A DNA stretch of 51,882 nucleotides, from NCBI GenBank assembly GCA_030527285.1, contig JAUNBC010000011.1:1-51882 (forward strand), written 5' to 3'. This document shows positions 1 to 51,882 of the stretch, in pieces. A model generated the notes under the pieces. The model searched no databases and was not told the origin of the DNA. It saw nothing but the letters and a program-made list of their open reading frames with translations. The position numbers and the translations under genes are program-made. The stretch's first letter is position 1; every line of letters starts with the position of its first letter. The stretch is from Bacillota bacterium. GTDB taxonomy: Bacteria; Bacillota; Dehalobacteriia; UBA4068.

Positions 1-2
1 CG

Positions 3-53
3 ATCAGCATGGGCGCGCTCGCCGATGCTTATGCGGAAGGAGGTCATAAATAA
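3..53 (+). CDS. C-terminal end of an upstream gene (partial)
   Basis: Reading from base 3, an open frame gives sixteen residues ending in ALADAYAEGGHK and stops with TAA at 51-53. The stop overlaps the ATG of the next gene by one base (TAATG), which is typical of translational coupling, so this is likely the last part of a gene in the same operon as the FAD oxidoreductase. In sarcosine-oxidase or HcnABC-type operons the partner is another flavoprotein subunit, but the tail is too short to identify. Confidence 0.5.
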   Translation: MSMGALADAYAEGGHK

Positions 54-1225
54 TGGCATTGACAAAGAAAAAATACGAGGTCATCGTTATCGGCGCCGGT
101 ATTAGTGGCGCCTGCACAGCCTTCGAGCTGGCCAAGCGCGGCGTGACCGACGTTTTATTGGTCGATAAGCAATATGTCGCCTCCGGCGCTACCGGCCGCT
201 GCGCCGCCGGTATCCGCCAGCAGTTCGGTTTCCGCCTCAATGCCGAGGTCGCTATCGACTGCACCGAGATCTGGACTAACCTCAACAAGTACACCGGCTA
301 CAAGCATGATTGCGGCGTGGTGCAATGCGGCTATATGCTGCTCGCCTACACCGAAGCCGAGCTGCGCACCTTCACCAACAATCTGATACTCCAGCATGAG
401 CTGGGCATCAACTCCGAGGAATTGGATATTCCGGCAATCAAAAAGATCCTGCCCGGACTCAATACCGAGGGCGTGTTGGGCGCTACATGGAATGCTGAAG
501 ACGGTACCGCCGATCCCTTCCACGGCACTTTAGCTTTTGCCCGCGGCGCCGAGCGCATGGGCGTTGACGTAGCTCCGTATACCGAAGTTCTGCAGATCAA
601 GACCTTGAACGGCGAAGTCTGCGGCGTGGAGACCAATCGCGGCTATATCGAGACCAAGCATATCATCAACTGCGCTAATTCCTGGGCGCCGATCCTTGCC
701 GCTCAAGTCGGCGACGAGATACCGATCAAGAATGAGCGCCATCAGATCTTCGTCACCGAGCCGGTCGGCATGTTAGGCCCCAACGGCCTGCCGATGCCGA
801 TGGTCCTGACCTTCTGCAAGGGTACGTATTCCAAGCAGACGGCGCATGGTTCGCTGCTGCTGGGTATCGACGAAGAGCCCGAGCACAGCTACAACAGCAA
901 CGCTACCTGGGATTTCGCCGAGAAATGCTGCGGCCTGCATTGCGAGATGTTCCCGATGTTCCGCAAGCTGCGCATCGTGCGTCAATGGGCCGGTTTCTAT
1001 GATATCAGCCCCGACAGCAATACGATCATTCATTTCTCCGAGAATGCCAAGGGTCTGGTTTCCCTCTGCGGCTTGTCCGGACACGGCTTCCTGCTTGGCC
1101 CGCGCCTGGGTATTTTGCTGGCCAATAATTACTGCGGCCTCGACGACCCCATCGACATCAAGCGTTTCTCGCTCGATCGTTACAAAGATGGCGGCGAGCT
1201 GCTGTCCGAGCCTCTGTGCGTCTAA
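53..1225 (+). CDS. FAD-dependent oxidoreductase, DAO family (sarcosine oxidase beta-subunit/HcnC-like)
   Basis: A 390-residue flavoprotein of the D-amino-acid oxidase fold. A Rossmann FAD-binding motif GAGISG is at residues 14-19, followed by the acidic end of the second strand (LLVDK), and the C-terminal part has the family signature around GLSGHGFLLGP. Members oxidise secondary or primary amines such as sarcosine, glycine, proline or opines, usually with a second flavoprotein subunit. Here an upstream gene overlaps the start by one base, which supports a heteromeric enzyme. A strong ribosome-binding site (GGAGGT) lies 8-13 bases before the ATG. The substrate cannot be read from sequence. 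A rho-independent terminator follows directly, so this is the last gene of its operon. Confidence 0.8.
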   Translation: MALTKKKYEVIVIGAGISGACTAFELAKRGVTDVLLVDKQYVASGATGRCAAGIRQQFGFRLNAEVAIDCTEIWTNLNKYTGYKHDCGVVQCGYMLLAYTEAELRTFTNNLILQHELGINSEELDIPAIKKILPGLNTEGVLGATWNAEDGTADPFHGTLAFARGAERMGVDVAPYTEVLQIKTLNGEVCGVETNRGYIETKHIINCANSWAPILAAQVGDEIPIKNERHQIFVTEPVGMLGPNGLPMPMVLTFCKGTYSKQTAHGSLLLGIDEEPEHSYNSNATWDFAEKCCGLHCEMFPMFRKLRIVRQWAGFYDISPDSNTIIHFSENAKGLVSLCGLSGHGFLLGPRLGILLANNYCGLDDPIDIKRFSLDRYKDGGELLSEPLCV

Positions 1226-1252
1226 ATTGCACTTGCGCTGATCAGCACAGTC

Positions 1253-1285
1253 AGAGCCGGAAGCCTTCGCTTCCGGCTCTTTTTG
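1253..1285 (+). terminator. Rho-independent terminator after the FAD oxidoreductase
   Basis: An 11-bp perfect stem (AGAGCCGGAAG at 1253-1263 with CTTCCGGCTCT at 1270-1280) has a CCTTCG loop and is followed by a run of T at 1280-1284. Confidence 0.9.
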
Positions 1286-1325
1286 TTCCATTATATATTA
1301 GCGTCTTTTATTTTGCGCGCAAAAA

Positions 1326-1334
1326 TGCTATACT
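1326..1334 (+). promoter_or_regulatory. Probable extended -10 promoter of polA
   Basis: TGCTATACT at 1326-1334 is an extended -10 (TGn then TATACT) in an AT-rich gap just after the terminator and about 70 bases before polA. No convincing -35 hexamer lies 17 bases upstream. An extended -10 can work without one. Confidence 0.45.
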
Positions 1335-1402
1335 ATTATCCATAACGGCTGCGGCGCATACCCCGCCGCCCGCGGGAAAGCATCCGGCTCAGGGAGGTAG
1401 CT

Positions 1403-4123
1403 ATGAGCGGCAAAGTTTTATTGATCGACGGTTCCAGCCTACTGCATCGCGCTTTTTACGCTTTGCCGCTGCTGTCCAATCAGCAGGGTCAGTACGTCAA
1501 CGGCGTGCATGGCTTTATGATGATGCTCAACCGCCTGGTGGCGGAACGGCAGCCGCAGCATATCATCGTCTGCTTTGACAAAAGCCGCGTTACCTTCCGC
1601 AATCAGATCTACGCCGGGTACAAGGCGCAGCGCGCCGAAACGCCGCCCGAATTGCGCGGGCAATTCGAGACTTTGAAGCAGGTGCTGACGGCGGCGCATA
1701 TCGACTGGCGGGAGCTGGACGGCTATGAGGCCGACGATCTGCTGGGCAGCTATGCGCGGCTGGCCGTGGCGGAGGGTCTGCAAACGGAGATATTCTCCGG
1801 TGATAAGGATATATTTCAGCTGATCAACAAACAGGTCACGGTATTCATGACGCGCAAGGGCATCAGCGAGATCGAAGCATGGGACGAAGCGCGTTTTATC
1901 GGGCATTACGGCTTCGCTCCGGCCAAGATGACCGATTTCAAGGGGTTGATGGGCGATGCTTCCGATAATATTCCCGGCGTGCCCGGCGTGGGCGAGAAAA
2001 CGGCGCTCAAACTGATGGGCGAATTTGGCGATATCGACGGCGTATACGCTAATCTGATCAACGTCAGCGGCGATAAACTGCGGCAGAAGCTGCTGGAAAA
2101 CAAGCAGTTGGCCTATATCTCCAAGCAGTTGGCGACTATTGACTGCGCCGTGCCGCTGCAACCCGACTGGGCGGCCTGCGTCTATGATCCCGCCGCCGAT
2201 CTTGGCGAGCTGCGCGCGCTGTATAAGCAGCTGGGTCTGCGTCAGCTGCTGCGCGGCTTGAACAGCAACGAGCGGCCGTCGCTAACTCCCGCCGCCGTGA
2301 GCGCCGAAGAGGACGCGCCGTGGGGCGCGGAGGACGGCCCCGCCGCCAAAGCCGCTGATAAAACGCGCGCCGAAGCCAAAGCGGCCGGCGAAGCAGCGTC
2401 CGCCGTATGGCGGAACAGCGGCGAGCTGGAGACGCTGCTTACGGCCATCGAGGCCGAGCAAAGCTGCTCGCTGTACGCCGTCTGGCGCACGCCGGTGGTG
2501 GACGGCCAGCTCGAGTTTTTAGCCATCGGCTGTCCCGATCAGCCGCCATATGTGATAGATTTCAGCGACGAGGACGCCGAGCCGCGCTTGCAGCGCTGCA
2601 AACGGATGCTGGAGAATACGCGCATCGGCAAGATCACGGCGGCGGCCAAGGAGCTGCGGCTGCTGCTCAGGGCGCATGATATCGTCCTGGACGGCCTGCT
2701 GGACGACGTGCTGATCGCCGCCTATCTGCTGGACGCCAATGCCGGCGAGCCGCAACTGCTGCCGCTATTGCGGCAAAACGGCCTCGCTGCGGATATCGAG
2801 ACGCAAGCGCCGGCCGCGCAGGCCGCCGCCTGTGTCAAGCTGCTGCCGCAGTTGGCGGCGCTGCTGGATACGCGCATCGACGCGGCGACGATGGGCAAGC
2901 TCTATCGCGAGCTGGAGCTGCCGCTGACGTTGGTGCTGGCCGATATGGAGGCCGAGGGCATACGCGTGCGCGAGGAGGGGCTGCTGCAAATGTCGGAGCT
3001 GCTGCAAAAGCAGGCCGAGCAGTATCAGCAGCAGATATACGCCATCGCCGGCCATGAGTTCAATCTCAATTCGCCCAAACAGCTGGGCGTGGTCTTATTC
3101 GAGGAGCTGGGCTTGCCGCCGGCCAAGAAGACCAAGACCGGCTATTCTACCGACGCGGAAGTGCTGGAGGCGCTGGCCTTGCAGCATCCGATCGCGCAGC
3201 AGCTGCTCGATTACCGTCTGGCGGCTAAGCTGCGCTCCACCTATACGGAGGGGCTGCGTTATCTGATCAACCCGCGCACCGGCAAGCTGCATACCAGCTT
3301 CAAGCAGATGATCGCCGCTACCGGCCGCCTGTCCTCGGCGGAGCCTAATTTGCAAAATATACCGGTGCGCCATCCGCTGGGACGCAAGATCCGCGAGGTA
3401 TTTACCGCCGACGGCGAGGGTGATATGCTGCTGGCCATCGACTACAATCAGATCGAGCTGCGCGTGCTGGCGCATATTTCCGCCGACGAGGGCTTGATCG
3501 AGGCCTACCGCCGCGGCGAGGATATACATCTGCGCACCGCCTCCGAGGTGCTGGGCGTCAGTCCGGAGCAGATCACGCCGCTGCAAAGACGGCAGGCCAA
3601 GGCCGTCAATTTCGGTATCGTCTACGGCATCTCCGACTATGGGCTGTCGCGGGATATCGGGGTCAGCCGCAAGGAGGCCGCCGAGTACATCGCCCGTTAT
3701 TTCGCCCGCTATCCCGGCGTGGCCGCCTATCAGCGTGAGGTGGTGGCCGCCGCGCGCCGCGACGGTTACGTGAGCACGCTGATCAAACGCCGCCGCGCCC
3801 TGCCGGAGCTGATCAGCACCAACTATAACCTGCGCAGCTTTGCCGAGCGCATGGCGATCAATACGCCGATACAAGGCACAGCCGCCGATATCATCAAGAT
3901 CGCCATGCTTGACGTGGCGCGCGAGCTGAAGGCGCGCGGGCTGAGGACAAAGATGATATTGCAGGTGCATGACGAGCTGATCTTCAATATGCCGTCCGAG
4001 GAGGTCAAATCGGCGCCGCTGCTGCTCAAGGGGCTGATGGAAAAGGCGCTGCCGCTGAGCGTACCGCTGGTCGCCGAGGTCAAGATCGGCAAGGATTGGT
4101 ATAATATGGTGAAGATCGACTGA
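1403..4123 (+). CDS. polA: DNA polymerase I
   Basis: A 906-residue family-A polymerase for Okazaki-fragment maturation and repair synthesis. Residues 1 to about 290 form the 5'-3' exonuclease (starts VLLIDGSSLLHRAFYA, acidic metal-site motifs EADDLLG and GDASDNIPGVPGVGEKTA). An Ala-rich linker follows (about 300-335). The middle domain has the position of a 3'-5' exonuclease but lacks the Asp-x-Glu metal motif (it reads SLYAVWRT), so proofreading is probably absent. The polymerase domain carries motif A (DYNQIELR, Asp680), motif B (RRQAKAVNFGIVYG, about 728-741) and motif C (QVHDE, 854-858). The start is supported by GGGAGGT seven bases upstream. It leads a run with mutM and coaE, a common firmicute order. 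Confidence 0.97.
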   Translation: MSGKVLLIDGSSLLHRAFYALPLLSNQQGQYVNGVHGFMMMLNRLVAERQPQHIIVCFDKSRVTFRNQIYAGYKAQRAETPPELRGQFETLKQVLTAAHIDWRELDGYEADDLLGSYARLAVAEGLQTEIFSGDKDIFQLINKQVTVFMTRKGISEIEAWDEARFIGHYGFAPAKMTDFKGLMGDASDNIPGVPGVGEKTALKLMGEFGDIDGVYANLINVSGDKLRQKLLENKQLAYISKQLATIDCAVPLQPDWAACVYDPAADLGELRALYKQLGLRQLLRGLNSNERPSLTPAAVSAEEDAPWGAEDGPAAKAADKTRAEAKAAGEAASAVWRNSGELETLLTAIEAEQSCSLYAVWRTPVVDGQLEFLAIGCPDQPPYVIDFSDEDAEPRLQRCKRMLENTRIGKITAAAKELRLLLRAHDIVLDGLLDDVLIAAYLLDANAGEPQLLPLLRQNGLAADIETQAPAAQAAACVKLLPQLAALLDTRIDAATMGKLYRELELPLTLVLADMEAEGIRVREEGLLQMSELLQKQAEQYQQQIYAIAGHEFNLNSPKQLGVVLFEELGLPPAKKTKTGYSTDAEVLEALALQHPIAQQLLDYRLAAKLRSTYTEGLRYLINPRTGKLHTSFKQMIAATGRLSSAEPNLQNIPVRHPLGRKIREVFTADGEGDMLLAIDYNQIELRVLAHISADEGLIEAYRRGEDIHLRTASEVLGVSPEQITPLQRRQAKAVNFGIVYGISDYGLSRDIGVSRKEAAEYIARYFARYPGVAAYQREVVAAARRDGYVSTLIKRRRALPELISTNYNLRSFAERMAINTPIQGTAADIIKIAMLDVARELKARGLRTKMILQVHDELIFNMPSEEVKSAPLLLKGLMEKALPLSVPLVAEVKIGKDWYNMVKID

Positions 4124-4168
4124 TGAGAAACGCCTACGCTCTTGGAATAAACTTTACGCGAGGTAATG

Positions 4169-4993
4169 ATGCCGGAACTGCCGGAAATAGAAACCGTTAA
4201 ACGCACGCTGTCGCCGCATCTGCTGGGGCGGCGCATCGAGGGCGTCGAGCTGCGGCGCGCGGAGGTGGTCAAACATCCCGACGCCGGACAGTTCGCCGCC
4301 GCCTTGCGCGGGGCGTACATACAGGAGCTGGCGCGGCGCGGCAAATATCTGCTGATACGCCTGCAAAACGGCGCGACGCTGGCCGTACATCTGCGCATGA
4401 CCGGCCGCCTGCTATGCGTGGAGGCGGAGCGTCCGCTCAAAGCGCATACGCATCTGATCTTCCGCCTTGACGATGGGCGCGAATTGCGCTTTTCCGATAC
4501 GCGGCGTTTCGGCGGGCTGTGGCTGCTGCAAGCCGGCGAGCGGGATGACTGCACCGGTATGCACAAGCTGGGAGTGGAGCCGTTCGACGCGGTCTTTGGC
4601 GCGGAGTATTTGCAGCAGCGACTGGGACGGCGTAATATCAGCGTTAAGCAGGGCATACTCGATCAGAGCGTGCTGGCCGGTCTGGGCAATATCTATGCCG
4701 ACGAGGCTTGCTTTGCCGCGGCGCTACTGCCGCAAAAGTGCTGCCGCGAGCTGAGCGCCGGCGAATGGCAGGCGCTGGCGGCGGCGATACCGCCGATACT
4801 CGAGGCGGCCATTGCCAATAACGGCACGACTTTTTCCGATTATCTGGACGGCGAGGGGCGCGAGGGGCAGAATATGCCCTATCTGAACGTGTACGGACGC
4901 GGCGGCCAGCCCTGCCGTAATTGCGGCGCGGCGCTGGAAAAAACGCGCGTCGGCGGGCGCGGCACCGTCTATTGCCCGCATTGTCAGAAATAA
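4169..4993 (+). CDS. mutM: Formamidopyrimidine-DNA glycosylase
   Basis: A 274-residue base-excision repair glycosylase/AP lyase that removes 8-oxoguanine and Fapy lesions. Two adjacent ATG codons (4166 and 4169) are possible. The second is chosen because the catalytic N-terminal proline must follow the initiator Met directly (MPELPE, Pro2-Glu3) and because the GAGGT ribosome site is better spaced from it. The conserved lysine lies in RRGKYLL, and a C-terminal zinc finger has Cys249, Cys252, Cys269 and Cys272 with the catalytic Arg264 in GGRGT. It follows polA by about 45 bases and precedes coaE by 14. Confidence 0.97.
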   Translation: MPELPEIETVKRTLSPHLLGRRIEGVELRRAEVVKHPDAGQFAAALRGAYIQELARRGKYLLIRLQNGATLAVHLRMTGRLLCVEAERPLKAHTHLIFRLDDGRELRFSDTRRFGGLWLLQAGERDDCTGMHKLGVEPFDAVFGAEYLQQRLGRRNISVKQGILDQSVLAGLGNIYADEACFAAALLPQKCCRELSAGEWQALAAAIPPILEAAIANNGTTFSDYLDGEGREGQNMPYLNVYGRGGQPCRNCGAALEKTRVGGRGTVYCPHCQK

Positions 4994-5007
4994 CCAGGGA
5001 GCGGCTC

Positions 5008-5625
5008 ATGAGTATTATCGGCGTTACCGGCAATATCGGTTCCGGCAAATCATTGGCGGCGGCCTATTTGCAGCAATTCGGCGCGGCGCGTATCGACGCG
5101 GATATCATCGGCCATCAGCTATTGCGCAAAGGCGGCGCGGCCTATCAGCCGCTGCTGGAGCATTTCGGCGCGCGTATCTTAGCGGCGGATGGCGAGATCG
5201 ACCGGCGCAAGCTGGCGGCCATCGTTTTTGCCGCCGACGGGCGCGAGCAGCTGCAGCGGCTGAACGACGTCACTCATCCGCTGATACGCCGGCAGATCCA
5301 GGCCGAGATCGCGGCGGCGCAGCGGGACGGCTATCCGCATATCGTGCTCGAGGCGGCGCTGCTGTTGCAGGCCGGCTGGCGGCGGCAGGTCGATCAGGTG
5401 TGGCTGATCGTAGCGCCGGAGGCGGAATTAGTGCGGCGGGTGATGCTGCGCGATAACGTTGACGAACAGACGGCGCGGGCGCGGCTGGAGCGGCAGCTCA
5501 GCGAGCGGCAAATGCGCGCGCTGGCCGACCGGGTTTTCTGCAATGACGGCAGCCCCGAGCAGCTCAGGGAGGCCTTGTATGCCGCGTACAGCGAGCTTGA
5601 ACATAAGGAGAACAAAAATGGCTAA
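5008..5625 (+). CDS. coaE: Dephospho-CoA kinase
   Basis: A 205-residue P-loop kinase for the last step of coenzyme A synthesis (phosphorylation of the ribose 3'-OH of dephospho-CoA). The Walker A motif GNIGSGKS is at residues 8-15, followed by the family's DADIIGHQLL segment, where the Asp is catalytic, and by the lid region near RLERQLSERQM. A much longer in-frame extension exists upstream, but it lies inside mutM; the ATG at 5008, preceded by GGGAGCGG, gives the usual length. The stop overlaps the start of the following lytic transglycosylase by eight bases. Confidence 0.96.
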   Translation: MSIIGVTGNIGSGKSLAAAYLQQFGAARIDADIIGHQLLRKGGAAYQPLLEHFGARILAADGEIDRRKLAAIVFAADGREQLQRLNDVTHPLIRRQIQAEIAAAQRDGYPHIVLEAALLLQAGWRRQVDQVWLIVAPEAELVRRVMLRDNVDEQTARARLERQLSERQMRALADRVFCNDGSPEQLREALYAAYSELEHKENKNG

Positions 5626-6214
5626 GAAAATGCGTAAACGCGGGGGAATACTGTTGGCGATAGGCATAGTGTTATTGCTGTTGTTCGCGGCGGCGGTGTG
5701 GCAGCGGCAGGCGATATTCGAATACTTCTTCCCCATCGACCATCAGCAGCAGATCGAGGCGGTCTGCGAGGAGTATAACGCCGTCTTTGGCGCGAATATC
5801 GACCCATGGCTGGTCGCGGCGATCATCCGCGAGGAGAGCGCGTATGACGCGGCCGCCACTTCCCATGCCGGAGCCTGCGGCCTGATGCAGCTGATGCCCG
5901 ATACCGCCCAGTATATCATCGACGAGAGCGGGCTTGATATTACTGCGGAACAGGCGCTATGGCAGCCGGAATGGAATATAGCCTGCGGCGTATGGTATCT
6001 GTGCTATGTGGCGGAGAGCTATTTCGACGGCCGCATCTGGCCGGCGGTGGCCGCCTATAATGCCGGTCATAATAGGGTCGAGCAATGGCTGGAGGAGGGC
6101 ACATGGGATGGCAGCGCCGAGAGCTACGCCGATATACCCTATAATGAAACGGCGCGCTACCTGCGGCAGGTGCGGCTCAGCTACGAGGTCTATCAATTCC
6201 TCTATGACAGGTAG
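5618..6214 (+). CDS. Membrane-anchored lytic transglycosylase (Slt/SLT domain)
   Basis: A 198-residue protein with a basic N-terminus and one membrane segment (about residues 10-28), then a goose-lysozyme-like SLT domain. The catalytic glutamate is Glu73 in REES, followed by the family motifs GACGLMQLMP, AAYNAG and the late NETARYLRQV. These enzymes cleave peptidoglycan between MurNAc and GlcNAc to leave 1,6-anhydroMurNAc; the anchor places the domain outside the cytoplasmic membrane. Start at 5618 follows AAGGAG and overlaps coaE by eight bases, so the two are translationally coupled. A lytic transglycosylase directly behind coaE is a recurrent arrangement in Negativicutes and related clostridia. 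Confidence 0.92.
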   Translation: MAKKMRKRGGILLAIGIVLLLLFAAAVWQRQAIFEYFFPIDHQQQIEAVCEEYNAVFGANIDPWLVAAIIREESAYDAAATSHAGACGLMQLMPDTAQYIIDESGLDITAEQALWQPEWNIACGVWYLCYVAESYFDGRIWPAVAAYNAGHNRVEQWLEEGTWDGSAESYADIPYNETARYLRQVRLSYEVYQFLYDR

Positions 6215-6294
6215 CGGGCGCGGCAAAAAGAGGAAAACAGCCGCCAGCAGGGAATATATATAAGCCGAGAATAACGCCGAATGGATGTGAATTT

Positions 6295-7332
6295 ATGCGT
6301 GATATGTATGACGATCTGGATAAGGTGACAGCCTATCGCTGCGACGAGGATCGCGCCTATTGCGCGGCCGAGCATCAGGAGATCGCGCGCGGCTTGACCA
6401 CGGATATTTATTTTATCAAGACGATGCAGATACTCAGGCATATGGGCTTGGAAAAAACGCAGGTCACAGCCGAGATATTCGCCCGCCGTTCAGGCATTTT
6501 CGCCGGGCTGGCCGAGGCGATGAGCCTGCTCGCCGACAGCGAGGTCGAGATCTGGGCGCTGCCGGAGGGAAGCGCCTTTGAGAAAAAAGAGGTGCTGATG
6601 CGCATTTCCGGCCCCTATGAGCAGTTCGGTCTGTTTGAAACGCCGCTATTGGGCATTTTGGCCTCATCATCAGGCTGGGCTACCGCGGCGCATCAGATCA
6701 TGGAGGCGGCCGGCGATTGCCCGGTCACCGTATTCGGCGCGCGTCACGTGCATCCGGCGGTAGCGCCGGTAATGGAGCGCGCGGCGATCATCGGCGGGGT
6801 CGACGGCGCGTCCTGCGTCCTCGGAGCCAAGCTGGCCGGTATGGAGCCGGTGGGCACCGCGCCCCATGCGCTGTTCCTGATCGCCGGCGATACGGTCAAG
6901 GCCGCCATCGCCTATGATGAATGTATGCCGGAGAATTCGGCGCGATTGATATTGATAGACACCTTCAAGGACGAGGCCGAGGAGAGCTTGCGCGTGGCCG
7001 AGGCGATGAAGGGACATTTGGCGGGCGTGCGGCTGGATACGCCCTCCGAGCGCGGCGGCGTCGGCGTGGAGCTGGTGCGCGAGGTGCGGGCGCGGCTGGA
7101 TAGAGCCGGCTTCCCCGAGGTCAAGGTGTTCGTTTCCGGCGGCTTGACCCCGCAGCGGCTGATAGATTTGCGCGAGGCCGGTGCGCAGGCCTTCGGCGTT
7201 GGCTCCTATATTTCCGGCGCTTCGCCGATCGATATGACCATGGACCTCAAAGAGGTGGCGGGCGAGCCGGTAGCCAAGCGTGGCCGTATCCCCGGCATCA
7301 TCGAGAACGATAAGCTGATCCGGCAGAAGTAG
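6295..7332 (+). CDS. pncB: Nicotinate phosphoribosyltransferase
   Basis: A 345-residue enzyme of the short NAPRTase type. It joins nicotinate and PRPP to nicotinate mononucleotide in NAD salvage. Recognisable parts are the N-terminal region (GLTTDIYFIKT), the central FGARHVHPA segment, the GVDGASCVLGAKLAG stretch, and the C-terminal phosphate-binding loop (FVSGGLTPQRL ... AFGVGSYI). The ribosome site is weak (GGATG), and a second ATG three codons downstream is an alternative start. It stands alone between the transglycosylase and a terminator. Confidence 0.9.
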   Translation: MRDMYDDLDKVTAYRCDEDRAYCAAEHQEIARGLTTDIYFIKTMQILRHMGLEKTQVTAEIFARRSGIFAGLAEAMSLLADSEVEIWALPEGSAFEKKEVLMRISGPYEQFGLFETPLLGILASSSGWATAAHQIMEAAGDCPVTVFGARHVHPAVAPVMERAAIIGGVDGASCVLGAKLAGMEPVGTAPHALFLIAGDTVKAAIAYDECMPENSARLILIDTFKDEAEESLRVAEAMKGHLAGVRLDTPSERGGVGVELVREVRARLDRAGFPEVKVFVSGGLTPQRLIDLREAGAQAFGVGSYISGASPIDMTMDLKEVAGEPVAKRGRIPGIIENDKLIRQK

Positions 7333-7361
7333 GCGGCCGGCCGGCAGGTCAACGTAGAATC

Positions 7362-7391
7362 AGCGCGCCAGACTAAAGCCGGCGCGCTTTT
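7362..7391 (+). terminator. Rho-independent terminator after pncB
   Basis: AGCGCGCC (7362-7369) pairs with GGCGCGCT (7381-7388) across an 11-base loop, followed by TTTT. Confidence 0.75.
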
Positions 7392-7436
7392 GCTTGCAGC
7401 GAGGCAGCCTGCCGCGGCTCGTGTCGGGAGACGATG

Positions 7437-8288
7437 ATGAAAGAGAAACGAAAAAAGATGATATGTATAGTTGCAGCCGTGCTGCTCCTTGCTTTATGTA
7501 TCGTCGCCTTATGGCCGGGGCTCGTTGTCAGACGCTACGAAGAATACAGCGGCAAGCTGCATGAGAGCGTCCGGCTGGCGGTTTTGGCCGACCTGCACAG
7601 CGGCTTTTATGGCGAGCGCCAGGAAAAGCTGCTGGCGGCCATTGCCGAGCAGTCGCCGGACGCTGTTTTGCTGGTGGGCGATATCGTGGATGACAAAAAG
7701 TCGAGAGACGGCGCGGAGCTGCTGATTTCCGCGCTTGGCGACGCATACCCCTGCTATTATGTGAGCGGCAATCATGAGGCGTGGAGCGAGGACGCGCAGG
7801 GGATCAAGGAGCTGCTCCGCGGCTATGGCGTCACGGTGCTGGAGGGCGATACGGAGCGGCTGTCCGTAAACGGGCAAGTCATCCTGATCGGCGGCGTTGA
7901 CGATCCCGCCTGCTTTGACCAGCGCTACGCCTATGGCGATACGGACGGCTCGTGGGCGGAGCAGTATGCCGCCTGCGTGGCGGCGCAGGAGGAGCATATC
8001 TATTCCGTGCTGCTATCCCATCGTCCGGAGCTGACGGCGCAGTATAGCGACAGCGGCTTCGACCTGGTGCTGGCCGGTCATGCGCATGGCGGACAGGTGC
8101 GCATACCCGGTATCTTGAACGGGCTGCTCGCGCCCAATCAAGGCCTGTTCCCCCGCTATGCGGGCGGACGCTATCAGCTGGGCGGCACAACGCTCATCGT
8201 CAGTCGCGGACTTGCGCGCAACTGGATACCGCGCGTGTTTAACCGGCCGGAGCTGGTCATTGTTGATTTGCTGCCGCAGGTGAAATAA
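7437..8288 (+). CDS. Membrane-anchored metallophosphoesterase (YkuE-like)
   Basis: A 283-residue calcineurin-like phosphoesterase with one N-terminal membrane segment (about residues 8-27). The five metal motifs are in order: LADLHSG (Asp52, His54), VGDIVDD, GNHEAW, LSHRPE and GHAHGGQ. YkuE-type proteins are dinuclear metal enzymes; related LpxH-like enzymes cleave UDP-diacylglucosamine, but the substrate here cannot be assigned. Two adjacent ATGs (7434, 7437) exist; the second is better spaced from GGGAG at 7426-7430. It appears to be a single-gene unit between the pncB terminator and the repeat region. Confidence 0.88.
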   Translation: MKEKRKKMICIVAAVLLLALCIVALWPGLVVRRYEEYSGKLHESVRLAVLADLHSGFYGERQEKLLAAIAEQSPDAVLLVGDIVDDKKSRDGAELLISALGDAYPCYYVSGNHEAWSEDAQGIKELLRGYGVTVLEGDTERLSVNGQVILIGGVDDPACFDQRYAYGDTDGSWAEQYAACVAAQEEHIYSVLLSHRPELTAQYSDSGFDLVLAGHAHGGQVRIPGILNGLLAPNQGLFPRYAGGRYQLGGTTLIVSRGLARNWIPRVFNRPELVIVDLLPQVK

Positions 8289-8436
8289 AACCGCCATCCG
8301 AAAGCGGAAGCCGTTCTCCCCTTGCTGAAGGGTAAAATGTTTGAATTTGCAGCCGCAGCATGATAAACTGAATTATGGCAAACGCGGACGAAGCTCCCGC
8401 TCGTGTCTGCTAAAGCTGTTTTTGCTGTGCGCTTTT
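8289..8436. other. Intergenic gap with no recognised feature
   Basis: I see no credible gene, promoter or RNA here between the phosphoesterase stop and the first repeat fragment. Confidence 0.5.
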
Positions 8437-8494
8437 TGATCAAACATACCACAAAGAAATACCCGCCAAAAAAATCGTGGCGGGTTTTTTTATG
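8437..8494 (-). repeat. Truncated, chimeric copy of the tRNA-3'-end repeat; also works as a + strand terminator
   Basis: TGATCAAACATACCAC at 8437-8452 is identical to the left-end block of the two full repeats (8765-8780, 8905-8920). It is followed by a hairpin (ACCCGCC 8461-8467 with GGCGGGT 8479-8485, then T7). One flank of the hairpin matches the hairpin at 8776-8819 and the other (ATCGTGGCGGGTTTTTT) matches the one at 8916-8962, so it looks like a recombinant of two copies. There is no tRNA 3' end next to it. For the + strand phosphoesterase it would act as a terminator. Confidence 0.75.
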
Positions 8495-8553
8495 CCATTC
8501 GCAAACAAAAAGATATCAGCTGCAATGACGGTCATATAGAGTCAGGGGGAGCT

Positions 8554-8635
8554 CGAGGGGGCGGAGCCCCGCTCGAAGTAAAATACATCGCCGCCGCCCG
8601 CGCAGCGGGCAGGATTGGCCGCACAGCGGCAAATC
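8554..8635. repeat. Cluster of three short GC-rich hairpins
   Basis: Three consecutive palindromes: CGAG-GGGGC/GCCCC-G-CTCG at 8554-8575, GCCCGC/GCGGGC at 8596-8610, and GATT-g-GCCGC/GCGGC-a-AATC at 8613-8635. They lie beyond the distal end of the tRNA-associated repeat array and no gene covers them. This may be another structured repeat; the function is unknown. Confidence 0.6.
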
Positions 8636-8647
8636 CGCGGCGAAAGA

Positions 8648-8675
8648 AAGAGACCGGCATAAGCCGGTCTCTTTC
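8648..8675 (-). terminator. Hairpin at the distal end of the tRNA-Leu repeat array
   Basis: GAAAGAGACCGGC pairs with GCCGGTCTCTTTC (13 bp, TTAT loop on the minus strand) directly after the CCA of the distal tRNA-3'-end copy, followed on the minus strand by TTTCG. It is a plausible final terminator of the tRNA transcript. Confidence 0.65.
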
Positions 8676-8780
8676 TGGTGCGGTAGATGGGACTTCCCTG
8701 CGGGCCGGGTTCGCCGACTAAACGATGCCCGCCGGGCATCAGTCGACGAACCTTCAAGTCCCTCTGATCAAACATACCAC
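8676..8780 (-). repeat. tRNA-3'-end repeat, distal copy (105-bp identical block)
   Basis: This block is identical over 105 bp to 8816-8920; the period is 140 bp. In minus-strand orientation it reads: ATGTTTGATCA left block; an outer stem GGGACTT/AAGTCCC (pair at 8756-8762 and 8689-8695); a 12-bp middle stem; a 7-bp inner hairpin; then the last 20 nt of the tRNA-Leu gene including CCA (8676-8695). The left arm GGGACTTGAA is the reverse complement of the tRNA's T-loop and T-stem. Confidence 0.9.
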
Positions 8781-8819
8781 AAAGAAATACCCGCCAAAAA
8801 GCGGGTATTTCTTTGTGGT
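8776..8819 (-). terminator. Perfect 19-bp hairpin between the two repeat copies
   Basis: ACCACAAAGAAATACCCGC (8776-8794) and its exact complement at 8801-8819 flank a six-base loop. On the minus strand the stem starts with the ACCA of the tRNA-3'-end copy and ends in TGGT. It resembles the hairpin behind the true tRNA gene but has a different stem sequence. Confidence 0.8.
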
Positions 8820-8920
8820 GCGGTAGATGGGACTTCCCTGCGGGCCGGGTTCGCCGACTAAACGATGCCCGCCGGGCATCAGTCGACGAACCTTCAAGTC
8901 CCTCTGATCAAACATACCAC
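8816..8920 (-). repeat. tRNA-3'-end repeat, tRNA-proximal copy
   Basis: Second full copy of the 105-bp block. Outer stem 8829-8835 with 8896-8902; middle stem 8848-8859 with 8881-8892 (12 bp, one wobble); inner hairpin 8864-8870 with 8874-8880; unpaired AAAC at 8860-8863. The copy of the tRNA-Leu 3' end is at 8816-8835 and starts 143 bp from the equivalent base of the true gene (8959). Confidence 0.9.
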
Positions 8921-8962
8921 ATAAAAAACCCACCGAAAATCGTGGCGGGTTTTTTATGTGGT
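8916..8962 (-). terminator. CCA-embedding hairpin after tRNA-Leu
   Basis: A 19-bp stem (8944-8962 with 8916-8934) starts on the minus strand with the discriminator base and CCA of the tRNA (ACCACATAAAA...) and ends in TGGT. Its single mismatch is A-C on the plus strand but G-U in the minus-strand RNA, which fits a selected minus-strand RNA hairpin. It probably ends or processes the tRNA transcript. Confidence 0.8.
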
Positions 8963-9043
8963 GCGGTAGATGGGACTTGAACCCATACGCCTTGCGACAT
9001 ACGCCCCTCAAACGTACCTGTCTGCCAATTCCAGCACTACCGC
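8959..9043 (-). tRNA. tRNA-Leu (anticodon GAG)
   Basis: The reverse strand folds as a class II tRNA: acceptor GCGGTAG/CTACCGC, D region with GGAATTGGCAGAC, anticodon stem TACGT/GCGTA with loop TTGAGGG (anticodon GAG, reads CUC/CUU), a long variable arm, T-arm ATGGG-TTCAAGT-CCCAT, discriminator A and an encoded CCA (8959-8961). Its 3' end is copied twice downstream in the repeats. Confidence 0.95.
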
Positions 9044-9045
9044 GT

Positions 9046-9111
9046 ATAACCTTGCATACGTCTTGACGCGAAACATATTTTATCATAACATCGCCGTGTA
9101 TGCAAGGTTAT
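9046..9111. promoter_or_regulatory. 14-bp inverted repeat enclosing the tRNA-Leu promoter
   Basis: ATAACCTTGCATAC (9046-9059) and GTATGCAAGGTTAT (9098-9111) are exact complements separated by 38 bases. The right arm holds the -35 box of the tRNA promoter and the stop codon of the upstream minus-strand gene; the left arm lies just before the tRNA 5' end. It could be a protein operator or a hairpin in read-through RNA. Confidence 0.6.
9077..9105 (-). promoter_or_regulatory. Sigma-70-type promoter of tRNA-Leu
   Basis: On the minus strand TTGCAT (9100-9105) and TAAAAT (9077-9082) are separated by 17 bases. The predicted start is about 27 nt before the mature tRNA 5' end. Confidence 0.7.
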
Positions 9112-9779
9112 TTCAATAAATTTGCGTTTTTCAATGATTTGGGCGTCAGCATTTGATTATCGCCGGTGGCCAGCATCGGCGATACGTATTCGACCTTGGT
9201 AAAGCGCAGCTTCAAATACAGTCCCAGCGGTCCCTGACCGCCGTTATCCTCCCAGCCGGTCAGCATGATCTTATTCGCCAGCTCATAGAGGCGCAGATTT
9301 TTGCGCATAAAGGCGCGGTGTTCGCCGGGCACGTCGCCGACGCGCGTACCGTTGACATATACGCCGTATTCGTTCTTGGCTTCGAGCAGCGCGGCCAGCT
9401 CTTCTTCGCTGCGTTCGATAGCGTCGTCCGCCTCGACGGCGGTCACGCCGGGCGGGGTGTAGGCGCGTATCTCGACCGCGATATCGCCGGTGAATTCCTC
9501 GCTGCGCTCAAAGAAACGATGCAGGGCCGCCTGACGGTCGCCCTCCTCGTCGATGACGTCGGTCTTGGCTACATCGAAGGATAGCTGCAAATAATTGGGA
9601 TCCCAGTCGGGATTGATGTTTTTAAAACTTTCGCGTATTCTTTTGATCCGGCGCTCATACCACAGGAACCAGACTATACACAAAGCCGCCAGCCCGCAGC
9701 AGATCCAGGCCGGCCGCCCGCCGGTCAGGTAAGCTCCGAGCAGCAGGGCTAATGCCAGATAAGCTCGCCAATAACGCAT
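9108..9779 (-). CDS. Hypothetical membrane-anchored protein
   Basis: A 223-residue protein that I do not recognise. The N-terminus has two closely spaced membrane segments (about residues 4-19 and 25-41) followed by a basic YERRIKRIRESF stretch, so the remaining ~180 residues are probably cytoplasmic. The soluble part is acidic in its middle (AVEADDAIERSEEELAALLEAK) and ends in LKLRFTKVEYVSPML. The start is supported by AAGGAGG eight bases upstream. It is transcribed divergently from the aminotransferase, toward the tRNA-Leu, and its stop codon lies inside the inverted repeat at 9098-9111. Confidence 0.75.
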   Translation of the reverse strand: MRYWRAYLALALLLGAYLTGGRPAWICCGLAALCIVWFLWYERRIKRIRESFKNINPDWDPNYLQLSFDVAKTDVIDEEGDRQAALHRFFERSEEFTGDIAVEIRAYTPPGVTAVEADDAIERSEEELAALLEAKNEYGVYVNGTRVGDVPGEHRAFMRKNLRLYELANKIMLTGWEDNGGQGPLGLYLKLRFTKVEYVSPMLATGDNQMLTPKSLKNANLLK

Positions 9780-9884
9780 TTACAAACCTCCTTATCAATG
9801 CAGACACAGCCGCCGTATGCGTCAAGCATAGGCTAAAATTTATAATATCAAATTCCGCCGCTAAAGGCAAATCTTTTTCGCAAT

Positions 9885-9913
9885 TTGCTTACTTTTTCTG
9901 CGTATGTTATAAT
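9885..9913 (+). promoter_or_regulatory. Promoter of the aminotransferase gene
   Basis: TTGCTT (9885-9890), a 17-base spacer, and a consensus TATAAT (9908-9913) in an AT-rich divergent gap, about 60 bases before the start codon. Confidence 0.75.
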
Positions 9914-9972
9914 TCTGTGTAAGTTGAATAATATATTTGTTCGTTAATGATCACAGTCAGGGAGGTAATGCT

Positions 9973-10848
9973 ATGCCAGCGACAAGACAATATGATGAGA
10001 TAGCTTATTATGACGGTCAATGGGGTAAACCCTCGGAAATGCGCATACCGCTGGAGGATCGCGGATATATTTTTGGCGAGGGCGTATACGAGGCTTTTAA
10101 TGCGTTCAATCATGTGATCTGGGGTTTGGAGGAGCATTTAGATCGCCTGGAGTTTTCTCTGCAGTTCATGGATATGCCGCTGCCCTGTCCGCGCGCCGAG
10201 CTGACGGCGCTGCTGCAGCAGGCGGTCGATATGGTAAAGAGCAATCAGCAGATGCTGTATATGCAGCTGACGCGCGGTTATTCGCCGCGCCGGCACGCTT
10301 ATCCCGACGTTGAACGTTCGACGCTGACCATCATTTCCCGCGATCATACCGAGAGCCCGTCTTATGTCGACAGCGGCGGCGCGGCCATCACCGTCGCCGA
10401 CAAGCGCTGGCAGCATTGCAATATCAAGACGCTCAACCTGATCCCCAGCGCCATGGCAGCCAAGCAGGCCGAGCGCGCCGGCGTGTTCGCCTCGATCTTT
10501 CATCGCGACGGCGTTGTCACCGAGGCGCAGGCGCATAACGCTTTCATGGTCAGCGGCGTCGTCGTCTATACCGCGCCGTTGTCGGAGCTGATACTGCCGG
10601 GGATAACGCGCAAGCATATATTGCAGATCTGCGAGCAGCTGGGCATACCGTATAAAGAGGAATATTTTACCGTTGAGCAGATGTATAATGCCGACGAGGT
10701 ATTTATTTCCTCCACCACCAAGTATCCGCTGCCGATACATGCCGTGGACGGTCATACCATCGGCGACGGCGCTACCGGCCCGATCACACGGCGTATCCAT
10801 GCCGCTTATTTGGCGAATATCGAGGCGCTGTGCGGTAAGATCAGTTGA
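9973..10848 (+). CDS. Class IV PLP aminotransferase (D-amino acid / branched-chain type)
   Basis: A 291-residue fold-type IV aminotransferase. It has the family opening YYDGQW ... LEDRGYIFGEGVYEAF, the Schiff-base lysine at Lys152 in CNIKTLNL, and the downstream PLP segment beginning VVTEAQAHNAFMV, then LPGITRKHIL. It resembles D-alanine aminotransferases (Dat), which make D-Glu or D-Ala for peptidoglycan, but the usual EGSSSN motif is replaced by EAQAHN, so substrate use may differ. The ATG at 9973 is chosen because GGAGG at 9961-9965 is correctly spaced; earlier in-frame starts have no such site. Single gene with its own promoter. Confidence 0.85.
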   Translation: MPATRQYDEIAYYDGQWGKPSEMRIPLEDRGYIFGEGVYEAFNAFNHVIWGLEEHLDRLEFSLQFMDMPLPCPRAELTALLQQAVDMVKSNQQMLYMQLTRGYSPRRHAYPDVERSTLTIISRDHTESPSYVDSGGAAITVADKRWQHCNIKTLNLIPSAMAAKQAERAGVFASIFHRDGVVTEAQAHNAFMVSGVVVYTAPLSELILPGITRKHILQICEQLGIPYKEEYFTVEQMYNADEVFISSTTKYPLPIHAVDGHTIGDGATGPITRRIHAAYLANIEALCGKIS

Positions 10849-10968
10849 TTAAGGCAAAAGTATTCGCTTAAATCGACAAATAAAAGAGGGTTTTTGTTTT
10901 GACTGGCGAAACAATACAGGCGGCATGGGGCTGCATTGGCGAGGGTCGTTTTGATTTCGGGTATATTT

Positions 10969-10993
10969 GAATACTGTCTGGACAACAGTATTC
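10969..10993. promoter_or_regulatory. 9-bp inverted repeat upstream of the DUF4911 gene
   Basis: GAATACTGT (10969-10977) and ACAGTATTC (10985-10993) with a seven-base spacer form an operator-like dyad 40 bases before the gene. No regulator can be named from sequence. Confidence 0.5.
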
Positions 10994-11032
10994 AGATTAG
11001 CCCCTGCCGCAGTAGAATTTATTGAGGTGTAT

Positions 11033-11254
11033 ATGGAAGCAAAACATGAAGGCGAGATGCTGATGGTATCCGTGGAACCGGCGGATATAGACCTGTTCAA
11101 CAAGTTGATCGAGGGCTATGATAATATGGCGCTGGTGACCACGCTTGACGCTCGCTTGGGGCGTATCGCCTTATGGGTGTCCGCCCATGCGAAGAAGGAT
11201 ATGCTGGCGATATTAAAATGCCTGCCTATACCGGTAGCCATTGACGGGCAATGA
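11033..11254 (+). CDS. Small DUF4911-like protein
   Basis: A 73-residue protein. The pattern of a short beta-strand (MLMVSVEPADIDLFNKLIEGYDNMALVTTLD) with a central basic, glycine-containing turn and a C-terminal LKCLPIPV resembles the small DUF4911 family of anaerobic Firmicutes, whose function is unknown. The ATG at 11033 is preferred over an earlier in-frame start because GAGGTG lies directly upstream and the resulting length matches the family. A strong terminator follows. Confidence 0.7.
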   Translation: MEAKHEGEMLMVSVEPADIDLFNKLIEGYDNMALVTTLDARLGRIALWVSAHAKKDMLAILKCLPIPVAIDGQ

Positions 11255-11264
11255 TTTTCCGTCA

Positions 11265-11291
11265 AAAGCAGCTCCTTGGAGCTGCTTTTTC
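11265..11291 (+). terminator. Rho-independent terminator after the DUF4911 gene
   Basis: AAAGCAGCTCC/GGAGCTGCTTT, 11-bp perfect stem with a two-base centre (11265-11288), then T-rich tail. Confidence 0.9.
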
Positions 11292-11332
11292 TTTTGCGCG
11301 GAGCCGCGGTTTTTTATGTCCGCGATTGCTCC

Positions 11333-11360
11333 TTGACAGTTTGGGGCGAAGTGATATTAT
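11333..11360 (+). promoter_or_regulatory. Promoter of the zinc-ribbon / map unit
   Basis: A consensus TTGACA (11333-11338), 16-base spacer and TATTAT (11355-11360), directly after the preceding terminator. Confidence 0.75.
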
Positions 11361-11424
11361 TAGTATTGAGCGGCCGGCTGCGGCAGGATCAGCTGCTCAG
11401 GTTGTTATGGAAGGAGATCAAGCT

Positions 11425-11616
11425 ATGGGTAGCGAAAAATGTCCCGCCTGCGGCTCGCAGGCGATCGGCGAGGGCGCGTTTTCCGGATACGCAAATCTGT
11501 CGGTCAAGGGCAAAATGGCTTCATCCAAGGTCACCGCCTACGTATGCAGCGATTGCGGTCTGATCATCGCCATGTATGCGGATAAGCCGGAGAAATTCAC
11601 GCCCCCAGAGGTATAG
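11425..11616 (+). CDS. Small zinc-ribbon protein
   Basis: A 63-residue protein with two CxxC knuckles (Cys6/Cys9 and Cys41/Cys44), consistent with one structural zinc ribbon. The middle is a short beta-rich segment. The start at 11425 follows AAGGAGAT; the longer upstream reading frame has no ribosome site. It is 40 bases before map and shares its promoter. Such ribbons bind nucleic acid or protein partners, but no specific role can be assigned. Confidence 0.8.
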   Translation: MGSEKCPACGSQAIGEGAFSGYANLSVKGKMASSKVTAYVCSDCGLIIAMYADKPEKFTPPEV

Positions 11617-11656
11617 TAGCGGTATAGTCGGTATATATAGAAAAGAAGGCGTAATC

Positions 11657-12406
11657 ATGATCATCAAAACCGAAGCGGAAGCGCAGGCGATGCAGGAGAT
11701 CGGCCATATCTGCGCGCTGGTGCTGCGTAAAATGGGCGAGGCGCTGGAACCCGGCATTACTACGCTGGAGCTGGACGCTATCGGCGCGGCTCTGCTCAAG
11801 GCCGAGGGCGCGGTATCGGCGCCGATCAAGTGCTATGATTTTCCCGGGCATAATTGCATTAGCGTCAATGAGGTGGTGGCGCATGGCATACCCTCCGAGC
11901 GCGTGATCGCGGCCGGCGATATCGTCAATATCGACGTATCCGCTTGCAAGAACGGTTTTTTCTCTGATAACGGACGCAGTTTTGCCGTGCCGCCGGTCAA
12001 GAGCAGCACGCGCAAACTGCTCGATTGCTGCGAGCGAGCCTTGGCGCGCGCTATCAGCGTGGCCGTGGCGGGCGCGCCGCTCAACTGTCTGGGGCGCGAG
12101 GTGGAAAAGGAAGCGCGGCGGCATGGCTTCAAGACGATCAAGAACCTGTGCGGTCACGGCGTTGGCCATACGCTGCATGACGACCCGGACAGCATCTATA
12201 ATTATTACGAGAAGCGCGATAAGCGTCTGCTCACGGCCGGCCTGGTGCTGGCTATCGAGCCGTTCATCTCCGCCGGCGAGGATTTCGTCGACGAGCTGGA
12301 CGACGGCTGGACGCTGGTCACGCCCAGCCGCAGTCAGGTGGTGCAGTTTGAGCACACGGTGATGGTGCGGGAGGGCGAGGAGCCGCTGATACTTACCCCG
12401 CGCTGA
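11657..12406 (+). CDS. map: Methionine aminopeptidase, type I
   Basis: A 249-residue pita-bread metalloprotease that removes the initiator Met from nascent proteins. All five metal ligands are visible: Asp93 (NIDVSA), Asp104 (FFSDNGRSF), His171 (GHGVGHT), Glu201 (IEPFIS) and Glu232 (QFEHTV). The start at 11657 is preceded by AGAAGGCG. This copy is outside the ribosomal-protein cluster where firmicute map is normally found, so it may be a second paralogue. It is followed 13 bases later by a CPBP protease. Confidence 0.93.
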   Translation: MIIKTEAEAQAMQEIGHICALVLRKMGEALEPGITTLELDAIGAALLKAEGAVSAPIKCYDFPGHNCISVNEVVAHGIPSERVIAAGDIVNIDVSACKNGFFSDNGRSFAVPPVKSSTRKLLDCCERALARAISVAVAGAPLNCLGREVEKEARRHGFKTIKNLCGHGVGHTLHDDPDSIYNYYEKRDKRLLTAGLVLAIEPFISAGEDFVDELDDGWTLVTPSRSQVVQFEHTVMVREGEEPLILTPR

Positions 12407-12419
12407 GTTGGAGGGATAT

Positions 12420-13556
12420 ATGAAGGGTCTGCGAATATACTTGGTCACGGTGTTTGTGCTGACCTACGCGGCAGCTTTTTGGCTGATGTCGGCGGGCGGC
12501 GCCGCCAATCCCTATGCGCTGATGGTGTTTTCCGGCTTTATGCTGCTGCCGGCGCTGTCGGTGCTGATCACCAAGCTGATCACCCGCGAGGGTTGGCGCG
12601 ATATCGGCTTTCGCCCGCGCTTTAGAGGACATATCCGTTATTATCTGATCGGCTGGTTTGGACCGACGCTGTTGATCGCGCTGGGCGGGCTGGCGTATTT
12701 CCTGATCTTCCCCGGGCAATTCGACGGCTCGATGACGCAAATCGTCGCCATCACGCAGCAACAACTGGCGGAGGCGGGCATGGCCGCCGCCGATGAGCGG
12801 ACGGTGCGGCTGATGATGGCGGGGCAGCTGCTGCTGGGCTTGCTGGCCGCGCCGCTGCTCAATATCATCACCACCACCGGCGAGGAGCTGGGCTGGCGCG
12901 GTTATATGCTGCCCAAGCTGATCGAGCGTTACTCGCTGCGTGTGGCGCTGCTGCTCAACGGCCTGATCTGGGGCTTGTGGCATGCGCCGATGATCGCCAT
13001 GGGGCATAATTACGGCCTTGGCTATGCCGGCGCGCCCTGGGGCGGTATCGCGGCGATGGTCGGGTTCTGCTTTTTCGCCGGCTGTCTGTTCGGCTATATC
13101 AGCGTCAGGACCGGCTCCTTTTGGCCGGCTTCGCTGGCGCATGGCAGCTTGAACGGTATGGCTGCCGGGGCGATGTATTTTTGCAATGACCCTGCGCCCA
13201 ACCCCTTTATCGGGCCGTTGCCTACCGGCGTTATCGGCGGCTGCGGTTTTATCATCGCCGGCCTGCTGATCTTCTTTTTGTGGAAGCAGCCGCAGCAGCC
13301 GGCGGCGGCGGATCAACATATACGGCGGCGGGATGAGCTGCATCAGCGCAAGCTCGTCGCGCCGGTGATCATCACCGTGCTGGTGGTGCTGCAATGCACG
13401 GCGGCGGCGGTGATCTGGCTGTTTTCGCTGCCCACCGCGGTCAAGGCGATAGTCAGCGTCGGCGCGTTGGCGCTGGCGGCGCTGACCGTGTCGGTGCTGG
13501 TTTCAAGAATAAAAGAGATAAGGAGCGGAGAAGAAGATGATCTTAGTCAATACTGA
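12420..13556 (+). CDS. CPBP-family intramembrane metalloprotease
   Basis: A 378-residue polytopic membrane protein with about eight hydrophobic segments and the Abi/CAAX-type motifs: Glu155-Glu156 with GWRGY (EExxxR), His188 in WHAPM, and the final SLAHGSLN histidine/asparagine. Rce1-related bacterial members cleave membrane-near peptides and are often linked to bacteriocin immunity or signalling. The ATG at 12420, preceded by GGAGG, is preferred to an upstream TTG. After the protease core there is an extra pair of C-terminal membrane segments. The last 20 bases overlap the following YbjQ gene. Confidence 0.88.
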   Translation: MKGLRIYLVTVFVLTYAAAFWLMSAGGAANPYALMVFSGFMLLPALSVLITKLITREGWRDIGFRPRFRGHIRYYLIGWFGPTLLIALGGLAYFLIFPGQFDGSMTQIVAITQQQLAEAGMAAADERTVRLMMAGQLLLGLLAAPLLNIITTTGEELGWRGYMLPKLIERYSLRVALLLNGLIWGLWHAPMIAMGHNYGLGYAGAPWGGIAAMVGFCFFAGCLFGYISVRTGSFWPASLAHGSLNGMAAGAMYFCNDPAPNPFIGPLPTGVIGGCGFIIAGLLIFFLWKQPQQPAAADQHIRRRDELHQRKLVAPVIITVLVVLQCTAAAVIWLFSLPTAVKAIVSVGALALAALTVSVLVSRIKEIRSGEEDDLSQY

Positions 13557-13848
13557 TTATATCACGGGACGCGAATTGGAAATGCTGGGTCTGGTGAAGG
13601 GCTCGACCATACAGACGAGGAATATCGGCAAGGATATCACCGCCGGTTTGAAAACGCTGGTCGGCGGCGAGCTCAAGGCTTATACGGAGATGATGAACGA
13701 GGCGCGCGCGCAGGCGACCAAGCGCATGGTGCAGGAGGCCGAGGCTCTCGGCGCGGACGCGGTGGTCAACGTGCGCTATGCGTCGGCGGCGGTGATGCAG
13801 GGCGCGGCGGAGGTCGTGGCCTACGGCACGGCGGTCAGGTTCAAATAG
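13537..13848 (+). CDS. YbjQ/UPF0145 (heavy-metal-binding-like) protein
   Basis: A 103-residue protein matching the YbjQ (DUF74) family: N-terminal beta strands, the characteristic helix with EMMNEARAQATKRMVQEAEALGADAVVNVRY, and a closing strand with YGTAVRF. Family members form pentamers and some bind heavy metals in vitro; the cellular role is unknown. The start at 13537 overlaps the CPBP gene by 20 bases, and AGGAGCGGAG precedes it, so the pair is coupled. Confidence 0.9.
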   Translation: MILVNTDYITGRELEMLGLVKGSTIQTRNIGKDITAGLKTLVGGELKAYTEMMNEARAQATKRMVQEAEALGADAVVNVRYASAAVMQGAAEVVAYGTAVRFK

Positions 13849-13867
13849 GAGGCGGTTTGCTCCGCGA

Positions 13868-13914
13868 AAAAAGACATGGGCTAAAGTTGCATCGTCTTTA
13901 GCCCATGTCTTTTT
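13868..13914. terminator. Bidirectional rho-independent terminator
   Basis: A 19-bp perfect stem from 13868-13886 with 13896-13914, T-run at one end and A-run at the other. It separates two convergent genes and can serve both. Confidence 0.92.
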
Positions 13915-13931
13915 ATAAGCGTGCGTGCGGG

Positions 13932-14552
13932 TCAGCGTCTGCCGGCCAGGCAGATCAGCTTGCCGATGGTGAAGCCAAGTATCGCCGCCAGCAGCGACAG
14001 CAGCGTTTTGAAGGTCACGCCCAGCACCGTCAGCTCCTCGGCTCCGGCCAGCCATAATGACAGGCCGGTGATGATCAGCGCCACCGCCAGCGAGGGAAAT
14101 ACGGTTCCGCCCCTGATCAGCAGCGTCATCAGCAGCGCCGCCGCGAACAGCGACAGCAGATAGATCAGCGTTGGCGTCAGCGGCGCGGCGTCGGCGATAT
14201 CGGCGCGCGCGTTATAGGTGCTCCAGCTCCAGATCAGCGTCGAGGTGAAAATCAGCAGCAGCGACAGCAGCAGGCCGACGGTGATCAGCGGCACGATACG
14301 ATAGCGGGAAAAGATGCTGCGCCTGGGCCGCTGCGCTTGAGGCCGCCGGACGGCCTTTTTCGCCGCCGCGGCGTTAGCGTTTTCTACCGCCGCTTTCTCC
14401 TTGCGCCGGCGTTTTTCCTGATCCGGCTCAGCGTCCGGCGCGGCGCCGGGCTCGATGATGCCGGCCGAGGGGCCGGGCGGCGGCTCGCTGAAGGCTATCT
14501 CCTGCTGATAGATATGGCGTTTGGTTTGTTTGTCGTCGTAGCTGGCGGGCAT
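13932..14552 (-). CDS. Hypothetical four-helix membrane protein (TIGR04086/YrzE-like)
   Basis: A 206-residue protein with a charged, proline- and alanine-rich cytoplasmic N-terminus (residues 1 to about 85) and four membrane segments in the remainder. The membrane part resembles the small four-TM TIGR04086/YrzE proteins of Firmicutes, whose function is unknown; the resemblance is in topology and length rather than a motif. The start at 14552 follows GAGGAAG; the longer frame upstream reads through promoter DNA of the divergent trpB2 gene. Confidence 0.65.
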   Translation of the reverse strand: MPASYDDKQTKRHIYQQEIAFSEPPPGPSAGIIEPGAAPDAEPDQEKRRRKEKAAVENANAAAAKKAVRRPQAQRPRRSIFSRYRIVPLITVGLLLSLLLIFTSTLIWSWSTYNARADIADAAPLTPTLIYLLSLFAAALLMTLLIRGGTVFPSLAVALIITGLSLWLAGAEELTVLGVTFKTLLSLLAAILGFTIGKLICLAGRR

Positions 14553-14637
14553 GATCTTCCTCGCGCTTCTTCGATAGCAATACGCATAGTAATACTTACT
14601 TGTATTTTCTGCATAAACGGTTTTTTTTCCTGCTATC

Positions 14638-14666
14638 TTGACTTTTATTCGCAAAAAGAGTATCAT
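14638..14666 (+). promoter_or_regulatory. Promoter of trpB2
   Basis: TTGACT (14638-14643), 17-base spacer, TATCAT (14661-14666). The leader of about 105 nt contains a six-codon mini-ORF at 14698-14718 (MAGRIR) with GGGAG upstream; it has no Trp codon. Confidence 0.7.
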
Positions 14667-14776
14667 CACTCTATTGTATAAAGCGGGAGATACGATTATG
14701 GCCGGCAGGATACGCTGACAAAGCGCCCGCCAACATCGCCCGCGGTACATAAAATAAAACGAGGAGGACAAGTACC

Positions 14777-16156
14777 ATGGCAAAGAACACCGCAATACCG
14801 TATAAGATCTACTTGAAAGAAGATGAGCTGCCGCGCGCTTGGTACAATGTCCGAGCCGATATGCGTACCGACCATCGCCCGCTGCTCAATCCTGCCACCC
14901 GGCAGCCGTTGACCGTTGCCGATCTGGAGCCGGTATTCTGCACCGAGCTGGCCAAGCAGGAGCTGAACACCCAGGATCGCTTCATCGAGATCCCCGAGGC
15001 GGTGCGCAATTTCTACAAGATGTACCGTCCGTCGCCGGTAGTGCGCGCCTACTGTCTGGAGCAGGCGCTGCATACCCCGGCGCATATCTATTACAAATAC
15101 GAGGGCGGCAATACCTCGGGCAGCCACAAGCTCAATTCGGCGATCGCTCAGGCCTATTATGCCTCGCAGCAGGGTCTGCGCGGCGTGACCACCGAGACAG
15201 GCGCCGGACAATGGGGCACGGCTTTGTCGATGGCCTGCGGCTATTTCGGCCTCGACTGCCGCGTCTTTATGGTCAAGTGCTCGGCGCAGCAAAAGCCCTA
15301 TCGCAAGGCGGTGATGGAGACGTATAACGCTACCATCGTGTCCTCGCCGTCAGACACCACCGCGGTGGGGCGCAAGATGCTCGCCGCCAATCCCGATAAT
15401 ACCGGCAGTCTTGGCACCGCTATTTCCGAGGCCGTGGAGCTGGCCGTCGCCAGCGAAGGCTACCGCTATGTGCTGGGCAGCGTGCTCGATCAGGTGCTGC
15501 TGCATCAGTCGATCATCGGCCTTGAGGCCAAGGCGGCGCTGGACGCCTACGGCGTTCAGCCGGATATCGTCATCGGCTGCGCCGGCGGCGGTTCCAATCT
15601 CGGCGGCCTGATGGCTCCCTATATGGGCGACAGGCTGGCTGGTAAACCCGCGCCCTATTTCATCGCCGTCGAGCCGTCGTCCTGCCCCTCGCTGACGCGC
15701 GGCCGCTTCGCCTATGATTACTGCGATACCGGCCATGTAACGCCGCTGGCCAAGATGTATACGCTGGGCAGCGGTTATATCCCGTCCTCCAGTCATGCCG
15801 GCGGCCTGCGCTATCACGGCATGAGCCCGATACTCTCGCAGCTGTACCATGACGGCTATCTTGACGAGGCGCGCTCGGTCAGGCAGACCGAGGTGTTCGC
15901 GGCGGCGGAGCTGTTCGCCCGCGTCGAGGGCACGCTGGCCGCGCCCGAGTCCGCCCATGCTATACGCGTCGCCATCGACGAGGCGCTCAAATGCAAGGAG
16001 AGCGGCGAGGCCAAGACCATACTGTTCGGCCTTACCGGTACGGGCTACTTTGACATGGCCGCCTATATAGCCTACAACAGCGGCACGATGCAGGATCATG
16101 TGCCGGACGACGAGGAGTTGGCAAAAGGGTTTGCCACTATCCCCCAGGTGGAGTAG
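14777..16156 (+). CDS. TrpB2-type tryptophan synthase beta subunit
   Basis: A 459-residue fold-type II PLP enzyme of the TrpB2 subgroup, which has an N-terminal extension compared with the usual ~400-residue TrpB1. PLP lysine Lys118 is in SGSHKLNSA; ETGAGQWG and the phosphate-binding loop GCAGGGSNLGG follow. TrpB2 converts serine and indole to tryptophan, often as a stand-alone indole-salvage enzyme because it does not pair with TrpA. No other trp gene is present here, and the gene has its own promoter and terminator, which fits that role. Strong GAGGAGG ribosome site. Confidence 0.93.
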   Translation: MAKNTAIPYKIYLKEDELPRAWYNVRADMRTDHRPLLNPATRQPLTVADLEPVFCTELAKQELNTQDRFIEIPEAVRNFYKMYRPSPVVRAYCLEQALHTPAHIYYKYEGGNTSGSHKLNSAIAQAYYASQQGLRGVTTETGAGQWGTALSMACGYFGLDCRVFMVKCSAQQKPYRKAVMETYNATIVSSPSDTTAVGRKMLAANPDNTGSLGTAISEAVELAVASEGYRYVLGSVLDQVLLHQSIIGLEAKAALDAYGVQPDIVIGCAGGGSNLGGLMAPYMGDRLAGKPAPYFIAVEPSSCPSLTRGRFAYDYCDTGHVTPLAKMYTLGSGYIPSSSHAGGLRYHGMSPILSQLYHDGYLDEARSVRQTEVFAAAELFARVEGTLAAPESAHAIRVAIDEALKCKESGEAKTILFGLTGTGYFDMAAYIAYNSGTMQDHVPDDEELAKGFATIPQVE

Positions 16157-16215
16157 CGGCAGGCAAGCGTTACCGGCGTCACCGCGCCGCTAAACGGCCT
16201 ATCACACGGTAAGCT

Positions 16216-16246
16216 ACGGCATGACCTTATGGTCATGCCGTTTTTT
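16216..16246 (+). terminator. Rho-independent terminator after trpB2
   Basis: ACGGCATGACC/GGTCATGCCGT (11 bp, TTAT loop) followed by six T. Confidence 0.92.
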
Positions 16247-16271
16247 GCCGCCGATTTTCGGCGGCGGGCTA

Positions 16272-16300
16272 TTGGCATTTGGCATGGTTTATGCTATAAT
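16272..16300 (+). promoter_or_regulatory. Promoter of the uvrB-rpoN run
   Basis: TTGGCA (16272-16277), 17-base spacer, TGCTATAAT extended -10 with consensus TATAAT at 16295-16300. The leader to uvrB is about 125 nt. I looked for a LexA box of the GAAC-n4-GTTC type and did not find one. Confidence 0.8.
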
Positions 16301-16433
16301 CAGTAGGCATGTTGAACCCGAACTCCGTCAGACGCCAGCGGGATGTTTAGAAGCGCCGACGCAGCCCGTCGCGGCGAGACGCCCGCTGGGCGTATCGTTT
16401 CGAGTTCAATGCGCCTATGCGGAGGCTAAACAG

Positions 16434-18449
16434 ATGACAACTGATATCCATAGTTATCAACAGCGCGAGCAAAACAGCTTCAAGCTGCATTCTTCTTATC
16501 AGCCCACCGGCGATCAGCCGCAGGCCATCGAGAAGCTGATCGACGGCGTACAGCGCGGCGACCGGCATCAGGTGCTGCTCGGCGTTACCGGCTCGGGCAA
16601 GACCTTTACCATGGCCAACGTTATAGCCAAGCTCGACCGGCCGACGCTGGTGATCGCGCATAACAAGACGCTGGCCGCGCAATTATGCGGCGAGTTCAAG
16701 GAATTCTTTCCCGAAAACGCCGTCGAATACTTCGTCAGCTATTATGATTACTATCAGCCGGAGGCTTATATCGCGGCCACCGATACCTATATCGCCAAGG
16801 ACAGCGCCATCAATGAGGAGATCGACAAGATGCGCCATGCCGCCACCTCGTCGCTGCTGACGCGCCGCGACGTGCTGATCGTGGCCTCGGTCTCGGCGAT
16901 ATACGGCCTCGGCGACCCGGCGGATTACCTTGACCTGTCGCTGGTGCTGTGGCAGGGGCAAACGATAGACCGCGAGCAGATACTGCGGCAACTGGTGAAT
17001 ATGCAATACAGCCGCAATGAGATGGACTTTCACCGCGGCACTTTCCGCGTACACGGCGAGGTGGTGGAGGTATTTCCCGCCGGTTCGGAGGGACGGGCGC
17101 TGCGTATCGAGATGTTCGGCGACGAGATCGAGCGGCTGAGCGAGATCGACACCCTGAGCGGCGAGGTCACGGAGGGCTTGCGGCGGCTGACGGTGTTCCC
17201 GGCCAATCATTATGTGACCAAGGCGGAGAAAATGCAGGCGGCGCTGGCGGCGATACGCGAGGAGTTAGCGGAGCGGCTGGACTATTTCCGCCGCGAGGGC
17301 AAGCTGCTGGAGGCGCAGCTATTGGAGCGGCGCACCAACTTTGATCTGGAGATGCTGGAGGAGCTGGGGCATTGCAGCGGCATCGAGAACTATTCGCGGC
17401 ATCTGACCGGCCGCCGCGCCGGCGAGCCGCCCTATACTTTGATCGACTATTTTCCCGATGATTTTCTGGTGATGATCGACGAATCGCATGTGACGCTGCC
17501 GCAATTACGCGGCATGTACGAGGGCGACCGCAGCCGCAAAAACGAGCTGATCAAGTACGGCTTCCGCCTGCCTTCGGCGCTGGATAACCGCCCGCTGACC
17601 TTCAGCGAATGGGAGAGCCGCGCCGGCCAGGCCATCTACGTCTCGGCCACGCCCGGCCCCTATGAGTTAGAGCGGAAGCAGCAGCTGGTGGAGCAGGTAG
17701 TGCGTCCCACCGGCCTGCTCGACCCGCAGATCGAGGTACGCCCGATCAAGGGGCAGATCGACGACCTGCTGCATGAGATACGCCTGCGCGCCGAAAAGCG
17801 GCAGCGCGTGCTGGTGACTACGCTGACCAAGCGCATGGCCGAGGATCTGACCGATTTTCTGCGCGAGGCGGGCGTGCGCGTCAAATACCTGCATTCCGAC
17901 GTCAAGACCCTGGAGCGCATGGCGATCATCCGCGAATTGCGTCTGGGCGAATTCGACGTGCTGGTGGGCATCAATCTGCTGCGCGAGGGGCTGGATCTGC
18001 CCGAGGTGACGCTGGTGGCGATACTCGACGCGGATAAAGAGGGCTTTCTCCGTTCCGAGCGCTCGCTGATCCAGACCATCGGCCGCGCCGCGCGCAACGT
18101 CGAGGGGCGCGTCATCATGTACGCCGATAAATATACTGACAGCATGAACGCGGCTATCGGCGAGACCGAGCGCCGCCGCGCCAAACAGCAGGCGTATAAT
18201 CAGCAGCATGGCGTGATACCGCGCACCATTGTCAAGAACGTGCGCGAGCTGCTGGCCTTCGGCGGCGGCGAGGACGATAAGCGCGGCCGCGATAAGCGGC
18301 AGCTGGCGAATATGAGCCGCAGCGAGCGGCAGAAGATGCTGCGCAGTCTGGAGAAGGAAATGAGCGAAGCGGCGCGGAGGCTGGATTTCGAGGAGGCGGC
18401 GCTGCTGCGCGACGCTATCTATGAGATCCGCTCTGAGGAGGATAAATAA
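16434..18449 (+). CDS. uvrB: Excinuclease ABC subunit B
   Basis: A 671-residue nucleotide-excision-repair helicase that opens DNA at lesions and loads UvrC. Visible are Walker A GVTGSGKT (Lys56), the beta-hairpin region around [10 protein letters not shown], the DESH box (MIDESH), motif V/VI regions ([23 protein letters not shown]) and the C-terminal UVR domain ([16 protein letters not shown]) that contacts UvrC. Start at 16434 follows GGAGG eight bases upstream; the longer frame reads back into the terminator and promoter. First gene of a run that also holds uvrA and uvrC. Confidence 0.98.
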
Positions 18450-19790
18450 GTGGAGCAGCAAGTTGCGCCCGTAACGGAAAGCGTGACGGAAGCGCAGGCT
18501 ATGGACGCGCCGGAGCAAGACGCGCCGCGCAAGGATAGCGGCTGGAAGCGCAAGGCGGCGATCTTTCTCAGCTCGCAGCTGATAACGCTGACCGGCTCGC
18601 TGGTGGTAGCCTATGCGGTGATCTGGTATATCACGCTCGAAACCAGCTCCGGCACGATGATGATGATATCGGTGCTGTGCAGCTGCCTGCCGCAGGTGCT
18701 GGTGATGCCGGTAGCCGGAGTATGGGCGGATCGCTATAACCGCAAGCTGCTGATCATCGCCGCCGATCTGTTCATCGCCGCCGCCACCCTGATCTTAGCC
18801 GTACTGTGGCTGAGCGGCTATCAGCAGCTGTGGTTCGTATTTGCGGTCATGTGCGTGCGCTCGCTGGCCGGCGGCATACAGTCGCCGGCGGTCAATGCGC
18901 TGATACCGCAGATCGTGCCCACCGAGCAGCTGACGCGCATCAATGCGCTGTTCGTCACCATCAACAATTTGCTGACCCTGCTGGCTCCGGCCTTGGGCGG
19001 GGTGCTGCTGGCGGTCACCGGCTTCGCTTCGGCGCTGTTCTTCGACGTCGGCACCGCCGTGATCGGCGTGGGCGTGCTATGTCTGCTGCATGTCGAGCGT
19101 CCGCTCAAACCCGAGGGCGCGGCGCAGGGCTCGCTGTGGGCGGAGGCGCGCGAGGGCCTGTCCTATATCCGCGGCACCGATTGGCTGCGTATGCTGCTGC
19201 TGTTCTATGCGGTCGGCTTCTTCCTGGTCACGCCTGCCAGTTCGCTGACGCCGATCTTTATCGAGCGCGAGTTCGGCCCCGAGGTGTGGCGCTTATCCGC
19301 CAATGAGATCGTCTGGTCGCTGGGCGCGGTGATCGGCGGCGTGGCGGTGGCCTCTTGGGGCGGCTTCCGCAACCGCCTGCTGTCGATGGCGGTCGCCTGT
19401 CTGGCATTCGGCGTGACCTTCGTGCTGATGGGCGCGGCGGCGAGCTTCTGGTTCTATCTGTTGATGATGGGTATAGCCGGCCTGTTCCTGCCGCTGTTCT
19501 CCACGGCGGAGATGACGCTGATACAGGAAAAGACCGACGAGCAGATGATGGGGCGGGTGTTCTCGGTGATCAATTTAGTGGCGGTGCTGGCGATGCCGCT
19601 GGCGATGCTGATCTTCGGCCCGCTGGCCGACGTTATCGACATCCGCTATATACTGTACGGCAGCGGCGGCCTGCTGGCGCTGCTATCCTTCGCCATGATC
19701 TTCAATAAGCGGGTGCTGGCCTTAGACGCTGACGGCCGCCCCGATATGCCCAAGATAAAGCCTAAAGCAAGCGATAACATCACGGAATAG
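18450..19790 (+). CDS. MFS transporter (enterobactin-exporter/MFS_3-like)
   Basis: A 446-residue protein with twelve predicted membrane helices and the loop 2-3 MFS motif (GVWADRYNRKLLI). The N-terminal ~35 residues are hydrophilic. It resembles drug or siderophore exporters of the MFS_3/EntS type; the substrate is unknown. It starts with GTG at 18450 immediately after the uvrB stop, with GAGGAGG upstream inside uvrB, and ends nine bases before uvrA. Insertion of a transporter between uvrB and uvrA is uncommon; the tight spacing implies co-transcription with repair genes. Confidence 0.9.
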   Translation: MEQQVAPVTESVTEAQAMDAPEQDAPRKDSGWKRKAAIFLSSQLITLTGSLVVAYAVIWYITLETSSGTMMMISVLCSCLPQVLVMPVAGVWADRYNRKLLIIAADLFIAAATLILAVLWLSGYQQLWFVFAVMCVRSLAGGIQSPAVNALIPQIVPTEQLTRINALFVTINNLLTLLAPALGGVLLAVTGFASALFFDVGTAVIGVGVLCLLHVERPLKPEGAAQGSLWAEAREGLSYIRGTDWLRMLLLFYAVGFFLVTPASSLTPIFIEREFGPEVWRLSANEIVWSLGAVIGGVAVASWGGFRNRLLSMAVACLAFGVTFVLMGAAASFWFYLLMMGIAGLFLPLFSTAEMTLIQEKTDEQMMGRVFSVINLVAVLAMPLAMLIFGPLADVIDIRYILYGSGGLLALLSFAMIFNKRVLALDADGRPDMPKIKPKASDNITE

Positions 19791-19799
19791 GAGCGAACA

Positions 19800-22646
<2,847 letters not shown>

Positions 22647-22664
22647 GCGGCGGAGGCGGCGGCG

Positions 22665-24539
22665 ATGAATGACAAGATCGCGGAAAAACTGAAAAAGCTG
22701 CCTGCCCAGCCCGGCTGCTATCTGATGAAGGACGCCGCCGGTACGGTGATCTATGTCGGCAAGGCGGTCAATCTGCGCCATCGCGTGCGCTCCTATTTTA
22801 CCGGCAGCCATGACGGCAAGACCGAGCTGCTGGTCGCCAATATCGACGACCTGGAGACGATAGTAGTCGATTCGGAGGCCGAGGCGTTGATTTTGGAGTC
22901 CAATCTGATCAAGGAATACCTGCCGCATTACAATATACTGATGCGCGACGACAAGCATTATCCGTATCTGCGGCTGACTTTGGACGAGCAATATCCGCGC
23001 CTGCTGGTGGCGCGCCGCGCCAAGAACGACGGCAGCAAATACTTCGGCCCTTATCCCGACGTGCATGCGATGCGGCTGGGGCTGGGCTTTATCCGCGACT
23101 CCTTCCCGCTGCGCTCCTGCTCCGGCAAGAGCTGGCGCGCCGGACAACGCGCCTGCCTGAACGCGCATATCGGCCGCTGCCTAGCTCCCTGCGAGGGGCG
23201 GGTCAGCGCCGAGCAATACCGCGCCGTGGTCGACGAGGTGCAGATGTTCCTCAGCGGCAAGACCAAGGAGCTGCTCAAGCGGCAGCGGCAGTTGATGGAC
23301 GAGGCGGCGGCGGAATTGCGCTTTGAGCAGGCGGCCAGGCATCGCGATATCATCAACGGCCTGACGCAGATACAGATGCGCCAGCAGCTCGACGTTGGCG
23401 AGCGCGCCGGGCATTATGACGTGGCGGCGGTGGCGGTGGCCGAGGGTCAGGCGGTGGCGCAGGTGTTTTTTGTGCGCGGCGGCAAGGTCATCGGCAATCA
23501 GCATCAGTTTTTTGCCAATGCCGGCAGCGGCGATCCGGCGGCGCTGATGCAGAGCTTTTTCCTCGATTATTACGCCGGCGGCGATATGCTGCCGCCGCAT
23601 ATCTATGTCAATGCGCTGCCCGAGGATAAACAGCCGCTGGAGCAATTGTTGGCTGCCAGCTGCGGCCATAAGCCGCAGATCAGCAAGCCGCAGGCCGGCG
23701 ACAAGCGGCGGCTGCTGCGTCTGGCTGAGGAGAACGCCAAGCTGCTGCTGAGCAATCAGCTCAATTCGGAGCAGCGGCGCGAGCAGCGCAATGCCGAGGC
23801 GCTGGAGCGTTTGCGCACGCTGCTGCAGCTGCCGCGCACGCCGCAGCGCATCGAGTGCTACGACATCAGCCATATCCAGGGCGCGCATATGGTCGGCTCG
23901 ATGGCGGTGGCGCTGGGCGGCGAGATCGCTCCCCGGCACGGGCGCAAATTCAAGATCAAAACGCTCGACCACAGCGATGATTTCGCGGCCTTGGCCGAGG
24001 TATTGGAGCGGCGCTGGCGGCGGGGACGCGAGGAGCGCGAGCAGGGCAAAACGCCGCTCGATTTTGGCAACTGGCCGGAGCTGCTGCTGATCGACGGCGG
24101 CAAGGGGCAGCTGTCGGCGGTGCGGGAGCGTCTGGACGAGCTGGGGGCGGGGCAGGTCAATATCATCGCGCTGGCCAAGGAGAACGAGGAGATCTATACC
24201 GACGCACACGGCGAACCGCTGCTGCTGCCGCGAGAGGATGCGGCGCTGCAATTATTGCAGCGCCTGCGCGACGAGGCGCATCGTATGGCCGTCACCTATC
24301 ACCGGCAGCTGCGCGGCAAGGGGCAGCTGCATTCCGAGCTGGACGATATCGAGGGCGTGGGGCCGGTGAGGAGGCAGGCGCTGCTGCGCAGCTTCGGCTC
24401 GCTGAAGAATATCCGCGCCGCGTCGCTTGAGGAATTGGCCGCCGCGCCCAAGATGAACAAGGCGGCGGCGCTGAAGCTGTACGCGGCGCTGCATCCGCAG
24501 CAAGCCGGTACGGGAGAAAGCAAGGGCGAGGAGGAATGA
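22665..24539 (+). CDS. uvrC: Excinuclease ABC subunit C
   Basis: A 624-residue dual-incision nuclease. Order of domains: GIY-YIG nuclease (PGCYLMKDAAGTVIYVGKA, 3' cut), a cysteine-containing segment (CLNAHIGRCLAPCEG), a UVR domain near 200-235 that binds UvrB, the RNase H-like endonuclease domain (ECYDISHIQGAHMVGSM, LLLIDGGKGQL; 5' cut), and C-terminal helix-hairpin-helix motifs (IEGVGPVRRQALLRSFGSLKNI). Starts 18 bases after uvrA; the ATGA at its end nearly overlaps rapZ. Confidence 0.98.
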   Translation: MNDKIAEKLKKLPAQPGCYLMKDAAGTVIYVGKAVNLRHRVRSYFTGSHDGKTELLVANIDDLETIVVDSEAEALILESNLIKEYLPHYNILMRDDKHYPYLRLTLDEQYPRLLVARRAKNDGSKYFGPYPDVHAMRLGLGFIRDSFPLRSCSGKSWRAGQRACLNAHIGRCLAPCEGRVSAEQYRAVVDEVQMFLSGKTKELLKRQRQLMDEAAAELRFEQAARHRDIINGLTQIQMRQQLDVGERAGHYDVAAVAVAEGQAVAQVFFVRGGKVIGNQHQFFANAGSGDPAALMQSFFLDYYAGGDMLPPHIYVNALPEDKQPLEQLLAASCGHKPQISKPQAGDKRRLLRLAEENAKLLLSNQLNSEQRREQRNAEALERLRTLLQLPRTPQRIECYDISHIQGAHMVGSMAVALGGEIAPRHGRKFKIKTLDHSDDFAALAEVLERRWRRGREEREQGKTPLDFGNWPELLLIDGGKGQLSAVRERLDELGAGQVNIIALAKENEEIYTDAHGEPLLLPREDAALQLLQRLRDEAHRMAVTYHRQLRGKGQLHSELDDIEGVGPVRRQALLRSFGSLKNIRAASLEELAAAPKMNKAAALKLYAALHPQQAGTGESKGEEE

Positions 24540-24541
24540 GC

Positions 24542-25483
24542 ATGAGCGAGCAAAACGGCAAGGATCGGGTCAAAGGCGGCGGCGAGACGGCCGTCAGCGC
24601 CCGCCCGATACTGATCATCACCGGCATGAGCGGCGCGGGTAAAACGCATACCATCGCCACCTTGGAGGATCTGGGCTATTTCTGCGTCGATAATCTGCCG
24701 CCGCAGCTGTTCGGAAAATTTATCGAGGGCGTCGGCCTCAATACCGATAAGCTGCCCAAGACGGCGATCGTCGCCGATATACGCGGCGGCGCGGACGTGT
24801 TCCCGGCGGTGATCGAGGCCTTGCGCGAGCTCAAGGTGCAGGGCGTGAATTATGAGGTGGTATTCCTTGAGGCTTCGGACGAGGTGCTGGTCAGCCGCTA
24901 TAAGGAGACGCGCCGCCCGCATCCGCTGGCGCATGACGGGCAGGACGTGCTGGCCTCGATACGCGAGGAGCGGCGGCTGCTGACCGAGCTGCGCGGCATG
25001 GCCGATATCATCATCGACACCACCGAGCTGGTCAATCAGTATTTGACCCGCCATTTGAACATCCTGTTCGGCGGCGCGGAGAATGCCGGCTTTTCCGTGA
25101 CCGTTACCTCCTTTGGCTATAAATACGGCCTGCCCATTGACGCGGATCTGGTAGTGGACGTGCGTTTTTTGCCCAATCCCTATTATATCCCCACGCTCAA
25201 GCCGCTGACCGGCCTGGACAAAGAGGTGCGCGATTTTGTGCTGCGCAACCAGATCACCGTGGAGTTCCTGCGCTATTATGTGCGGCTGATCCGCTTTTTG
25301 CTGCCGCATTACCGTCACGAGGGCAAGAAGCATATCGCCGTCACCATCGGCTGCACCGGCGGCCGTCACCGCTCGGTGGCGATAGCGGAGGCGCTGGCCA
25401 AGCGTCTGCGCCATGACGGCTATGCGACGGCGGTGGTGCATCGGGATATAGAGCGCGCTAACCAGAAGCAGAAGGAACAATAA
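24542..25483 (+). CDS. rapZ: RNase adapter / nucleotide-binding protein RapZ
   Basis: A 313-residue P-loop protein (Walker A GMSGAGKT, Lys34; Walker B-like region VAD; conserved C-terminal TIGCTGGRHRSVAIAEAL). In Enterobacteria RapZ controls the GlmZ sRNA and so amino-sugar synthesis; in Firmicutes (YvcJ) its role is less clear. Of two ATGs (24536, 24542) the second is chosen, since GAGGAGG ends one base before the first but seven before the second. In most Firmicutes the next gene is yvcK; here whiA follows directly after 42 bases. Confidence 0.95.
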   Translation: MSEQNGKDRVKGGGETAVSARPILIITGMSGAGKTHTIATLEDLGYFCVDNLPPQLFGKFIEGVGLNTDKLPKTAIVADIRGGADVFPAVIEALRELKVQGVNYEVVFLEASDEVLVSRYKETRRPHPLAHDGQDVLASIREERRLLTELRGMADIIIDTTELVNQYLTRHLNILFGGAENAGFSVTVTSFGYKYGLPIDADLVVDVRFLPNPYYIPTLKPLTGLDKEVRDFVLRNQITVEFLRYYVRLIRFLLPHYRHEGKKHIAVTIGCTGGRHRSVAIAEALAKRLRHDGYATAVVHRDIERANQKQKEQ

Positions 25484-25525
25484 CCGGCGCATGGGGTTGC
25501 GCGCGAGGCAGAAAGAGGATAGACT

Positions 25526-26491
25526 ATGAGCTTTTCATCCGGCGTAAAAGAGGATCTGGCGCGTATCATGTCCAGCAAAGCCTGCTGCCGCCGCGCCGAA
25601 TTCGCCGCCTTTTTCCTTAGCTGCGGCAATATCCATATCGGCGCCAAGCACAGCGTGTCGCTGTCCATGGACGCGACGCTGGCCGTGGTCAGCCGCAAAA
25701 TGTTCACGTTGGCCAGGGATTTCGGCCTCAAGCGGGAGATCGTCATGCACCGCAACAGCCGCCTGCAAAAGAATCAGGTGTTCTCGCTGCTGATACCGGC
25801 GCAGCCGGCGGTGGGCGGGCTGCTGCGCGAGCTGGGTATGCTCGATGAGGACGATACCTGGCAGCTTAGCTTTCCCCGCCGCTTGCGTCAGGATTTCCTT
25901 GCCGGCGAATGCTGCCGCCGCGCCTATTTGCGCGGCGCCTTCCTCGCCGCCGGTTCGCTGACCGATCCCGGGGGCAGCTATCATCTCGAATTCGCCGCCC
26001 ATGAGCCGGCGCAGGCCGAACTGATAAAGGAGCTGCTGGCCGGCTTTGACATATCGGCCAAGATCACCCGCCGCAAGGAGCAGCCGCTGGTCTATTTGAA
26101 GGGCGCGGAACAGATCAGCCTGCTGCTGACCGTGCTCGGCTCTCATCGCGCTTTGCTTGAATTTGAGAATACGCGTATCGAAAAGGAAGTGCGTAATCGC
26201 GTCAACCGGCAGGTCAACTGCGATAACGCCAATATGGATAAGGCTATCGCTTCGGGGATGCGGCAGGCCGACGATATACGCTATATCGCCGCGCAGCTGG
26301 GGCTGGAAAAGCTGCCGCGCACGCTGCGCGAGGCCGCCTCATGGCGCTTGGAAAGCCCGGAGGCGTCGTTGAGCGAGCTGGCGGAGACTACCGGCCTCGG
26401 CCGTTCGGCGCTCAATCACCGGCTGCGGCGGCTCGGCGAGATCGCCGATAATATACGCAGCTTCGGCGTGCGCAATTGGAATATCAGGTGA
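25526..26491 (+). CDS. whiA: DNA-binding protein WhiA
   Basis: A 321-residue protein with the LAGLIDADG-like N-terminal fold (includes CCRRAYLRGAFLAAGS) and a C-terminal helix-turn-helix (RLESPEASLSELAETTGLGRSALNHRLRRLGEIA). Found throughout Gram-positive-lineage bacteria; it controls sporulation genes in Streptomyces and affects division and chromosome segregation in Bacillus. It sits in its usual neighbourhood after rapZ. The ATG at 25526 follows AGAGGATAG, giving normal family length. Confidence 0.95.
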   Translation: MSFSSGVKEDLARIMSSKACCRRAEFAAFFLSCGNIHIGAKHSVSLSMDATLAVVSRKMFTLARDFGLKREIVMHRNSRLQKNQVFSLLIPAQPAVGGLLRELGMLDEDDTWQLSFPRRLRQDFLAGECCRRAYLRGAFLAAGSLTDPGGSYHLEFAAHEPAQAELIKELLAGFDISAKITRRKEQPLVYLKGAEQISLLLTVLGSHRALLEFENTRIEKEVRNRVNRQVNCDNANMDKAIASGMRQADDIRYIAAQLGLEKLPRTLREAASWRLESPEASLSELAETTGLGRSALNHRLRRLGEIADNIRSFGVRNWNIR

Positions 26492-26504
26492 ACAGGGTGG
26501 AGCT

Positions 26505-27893
26505 ATGGGTAATGATCTGCTATTAAAACAGGAGCAAAAGCAAATATTGTCGCCGGCGCTGATCCAGTCGCTGAAGCTGCTGCTGCTGCCGAGCATGGAG
26601 TTTGCCGCCTATCTTGAGGAGCAGCTGACCGAAAACCCGGTGCTGGAGCTGGAGGAGGACGCGGTCGAGCCGCCGCGCGCCGGCGCGGAGCAGGCCGAGC
26701 CTTACCGGCTGTTGTCCACGGCCGCGGGCTGGACGGAGCATGAGAGCTGGGATGGCGGCGGTTATTATGGCGGCGACGATACGGATGATGCGCCGCTGCC
26801 ACAGTTCGGCGTTACGCATCAGCATAACTCCCTGCAGCAAATGCTGCTGCTGCAATTGGCGATGAGCGGCTGCGACGAGCAAACGGCGCAAGCGGCGCGC
26901 GCGATCATCGCCGCGCTGGACGACGACGGCTATCTGCGCCTGTCCACGGCGGAGCTGGCCGCCTATTCCGGCAGGCCGGAGACGCTGTTCAAGCAGGCAT
27001 TGACATTGGTGCAGGGCTTGGAGCCGGCGGGCGTGGCGGCGCGCGATCTGGCGGAGTGTATGCTGCTGCAGCTGGACAAAAACGCCGCCGATTATCCGCT
27101 GTACGCGGCGATCATCAACGGGCATCTCACCGAGCTGGCGACCGATAAGCGCAAACAGGTGGCGCGGCAGATCGGCGTCAGCGAGGATAAGGTGGCGGCG
27201 GCCTTCGCTTATCTGCGCGGCCTCGACCCGCATCCGGCGGCTTATGGCGGCGACGATACGCAGGTACAGTACATCATCCCTGATATCGTGGTGCGCAAAG
27301 CCGAGGGCGGGTATCAGGTGTTTCTCAATGACAAATACCACCCGCGCCTGCGCATCAGCTCTTATTACCGCGATTTGAGCGGCGACGCGCTCAACAGCAA
27401 CGAGGTCAAGGAGTATATACAGCAGCGCATCAATGCGGCGGCGATGCTGCTGCGCAATATCGAGCGGCGGCATCAGACCATTTACAAGCTGGCCTGCATC
27501 GTCGTCGATAAGCAGCGCGGCTTTCTCGATCACGGCCTGGAGCAATTGCAGCCGCTGACCCTGCGCGAGGTAGCCGAGCTGGCGGAGCTGCATGAGTCCA
27601 CGGTGTCGCGCGCCATTTGCGGCAAATATATCGAAACGCCGCGCGGCGTATATCCATGGAAATTCTTCTTTCCCCGCGCTTATACCAGCGATGAGGGCGA
27701 TTCGGTATCCGCGGTATGGGTGAAGTCATTGATCTCCGAGCTGATCGCCGGCGAGGATAAGCGGCGGCCGCTGTCCGACCGCCAGATCGAGGAGAAGCTG
27801 GCGGAGCGCGGGGTCAGCGTGGCCCGACGCACCGTGGCCAAATATCGCGGGTCGATGAATATACCCAAGCAGTCGTACCGCCGCCGCGGTTAA
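26505..27893 (+). CDS. rpoN: RNA polymerase sigma-54 factor
   Basis: A 462-residue sigma-54. Region I has the Gln/Leu-rich start (LKQEQKQILSPALIQSLKLLLLP), region II is acidic, the core-binding domain follows, and region III has the helix-turn-helix (LREVAELAELHESTVSRAI) and the RpoN box ARRTVAKYR at about 440-448, which reads the -24 element. It needs an AAA+ enhancer-binding protein; none is encoded in this window. It starts 13 bases after whiA, and directly precedes the gap operon with no CggR-type repressor gene between them. Confidence 0.97.
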   Translation: MGNDLLLKQEQKQILSPALIQSLKLLLLPSMEFAAYLEEQLTENPVLELEEDAVEPPRAGAEQAEPYRLLSTAAGWTEHESWDGGGYYGGDDTDDAPLPQFGVTHQHNSLQQMLLLQLAMSGCDEQTAQAARAIIAALDDDGYLRLSTAELAAYSGRPETLFKQALTLVQGLEPAGVAARDLAECMLLQLDKNAADYPLYAAIINGHLTELATDKRKQVARQIGVSEDKVAAAFAYLRGLDPHPAAYGGDDTQVQYIIPDIVVRKAEGGYQVFLNDKYHPRLRISSYYRDLSGDALNSNEVKEYIQQRINAAAMLLRNIERRHQTIYKLACIVVDKQRGFLDHGLEQLQPLTLREVAELAELHESTVSRAICGKYIETPRGVYPWKFFFPRAYTSDEGDSVSAVWVKSLISELIAGEDKRRPLSDRQIEEKLAERGVSVARRTVAKYRGSMNIPKQSYRRRG

Positions 27894-28089
27894 CGCGCCG
27901 GGGCAGGCGAGTTTTCAGAGAGCTTTTCGCCGTTGCGGCAGCGAGTCTGCCGGCGTTTATTGTGCGAATAATTAAACTTCCGCCGTAAACAGGATTTTAT
28001 ACGTTTGCATAGAATGTCACTTAATAGTAGTAACTGTGTTTTTCTTTCCAACAAATGAATAAAATTTGATCGTTCAGGAGGGTTTCATT

Positions 28090-29094
28090 ATGGTGTTAAG
28101 AGTAGCGATTAACGGTTTTGGGCGTATTGGGCGTCCTTTTTTTCGCATTGCCTTTGGCAATCCCGATATCGAGATCGTGGCGTTAAACGGCCGCACCAAT
28201 CCTAAATCATTCGCGCATCTGCTCAAATACGACTCCACGCACGGCAGATACGACAAGGAAGTCAGCTATGACGACGAGCATATCATAGTCGAGGGCAAGA
28301 AGATCAAGGTCTTGGCCTGCGCCAAGCCCGAGGATTGCCCGTGGAAGGAGCTGGGCGTGGATATCGTGCTCGAAAGCACCGGCGTATTCAAGAAATACGA
28401 TCAGGCCTACGGGCATATCAAAGCCGGCGCCAAAAAGGTGATCCTGAGCTCCCCCGGCGAGAACGAGGATCTGACCGTGGTCTACGGCGTCAATCATACC
28501 GAGTACGACCCGGCCAAGCATAGCGTCATCTCCAACGCCTCCTGCACCACTACCGGCCTGGCGCCGGTGGTCAAGGTGATACAGGAGGAATTCGGCATCG
28601 TCAAGGGCTTGATGACTACCGTACATTCCTACACCAACGATCAGCAGATACTCGATAAATCGCATAAGGATTTCCGCCGCGCCCGTTCGGCGGCGGTGTC
28701 GATCATCCCCACCACCACCGGCGCGGCCAAGGCCGTGGCCAAGGTGATACCGGCGATGAAGGGCAAGCTCAACGGCTTTGCGCTGCGCGTGCCCACGCCC
28801 AACGTTTCGCTGATCGACTTAGTGGTGGAGCTGGAGAAGCCGGCTGCCGCCGAGGAGATCAACGCCGTGCTCAAGGCCGCGTCCGAAGGCCATATGAAGG
28901 GCATCGTCGGTTATTCCGAGGAGCCGCTGGTATCCATCGACTATTGCGGCGAGCAGATCTCCGGCGTGGTCGACGCTTTATCGACAATGGTGATCGGCGA
29001 TAATTTGGCCAAGGTCATTATCTGGTACGATAACGAATGGGGTTATAGCTGCCGTATCCTCGATATGATCATGTATATGGGAGAGAGACTGTAA
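28090..29094 (+). CDS. gap: Glyceraldehyde-3-phosphate dehydrogenase (GapB-like cofactor site)
   Basis: A 334-residue enzyme with the Rossmann motif INGFGRIGR, catalytic Cys152 (NASCTTTG) and His179 (VHSYTND). Two family positions are unusual. The aspartate that selects NAD (position 34, in the usual ND-L-T) is Gly34 in NGRT, as in NADP-using or dual-specificity GapB enzymes. The motif after the catalytic cysteine is CTTTGLAP, not the usual CTTNCLAP. Start at 28090 follows AGGAGGG; earlier in-frame codons lie before that site. Overlaps pgk by one base. It heads the lower-glycolysis run; the 196 bases between rpoN and this gene hold its leader, but I find no clear -35/-10 pair. Confidence 0.94.
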   Translation: MVLRVAINGFGRIGRPFFRIAFGNPDIEIVALNGRTNPKSFAHLLKYDSTHGRYDKEVSYDDEHIIVEGKKIKVLACAKPEDCPWKELGVDIVLESTGVFKKYDQAYGHIKAGAKKVILSSPGENEDLTVVYGVNHTEYDPAKHSVISNASCTTTGLAPVVKVIQEEFGIVKGLMTTVHSYTNDQQILDKSHKDFRRARSAAVSIIPTTTGAAKAVAKVIPAMKGKLNGFALRVPTPNVSLIDLVVELEKPAAAEEINAVLKAASEGHMKGIVGYSEEPLVSIDYCGEQISGVVDALSTMVIGDNLAKVIIWYDNEWGYSCRILDMIMYMGERL

Positions 29095-30281
29095 TGGGAT
29101 ATTTAGAGAAGCGCTCGATACGCGATATTGACGCTCGCGGCAAGCGGGTGATCGTGCGCGTGGATTTTAACGTGCCGGTCAAGGACGGCAAGGTCAAGGA
29201 TACCGCGCGCATCACCGCGGCGCTGCCGACGATACGCTTTTTGCTCGAGCAGGGCGCGGCGGTGATATTGATGTCGCATCTGGGCCGTCCCGACGGCAAG
29301 CCCGATCTCAAATATACGCTGCGTCCGGTCGCTGAAAAGTTGGCGGAGCTGATCGGTCAGCCGGTAGCCTTTGCCGCGGATTGCGTGGGCGCGGCGGCGG
29401 AGCAGGCGGCGGCGGCTCTGCATGACGGCGAATTGCTGCTGTTGGAGAATTTGCGCTTCCATGCCGAGGAGGAGGCCAATGATCCGGCCTTTGCCAGGCA
29501 GCTGGCGGCGCTGGCCGATATTTACGTCAATGACGCTTTCGGCACGGCGCACCGCGCCCATGCCTCCACCGAGGGCATCGGCCATATCGTGCCGGCGGTG
29601 GCGGGCTTCCTCATCGAGAAGGAGATACGCTCGCTGGGCATGGCGCTGGCCGATCCCGATTCGCCGTTTGTGGCGATCATCGGCGGGGCGAAGGTCTCCG
29701 ATAAGATATTAGTGATAGAAAACCTGCTCAAGAAGGTGGACAAGCTGCTGCTGGGCGGCGGCATGGCCAATACTTTCCTGGCGGCGCAGGGGCATGATAT
29801 GCAGGCCTCGCTGGTCGAGGAGCCGAAGTTGGAATGGGCCAGGGAATTCCTCGCCACCGATATCGCCAAGCAAAAGCTGCTGTTACCGGCGGACGTGGTG
29901 GCGGCCTCCGCTTTTGCCGCCGACGCCGACTACGCCACCTGCAATGTCGATAATATACCGGCCGGCTGGCAGGCGCTGGATATCGGCCCCAAATCGCTGA
30001 AGCTGTTCGCGACGGAGATCACGGCGGCCAGGACGATACTATGGAACGGGCCGGTGGGCGTGTTCGAGATGGAGCCTTTCGCCATCGGCACCACGAGCAT
30101 CGCGCGCAAGGTGGCGGAATCAGCCGCCTTCAGCATCATCGGCGGCGGTGATTCGGTGGCTGCCGTACATAAGGCCGGAGTGGAGGATCTGATCGACCAT
30201 ATCAGCACCGGCGGCGGCGCGTCGCTGAACTTCCTTGAGGGCAAGACGCTGCCCGGCATCGCTGTGCTGGCGGATAAATAG
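29094..30281 (+). CDS. pgk: Phosphoglycerate kinase
   Basis: A 395-residue two-domain kinase that transfers phosphate between 1,3-bisphosphoglycerate and ADP. N-terminal substrate site motifs VRVDFNVPVKDG and SHLGRPDG, hinge region, and the C-terminal nucleotide loop (GGGDSVAAVHKAG, then STGGGASLNFLEG) are all present. The ATG overlaps the gap stop codon by one base (TAATG), so the two are coupled. Length is normal. Confidence 0.98.
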   Translation: MGYLEKRSIRDIDARGKRVIVRVDFNVPVKDGKVKDTARITAALPTIRFLLEQGAAVILMSHLGRPDGKPDLKYTLRPVAEKLAELIGQPVAFAADCVGAAAEQAAAALHDGELLLLENLRFHAEEEANDPAFARQLAALADIYVNDAFGTAHRAHASTEGIGHIVPAVAGFLIEKEIRSLGMALADPDSPFVAIIGGAKVSDKILVIENLLKKVDKLLLGGGMANTFLAAQGHDMQASLVEEPKLEWAREFLATDIAKQKLLLPADVVAASAFAADADYATCNVDNIPAGWQALDIGPKSLKLFATEITAARTILWNGPVGVFEMEPFAIGTTSIARKVAESAAFSIIGGGDSVAAVHKAGVEDLIDHISTGGGASLNFLEGKTLPGIAVLADK

Positions 30282-30288
30282 CTTGAGG

Positions 30289-30321
30289 CTTTGGCGGACT
30301 GATGATTCAGCCCGCCAAAGG
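30289..30321 (+). other. Intercistronic hairpin between pgk and tpiA
   Basis: CTTTGGCGG (30289-30297) pairs with CCGCCAAAG (about 30313-30321), nine bp with a 15-base loop and no T-run. It may stabilise the upstream gap-pgk mRNA segment or tune expression of tpiA. Confidence 0.6.
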
Positions 30322-30341
30322 TATTGAAAGGAGTAATACCG

Positions 30342-31106
30342 ATGGACGAAAGCCCGCGGCGCAAGGTGTTTGCCGCAAACTGGAAAATGCATAAGACGGC
30401 GGCCGAGGCGCGCGAGTATATCGAAGATTTATGCCCGCTGGTCGCCGGATCCGCGGCGGAGATCGTTGTTTTTCCCGGCGCTTTGAGCGTGCCGGCGGTA
30501 GCGGAGGCGGCGCGCGGCAGCAATATTTGCGTCGGCTTGCAGAATATCTGCTGGGCGGGCGAGGGCGCTTATACCGGCGAGATCTCGGCCGCGCAGGCGG
30601 CCGCTGCCGGCGTGCAGTACGTGATCTGCGGGCATAGCGAGCGCCGCCATATCTTTGACGAGAGCGGCGAGTTAGTGACGCGCAAGGCGCGCGCCGCCCA
30701 GTCCGGCGGGTTGATACCGCTGATCTGCGTTGGCGAGACCGCCGACGAGCGCCGGCTGGAGGAAACGGAGGACGTGCTGCGCAGCGATATTTTCTCCTCG
30801 CTGGCGGCCTTGGAGCCGGACGGGGATATCATCATCGCCTATGAGCCGGTATGGGCTATCGGCACCGGTCAAAACGCCACCGCCGACGACGCGGAGCGGG
30901 AGATAGCCTTCATTCGTGCGTTGGTCGCCGAACAATGGGACGCAGACTTCGCCGCCGAGATCCGTATACTGTACGGCGGCTCGGTCAATCCCGATAATAT
31001 CGGCGAGTTTATGGCGATGCCGAATATTGACGGCGTTTTGGTCGGCGGCGCTTCGCTGGAGGCCAGGAAGTTCGCCGCTATCGTCAACTATGACGAGCAG
31101 GAATAA
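30342..31106 (+). CDS. tpiA: Triosephosphate isomerase
   Basis: A 254-residue TIM barrel interconverting DHAP and glyceraldehyde-3-phosphate. Visible are the substrate lysine in ANWKMHKT, the catalytic histidine in ICGHSERR, the catalytic glutamate in AYEPVWAIGTG (with loop 6), and the phosphate loops YGGSVNPDN and VGGASLE. The ATG at 30342 follows AAGGAG; an upstream TTG overlaps that ribosome site and is rejected. Third gene of the glycolytic run. Confidence 0.97.
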   Translation: MDESPRRKVFAANWKMHKTAAEAREYIEDLCPLVAGSAAEIVVFPGALSVPAVAEAARGSNICVGLQNICWAGEGAYTGEISAAQAAAAGVQYVICGHSERRHIFDESGELVTRKARAAQSGGLIPLICVGETADERRLEETEDVLRSDIFSSLAALEPDGDIIIAYEPVWAIGTGQNATADDAEREIAFIRALVAEQWDADFAAEIRILYGGSVNPDNIGEFMAMPNIDGVLVGGASLEARKFAAIVNYDEQE

Positions 31107-31136
31107 ACCGCTGATGGCTCGGGAGATAGTGCAGAG

Positions 31137-32720
31137 ATGAAATTTGCCGGTAAACCGTTAATGCTGATGATACTCGATGGCTGGGGGATGAAGGAGAATA
31201 CGCCCTATGACGCCATCGCTTTGTCGCATCTGCCCAATTTTGACCGCCTGTGGAACAATTATCCGCATACCACGCTGTCCGCTTCCGGCGGCGACGTCGG
31301 CCTGCCTAACGGGCAGATGGGCGACAGCGAGGTCGGGCATATGAATATCGGCGCCGGCCGCATCGTTTATCAGGATTATACCAAGATCAATATGGAGATC
31401 GAGTCCGGCGCGTTCTATCAGAACACCGCGCTCAACGGCGTATGCCGCGCTGCCACAGCCAAGCAGGCCGCGGTGCATTTCATCGGCCTGGTCTCGGATG
31501 GCGGCATCCATAGTCATATCGAGCATTTGCTGGCCACGCTGCGCATCGCCAGGAATTGCGGCGTGCAGTCGCTGTTCGTGCATTTCTTTGCCGATGGGCG
31601 CGATACCGCCAATGATATCGCCGACCGCTTCGTCAAGCAGCTGGAAGCGGAATTTGCCGTCCTGGGCGCGGGGCGTATCGCCAGCGTTTGCGGCCGTTTC
31701 TACGCCATGGACAGGGATAAGCGCTGGGATCGCGTGCGCGCCGCCTATGACGCGATGGTCTATGGACGCGGCCTGACCGCCGCCTCGGCCACCGAGGCCA
31801 TCGAGCAGAGCTATGCCAAGGGAGTTACCGATGAATTCATCGAGCCGACGGTGATCGTGGACGCGCACGGGCAGCCGCTGGGTCCGATCAAAAGCGGCGA
31901 CAGCGTGATCTTCTTCAATTTCCGCTCCGACCGCGCGCGCGAGATATCCCATGCCTTTACCGACAGCGATTTTGATTTCTTTGACCGCGGCCCCGCGCCG
32001 CCGGAGGTCAATTTCGCGGCTATGACCAGCTATGATGATACGCTGACCAATGTCGAGGTCGCCTATCCGCCGCATCCGCCGTATAATACGCTGGGGCGCG
32101 TTTTGTCGCGCAACGGTATGCGCCAGCTGCGTATCGCCGAAACGGAGAAGTACGCGCACGTGACCTTTTTCTTCAACGGCGGCGTGGAAAAGATGGAGAG
32201 CGCCGAGGATCGCGTGATGATCCCCTCGCCCAACGTCAAGACCTATGATACGCGGCCGGAAATGTCGGCCGGCGCGGTGACCAACGCGCTGATCGACCGC
32301 GTAGCCAGCGGTATTTATGACGTGATCGTCATCAATTACGCCAACCCGGATATGATCGGCCACACCGGCAATATCGCGGCCACGGTGCAGGCGCTGGAGT
32401 ATATCGACGCTTGTCTGGGGCGCGTGGAGGCGGCGATGCACGAGGAGGGCGGCACGCTGCTGATCACCGCCGATCACGGCAATGTCGAGCGGATGATGGA
32501 AAACGGCGCGCCCATGACCTCGCATACCACCAATCGGGTGCCGTTCATCGTCGTCGACGACGATCTGCGCCATTTGCAGCTGCGCGAGGGCGGCAAGCTT
32601 GAAGATATCGCGCCGACGATATTGCAATTGCTCGGCCTCAAGCAGCCGCAGCAAATGACCGGCTCCAGCCTGATCCTCTCGGGGCTAAAGCATTTCGACC
32701 AGATGGAGCTGCTTTTTTAG
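31137..32720 (+). CDS. gpmI: 2,3-bisphosphoglycerate-independent phosphoglycerate mutase
   Basis: A 527-residue dimanganese enzyme of the alkaline-phosphatase superfamily, converting 3-PGA to 2-PGA. It has the first metal motif (LMILDGWG), the phosphorylated Ser64 in MGDSEVGHMN, the mutase-domain motifs HFFADGRDT and FFNFRSDR, and the metal-binding NYANPDMIGHTGN and ITADHGN. The Mn2+ dependence makes this form pH sensitive, which is relevant in spore formers. Thirty bases after tpiA. Confidence 0.98.
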   Translation: MKFAGKPLMLMILDGWGMKENTPYDAIALSHLPNFDRLWNNYPHTTLSASGGDVGLPNGQMGDSEVGHMNIGAGRIVYQDYTKINMEIESGAFYQNTALNGVCRAATAKQAAVHFIGLVSDGGIHSHIEHLLATLRIARNCGVQSLFVHFFADGRDTANDIADRFVKQLEAEFAVLGAGRIASVCGRFYAMDRDKRWDRVRAAYDAMVYGRGLTAASATEAIEQSYAKGVTDEFIEPTVIVDAHGQPLGPIKSGDSVIFFNFRSDRAREISHAFTDSDFDFFDRGPAPPEVNFAAMTSYDDTLTNVEVAYPPHPPYNTLGRVLSRNGMRQLRIAETEKYAHVTFFFNGGVEKMESAEDRVMIPSPNVKTYDTRPEMSAGAVTNALIDRVASGIYDVIVINYANPDMIGHTGNIAATVQALEYIDACLGRVEAAMHEEGGTLLITADHGNVERMMENGAPMTSHTTNRVPFIVVDDDLRHLQLREGGKLEDIAPTILQLLGLKQPQQMTGSSLILSGLKHFDQMELLF

Positions 32721-32727
32721 TCGATAA

Positions 32728-34065
<1,338 letters not shown>

Positions 34066-34120
34066 CGCCGTGTTTCGTCTGCATACGGCGAAAAAAAGTT
34101 GATTTCTGCGCGATCAACGC

Positions 34121-34149
34121 TTGTTTTATTGTATTCTATATGGTAAAAT
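34121..34149 (+). promoter_or_regulatory. Promoter of secG
   Basis: TTGTTT (34121-34126), 17-base spacer, TAAAAT (34144-34149) in an AT-rich gap after eno. Confidence 0.7.
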
Positions 34150-34233
34150 ACTTCGGTAGCTTTATTTTTGCATCACAAAAACCGATACAATTTTTTAGAT
34201 ATACAGGTCAAACATTTGGAGGTGATATTCTTG

Positions 34234-34455
34234 ATGATCGCTTTGACTATCGTTCAATGCTTGGTAGCCCTGGGCTTGATCGCTACGGTACTGCTGCAGT
34301 CCGGCAGCAGCGCCGGTTTATCCGGCTCGATCGCCGGCGGCGCGGAGACCTTCTTCGGCAAGCAGAAGGGTCTGAACGAAAAGCTGGCTAAGCTGACCAA
34401 AATTCTTGCTGCGGCGTTTTTGGTGATCACGCTGGCGCTGGCCTTTTTCCAATAG
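34234..34455 (+). CDS. secG: Preprotein translocase subunit SecG
   Basis: A 73-residue two-TM protein of the SecYEG channel. It has the typical pattern: helix 1 (IVQCLVALGLIATVLLQ), the conserved LLQSGSSAGLSGSIAGGAE loop with FFGKQKG, and helix 2 near the C-terminus. The GGAGGTGA ribosome site suits the ATG at 34234 or the TTG just before it; ATG is used. secG next to eno and before smpB/ssrA is the usual firmicute order, though rnr, which normally separates them, is missing here. Confidence 0.95.
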   Translation: MIALTIVQCLVALGLIATVLLQSGSSAGLSGSIAGGAETFFGKQKGLNEKLAKLTKILAAAFLVITLALAFFQ

Positions 34456-34498
34456 GTTTAACTTTATAAAGTCAAATATATTTACGGAGGGTAATACT

Positions 34499-36553
<2,055 letters not shown>

Positions 36554-36598
36554 AAGCGTACCGCTTCTTCAGTATACAGCGCACAGGCAACGCGCCTT

Positions 36599-36634
36599 AA
36601 CGAGCCGGAGACTATCATGCTTCTCCGGCTCGTT
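36599..36634 (+). terminator. Hairpin after hppA
   Basis: AACGAGCCGGAG (36599-36610) pairs with CTCCGGCTCGTT (36623-36634), 12 bp, but only a short T tract follows, so termination may be weak. Confidence 0.6.
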
Positions 36635-36649
36635 CTATCAGGATAGCAT

Positions 36650-37822
36650 ATGAGCATTTATTTCGACAATTCCGCGACCACATTGGTCAGCGAAAAAGCC
36701 GCGGCGGCGGCGCTGCGGGCGATGCGCGAGGATTACGGCAATCCCTCCTCGCTGCATCGGCTTGGCGTGGCCGCGCAGCACGCGCTCAATCAGGCGCGCG
36801 CCGAGCTGGCGGCGCTGCTGCGCGTGAACGCCGGCGAGCTGTATTTCAATTCCGGCGGCAGCGAGGGCGATAATACCGTGCTGTTCGGCGCGGCGCAGGC
36901 TTTGCGCCGGCGCGGGCAGCGTATCATCATCTCCGCGATCGAGCATCCGGCGGTGGCCGAGGCGGCAAAGCGCTTAGCCGCACAGGGTTTCGACGTTTGC
37001 CATGCGCCGGTGGATAGCTGCGGCGTGGTTGACGTCGCCGCCTTGAGCGCGCTGGCGAATGAGCAGACGATATTAGTCAGCGTGATGCAGGTCAACAATG
37101 AGGTCGGCAGCATACAGCCGCTGGCCGAGATCGGCGCGGCAGTCAAGCAGGCCGCGCCGCAGGCGCTGTTCCATATCGACGCGGTGCAGGGCTTTGGCCG
37201 CGTGCCGGTCGACGTGCAGGGCTGGCGCGCCGATGCGCTGACCGTCAGCGGACATAAGATACACGCGCCCAAGGGCGTGGGCTTGCTGTGGCTGCGCAAG
37301 GGGGCGCGCATCGCCCCGTATCTGCTGGGCGGCGGGCAGGAGCGCGGCCTGCGCTCCGGCACCGAGAACGTGCCCGGCGTGATGGCGCTGGCGGCGGCGG
37401 CGGAGGAGCTGTTCCCGCGTCTGGCCGCTAATGCCGCGTGTATGGCGGAGATCAAGGAGTATCTGGCGACGACGCTGCGCGAGCGCATTGACGGTTGCGC
37501 GCTGAACGGGCCGCCGCCGGGCGACAGGCATTCCGCGCCGCATATACTGAATATGTCCTTCGCCGGGCTGAAAAGCGAGGTGCTGCTGCATAGCCTGGAA
37601 GCGCGGGGGCTGTATGCCGGCTCCGGCTCGGCCTGCTCGTCGCATAGCGATAAAGGCAGTCCGGTCTTAAAGGCGATGCGGCTGCCGGCCGAGCGTATCG
37701 ACTCGGCGCTGCGCTTTTCCTTTTGCCCGTATAATACTATGGACGAGGCGCGGCAGGCGGCGGAGATAGTGATAGAAGAAGCGACGGCTTTGCGGCAATT
37801 ATACGGCAAAATGAGGAGATAA
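36650..37822 (+). CDS. Cysteine desulfurase (NifS/IscS-like)
   Basis: A 390-residue fold-type I PLP enzyme that takes sulfur from cysteine. PLP lysine Lys203 in [10 protein letters not shown], the persulfide-forming Cys329 in GSGSACSSH, and the N-terminal YFDNSATT match the family. It lies one base before thiI, like the NifZ-ThiI pair of Bacillus, so its sulfur likely goes to ThiI for tRNA 4-thiouridine rather than to Fe-S clusters. Start ATG at 36650 follows AGGATAG. Confidence 0.95.
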
Positions 37823-37823
37823 C

Positions 37824-39005
37824 ATGGACAGGCAGCTGATACTGATACGCTACGGCGAATTGGGGCTCAAGGGCAAGAACAGGCATCTGTTTATCGGAAG
37901 GCTGACGCATAATATCCGCTATGCGCTGCGCGATATCGCCGGCGCGAACGTCTATTCCACCTGGGGGCGGATCTGGGCGGAGGTCGAAGCCGCCGACGCC
38001 GGGCTGGCGCTGGCGCGCTTGCAGCAGGTGTTCGGCGTGTATTCGCTGTCGCCGGTGATGCGGACGGAGCCGGAAGTGCCGGCGCTGGCCGAGGCGGCGC
38101 AGGCGATGCTGGAGCAGGGGTTGCCTGTGGGCGGCAGCTTCAAGATCGAGACTCGCCGCTCCGATAAGAGCTTTCCCCTGACCTCGCCCGAGATAAGTCG
38201 GGCGGTGGCCAATTTGCTGTTCGAGCGCATTGATACGACGCGCTATGACGCGGATATGCATGACCCCGATCTGCGTATTGATATCGAGGTGCGCGGCGAG
38301 GGCGCTTATGTGTACGGGCATACGCTCAAGGGCGCCGGCGGTTTGCCGGTAGGCTGCGGCGGGCGGGCGCTGCTGCTGCTGTCCGGCGGCATCGACAGTC
38401 CGGTGGCCGGTATGCTGGCGATGAAGCGCGGCGTGGTGATCGAGGCTATTCACTATCACAGCTTCCCCTTTACCGGGGAAAAGGCCAAGGAAAAGGTCTA
38501 CGAGCTGTGCAGGCTGTTGTCGGCGCGGATGGGCGCGCCGCTCCAGCTGCATATGGTCTATTTTACCGAGATCCAGAAGCAGATCTACGCTAATTGCCGC
38601 GAGGAATACGGGATAACGCTGATGCGCCGCTTCATGTACCGCATCGCCGAGCGCGTGGCCAAACAGCGTGATTGCCTGGCGTTGTATACCGGCGAGAGCG
38701 TCGGGCAGGTGGCCTCGCAGACTCTGGAGAGCATCGCCTGCATCAATGACGTGATAAGCATACCGGTGATGCGGCCGTTGGTCGGCATGGACAAGGAGGA
38801 GATCATGGAGCGCGCCCGCGCTTTTGGCAGCTATGATATCTCGATATTGCCATATGAGGATTGCTGCACCGTGTTTTTGCCCAAGTATCCCAAGATCAAG
38901 CCGCGCCGCGAGGAAGCGGAGAAGCTGGAGCGGGCGCTGAATATCGAGCAGCTGCTCGACGAGGCGCTGGCCAAGAGCGAAATTTTGACCATCGACGCAA
39001 GATGA
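37824..39005 (+). CDS. thiI: tRNA 4-thiouridine synthetase ThiI (short form)
   Basis: A 393-residue enzyme with an N-terminal ferredoxin-like region and THUMP domain and a C-terminal PP-loop ATPase (SGGIDS at 187-192). It makes s4U8 in tRNA and contributes to thiamine thiazole synthesis. It lacks the C-terminal rhodanese domain of the E. coli protein, as in Bacillus, where the partner desulfurase supplies the persulfide directly. GGAGAT precedes the ATG. Confidence 0.96.
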   Translation: MDRQLILIRYGELGLKGKNRHLFIGRLTHNIRYALRDIAGANVYSTWGRIWAEVEAADAGLALARLQQVFGVYSLSPVMRTEPEVPALAEAAQAMLEQGLPVGGSFKIETRRSDKSFPLTSPEISRAVANLLFERIDTTRYDADMHDPDLRIDIEVRGEGAYVYGHTLKGAGGLPVGCGGRALLLLSGGIDSPVAGMLAMKRGVVIEAIHYHSFPFTGEKAKEKVYELCRLLSARMGAPLQLHMVYFTEIQKQIYANCREEYGITLMRRFMYRIAERVAKQRDCLALYTGESVGQVASQTLESIACINDVISIPVMRPLVGMDKEEIMERARAFGSYDISILPYEDCCTVFLPKYPKIKPRREEAEKLERALNIEQLLDEALAKSEILTIDAR

Positions 39006-39068
39006 CAGCTTTTGCCGCTGTATTTATAGCGGCGGATATGTTATACTGAAGGCAAGGAAGGTGAACGC

Positions 39069-39539
39069 ATGGCGGAGCAAAAACGATATAAGCTCATCTG
39101 TGAAAACCGCAAAGCGCGCCATGAATTCCATTTTCTGGAGACCTTCGAGGCCGGCATCGAGCTGCAGGGCACGGAGGTCAAATCGCTGCGCACCGGCAAG
39201 GCCAATCTTCAGGATAGCTACGCCAAGGTGGTAGACGGCGAGCTGTGGCTGTTCAATATGCATATCAGCCCCTATGAGATGGGCAATCGTTTTAACCATG
39301 AGCCCAAGCGTCCGCGGCGGCTGCTGATGCATAAGAGCGAGATCAACCGCATCTATGCCAAGGTGCGGGAGAAGGGGTACACGGTGGTGCCGGTCAAGCT
39401 GTATTTTTCCGGCAGCCGCGCCAAGGCGGAGCTCGCGCTGGCGCAGGGCAAAAAGCTCTATGATAAGCGCGATGATATGATAGCGCGGGCGATGAAGCGC
39501 GATACCGAACGCGCGCTCAAGGAAAGGGGCAGAGGATAA
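39069..39539 (+). CDS. smpB: SsrA-binding protein SmpB
   Basis: A 156-residue OB-fold protein that brings tmRNA to stalled ribosomes. It carries the family motifs NRKARHEF, FEAGIELQGTEVKSLR, HISPYE and the basic C-terminal tail (LAQGKKLYDKRDDM) that enters the decoding centre. AAGGTG precedes the ATG. Its partner ssrA begins about 290 bases downstream, with one small gene between. Confidence 0.98.
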   Translation: MAEQKRYKLICENRKARHEFHFLETFEAGIELQGTEVKSLRTGKANLQDSYAKVVDGELWLFNMHISPYEMGNRFNHEPKRPRRLLMHKSEINRIYAKVREKGYTVVPVKLYFSGSRAKAELALAQGKKLYDKRDDMIARAMKRDTERALKERGRG

Positions 39540-39751
39540 TGGCGCTGTTTGATAAGGAGCGGCCGCAGCCGGTATCGTTCAGAGATCGAGAGCTGGTATG
39601 TCCGGTTTGCGGCAATACCTTATTTTTCGAGCGCTCCACGCAGCTCAATACCACCGGCATGACCTTTCTCGGCCTTGATTGGGCTAACGCCTCGGCGCAT
39701 AATTATTTTTGCAGCGATTGCGGGTATATGTTCTGGTTTCACCCGCTCTGA
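39539..39751 (+). CDS. Small zinc-ribbon protein between smpB and ssrA
   Basis: A 70-residue protein with CxxC pairs at Cys21/Cys24 and Cys58/Cys61, likely one zinc ribbon. It shares an overall plan with the 63-residue ribbon at 11425 (both have a long loop and a CSDCG second knuckle). Its ATG overlaps the smpB stop codon by one base, so it is translationally coupled to smpB. Function unknown; a link to ribosome rescue is only suggested by position. Confidence 0.8.
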   Translation: MALFDKERPQPVSFRDRELVCPVCGNTLFFERSTQLNTTGMTFLGLDWANASAHNYFCSDCGYMFWFHPL

Positions 39752-39831
39752 TTGCAGCGGAACAAATTGCCGCCGCTATCCGTCCAAGCAGTATCGGCGT
39801 AGGTATGCTGTTGAGTGTGTCAAATCTCCAT

Positions 39832-40180
39832 GGGGCTGAATCAGTTTCGACGGGGGAGGTATTGGCAAGAGAAGCGAGCCGGTGTTCCATCAGACCGTAA
39901 ATCGTTGGAAACTTTTTATTTGCCAAACCGAATTACGCTTTAGCAGCTTAATTGCTGTCTAACCCAGTTGCGGCTTTGCTCGTAGGGCCGTATCTGGGTC
40001 ATCAATACGAGCTTACTGCGGCGGGAGCTTCCCGACCCGCTGCGGGACATTCAAGGGAATGGCAAGGCCGCAGGCTGTTTGTAGCCGTCGGCTGAGCGAG
40101 AGCTAAATTACAAACTGCGCTCGGAGACGCTCTTGTGGATCCTTTTTCGGACGGGGGTGCAACTCCCCCCAGCTCCACCA
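39832..40180 (+). ncRNA. ssrA: tmRNA (ssrA)
   Basis: 349 nt. The 5' end GGGGCTGAATCAGTTTCGAC pairs with CAGCTCC near the 3' end to form the acceptor stem; the T-arm is GGGGG-TGCAACT-CCCCC, followed by discriminator A and encoded CCA (40178-40180). The tag frame at 39922-39951 reads AKPNYALAA then TAA, so the added tag is (A)AKPNYALAA. The last 21 nt (40160-40180) are repeated exactly at 40298-40318. Confidence 0.96.
39922..39951 (+). other. tmRNA proteolysis-tag reading frame
   Basis: GCC AAA CCG AAT TAC GCT TTA GCA GCT TAA encodes AKPNYALAA; the resume codon GCC is inferred by alignment with the usual ...NYALAA tags. Confidence 0.85.
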
Positions 40181-40220
40181 AAACTAATGCCCCTGCAGTA
40201 GCAGGGGCATTAGTTTTGGT
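40177..40220 (+). terminator. CCA-embedding hairpin after ssrA
   Basis: A perfect 20-bp stem (40177-40196 with 40201-40220, loop AGTA) begins with the ACCA of the tmRNA and ends in TTTTGGT. It has the same design as the hairpin behind tRNA-Leu. Confidence 0.85.
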
Positions 40221-40318
40221 AGCTTAAATCAAGGAGTTGCACGGGCAAAACCGCGCCGCCGGGGGCGGAAGCAGCGGTTTTCCCCCGCGCCGAAGGCCAA
40301 CTCCCCCCAGCTCCACCA
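40181..40318 (+). repeat. tmRNA-3'-end repeat: structured element ending in a copy of the ssrA 3' end
   Basis: Unit of 138 bp between equivalent bases of the two ssrA 3' ends. After the hairpin there is TTAAATCA, an outer stem GGAGTTG/CAACTCC (40233-40239 with 40298-40304), a middle stem AAAACCGC/GCGGTTTT (40247-40254 with 40274-40281), an inner hairpin CCGCC/GGCGG (40256-40260, 40264-40268), an unpaired AAGCA on the 3' side, then the 21-nt copy of the tmRNA end. GGAGTTGCA is the reverse complement of the tmRNA T-loop/T-stem. Confidence 0.85.
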
Positions 40319-40332
40319 ATAATCCCTACCAG

Positions 40333-40373
40333 AAATCCCCCCTGCTAAATGCGGTGATGCAGGGGGGATTTTT
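40333..40373 (+). terminator. Rho-independent terminator at the end of the ssrA repeat
   Basis: AAATCCCCCCTGC (40333-40345) pairs with GCAGGGGGGATTT (40359-40371), 13 bp, followed by T. Confidence 0.9.
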
Positions 40374-40379
40374 CTATTG

Positions 40380-40400
40380 AGTACACACAAAAGTACACAC
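40380..40400. repeat. Two direct copies of AGTACACAC
   Basis: AGTACACAC occurs at 40380-40388 and 40392-40400, right at the junction between the ssrA terminator and the following Crp/hcp segment. The rest of 40401-40523 shows only a GC hairpin (GGCGGCGC/GCGCCGCC, 40439-40459) and no gene. Confidence 0.5.
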
Positions 40401-40523
40401 TTTTTTTATAATGCCGGCGTAAACTTGGTCGAGCAGGTGGCGGCGCGTTTTGCGCCGCCGTTGACATGGGTGTTCGGCTCTGCTTGTTCTGTTAATCAAA
40501 TACCGCTTTTCATAAGACAGCCG

Positions 40524-41189
40524 TTATGGCTCCGTTTGTCTAAGTACAAAGTTATTTTTATCATAAGACAAAATTCCGTCCCGGTGCATTTTGCTCAATT
40601 CATTAGACATGGCGCTGCGGTCAACGCCGAGGTAATCAGCCAGTTGCTGTCGATTAAAAGGAATCGAAAACTGATAGCTTCCGGCTTGTTTCGCACATAC
40701 GGAAAGATACGAAAGAAGCCGTCCACGAATAGATTTCGGCGCAGTATGCAGGCTCCTGCGGGACAACTCCAGATTCTTTTGCGCCGATATCTGTAATAGA
40801 TTCTGTATCAGTCTGTTATGGTGCGCGCATGAATTTGGACAGGTCTTGAGCAGCCGCGCCGCATTCAAGAACAATATCTCGCATGTTTCGCAGGCTGCCA
40901 CGCTCACCATCAAAGGCTCGCCGGGAACACAGGCATAGGTTTCCGCAAAAAGCTGACCTGCTTCAATATGTCCGAGTATGGTCTTGTTGCCCCACCAATC
41001 GTCAATTTCTATGTTTACGCTTCCCGAAAGCACAAGCCCCATGTTTTCGGTGTGTTCGCCCGCGCGATAGATCAATTCTCCTTTTACATACCGGCTTTCA
41101 AACGAGCCAAGGCAGCCAAGCATCGCTGCCGCTTCTCCCACAGCCGTTCCGCGAAAGAGCATCGTATTGGTAAGAAATAAATAATTCAT
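40524..41189 (-). CDS. Crp/Fnr-family regulator (HcpR-like by context)
   Basis: A 221-residue regulator with an N-terminal cyclic-nucleotide-binding-type beta roll (YVKGELIYRAGEHTENMGLVLSGSVNIE) and a C-terminal winged helix whose recognition region reads NRQQLADYLGVDRSAMSNELSKM. It lacks an obvious N-terminal Fnr cysteine cluster. It is divergent from hcp, the arrangement of HcpR-type regulators of nitrosative-stress genes, so that is the likely role. The start at 41189 follows GGAG. The divergent gap has a perfect palindromic operator (41204-41219) just before its start, which suggests autoregulation. Confidence 0.88.
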   Translation of the reverse strand: MNYLFLTNTMLFRGTAVGEAAAMLGCLGSFESRYVKGELIYRAGEHTENMGLVLSGSVNIEIDDWWGNKTILGHIEAGQLFAETYACVPGEPLMVSVAACETCEILFLNAARLLKTCPNSCAHHNRLIQNLLQISAQKNLELSRRSLHTAPKSIRGRLLSYLSVCAKQAGSYQFSIPFNRQQLADYLGVDRSAMSNELSKMHRDGILSYDKNNFVLRQTEP

Positions 41190-41203
41190 ATTTTCTCCGC
41201 TTT

Positions 41204-41219
41204 TGTTGTTATAACAACA
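41204..41219. promoter_or_regulatory. Crp/Fnr-type operator
   Basis: TGTTGTTATAACAACA is a perfect 16-bp palindrome 15 bases upstream of the regulator's start codon, of the kind bound by Crp/Fnr and HcpR dimers. Confidence 0.7.
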
Positions 41220-41276
41220 TACTGCTTGATATTATTCTAATATACTGACGCCAGAAAGTCAAGGAGGCGGGCAATC

Positions 41277-41425
41277 ATGAAAAAGGCGCAAATCTTAAAC
41301 CTGAATTAGCAAGCATCTATACAATGGTGCAAAAGAGGATCGCCTCGGGGCATGGAGTGATTCTGGATCATTCGTTACGGCCTGTTTTACCTGTTTTAGA
41401 TTTGTATGCAAATAAACGCCTATAA
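41277..41425 (+). pseudogene. Possible frameshifted small ORF in the hcp leader
   Basis: GGAGG precedes an ATG at 41277 that reads MKKAQILNLN and stops at 41309. One base out of frame from about 41300 the sequence stays open to 41425 and reads PELASIYTMVQKRIASGHG... to YANKRL. A single missing C in the CC run would join them into about 49 residues. I do not recognise the product; it could be a decayed gene or chance. Confidence 0.35.
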
Positions 41426-41453
41426 ACTTATGTACAAAAAGGAGGAAAAAACA

Positions 41454-43049
41454 ATGTTGAACCAAATGTTTTGCTACCAATGTGAACAGACTGCCGGATG
41501 CACAGGATGTACCGGCAAAGCAGGCGTCTGCGGTAAGAAGTCCGACACGGCGAATTTGCAGGACAAGCTGACCGGCGCGCTGATCGGTCTTGCCAGAGCC
41601 TGCGACGGCGATACCAAGCCTACTGCGGATACTTATCGCCTGCTCATCGAGGGATTGTTTACCACCATCACCAATGTGAGCTTTGACGACGACGCGATTC
41701 AGCAGCAGATCGACAAGACTCACAAAGAGAAGCAGGGACTGGCGCCGCAATGCGGCGGCTGCGAGGCTCTCTGCGGACGCAACGACGATTATGATATGAA
41801 CAAACTGTGGGAGGATGACGAGGATATCCGCTCGCTCAAGTCCCTGCTCCTGTTCGGCCTGCGCGGCATGGCCGCCTACGCCTATCATGCGCTGATGCTG
41901 GGCTATACCGATGAAGAAGTCAACCGCTTCTTTGCCGAAGGGCTGTTTGCCGTTGGCGAGGAACTGACGGTTGAGCAGTTGCTGCCTGCCGTTCTCAAGG
42001 TGGGAGAAATCAATTTGAAATGCATGGCGCTGCTGGACAAGGCGAATACCGAAACATACGGTACTCCCGCTCCCGCCACGGTGACGATGAAAGTTGAGAA
42101 AGGCCCGTTCATCGTTGTCACCGGCCACGATCTCAGGGACTTGCAGCTCCTGCTTGAGCAGACGGAAGGCAAGGGCGTTAATGTCTATACCCACGGTGAG
42201 ATGCTGCCCGCTCACGCCTATCCCGAACTGAAGAAGTATCATCATCTCAAGGGCAACTTCGGCACAGCATGGCAGAATCAACAGAAGGAGTTTGACGGCA
42301 TTCCCGCCGCGCTTCTCTACACCACCAACTGCCTTATGCCGCCCAGAGCGAGCTATGCTGACCGCGTATTTACCACCGAGGTGGCGGCGTTTCCCGGCGC
42401 GACCCATATCGGAGAGGACAAGGATTTTACGCCGGTTATTGAAAAAGCATTGGAGCTTGGCGGCTATGACGGGGATAAGCAATTCCGCGGCATCAACGGC
42501 GGCGCACAGGTCGTCACCGGCTTCGGTCACGGCACGATACTTTCTGTCGCCGACAAGGTCATCGACGCCGTAAAGGCGGGCGCGATCAGGCATTTCTTCC
42601 TCGTCGCGGGCTGCGACGGAGCCAAGCCCGGGCGCAATTACTACACCGAGTTTGTGAAGCAGACGCCCAAGGATACCATTGTGCTGACGCTGGCCTGCGG
42701 CAAGTATCGCTTCAACGACCTTGATATTGGCGAGATCGGCGGTCTGCCCCGCATCATGGATATGGGTCAGTGTAACGACGCTTACGGAGCCATTCAGGTG
42801 GCCGTCGCCCTCGCCGGAGCCTTCGGATGCGGTGTGAATGACCTGCCTTTGTCCTATGTTTTGTCATGGTACGAACAGAAGGCCGTATGCATCCTGCTGA
42901 CGCTGCTGCATCTCGGCATTAAGAACATCCGCCTCGGGCCGTCCCTGCCGGCGTTCCTGTCGCCGAATATTTTGAGCTTCCTTGTGGAAAACTACGGTAT
43001 TGCGCCTGTAACCACGCCGGAGGAGGACATTACAACGCTGCTGAAATAA
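41454..43049 (+). CDS. hcp: Hydroxylamine reductase / hybrid-cluster protein
   Basis: A 531-residue Fe-S protein. The N-terminal cysteines (Cys7, Cys10, then Cys16/Cys19 and Cys26) bind the cubane cluster; the hybrid cluster ligands lie in the second half (LYTTNCLMPP, LVAGCDGAKPGR, LTLACGKYRFN). Hcp reduces NO to N2O and hydroxylamine to ammonia and is made under nitrosative stress in anaerobes. The ATG at 41454 follows AAGGAGG; an earlier in-frame ATG has no site. Base and codon use (more AUU, fewer AUA) look different from the neighbouring genes, as for recent transfer. A strong hairpin follows. Confidence 0.96.
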   Translation: MLNQMFCYQCEQTAGCTGCTGKAGVCGKKSDTANLQDKLTGALIGLARACDGDTKPTADTYRLLIEGLFTTITNVSFDDDAIQQQIDKTHKEKQGLAPQCGGCEALCGRNDDYDMNKLWEDDEDIRSLKSLLLFGLRGMAAYAYHALMLGYTDEEVNRFFAEGLFAVGEELTVEQLLPAVLKVGEINLKCMALLDKANTETYGTPAPATVTMKVEKGPFIVVTGHDLRDLQLLLEQTEGKGVNVYTHGEMLPAHAYPELKKYHHLKGNFGTAWQNQQKEFDGIPAALLYTTNCLMPPRASYADRVFTTEVAAFPGATHIGEDKDFTPVIEKALELGGYDGDKQFRGINGGAQVVTGFGHGTILSVADKVIDAVKAGAIRHFFLVAGCDGAKPGRNYYTEFVKQTPKDTIVLTLACGKYRFNDLDIGEIGGLPRIMDMGQCNDAYGAIQVAVALAGAFGCGVNDLPLSYVLSWYEQKAVCILLTLLHLGIKNIRLGPSLPAFLSPNILSFLVENYGIAPVTTPEEDITTLLK

Positions 43050-43057
43050 CTGAACTT

Positions 43058-43095
43058 ACAACAAAGCCGTCTGCTTATACAGGCGGCTTTGTTGT
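43058..43095. terminator. Terminator hairpin after hcp
   Basis: ACAACAAAGCCGTCTG (43058-43073) pairs with 43080-43095 over 16 bp with one wobble; it lies between two convergent genes. Confidence 0.75.
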
Positions 43096-43215
43096 ATGCG
43101 GAGTAGCGGGGCGGTTGTCCTTGTTTGCGTTGCTTATGCTCCGCCTCTTTATTCGCCATGGGCGTTTTTTGGGGGGGTATTTGCTCCCGCGGGCTGAGGT
43201 TGGGAAACAGCGCCG

Positions 43216-44172
43216 TTACACGAACAGCGCCATATAGCCGATCGACAGCGCCATGGCCAGCAGCATTGTGATAACGGTGGCGTTATTGACGATCTCCTGC
43301 TCGCGGCGGCTGCGGTAATTGCCGACGAACATCACCAGCAGCAGCGAGCTGAACTGGACGATGATCAGATAAAAGCCGTGGTTGAACAGCGGGCTGGCGG
43401 CGATCTCCATACCGGCGCTGACGCGATCCAGCACCAGCAGCTTGAACAGCGCGCCCACGCCGAGGTTGATCGCCATGCGCGCCAGCGCGTAGCCGGCGCT
43501 GACGCGCAGATTGGCGGTATCGCTGAAATTGAGCCGGTAGCCGATCAGCACCATCGCCAGCACCAGCGTCAGCCCGCCCAGGGCGTCGATGGCGCTGAGC
43601 AGTCCCGCGCCGATGACGTTGGCCTGCAATAGCGGCGTCAGGCCGGTGAATTGCGACAGCAGGCCGGCGGCGACCATGATCATCAGCGGCGAGGCCAGGC
43701 TCTTGCCCACCTGCCGCGGCTGAAAGCCCTTGCCCGCCATCACGACCTGCAACAGCGGCAAAAAGACGATAGCGATGAACAGCTCATGTCCCATGCCCAG
43801 TACCGTGATATAACCGGCGTTTTCCGCGCCGAATACGGTGACGAACAGCGGCAGCCCCATGAAGCCGAAGCCGAAAGCGGTGACGAAAAAAGGGAAGAAA
43901 TCGCAGCTCAAATGCAGCAGTTTGTAGGCGGCATAGCCTACCGCCATATATATACCCATCAACAGGAAGAAGCAGCCGACGATAGCCAGATAGCGCAGAT
44001 CGAGGGCGAAATCGCAAAAGGAGCTGAACATCATGCAGGGTATGCAGACATTGACGATAAAGTTTTGCAGCCGCGCATAGGCCGTTTCCTCAAAGTAATC
44101 GCCGCGCCGCAAGCATACGCCGAAAATGATCAAAAAGCATAGCGGTATCAGCTTGTCAAGAATTACTTCCAT
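43216..44172 (-). CDS. AEC-family (auxin efflux carrier) permease
   Basis: A 318-residue protein with about ten membrane helices in two repeats of five, as in AEC transporters; the N-terminus KLIPLCFLIIFGVCLRRG and the repeat-2 segment with ALGGLTLVLAMVLIGY fit. Bacterial members carry malate, malonate or other carboxylates or amino acids; substrate unknown here. Start at 44172 (MEVILDKL) follows GGAGG; an earlier in-frame ATG is rejected because the ribosome site lies downstream of it. Confidence 0.85.
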   Translation of the reverse strand: MEVILDKLIPLCFLIIFGVCLRRGDYFEETAYARLQNFIVNVCIPCMMFSSFCDFALDLRYLAIVGCFFLLMGIYMAVGYAAYKLLHLSCDFFPFFVTAFGFGFMGLPLFVTVFGAENAGYITVLGMGHELFIAIVFLPLLQVVMAGKGFQPRQVGKSLASPLMIMVAAGLLSQFTGLTPLLQANVIGAGLLSAIDALGGLTLVLAMVLIGYRLNFSDTANLRVSAGYALARMAINLGVGALFKLLVLDRVSAGMEIAASPLFNHGFYLIIVQFSSLLLVMFVGNYRSRREQEIVNNATVITMLLAMALSIGYMALFV

Positions 44173-44364
44173 ACGTTCCTCCGTGCGCATAACTCCGCCA
44201 GCCCATTGTAATACTTTTCGCCGTCTGTGGCAATGGCGGCGCTGAAATTTAAGTGAATAATGCAGGAATTGACGCGCTGATAGCGGAATATACCAATATG
44301 CGGGCGTATACTGCGGCAGTTCAAGCGCAGCTTCGTCCCAATAATCATAGAAGGAGTGATGTTC

Positions 44365-44883
44365 ATGCAGCTGAACTTCAAATCCCGTAATTTTGACATC
44401 ACCGACGCGCTTAAGGAATATACGGATAAGCGTCTGGCTAAATTCGACAAGCTGATCGGCGCCGAGGAGGCGGTAGTGACGATGCGCGGCATCAAGGACC
44501 GTCAGCGGCTGGAGATCTCCATACCTTATAACGGCCTGATCATCCGCGGTGAAGAAGAAGGCTATGATATGTACACCTGCGTGGATAACGTCGTAGAAAA
44601 ATTAGAGAGCCAGATCCATAAATACCGCACGCGGCTGATCAAACGCGGCCGCAGCGAGCGTAACGCCGAACCGGCGGCGCCGGAGACGCATTGGTTCGAG
44701 GACGATCAGCCGGTAAAGGTCAAGTCCTTCTCCACCAAGCCGATGAGCGTGGAAGAGGCGATCATGCAGATGAATTTGCTCGGCCATAATTTCTTTGTGT
44801 TCGTCAATGACGACGGCAACGTGGTGAACGTTCTGTATCGCCGTTATGACGGCGAATACGGCCTGCTGATACCGGAAATATAG
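44365..44883 (+). CDS. hpf: Ribosome hibernation promoting factor, long form
   Basis: A 172-residue protein. The N-terminal domain (FKSRNFDITDALKEYTDKRLAKFDKL ... DMYTCVDNVVEKLESQIHKYR) binds the 30S decoding site; a basic linker follows; the C-terminal domain (VKVKSFSTKPMSVEEAIMQMNLLGHNFFVFVND) dimerises to form 100S ribosomes. Long HPF is the form of Firmicutes. The ATG at 44365 is eight bases after GGAG; in-frame GTG and ATG codons nearer that site are rejected. Confidence 0.96.
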   Translation: MQLNFKSRNFDITDALKEYTDKRLAKFDKLIGAEEAVVTMRGIKDRQRLEISIPYNGLIIRGEEEGYDMYTCVDNVVEKLESQIHKYRTRLIKRGRSERNAEPAAPETHWFEDDQPVKVKSFSTKPMSVEEAIMQMNLLGHNFFVFVNDDGNVVNVLYRRYDGEYGLLIPEI

Positions 44884-44899
44884 CGTTATAGAGCAAACA

Positions 44900-44932
44900 A
44901 AAGCGCCGCCTGAGGCTCAGGCGGCGCTTTTT
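44900..44932. terminator. Bidirectional terminator between hpf and the APC gene
   Basis: AAAGCGCCGCCTGA (44900-44913) pairs with TCAGGCGGCGCTTT (44917-44930) with a three-base loop and T/A tracts at both ends. Confidence 0.92.
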
Positions 44933-44950
44933 GCTGCCCTGTGTATCAGC

Positions 44951-46405
44951 TTAGAACGGCTGCAGGGTGCCGTTGATGATCAGCACTATCGACAGGATAA
45001 AGGCCAGCGCCAGCACCACGCAGGCGATAGCGTCAACGCGCGTGTCGAAGAATTTCTTGCCCTGCTCCTTGCGCGTATAGGCAAAGAGGAAGATGCCGGG
45101 GCCGTATAGCAGCGCCGAGATCAGGATATAGGTGAGGCCGCTGGCATAGAGCAGCCACGCGCCGTAGATGGTGCCGACGATCACGATCACCCAGACGCCG
45201 AGGCGGCCGCCCGCGCTCATCGCCTTAAGCCCCGGATCCTTGCAGGTGACCTTGAGGCAATACAGCGCCGAGAGGAAATACGGCATCATGATCACGCTGG
45301 TGGACAGCGTATAGCAGATCTGATAGGTAGATTCATTGAAGTAGACGATGATCAAGAACAGCTGCACGATCGCATTGGTGATGATCAGCGCGACATGCGG
45401 GGCGTTATGCTTATTGAGGCGGGTGAACAGCTTGGGGAAGCATTGCTGCGTCGCCGGCTGATAGGCGCAATCGGCGGTGAACAGCGTATAGGTGAACAGC
45501 GCGCCGCCCAGCGAAATGATGACGGCAATATTTACCAGCACCGCGCCCCAGGTGCCGACCACGGCCTCCAGCACGCCGGCCATCGGCGGGTTGCCGAGCG
45601 CGGCCAGCTCCTCGGTGGAGAGCACGCCCATCGACAGCACCGAGATCAGCACGTACAGAGCCAGCAGGCAGACGAAGGACAGCGCGGTGGCGCGTCCGGC
45701 TGTGACGGTAGTCTTGGCGCGGCCGGATACGACCACGGCGGCTTCGATGCCGACGAATACCCACACCGTGGTATAAGTAGTAGCCTTGATCTGATCCATC
45801 AGCGGCAGGCCGCCTTCCACGCCGCGGAAATTCTCCATGAATATCGCCATATCGAATTTGCCGGCGAAGATGATGGCGAAGATCAGCAGCAATATCGGCA
45901 TGATCTTGGCCGAGACGATGATCACGTTCAGCGAGGCGGCCTGATTAACGCCGCGCAGCACCAGCGCCACGAACAGCCAGATGATCGCCGATACGCAGAT
46001 GATCGAGATCAGGTTGTTGCCCGCGCCGAATACCGGCATGAAATAGCCGATAGCGGCGAACAGCAGCGTGGCAAAGGAGATGGTGGCGAGAATGCAGCCC
46101 AGCCAATAGCCCCAGGCCACGTTGAAGCCGATGAATTCGCCAAAGCCGTGCCGCGAGTAGGCGTAGAGGCCGGAGGTCAGCTCCGGCTTGATCACGCTTA
46201 AACGGTGGAAGCACATGCACAGGCAGAACATACCGATACCGGCGATAGTCCAGCCGATCAGCACGGCCAGCGTATGCGCGCCGCTGGCGGCAAAATCGCC
46301 GGACAGCGAGAACACGCCGGAGGCCAGCGTCGCGCCGATGGACATAGCCATCAGCCGGATCAGGCCGTAGCTGCGCTCCGTTTGCAGAGTATTGTTTTCA
46401 GTCAT
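44951..46405 (-). CDS. APC-family amino-acid antiporter (arginine/ornithine- or citrulline-type)
   Basis: A 484-residue transporter with twelve or more membrane helices and the APC signature in helix 1 (SIGATLASGVFSLSG). It resembles the APA group of basic amino acid/ornithine antiporters (ArcD/LysP-like). It lies 48 bases downstream of the DDAH gene in the same direction, so it probably imports arginine or methylarginine and exports the product citrulline or ornithine. AAGGAGT precedes the start at 46405. Confidence 0.88.
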   Translation of the reverse strand: MTENNTLQTERSYGLIRLMAMSIGATLASGVFSLSGDFAASGAHTLAVLIGWTIAGIGMFCLCMCFHRLSVIKPELTSGLYAYSRHGFGEFIGFNVAWGYWLGCILATISFATLLFAAIGYFMPVFGAGNNLISIICVSAIIWLFVALVLRGVNQAASLNVIIVSAKIMPILLLIFAIIFAGKFDMAIFMENFRGVEGGLPLMDQIKATTYTTVWVFVGIEAAVVVSGRAKTTVTAGRATALSFVCLLALYVLISVLSMGVLSTEELAALGNPPMAGVLEAVVGTWGAVLVNIAVIISLGGALFTYTLFTADCAYQPATQQCFPKLFTRLNKHNAPHVALIITNAIVQLFLIIVYFNESTYQICYTLSTSVIMMPYFLSALYCLKVTCKDPGLKAMSAGGRLGVWVIVIVGTIYGAWLLYASGLTYILISALLYGPGIFLFAYTRKEQGKKFFDTRVDAIACVVLALAFILSIVLIINGTLQPF

Positions 46406-46453
46406 TGATGAGGACTCCTTTCTGGAAGCAGATTATGGTAGGATAGCGTTCTT

Positions 46454-47230
46454 CTAAAAACGCAGCGACAGGCAGCTCAAGCCGCCGTCTAATTTGCGGA
46501 ACTCCGAGGTGTCTACCAGTAGTACCGGATAGCCGCAGCTCTCCACCGCCGCCTTGACCGCCGGATAACCCTCCGGCACGATCACCGTATCGTTGACCCA
46601 GATGCAGTTGGCGGCGTAGGCCTCGGATTCGGGTATCTCAATGCGCTCGTAGTGGGCAAAATCCGGCTTGGCGACGAATTCGCCGGCTACCAGCATCTTG
46701 TTGTTCTCGATATAGTTGACGCCGGTCTTCAGATGCAGCACCTTCTCCAGCGGCACTTCCGAGCCGCTCAGACCGTATTTCTCGAGGATGGCGATGAATT
46801 GGCGTATGCCCTCGGCATTGGTGCGCGCCGAGCGGCCGATATAGAAATGATCGCCGACCATCATCACGTCGCCGCCCTCAAGGGTGCCGGGCGCGGTGAT
46901 GTATTCGATCTTATCCTCGGGGAAGAACTGACGCACCGCGGCGACGATCTCGAATTTTTCGCCGTTGCGGCTGGCCGCGCCGGGATTGGTGATGATGGCG
47001 CAGCAGCGGGTGATCACCGCCGGGTCCTCGACGAAGCAAGAATCCGGGTAGCGCTCATCCGCCTCCAGCACGGTCACGTCCACTCCGCAGGCCTGCAGCG
47101 CCTCGATGTAGGCGTCATGCTGTTTGAGCGCCAGCTGATAATCCGGCTTGCCCAGCTCCGGCGCGGAGGTGATGCCGTCTACCAGCGCTTTGCATGGTCG
47201 TCGTACGATAGCATGAGAAAATTTGTGCAT
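46454..47230 (-). CDS. Dimethylarginine dimethylaminohydrolase (DDAH)-family enzyme
   Basis: A 258-residue member of the pentein/amidinotransferase fold. Catalytic Cys253 (GLSCLSLRF) is near the C-terminus; the histidine in LHLKTGVNYIE and the glutamate in GTLEGGDVM complete the active site; substrate-binding residues are in PDSCFVEDPAVI. DDAH hydrolyses NG-methylated arginine to citrulline and methylamines; arginine deiminase activity is possible for relatives, but this length is typical of DDAH. Start at 47230 follows AAGGAGG. First gene of an operon with the APC antiporter, behind a strong promoter and an ARG-box-like dyad. Confidence 0.9.
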   Translation of the reverse strand: MHKFSHAIVRRPCKALVDGITSAPELGKPDYQLALKQHDAYIEALQACGVDVTVLEADERYPDSCFVEDPAVITRCCAIITNPGAASRNGEKFEIVAAVRQFFPEDKIEYITAPGTLEGGDVMMVGDHFYIGRSARTNAEGIRQFIAILEKYGLSGSEVPLEKVLHLKTGVNYIENNKMLVAGEFVAKPDFAHYERIEIPESEAYAANCIWVNDTVIVPEGYPAVKAAVESCGYPVLLVDTSEFRKLDGGLSCLSLRF

Positions 47231-47254
47231 AATAGCAGCCTCCTTTTGTGTAAA

Positions 47255-47272
47255 TATGCATGAGATTGCATA
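47255..47272. promoter_or_regulatory. ARG-box-like operator
   Basis: TATGCATGAGATTGCATA is an 18-bp imperfect palindrome matching most positions of the ArgR/AhrC box (nnTGnAT-n4-ATnCAnn). It starts at the base after the -10 of the DDAH promoter, where bound repressor would block transcription. Confidence 0.55.
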
Positions 47273-47301
47273 ATAATACATCTATATTTGGCTTTTGTCA
47301 A
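47273..47301 (-). promoter_or_regulatory. Promoter of the DDAH-APC operon
   Basis: On the minus strand TTGACA (47296-47301), 17-base spacer, TATTAT (47273-47278). The rest of the gap to 47481 shows no gene. Confidence 0.85.
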
Positions 47302-47481
47302 GCAGGCGGAGCAAAAAAATTCCGCGCGATTTGCGCGCGCGGCAAAAAACCCAAGCGGCGCGCGCAACAAGAACCCTGCTTATCGGCAGAGCTGTATTCA
47401 GACCGGCGGCGCATGCGCCATGCCGCGTCCCACCGGCTCGCTTTGAACAGGAAACCGTCGCCGGCGCGTCCCTAAACGGCG

Positions 47482-47928
47482 CTAATTCTTGGTCTGGACT
47501 AATTTACCGCATTTGCGGCATTTAAGCGTATGCTTACCGGCGCGCACCGGCACGGGTATTTCGTTCTTGCAGCGCGGGCAGAGGATCACGCGGTCGGAGG
47601 GTGCGGATTGATTTTTGAATTGCTCATAGCTGAGCAGCATATTCTCTTTTTTGTTGGATATCACATACAGACGGTAGCGAACAGCGGCGGTGAGGCCGTT
47701 ATACAGCTCGAACTCATTGCGCCGCTGATTGATATTCCTTGATATCAGGCGCATCACTTCAAAGAAAACGAAAAACAGCGCCGCGATGAACAGCGCTTGC
47801 TGCGCCTTGTCGTTTTGTGTGAAAAACGAGGCGGCTATGCAAAGTATGGCGAGAATAAACAGCGTGCGTCCAAGGCTGTCATAGCCGTAGCGATCCTCGA
47901 AAAACTTGTTGATCTTTTCTTTCATCAT
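47482..47928 (-). CDS. Membrane protein with C-terminal zinc ribbon
   Basis: A 148-residue protein: a charged N-terminus, two membrane segments (about residues 19-36 and 43-60), then a basic cytoplasmic part and a C-terminal zinc ribbon (CPRCKNEIPVPVRAGKHTLKCRKCGKLV). The ribbon is close to those found in small predicted nucleic-acid-binding membrane proteins of Clostridia, but no function is known. ATG 47928 follows a weak AGGT; ATG 47925 is an alternative. Confidence 0.75.
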   Translation of the reverse strand: MMKEKINKFFEDRYGYDSLGRTLFILAILCIAASFFTQNDKAQQALFIAALFFVFFEVMRLISRNINQRRNEFELYNGLTAAVRYRLYVISNKKENMLLSYEQFKNQSAPSDRVILCPRCKNEIPVPVRAGKHTLKCRKCGKLVQTKN

Positions 47929-48049
47929 TTATGTACCTGCTTTGGTTTAGTAGAAGCGCCGCGCGCATCATTCCCTGCTTTCGATTATATCATATTTATG
48001 ATTTTTAGCAAATAGTATATTACAGACGTTTACGGCGGGGGGTCTTGTT

Positions 48050-48310
48050 ATGGATATTTGGCAAAACGTATTATGGGTGAGCGCGGGTCTGGCGGTGATA
48101 TTTTTGATCTCGATCATGCCGCAGCGCGCTTTTGTCTGGTGCGGGCGTTTCCTGCTCAATGCCGCGCTGGGTCTGGCGCTGCTGCTGCTGGTCAATCTCT
48201 GCTCGCCATGGACGCAGTTGATATTGCCGCTCAATGCGCTGACCGTCGCTGTCAGCGGCCTGCTCGGCCTGCCCGGGATGGCGGCGTTGACCGTGCTGGC
48301 CGCCGTATAG
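48050..48310 (+). CDS. bofA: Pro-sigma-K processing inhibitor BofA-family protein
   Basis: An 86-residue protein with two or three hydrophobic helices. The arrangement (polar hinge after helix 1 with RAFVWCGRFLLNAALGLALLLLVN, and a C-terminal LGLPGMAALTVLA) matches BofA. In Bacillus BofA holds the SpoIVFB protease inactive during sporulation; in non-spore-formers its role is unknown. Its location near recR and ybaB is the usual firmicute order, but it is on the opposite strand here, with the acyl-CoA synthetase gene between it and recR. GGGGGG precedes the start. Confidence 0.88.
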   Translation: MDIWQNVLWVSAGLAVIFLISIMPQRAFVWCGRFLLNAALGLALLLLVNLCSPWTQLILPLNALTVAVSGLLGLPGMAALTVLAAV

Positions 48311-48313
48311 CGC

Positions 48314-48340
48314 CGGCGCGCCCATAAACGGCGCGCCGGG
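48314..48340. terminator. Hairpin between convergent bofA and the acyl-CoA synthetase gene
   Basis: CCGGCGCGCC (48314-48323) pairs with GGCGCGCCGG (48331-48340), 10 bp, without a T-run. Confidence 0.5.
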
Positions 48341-48374
48341 GGATTTGCGAGTATGCGGACAGCTTGCGTCTGCG

Positions 48375-50402
48375 CTATTCCTTGTTGAAGATGAAGCGGG
48401 CGTCGGCGGCGATAGCGCCGTCCTCATAGACGAACAGCGGATTGACCTCGCCCTCGGCTAATTGCGGATAGACGAAGGGGATATATGAGAAGTTGACCAG
48501 CACGTCGGCCAGCTTGTCCAGATCGGCCTTGACGCCGCCGCGCGCGCCGCACAGCAGCGGATAGGTCTTGATCGAGCGTATCATCTCAAGCGCCTCGTCC
48601 TTGGTCAGCGGGGCGATCTTGAAGGCCACGTCCTTGAGTATCTCCGTGTATACGCCGCCCATGCCAAAGGCGATCAGCGGGCCGAAGCGCGCGTCGCGCA
48701 TAAAGCCGACTATCACTTCCGCGCCCTTTTTCAGCATCGGATAGATCAGCACGCCGCCCTGGGCGTCGAGGGCGATCAGCTCGGCAAAGGCGCGCTTGGC
48801 CTGCTCGTCGTCGCCGATATTCAGCTTAACGCCGCCCTTGTCGGATTTATGCAGGATGGCGGCGGAGACGATCTTCATTACCACCGGATAGCCGATCTTG
48901 CGGCAGCCGGCAATAGCGTCGGCCTCGTTTTCGGCATATACCGAGGGCGGGGTGGGCACGCCTTCTTCCGCCAGCAGCGCCATCGCCTGATACTCGCGCA
49001 GCGCATTGCCGCTGACTTCGAGCTGCTTTACGGCCGGCAGGGTGATCTGCCGCGCCGGTTTGCCGCGCCATTGATAATAGGCGGCGGCTTTACCCATAGC
49101 CCTGACGGCGCGCTCGCCCGATACGTAGCAGGGCAGACCCTGCTCGAACAGATGCTGCTTGGCCTCGTCTATGTCAAAGCCGACTTCCCAGACCGCGCTG
49201 ACCGGCTTGCCGCTGGCCTTGGCGGCGGCGGCGGAGCGTTCGGCGATCTCCAGCGCCGCCAGATACGGCGTGCCGATATACAGAGCCAGCGCCGCGTCAT
49301 ATTCCTTGAGCGCGGTGGTGATGGCCTGTCCGTATTGCGCCGCGTCGCCTTCTACCGTCAGGTCAAAGGGGTTAGCCAGGCCGGCGTGCGGCGGCAGGAA
49401 GCTCTTGAATTCCTCGATTAGCGCGGCGCTGGGCGCGTCGGGAGCCAGACCGGCGGCGTCGCAGCTATCGGCAGAGAGCACGCCGGGGCCGCCGCTGTTA
49501 GTGATGATCGCCAATTTGTTGCCGTGCAGCGGCGGCAGCATGGCAAAGGCCTTGCAGATATCGAACATATCCTCGATGCTGTCGGCGCGGATAGCGCCGC
49601 AGGCGGCAAAGGCCGCGTCGTAGACGGTGTCCGCTCCGGCCATCGAGCCGGTATGCGAGAGCGCGGCGCGCTGCCCGGAGGCGGTGCGGCCGCTTTTGAT
49701 CACGACTACCGGCTTTTTGCGGCAGGCAATGGACAAGGCGTCCATGAACTCCTTGCCGTCGCGGATATTCTCGGCATACATGGCGATGACGCTGGTTTCG
49801 GGGTCGTCGGCCAAATAGGGGATCAGCCGCGTGGCGTTGAGGTCATGGCCATTGCCGAAGCTGACGAATTTGCCGACGCCGATGCCTTCATGCCGGCTCA
49901 TCTCCATCATCAGGCCGCCGACCGCGCCCGATTGCGAAACGATGGCCAGGCTGCCCTTAGCCGGCTCGGCTTCCAGCGTCGGATAGAGATTGAATTTGGT
50001 ATTGACGATACCGGAGCAGTTAGGACCGATATAACGGATGCCATGCTTGGCGCAGACGGCGGCCACTTCGTCCTCCAGCTCCGGATGACCGGCTTCGCCA
50101 AAGCCGGAGGTGATGATGATCGCCGCCTTGATCCCGGCCGCGCCTGCTTCTTCGAGCAGGGGAGCCACCGTTGCCGAGGGGCTGGCGATGACGATCAGAT
50201 CCAGCGGTTTGCCGATATCGGCGAGCGCGGCGTACCCTGCCACGTCCTTGAAGCCTCTGGCCTTGGGATTGACGGCGAAGATCTGCGCGGCCGGATAACC
50301 GCCGCTGAGCAGGCGGTCTACCAGTACGGCGCCCAGCTTGCCTTCGGACATCGAACCGGTCACGGCAACGCCGGTTGGTCTGAATAATGCGTCCAGATTC
50401 AT
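48375..50402 (-). CDS. ADP-forming acyl-CoA synthetase (acetate-CoA ligase, fused alpha-beta)
   Basis: A 675-residue protein. It combines a CoA-binding Rossmann domain (residues 1 to ~130, VAVTGSMSEGKLGAVL), succinyl-CoA-ligase-like domains with the phosphorylated histidine in LSHTGSMAG, and a C-terminal ATP-grasp domain (LREYQAMALLAEEGVPTPPS, VVMKIVSAAILHKSDKGGV). This fused form converts acyl-CoA, ADP and Pi to acid, CoA and ATP, an energy-conserving end step in anaerobes. Specificity (acetyl, aryl or other acyl) is not readable. GGAGGT precedes the start at 50402. Confidence 0.92.
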   Translation of the reverse strand: MNLDALFRPTGVAVTGSMSEGKLGAVLVDRLLSGGYPAAQIFAVNPKARGFKDVAGYAALADIGKPLDLIVIASPSATVAPLLEEAGAAGIKAAIIITSGFGEAGHPELEDEVAAVCAKHGIRYIGPNCSGIVNTKFNLYPTLEAEPAKGSLAIVSQSGAVGGLMMEMSRHEGIGVGKFVSFGNGHDLNATRLIPYLADDPETSVIAMYAENIRDGKEFMDALSIACRKKPVVVIKSGRTASGQRAALSHTGSMAGADTVYDAAFAACGAIRADSIEDMFDICKAFAMLPPLHGNKLAIITNSGGPGVLSADSCDAAGLAPDAPSAALIEEFKSFLPPHAGLANPFDLTVEGDAAQYGQAITTALKEYDAALALYIGTPYLAALEIAERSAAAAKASGKPVSAVWEVGFDIDEAKQHLFEQGLPCYVSGERAVRAMGKAAAYYQWRGKPARQITLPAVKQLEVSGNALREYQAMALLAEEGVPTPPSVYAENEADAIAGCRKIGYPVVMKIVSAAILHKSDKGGVKLNIGDDEQAKRAFAELIALDAQGGVLIYPMLKKGAEVIVGFMRDARFGPLIAFGMGGVYTEILKDVAFKIAPLTKDEALEMIRSIKTYPLLCGARGGVKADLDKLADVLVNFSYIPFVYPQLAEGEVNPLFVYEDGAIAADARFIFNKE

Positions 50403-50491
50403 GTTTGTACCTCCATTATGTTATTTCATATACAAAGCCGTTGCGTCCGGGGCGGACGCCGCCGGCGCATACGCTGATATGCTGCTATGCT

Positions 50492-50516
50492 AAAGGCAGG
50501 CTCAGCGCCTGCCTTT
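50492..50516 (-). terminator. Terminator of the dnaX-ybaB-recR operon
   Basis: AAAGGCAGGC/GCCTGCCTTT stem (50492-50501 with 50507-50516) with a five-base loop, overlapping the first base of the recR stop on the minus strand. Confidence 0.75.
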
Positions 50517-51118
50517 TACAACTCTTTTCTGCCGTTCAAGGCCAGCGACAATGTGGCCTCGTCGGCATATTCCAGATCACCGCCCACCGGCAGCCCATGC
50601 GCGATACGGCTGACCCGTACCCCATAGGGCTTGATCTTCTTCGCCAGATACAGGGCTGTGGTCTCGCCCTCGACGTCGGGATTGGTGGCCATCACTACCT
50701 CGCGGACAGCGCCGGTCTCGATACGCCGCATCAGCGGCGCGATGTTCAGCTTATCCGGCGTGACGCCGTCCATGGGCGAGATCACGCCGCCCAGCACGTG
50801 GTAGAGGCCGTTATAGCTGCGTGAGCGCTCCATCGAGGCGATATCGCGCGCCGACTCGATGACGCAGAGCAGGCTGCGGTCGCGACTGTTGTCAGTACAT
50901 ACGGCGCATAGCTCCCCGTCGGTGTAATTGCCGCATTCGGGGCAGGCGTGGATGCGCGCGCGCGCGGCGGAGATGGCCTCGGCCAGAGCCTCGGCCTCGC
51001 CCTTTTTGCAGCCCAGCAGATGAAAGGCCATGCGCTGCGCCGATTTGGCGCCGACGCCCGGCAAGCGCGACAGCTCGCGTATCAGGTCGTTTAATGATTG
51101 CGGATAACTAAGCGCCAT
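50516..51118 (-). CDS. recR: Recombination protein RecR
   Basis: A 200-residue recombination mediator that acts with RecO/RecF to load RecA. It has a helix-hairpin-helix (LSRLPGVGAKSAQRMAFHLL), a C4 zinc finger (CPECGNYTDGELCAVC), a Toprim domain (LLCVIESARDIASMERSRSYNGLYHVLGG) and a Walker-B-like C-terminus (ATNPDVEGETTALYLAK). The ATG at 51118 is one base after the ybaB stop; longer upstream frames lie inside ybaB. Confidence 0.98.
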   Translation of the reverse strand: MALSYPQSLNDLIRELSRLPGVGAKSAQRMAFHLLGCKKGEAEALAEAISAARARIHACPECGNYTDGELCAVCTDNSRDRSLLCVIESARDIASMERSRSYNGLYHVLGGVISPMDGVTPDKLNIAPLMRRIETGAVREVVMATNPDVEGETTALYLAKKIKPYGVRVSRIAHGLPVGGDLEYADEATLSLALNGRKEL

Positions 51119-51119
51119 T

Positions 51120-51431
51120 TTATAGCCCCGGTATATTGATCCCGCCGGTGACGGCGGACATTTGCTCGGCCGAGGCGGCTTTGGCGGCGGCCAGCGCATC
51201 CTTGACGGCGGCGGTTATCAGGTCTTCAAGCATCTCCTTGTCGTCGGGGTCGATGATCTGCGGGTCGATCTCGATCGAGACGATATCCTGCGCCGCGGTA
51301 GCGATGACCTTGACCATACCGCCGCCGGCGCTGCCTTCGACTGTTAGCGTTTGCAGCTGCTCCTGCACCTGCGCCACGTCGTTTTGCATTTTCTGCATTT
51401 GCTTCATCAGTTTCTGCATATTAAAGCCCAT
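51120..51431 (-). CDS. ybaB: Nucleoid-associated protein YbaB/EbfC
   Basis: A 103-residue dimeric DNA-binding protein. Family features are the glutamine-rich N-terminal helix (NMQKLMKQMQKMQNDVAQVQEQL), the EGSAGGGMVKV strand and the C-terminal helix ending in INIPGL. Start at 51431 follows AGGAGGAG in the end of dnaX. It sits between dnaX and recR as in nearly all Firmicutes. Confidence 0.97.
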   Translation of the reverse strand: MGFNMQKLMKQMQKMQNDVAQVQEQLQTLTVEGSAGGGMVKVIATAAQDIVSIEIDPQIIDPDDKEMLEDLITAAVKDALAAAKAASAEQMSAVTGGINIPGL

Positions 51432-51432
51432 G

Positions 51433-51882
51433 TTATTCTCCTCCTGAATTAAAAAGTTTAGCTTGATCTTCGGTAGTGGACGCGTTCTGCGCGCTGTCAG
51501 GCGCAGGCTCGTTCTTCTCGCGCAGCCGTCCGCACAGCTGCGGCGTAAAGCCGCATAGCTCGGCGATAACGCCGCTGACGACCTGATTATGCGCGCTGTT
51601 GCCGGTAACGGCGTTGAGATGATTGCCGCAATCATCGGCAAAGCTCAATAACAGCCGTTGTCCGTCCAGTTGTATCGGATAGGCGGCGCTGAGGAAGAAG
51701 TAGCTTTGCAGCTTGGCCGCCTTGACGCGTTCCAAGATCTCCGGCCACTTGGTCTGGATATCGGCCAGCGCAGCCGTGCCTCCGGCCTGTTCCGCGGGTC
51801 GCGCTTCGGGCGCGGGCGGCGGATTGGGCGCGGGCGGCGCTTCAGGCGTGGGCGGCGCGGCGGGCTGCGGCTTGGAAGCGGG
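51433..51882 (-). CDS. dnaX: DNA polymerase III subunit gamma/tau, C-terminal part
   Basis: Partial, running off the window end (150 codons including stop visible). A Pro/Ala-rich linker (about 30 residues) is followed by the tau C-terminal domain beginning ADIQTKWPEILERVKAAKLQSYFFLSAAYP, which is the typical tail of firmicute DnaX that binds the polymerase subunit. No clamp-loader ATPase is visible because it is outside the window. It ends one base before the ybaB start. Confidence 0.85.
   Translation of the reverse strand, partial: PASKPQPAAPPTPEAPPAPNPPPAPEARPAEQAGGTAALADIQTKWPEILERVKAAKLQSYFFLSAAYPIQLDGQRLLLSFADDCGNHLNAVTGNSAHNQVVSGVIAELCGFTPQLCGRLREKNEPAPDSAQNASTTEDQAKLFNSGGE

Follow-up and report, generated by a model that had tools for sequence, protein, structure and literature searches.

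Short structured repeats behind ssrA and tRNA genes: candidate folded-DNA units anchored at tRNA 3' ends

The window analysed here, a 51,882-nucleotide stretch of DNA from a Bacillota bacterium (Dehalobacteriia, UBA4068; GCA_030527285.1, contig JAUNBC010000011.1), carries on its plus strand the tmRNA gene ssrA (39832-40180; ARAGORN; Rfam RF00023, 160.4 bits) with the tag AKPNYALAA. Directly behind it, sequence reading, a repeat search and folding delimit a unit of 138 bp (40181-40318, plus strand) that contains no gene, hence no integrase gene, and is present as a single copy in this genome. The unit opens with a terminator-like hairpin whose stem is extended by ACCA and TGGT of the tmRNA end (40177-40220), and continues with GGAGTTGCA (40233-40241), the reverse complement of the tmRNA T-loop/T-stem sequence TGCAACTCC, of which 40233-40239 provides the 5' strand of an outer stem. 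The folds then place a middle stem, AAAACCGC/GCGGTTTT, around an inner hairpin CCGCC(GGG)GGCGG (40247-40281), followed by a mini-hairpin GCC(GAA)GGC with a C(GNA)G triloop (40289-40297), a loop class enriched across the family. The unit closes on 21 nt that repeat the tmRNA 3' end exactly, CCA included (CAACTCCCCCCAGCTCCACCA; 40298-40318, identical to 40160-40180). Both the direct copy and the inverted left arm are thus as the sequence-only reading of this DNA had described them.

Folded as single-stranded DNA, the whole unit reaches z = -7.95, which none of 200 shuffles equalled, and as RNA z -5.1; the elements are the terminator hairpin (40181-40216) with its ACCA/TGGT flanks, the 7-bp outer stem, the middle hairpin and the small C(GAA)G hairpin. 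This strong fold is owed mostly to the terminator hairpin, as the body without it gives z -2.2 (DNA) and -0.4 (RNA), so that the body fold rests on comparison and not on the single sequence. A nucleotide search of phages and plasmids with the ssrA unit returned no match, and among 398 genomes of the phylum ssrA units were present in this genome only. A 61-bp stretch further on (40365-40425; GAGTACACAYAAAAGTACACAC), 90% identical to 1226-1285 of locus L018, lies 3' of both the ssrA and the Ala-CGC arrays.

The same plan, by sequence and folds, occurs twice on the minus strand behind tRNA-Leu(GAG) (gene call, 8959-9043), in Leu unit 1 (8816-8958) and Leu unit 2 (8676-8815). By sequence comparison, the Leu terminator block occurs a third time at 8437-8490 (minus), as a chimeric copy with TGGTATGTTTGATCA, after which chromosomal sequence follows. 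The interruption of this array (8490-8675, minus) shares both its ends, 35 bp at 94% and 119 bp at 76%, with an interruption of a tRNA-Val array elsewhere in the genome (locus L106, about 1967-4030); one interruption is gene-free and the other holds an ABC-F gene.

A covariance model built from four units of other bacteria (gut units) and the Glu unit of this genome, with the Leu units absent from it, matched both Leu units at their exact ends (8829-8902 and 8689-8762; 29.5 bits each, E 0.003 for 0.75 Mb on both strands). A wider model scored them at 47.8 bits, a value that is not independent because they are within its alignment. The ssrA unit was found neither by the first model in a normal search nor by the wider model across the whole window; with filters off, on a stretch of 501 bases, the first model gave 14.7 bits at 40233-40304, its best match there. 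It therefore matches the family model only weakly, and the earlier proposal that ssrA and Leu units share one fold is supported by the model in the case of Leu and by architecture in that of ssrA. The accompanying proposal that stems are kept by compensatory change fared better. In 22 distinct matches, 94.9% of cells were paired and double changes occurred at 26 of 30 pairs (0/500 shuffles), with double changes in 124 cells where shuffles gave 32.9, and slid structures collapsed. Fitting the alignment to the structure biases these counts towards it, and related rows count repeatedly; despite this, the gap between the counts and the slid controls is large. A CGGCC linker and the triloops are common to units across phyla.

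Within this genome, copies of a gene's own tail (its last 14 nt, up to 2 mismatches) lay no more than 400 nt downstream of 12 of the 40 tRNA and tmRNA genes found and read, compared with 22/1396 for the tails of other genes and 0/40 for upstream regions, in agreement with the idea of a family matched to its host RNA genes beyond chance. The positives were ssrA, Gly-CCC, Gly-TCC, Val-CAC, Ala-CGC, Pro-CGG, Arg-ACG, Val-GAC, Glu-CTC, Leu-GAG, Ser-GGA and Ser-CGA. The expectation of units of 135-145 bp at other tRNA genes was borne out for some classes only, as unit length varies by class from about 100 to 190 bp. At Val-CAC and Pro-CGG the copies lie about 250 nt off and lack an inverted arm; they are probably something other than these units and may be island remnants. 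The Gly and Val-GAC units have no clear inverted T-arm. Bodies fall into Gly/Val, Ser/Ala, Glu, Leu, ssrA and Arg classes, and the Ala body recurs at Ser-GGA (90%) and Ser-CGA (94%), with a terminator and a tail copy that belong in each case to the local gene.

Several features around these arrays are recorded here as observations. The tRNA-Val(GAC) array (L106, G000:C34:24000-36000, 1647-7612) encloses a gene for an ABC-F type ATPase and an iron-siderophore-like ABC transporter operon, flanked on both sides by units and terminator copies, like cargo inside the array. The assembly, 82% complete, comprises 40 contigs, and several of them terminate within or beside tRNA genes or unit arrays, probably because of these repeats, and the Ser-GGA array seems to cross a contig break (L108/L109, at the ends of contigs C31 and C4 of this genome, G000). 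Another repeat (AACGTATTAAAATCCGAACGC...GATCAAGCGCTGATC) lies 3' of tRNA-Arg(TCT) and tRNA-Lys(TTT), with part of it also behind the Glu array (L006, L005, L027).

The repeat type extends far beyond this genome. A pattern for one common T-arm sequence (a tRNA end with TTCGAATCCC, a spacer, TGG, a spacer and GGGATTCGAA) matched at least 119 loci across bacterial genomes, compared with a rough chance expectation of about 5. Although the pattern does not require it, a tail copy with 0-2 mismatches followed the inverted arm at no fewer than 67 of these loci, mostly 40-130 nt further on, giving them a common order of tRNA end, spacer or terminator, inverted T-arm, structured body and tRNA-end copy. 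Units of this plan are 100-210 bp long, with a hairpin body and a direct copy of 16-23 nt of the gene's 3' end. Among the matches listed were Collinsella and other Coriobacteriia, Clostridia, Oscillospiraceae, Gammaproteobacteria, Nitrospira, Verrucomicrobia, Actinobacteria, Dadabacteria and Parcubacteria. Convergent tRNA pairs, which were set aside, accounted for 17/72 of the pattern rows that lacked a copy close by.

Two further whole genomes were read with no inverted arm demanded. Collinsella sp. An7 had own-tail copies at 4/43 tRNAs (Gln, Ala, Val and Leu; control 19/1652), and the genome of locus L206 had them in 9/43 rows (control 30/1636), 7 of them clear and two, Met and a mis-called Gln, doubtful. 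In these genomes the inverted arm tracks the local T-arm even off-pattern, with CAGGGACTTGAACCT at Leu and CCCAGGGTTCGAACCT at Gln, and in genome G102 one body is common to Ser, Arg and Gln units that carry local arms. No such units occurred in relatives within the class, whose Leu-GAG ends (0/15) and ssrA ends (0/17) carried no tail copy and are thus empty orthologous sites. Matches to the Gly-class body in four relatives (G004, G008, G010 and G017) were rejected as dispersed hairpins, with no tRNA in the stretch examined. A viral-classed contig (L235, IMGVR_UViG_3300018495_003362, about 698-804, minus) holds a unit whose tail copy has one mismatch; a short tandem repeat of the tail comes after it. 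Each of two tRNA-Glu genes at locus L207, separated by about 2.9 kb, has a unit or array, and the ORFs across these units, which would encode proline/arginine-rich proteins, are probably spurious.

The only named case of this repeat type that we found is RtT (rttR; RF00391) of E. coli tyrT. It too lies directly 3' of a tRNA, in tandem and in variable number; within it the T-stem/acceptor side recurs in inverted orientation (GGGGAAGGAT), it has C(GCA)G and C(GAA)G hairpins, and its end, AATCCTTCCCCCACCACCA, equals the tRNA 3' end; the window units share the position directly behind a tRNA or tRNA-like gene and the closing copy of its 3' end. Because RtT has the same grammar, the family is not wholly undescribed, contrary to what the sequence-only reading had supposed. 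Window-unit bodies nevertheless differ from RtT in sequence and branching, and up to 12 genes, ssrA among them, are affected in this genome. The Rfam RtT model scored E. coli units at 133-137 bits and exceeded its cut-off behind tRNA-Ser in two non-E. coli records (L194, 51.0 bits; L206, 46.3 bits), and it had no window match at gathering (45 bits) and none at E<=5 on 39700-40500. The shared grammar without a model match suggests, at the level of sequence, that the window units are a different variant of the same kind and not members of RtT. Our literature search on RtT, tRNA-end repeats and similar elements returned nothing relevant, although subscription papers lay outside it, making this weak evidence of novelty.

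RtT units also differ in number between E. coli strains. RtT-like sequence occurs in 4708 of 5426 complete E. coli genomes, at 1-10 places each, leaving about 13% with no detectable unit, and annotated units in the tyrT region number from 0 to 5 in the rows listed. In FDAARGOS_497 both tRNA-Tyr genes run directly into the flank with no unit, whereas OkiPb01695, which has a single tRNA-Tyr gene here, has exactly one unit and one tail copy before a flank of the FDAARGOS_497 type; a unit was thus gained or lost exactly between tail copies. Recombination at an attachment site would predict such precision, as would homologous loss between direct repeats, and the E. coli states could reflect tandem expansion and loss between direct repeats.

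RttR is annotated as a noncoding RNA that spans exactly one E. coli unit and is noted as processed from the tyrT transcript, which raises the best-surviving alternative, that the units give rise to a small structured RNA. Read-through of the terminator and tRNA-like 3' processing would then yield a CCA-ended unit RNA with a regulatory or decoy role, which is what has been claimed for RttR. In its favour, the tail copy and the terminator that follows it supply the same 3' processing signals, and folding is specific to one strand, the tRNA sense strand. The composition of the stems and loops points elsewhere. G-T pairs made up 9 of 555 standard pairs in the units (1.6%) compared with 458/6538 (7%) in 288 tRNAs of the same loci, in cells that are not independent, and 5/244 in the RtT-like group; in unconstrained MFE folds their share was 4.0% in units, 10.4% in tRNAs and 10.7% in shuffles. 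C(GNA)G triloops, which are exceptionally stable in single-stranded DNA, made up 18.6% of hairpin loops (0.5% shuffled) and C(NGN)G 19.5% (2.3% shuffled), the reverse complement of GNA accounted for 0% of unit hairpin loops, and UNCG loops were absent. The scarcity of G-T pairs and the triloop types favour folded DNA on the sense strand over RNA structure; they are not proof, and perfect stems could arise by hairpin-templated correction without any function. With a terminator-like hairpin at the start of each unit here, and any function being dispensable in the E. coli genomes that lack a detectable unit, we consider the RNA explanation unlikely, while giving it more weight than any other alternative.

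A passive origin seems to us less probable still. tRNA ends and terminators would have been duplicated by slippage or template switching at hairpins, with inverted arms and perfect stems as fold-back artefacts, a process that suits the tandem arrays of variable copy number, the chimeric terminator at Leu and the adjacency of the inverted T-arm to a hairpin. Local slippage alone would not be expected to conserve body structure and loop types across phyla, to yield a common CGGCC linker and triloops, or to put one body at different tRNAs. Shrunken remains of tRNA-integrating islands or prophages, retained as harmless, would explain the shared target from T-arm to CCA and the genes (ABC-F, siderophore ABC operon) inside the Val array, but are very improbable given structure-conserving evolution over many phyla, which remnants lacking a common fold would not display, and the lack of a linked integrase; no unit found here had the ends of an element that carries an integrase.

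Taking together the common plan, its spread over many genes and phyla, the compensated stems and the precise empty sites and copy-number changes in E. coli, we favour, with a probability of about 0.5, the reading that the ssrA and Leu units represent a widespread tRNA-end repeat made of short integrating and excising folded-DNA units anchored at tRNA 3' ends. Such units would exist as DNA, folded on the strand of the tRNA sense sequence, and recombination at the tRNA 3' end would let them enter, leave or multiply; that end would act as an attachment site, restored each time so that the RNA gene stays functional. The travelling part would be the body, with the two arms matching the local gene. 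The enzyme may be a host factor or an unlinked recombinase. The 82%-complete assembly contains two tyrosine recombinases only, XerC-like (beside an HslV-like ORF) and XerD-like (before a phosphopentomutase-like ORF); searches of it revealed no integron integrase or other non-Xer integrase, no IS110 transposase (PF01548), one marginal Y1 transposase match at a contig edge (35 positions, 23.1 bits) and no recombinase linked to units. A more far-reaching version, in which the units form a class of gene-free bacterial mobile DNA with a one-strand fold like that of attC, an attachment site from T-arm to CCA and arms rewritten locally, E. coli RtT being a domesticated member, is a speculative possibility.

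Among known systems, integron attC sites and cassettes provide one parallel: they are hairpin DNA of variable sequence and conserved structure, with short outer arms, unit arrays and a site-specific joint, and the units resemble them in their variable sequence with conserved hairpin structure, short outer arms and arrays. Unlike attC, the units lack RYYYAAC/GTTRRRY arms, having instead arms (GGAGTTG/CAACTCC and GGGACTT/AAGTCCC) that are tRNA T-arm sequence, form a three-way junction, are mostly gene-free and were seen with no integron integrase. Attachment sites of prophages and ICEs at tRNA 3' ends also restore the RNA gene through a direct repeat that runs from the T-loop to CCA, but the units are 100-210 bp, gene-free and equipped with conserved hairpins. 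REP/BIME elements with RAYT, and IS200/IS605, likewise involve small repeats that form hairpins and may fold on a single DNA strand, but they are not tied to tRNA ends. The closest counterpart, RtT, is annotated for a single E. coli operon, as a regulatory RNA. That its plan recurs in many phyla, behind many tRNAs and behind ssrA, with DNA-like stems and with precise empty sites in E. coli, recasts RtT as a general element, one that may also account for breaks in assemblies and clustered repeats at tRNA genes and whose mode of insertion becomes testable in a laboratory strain.
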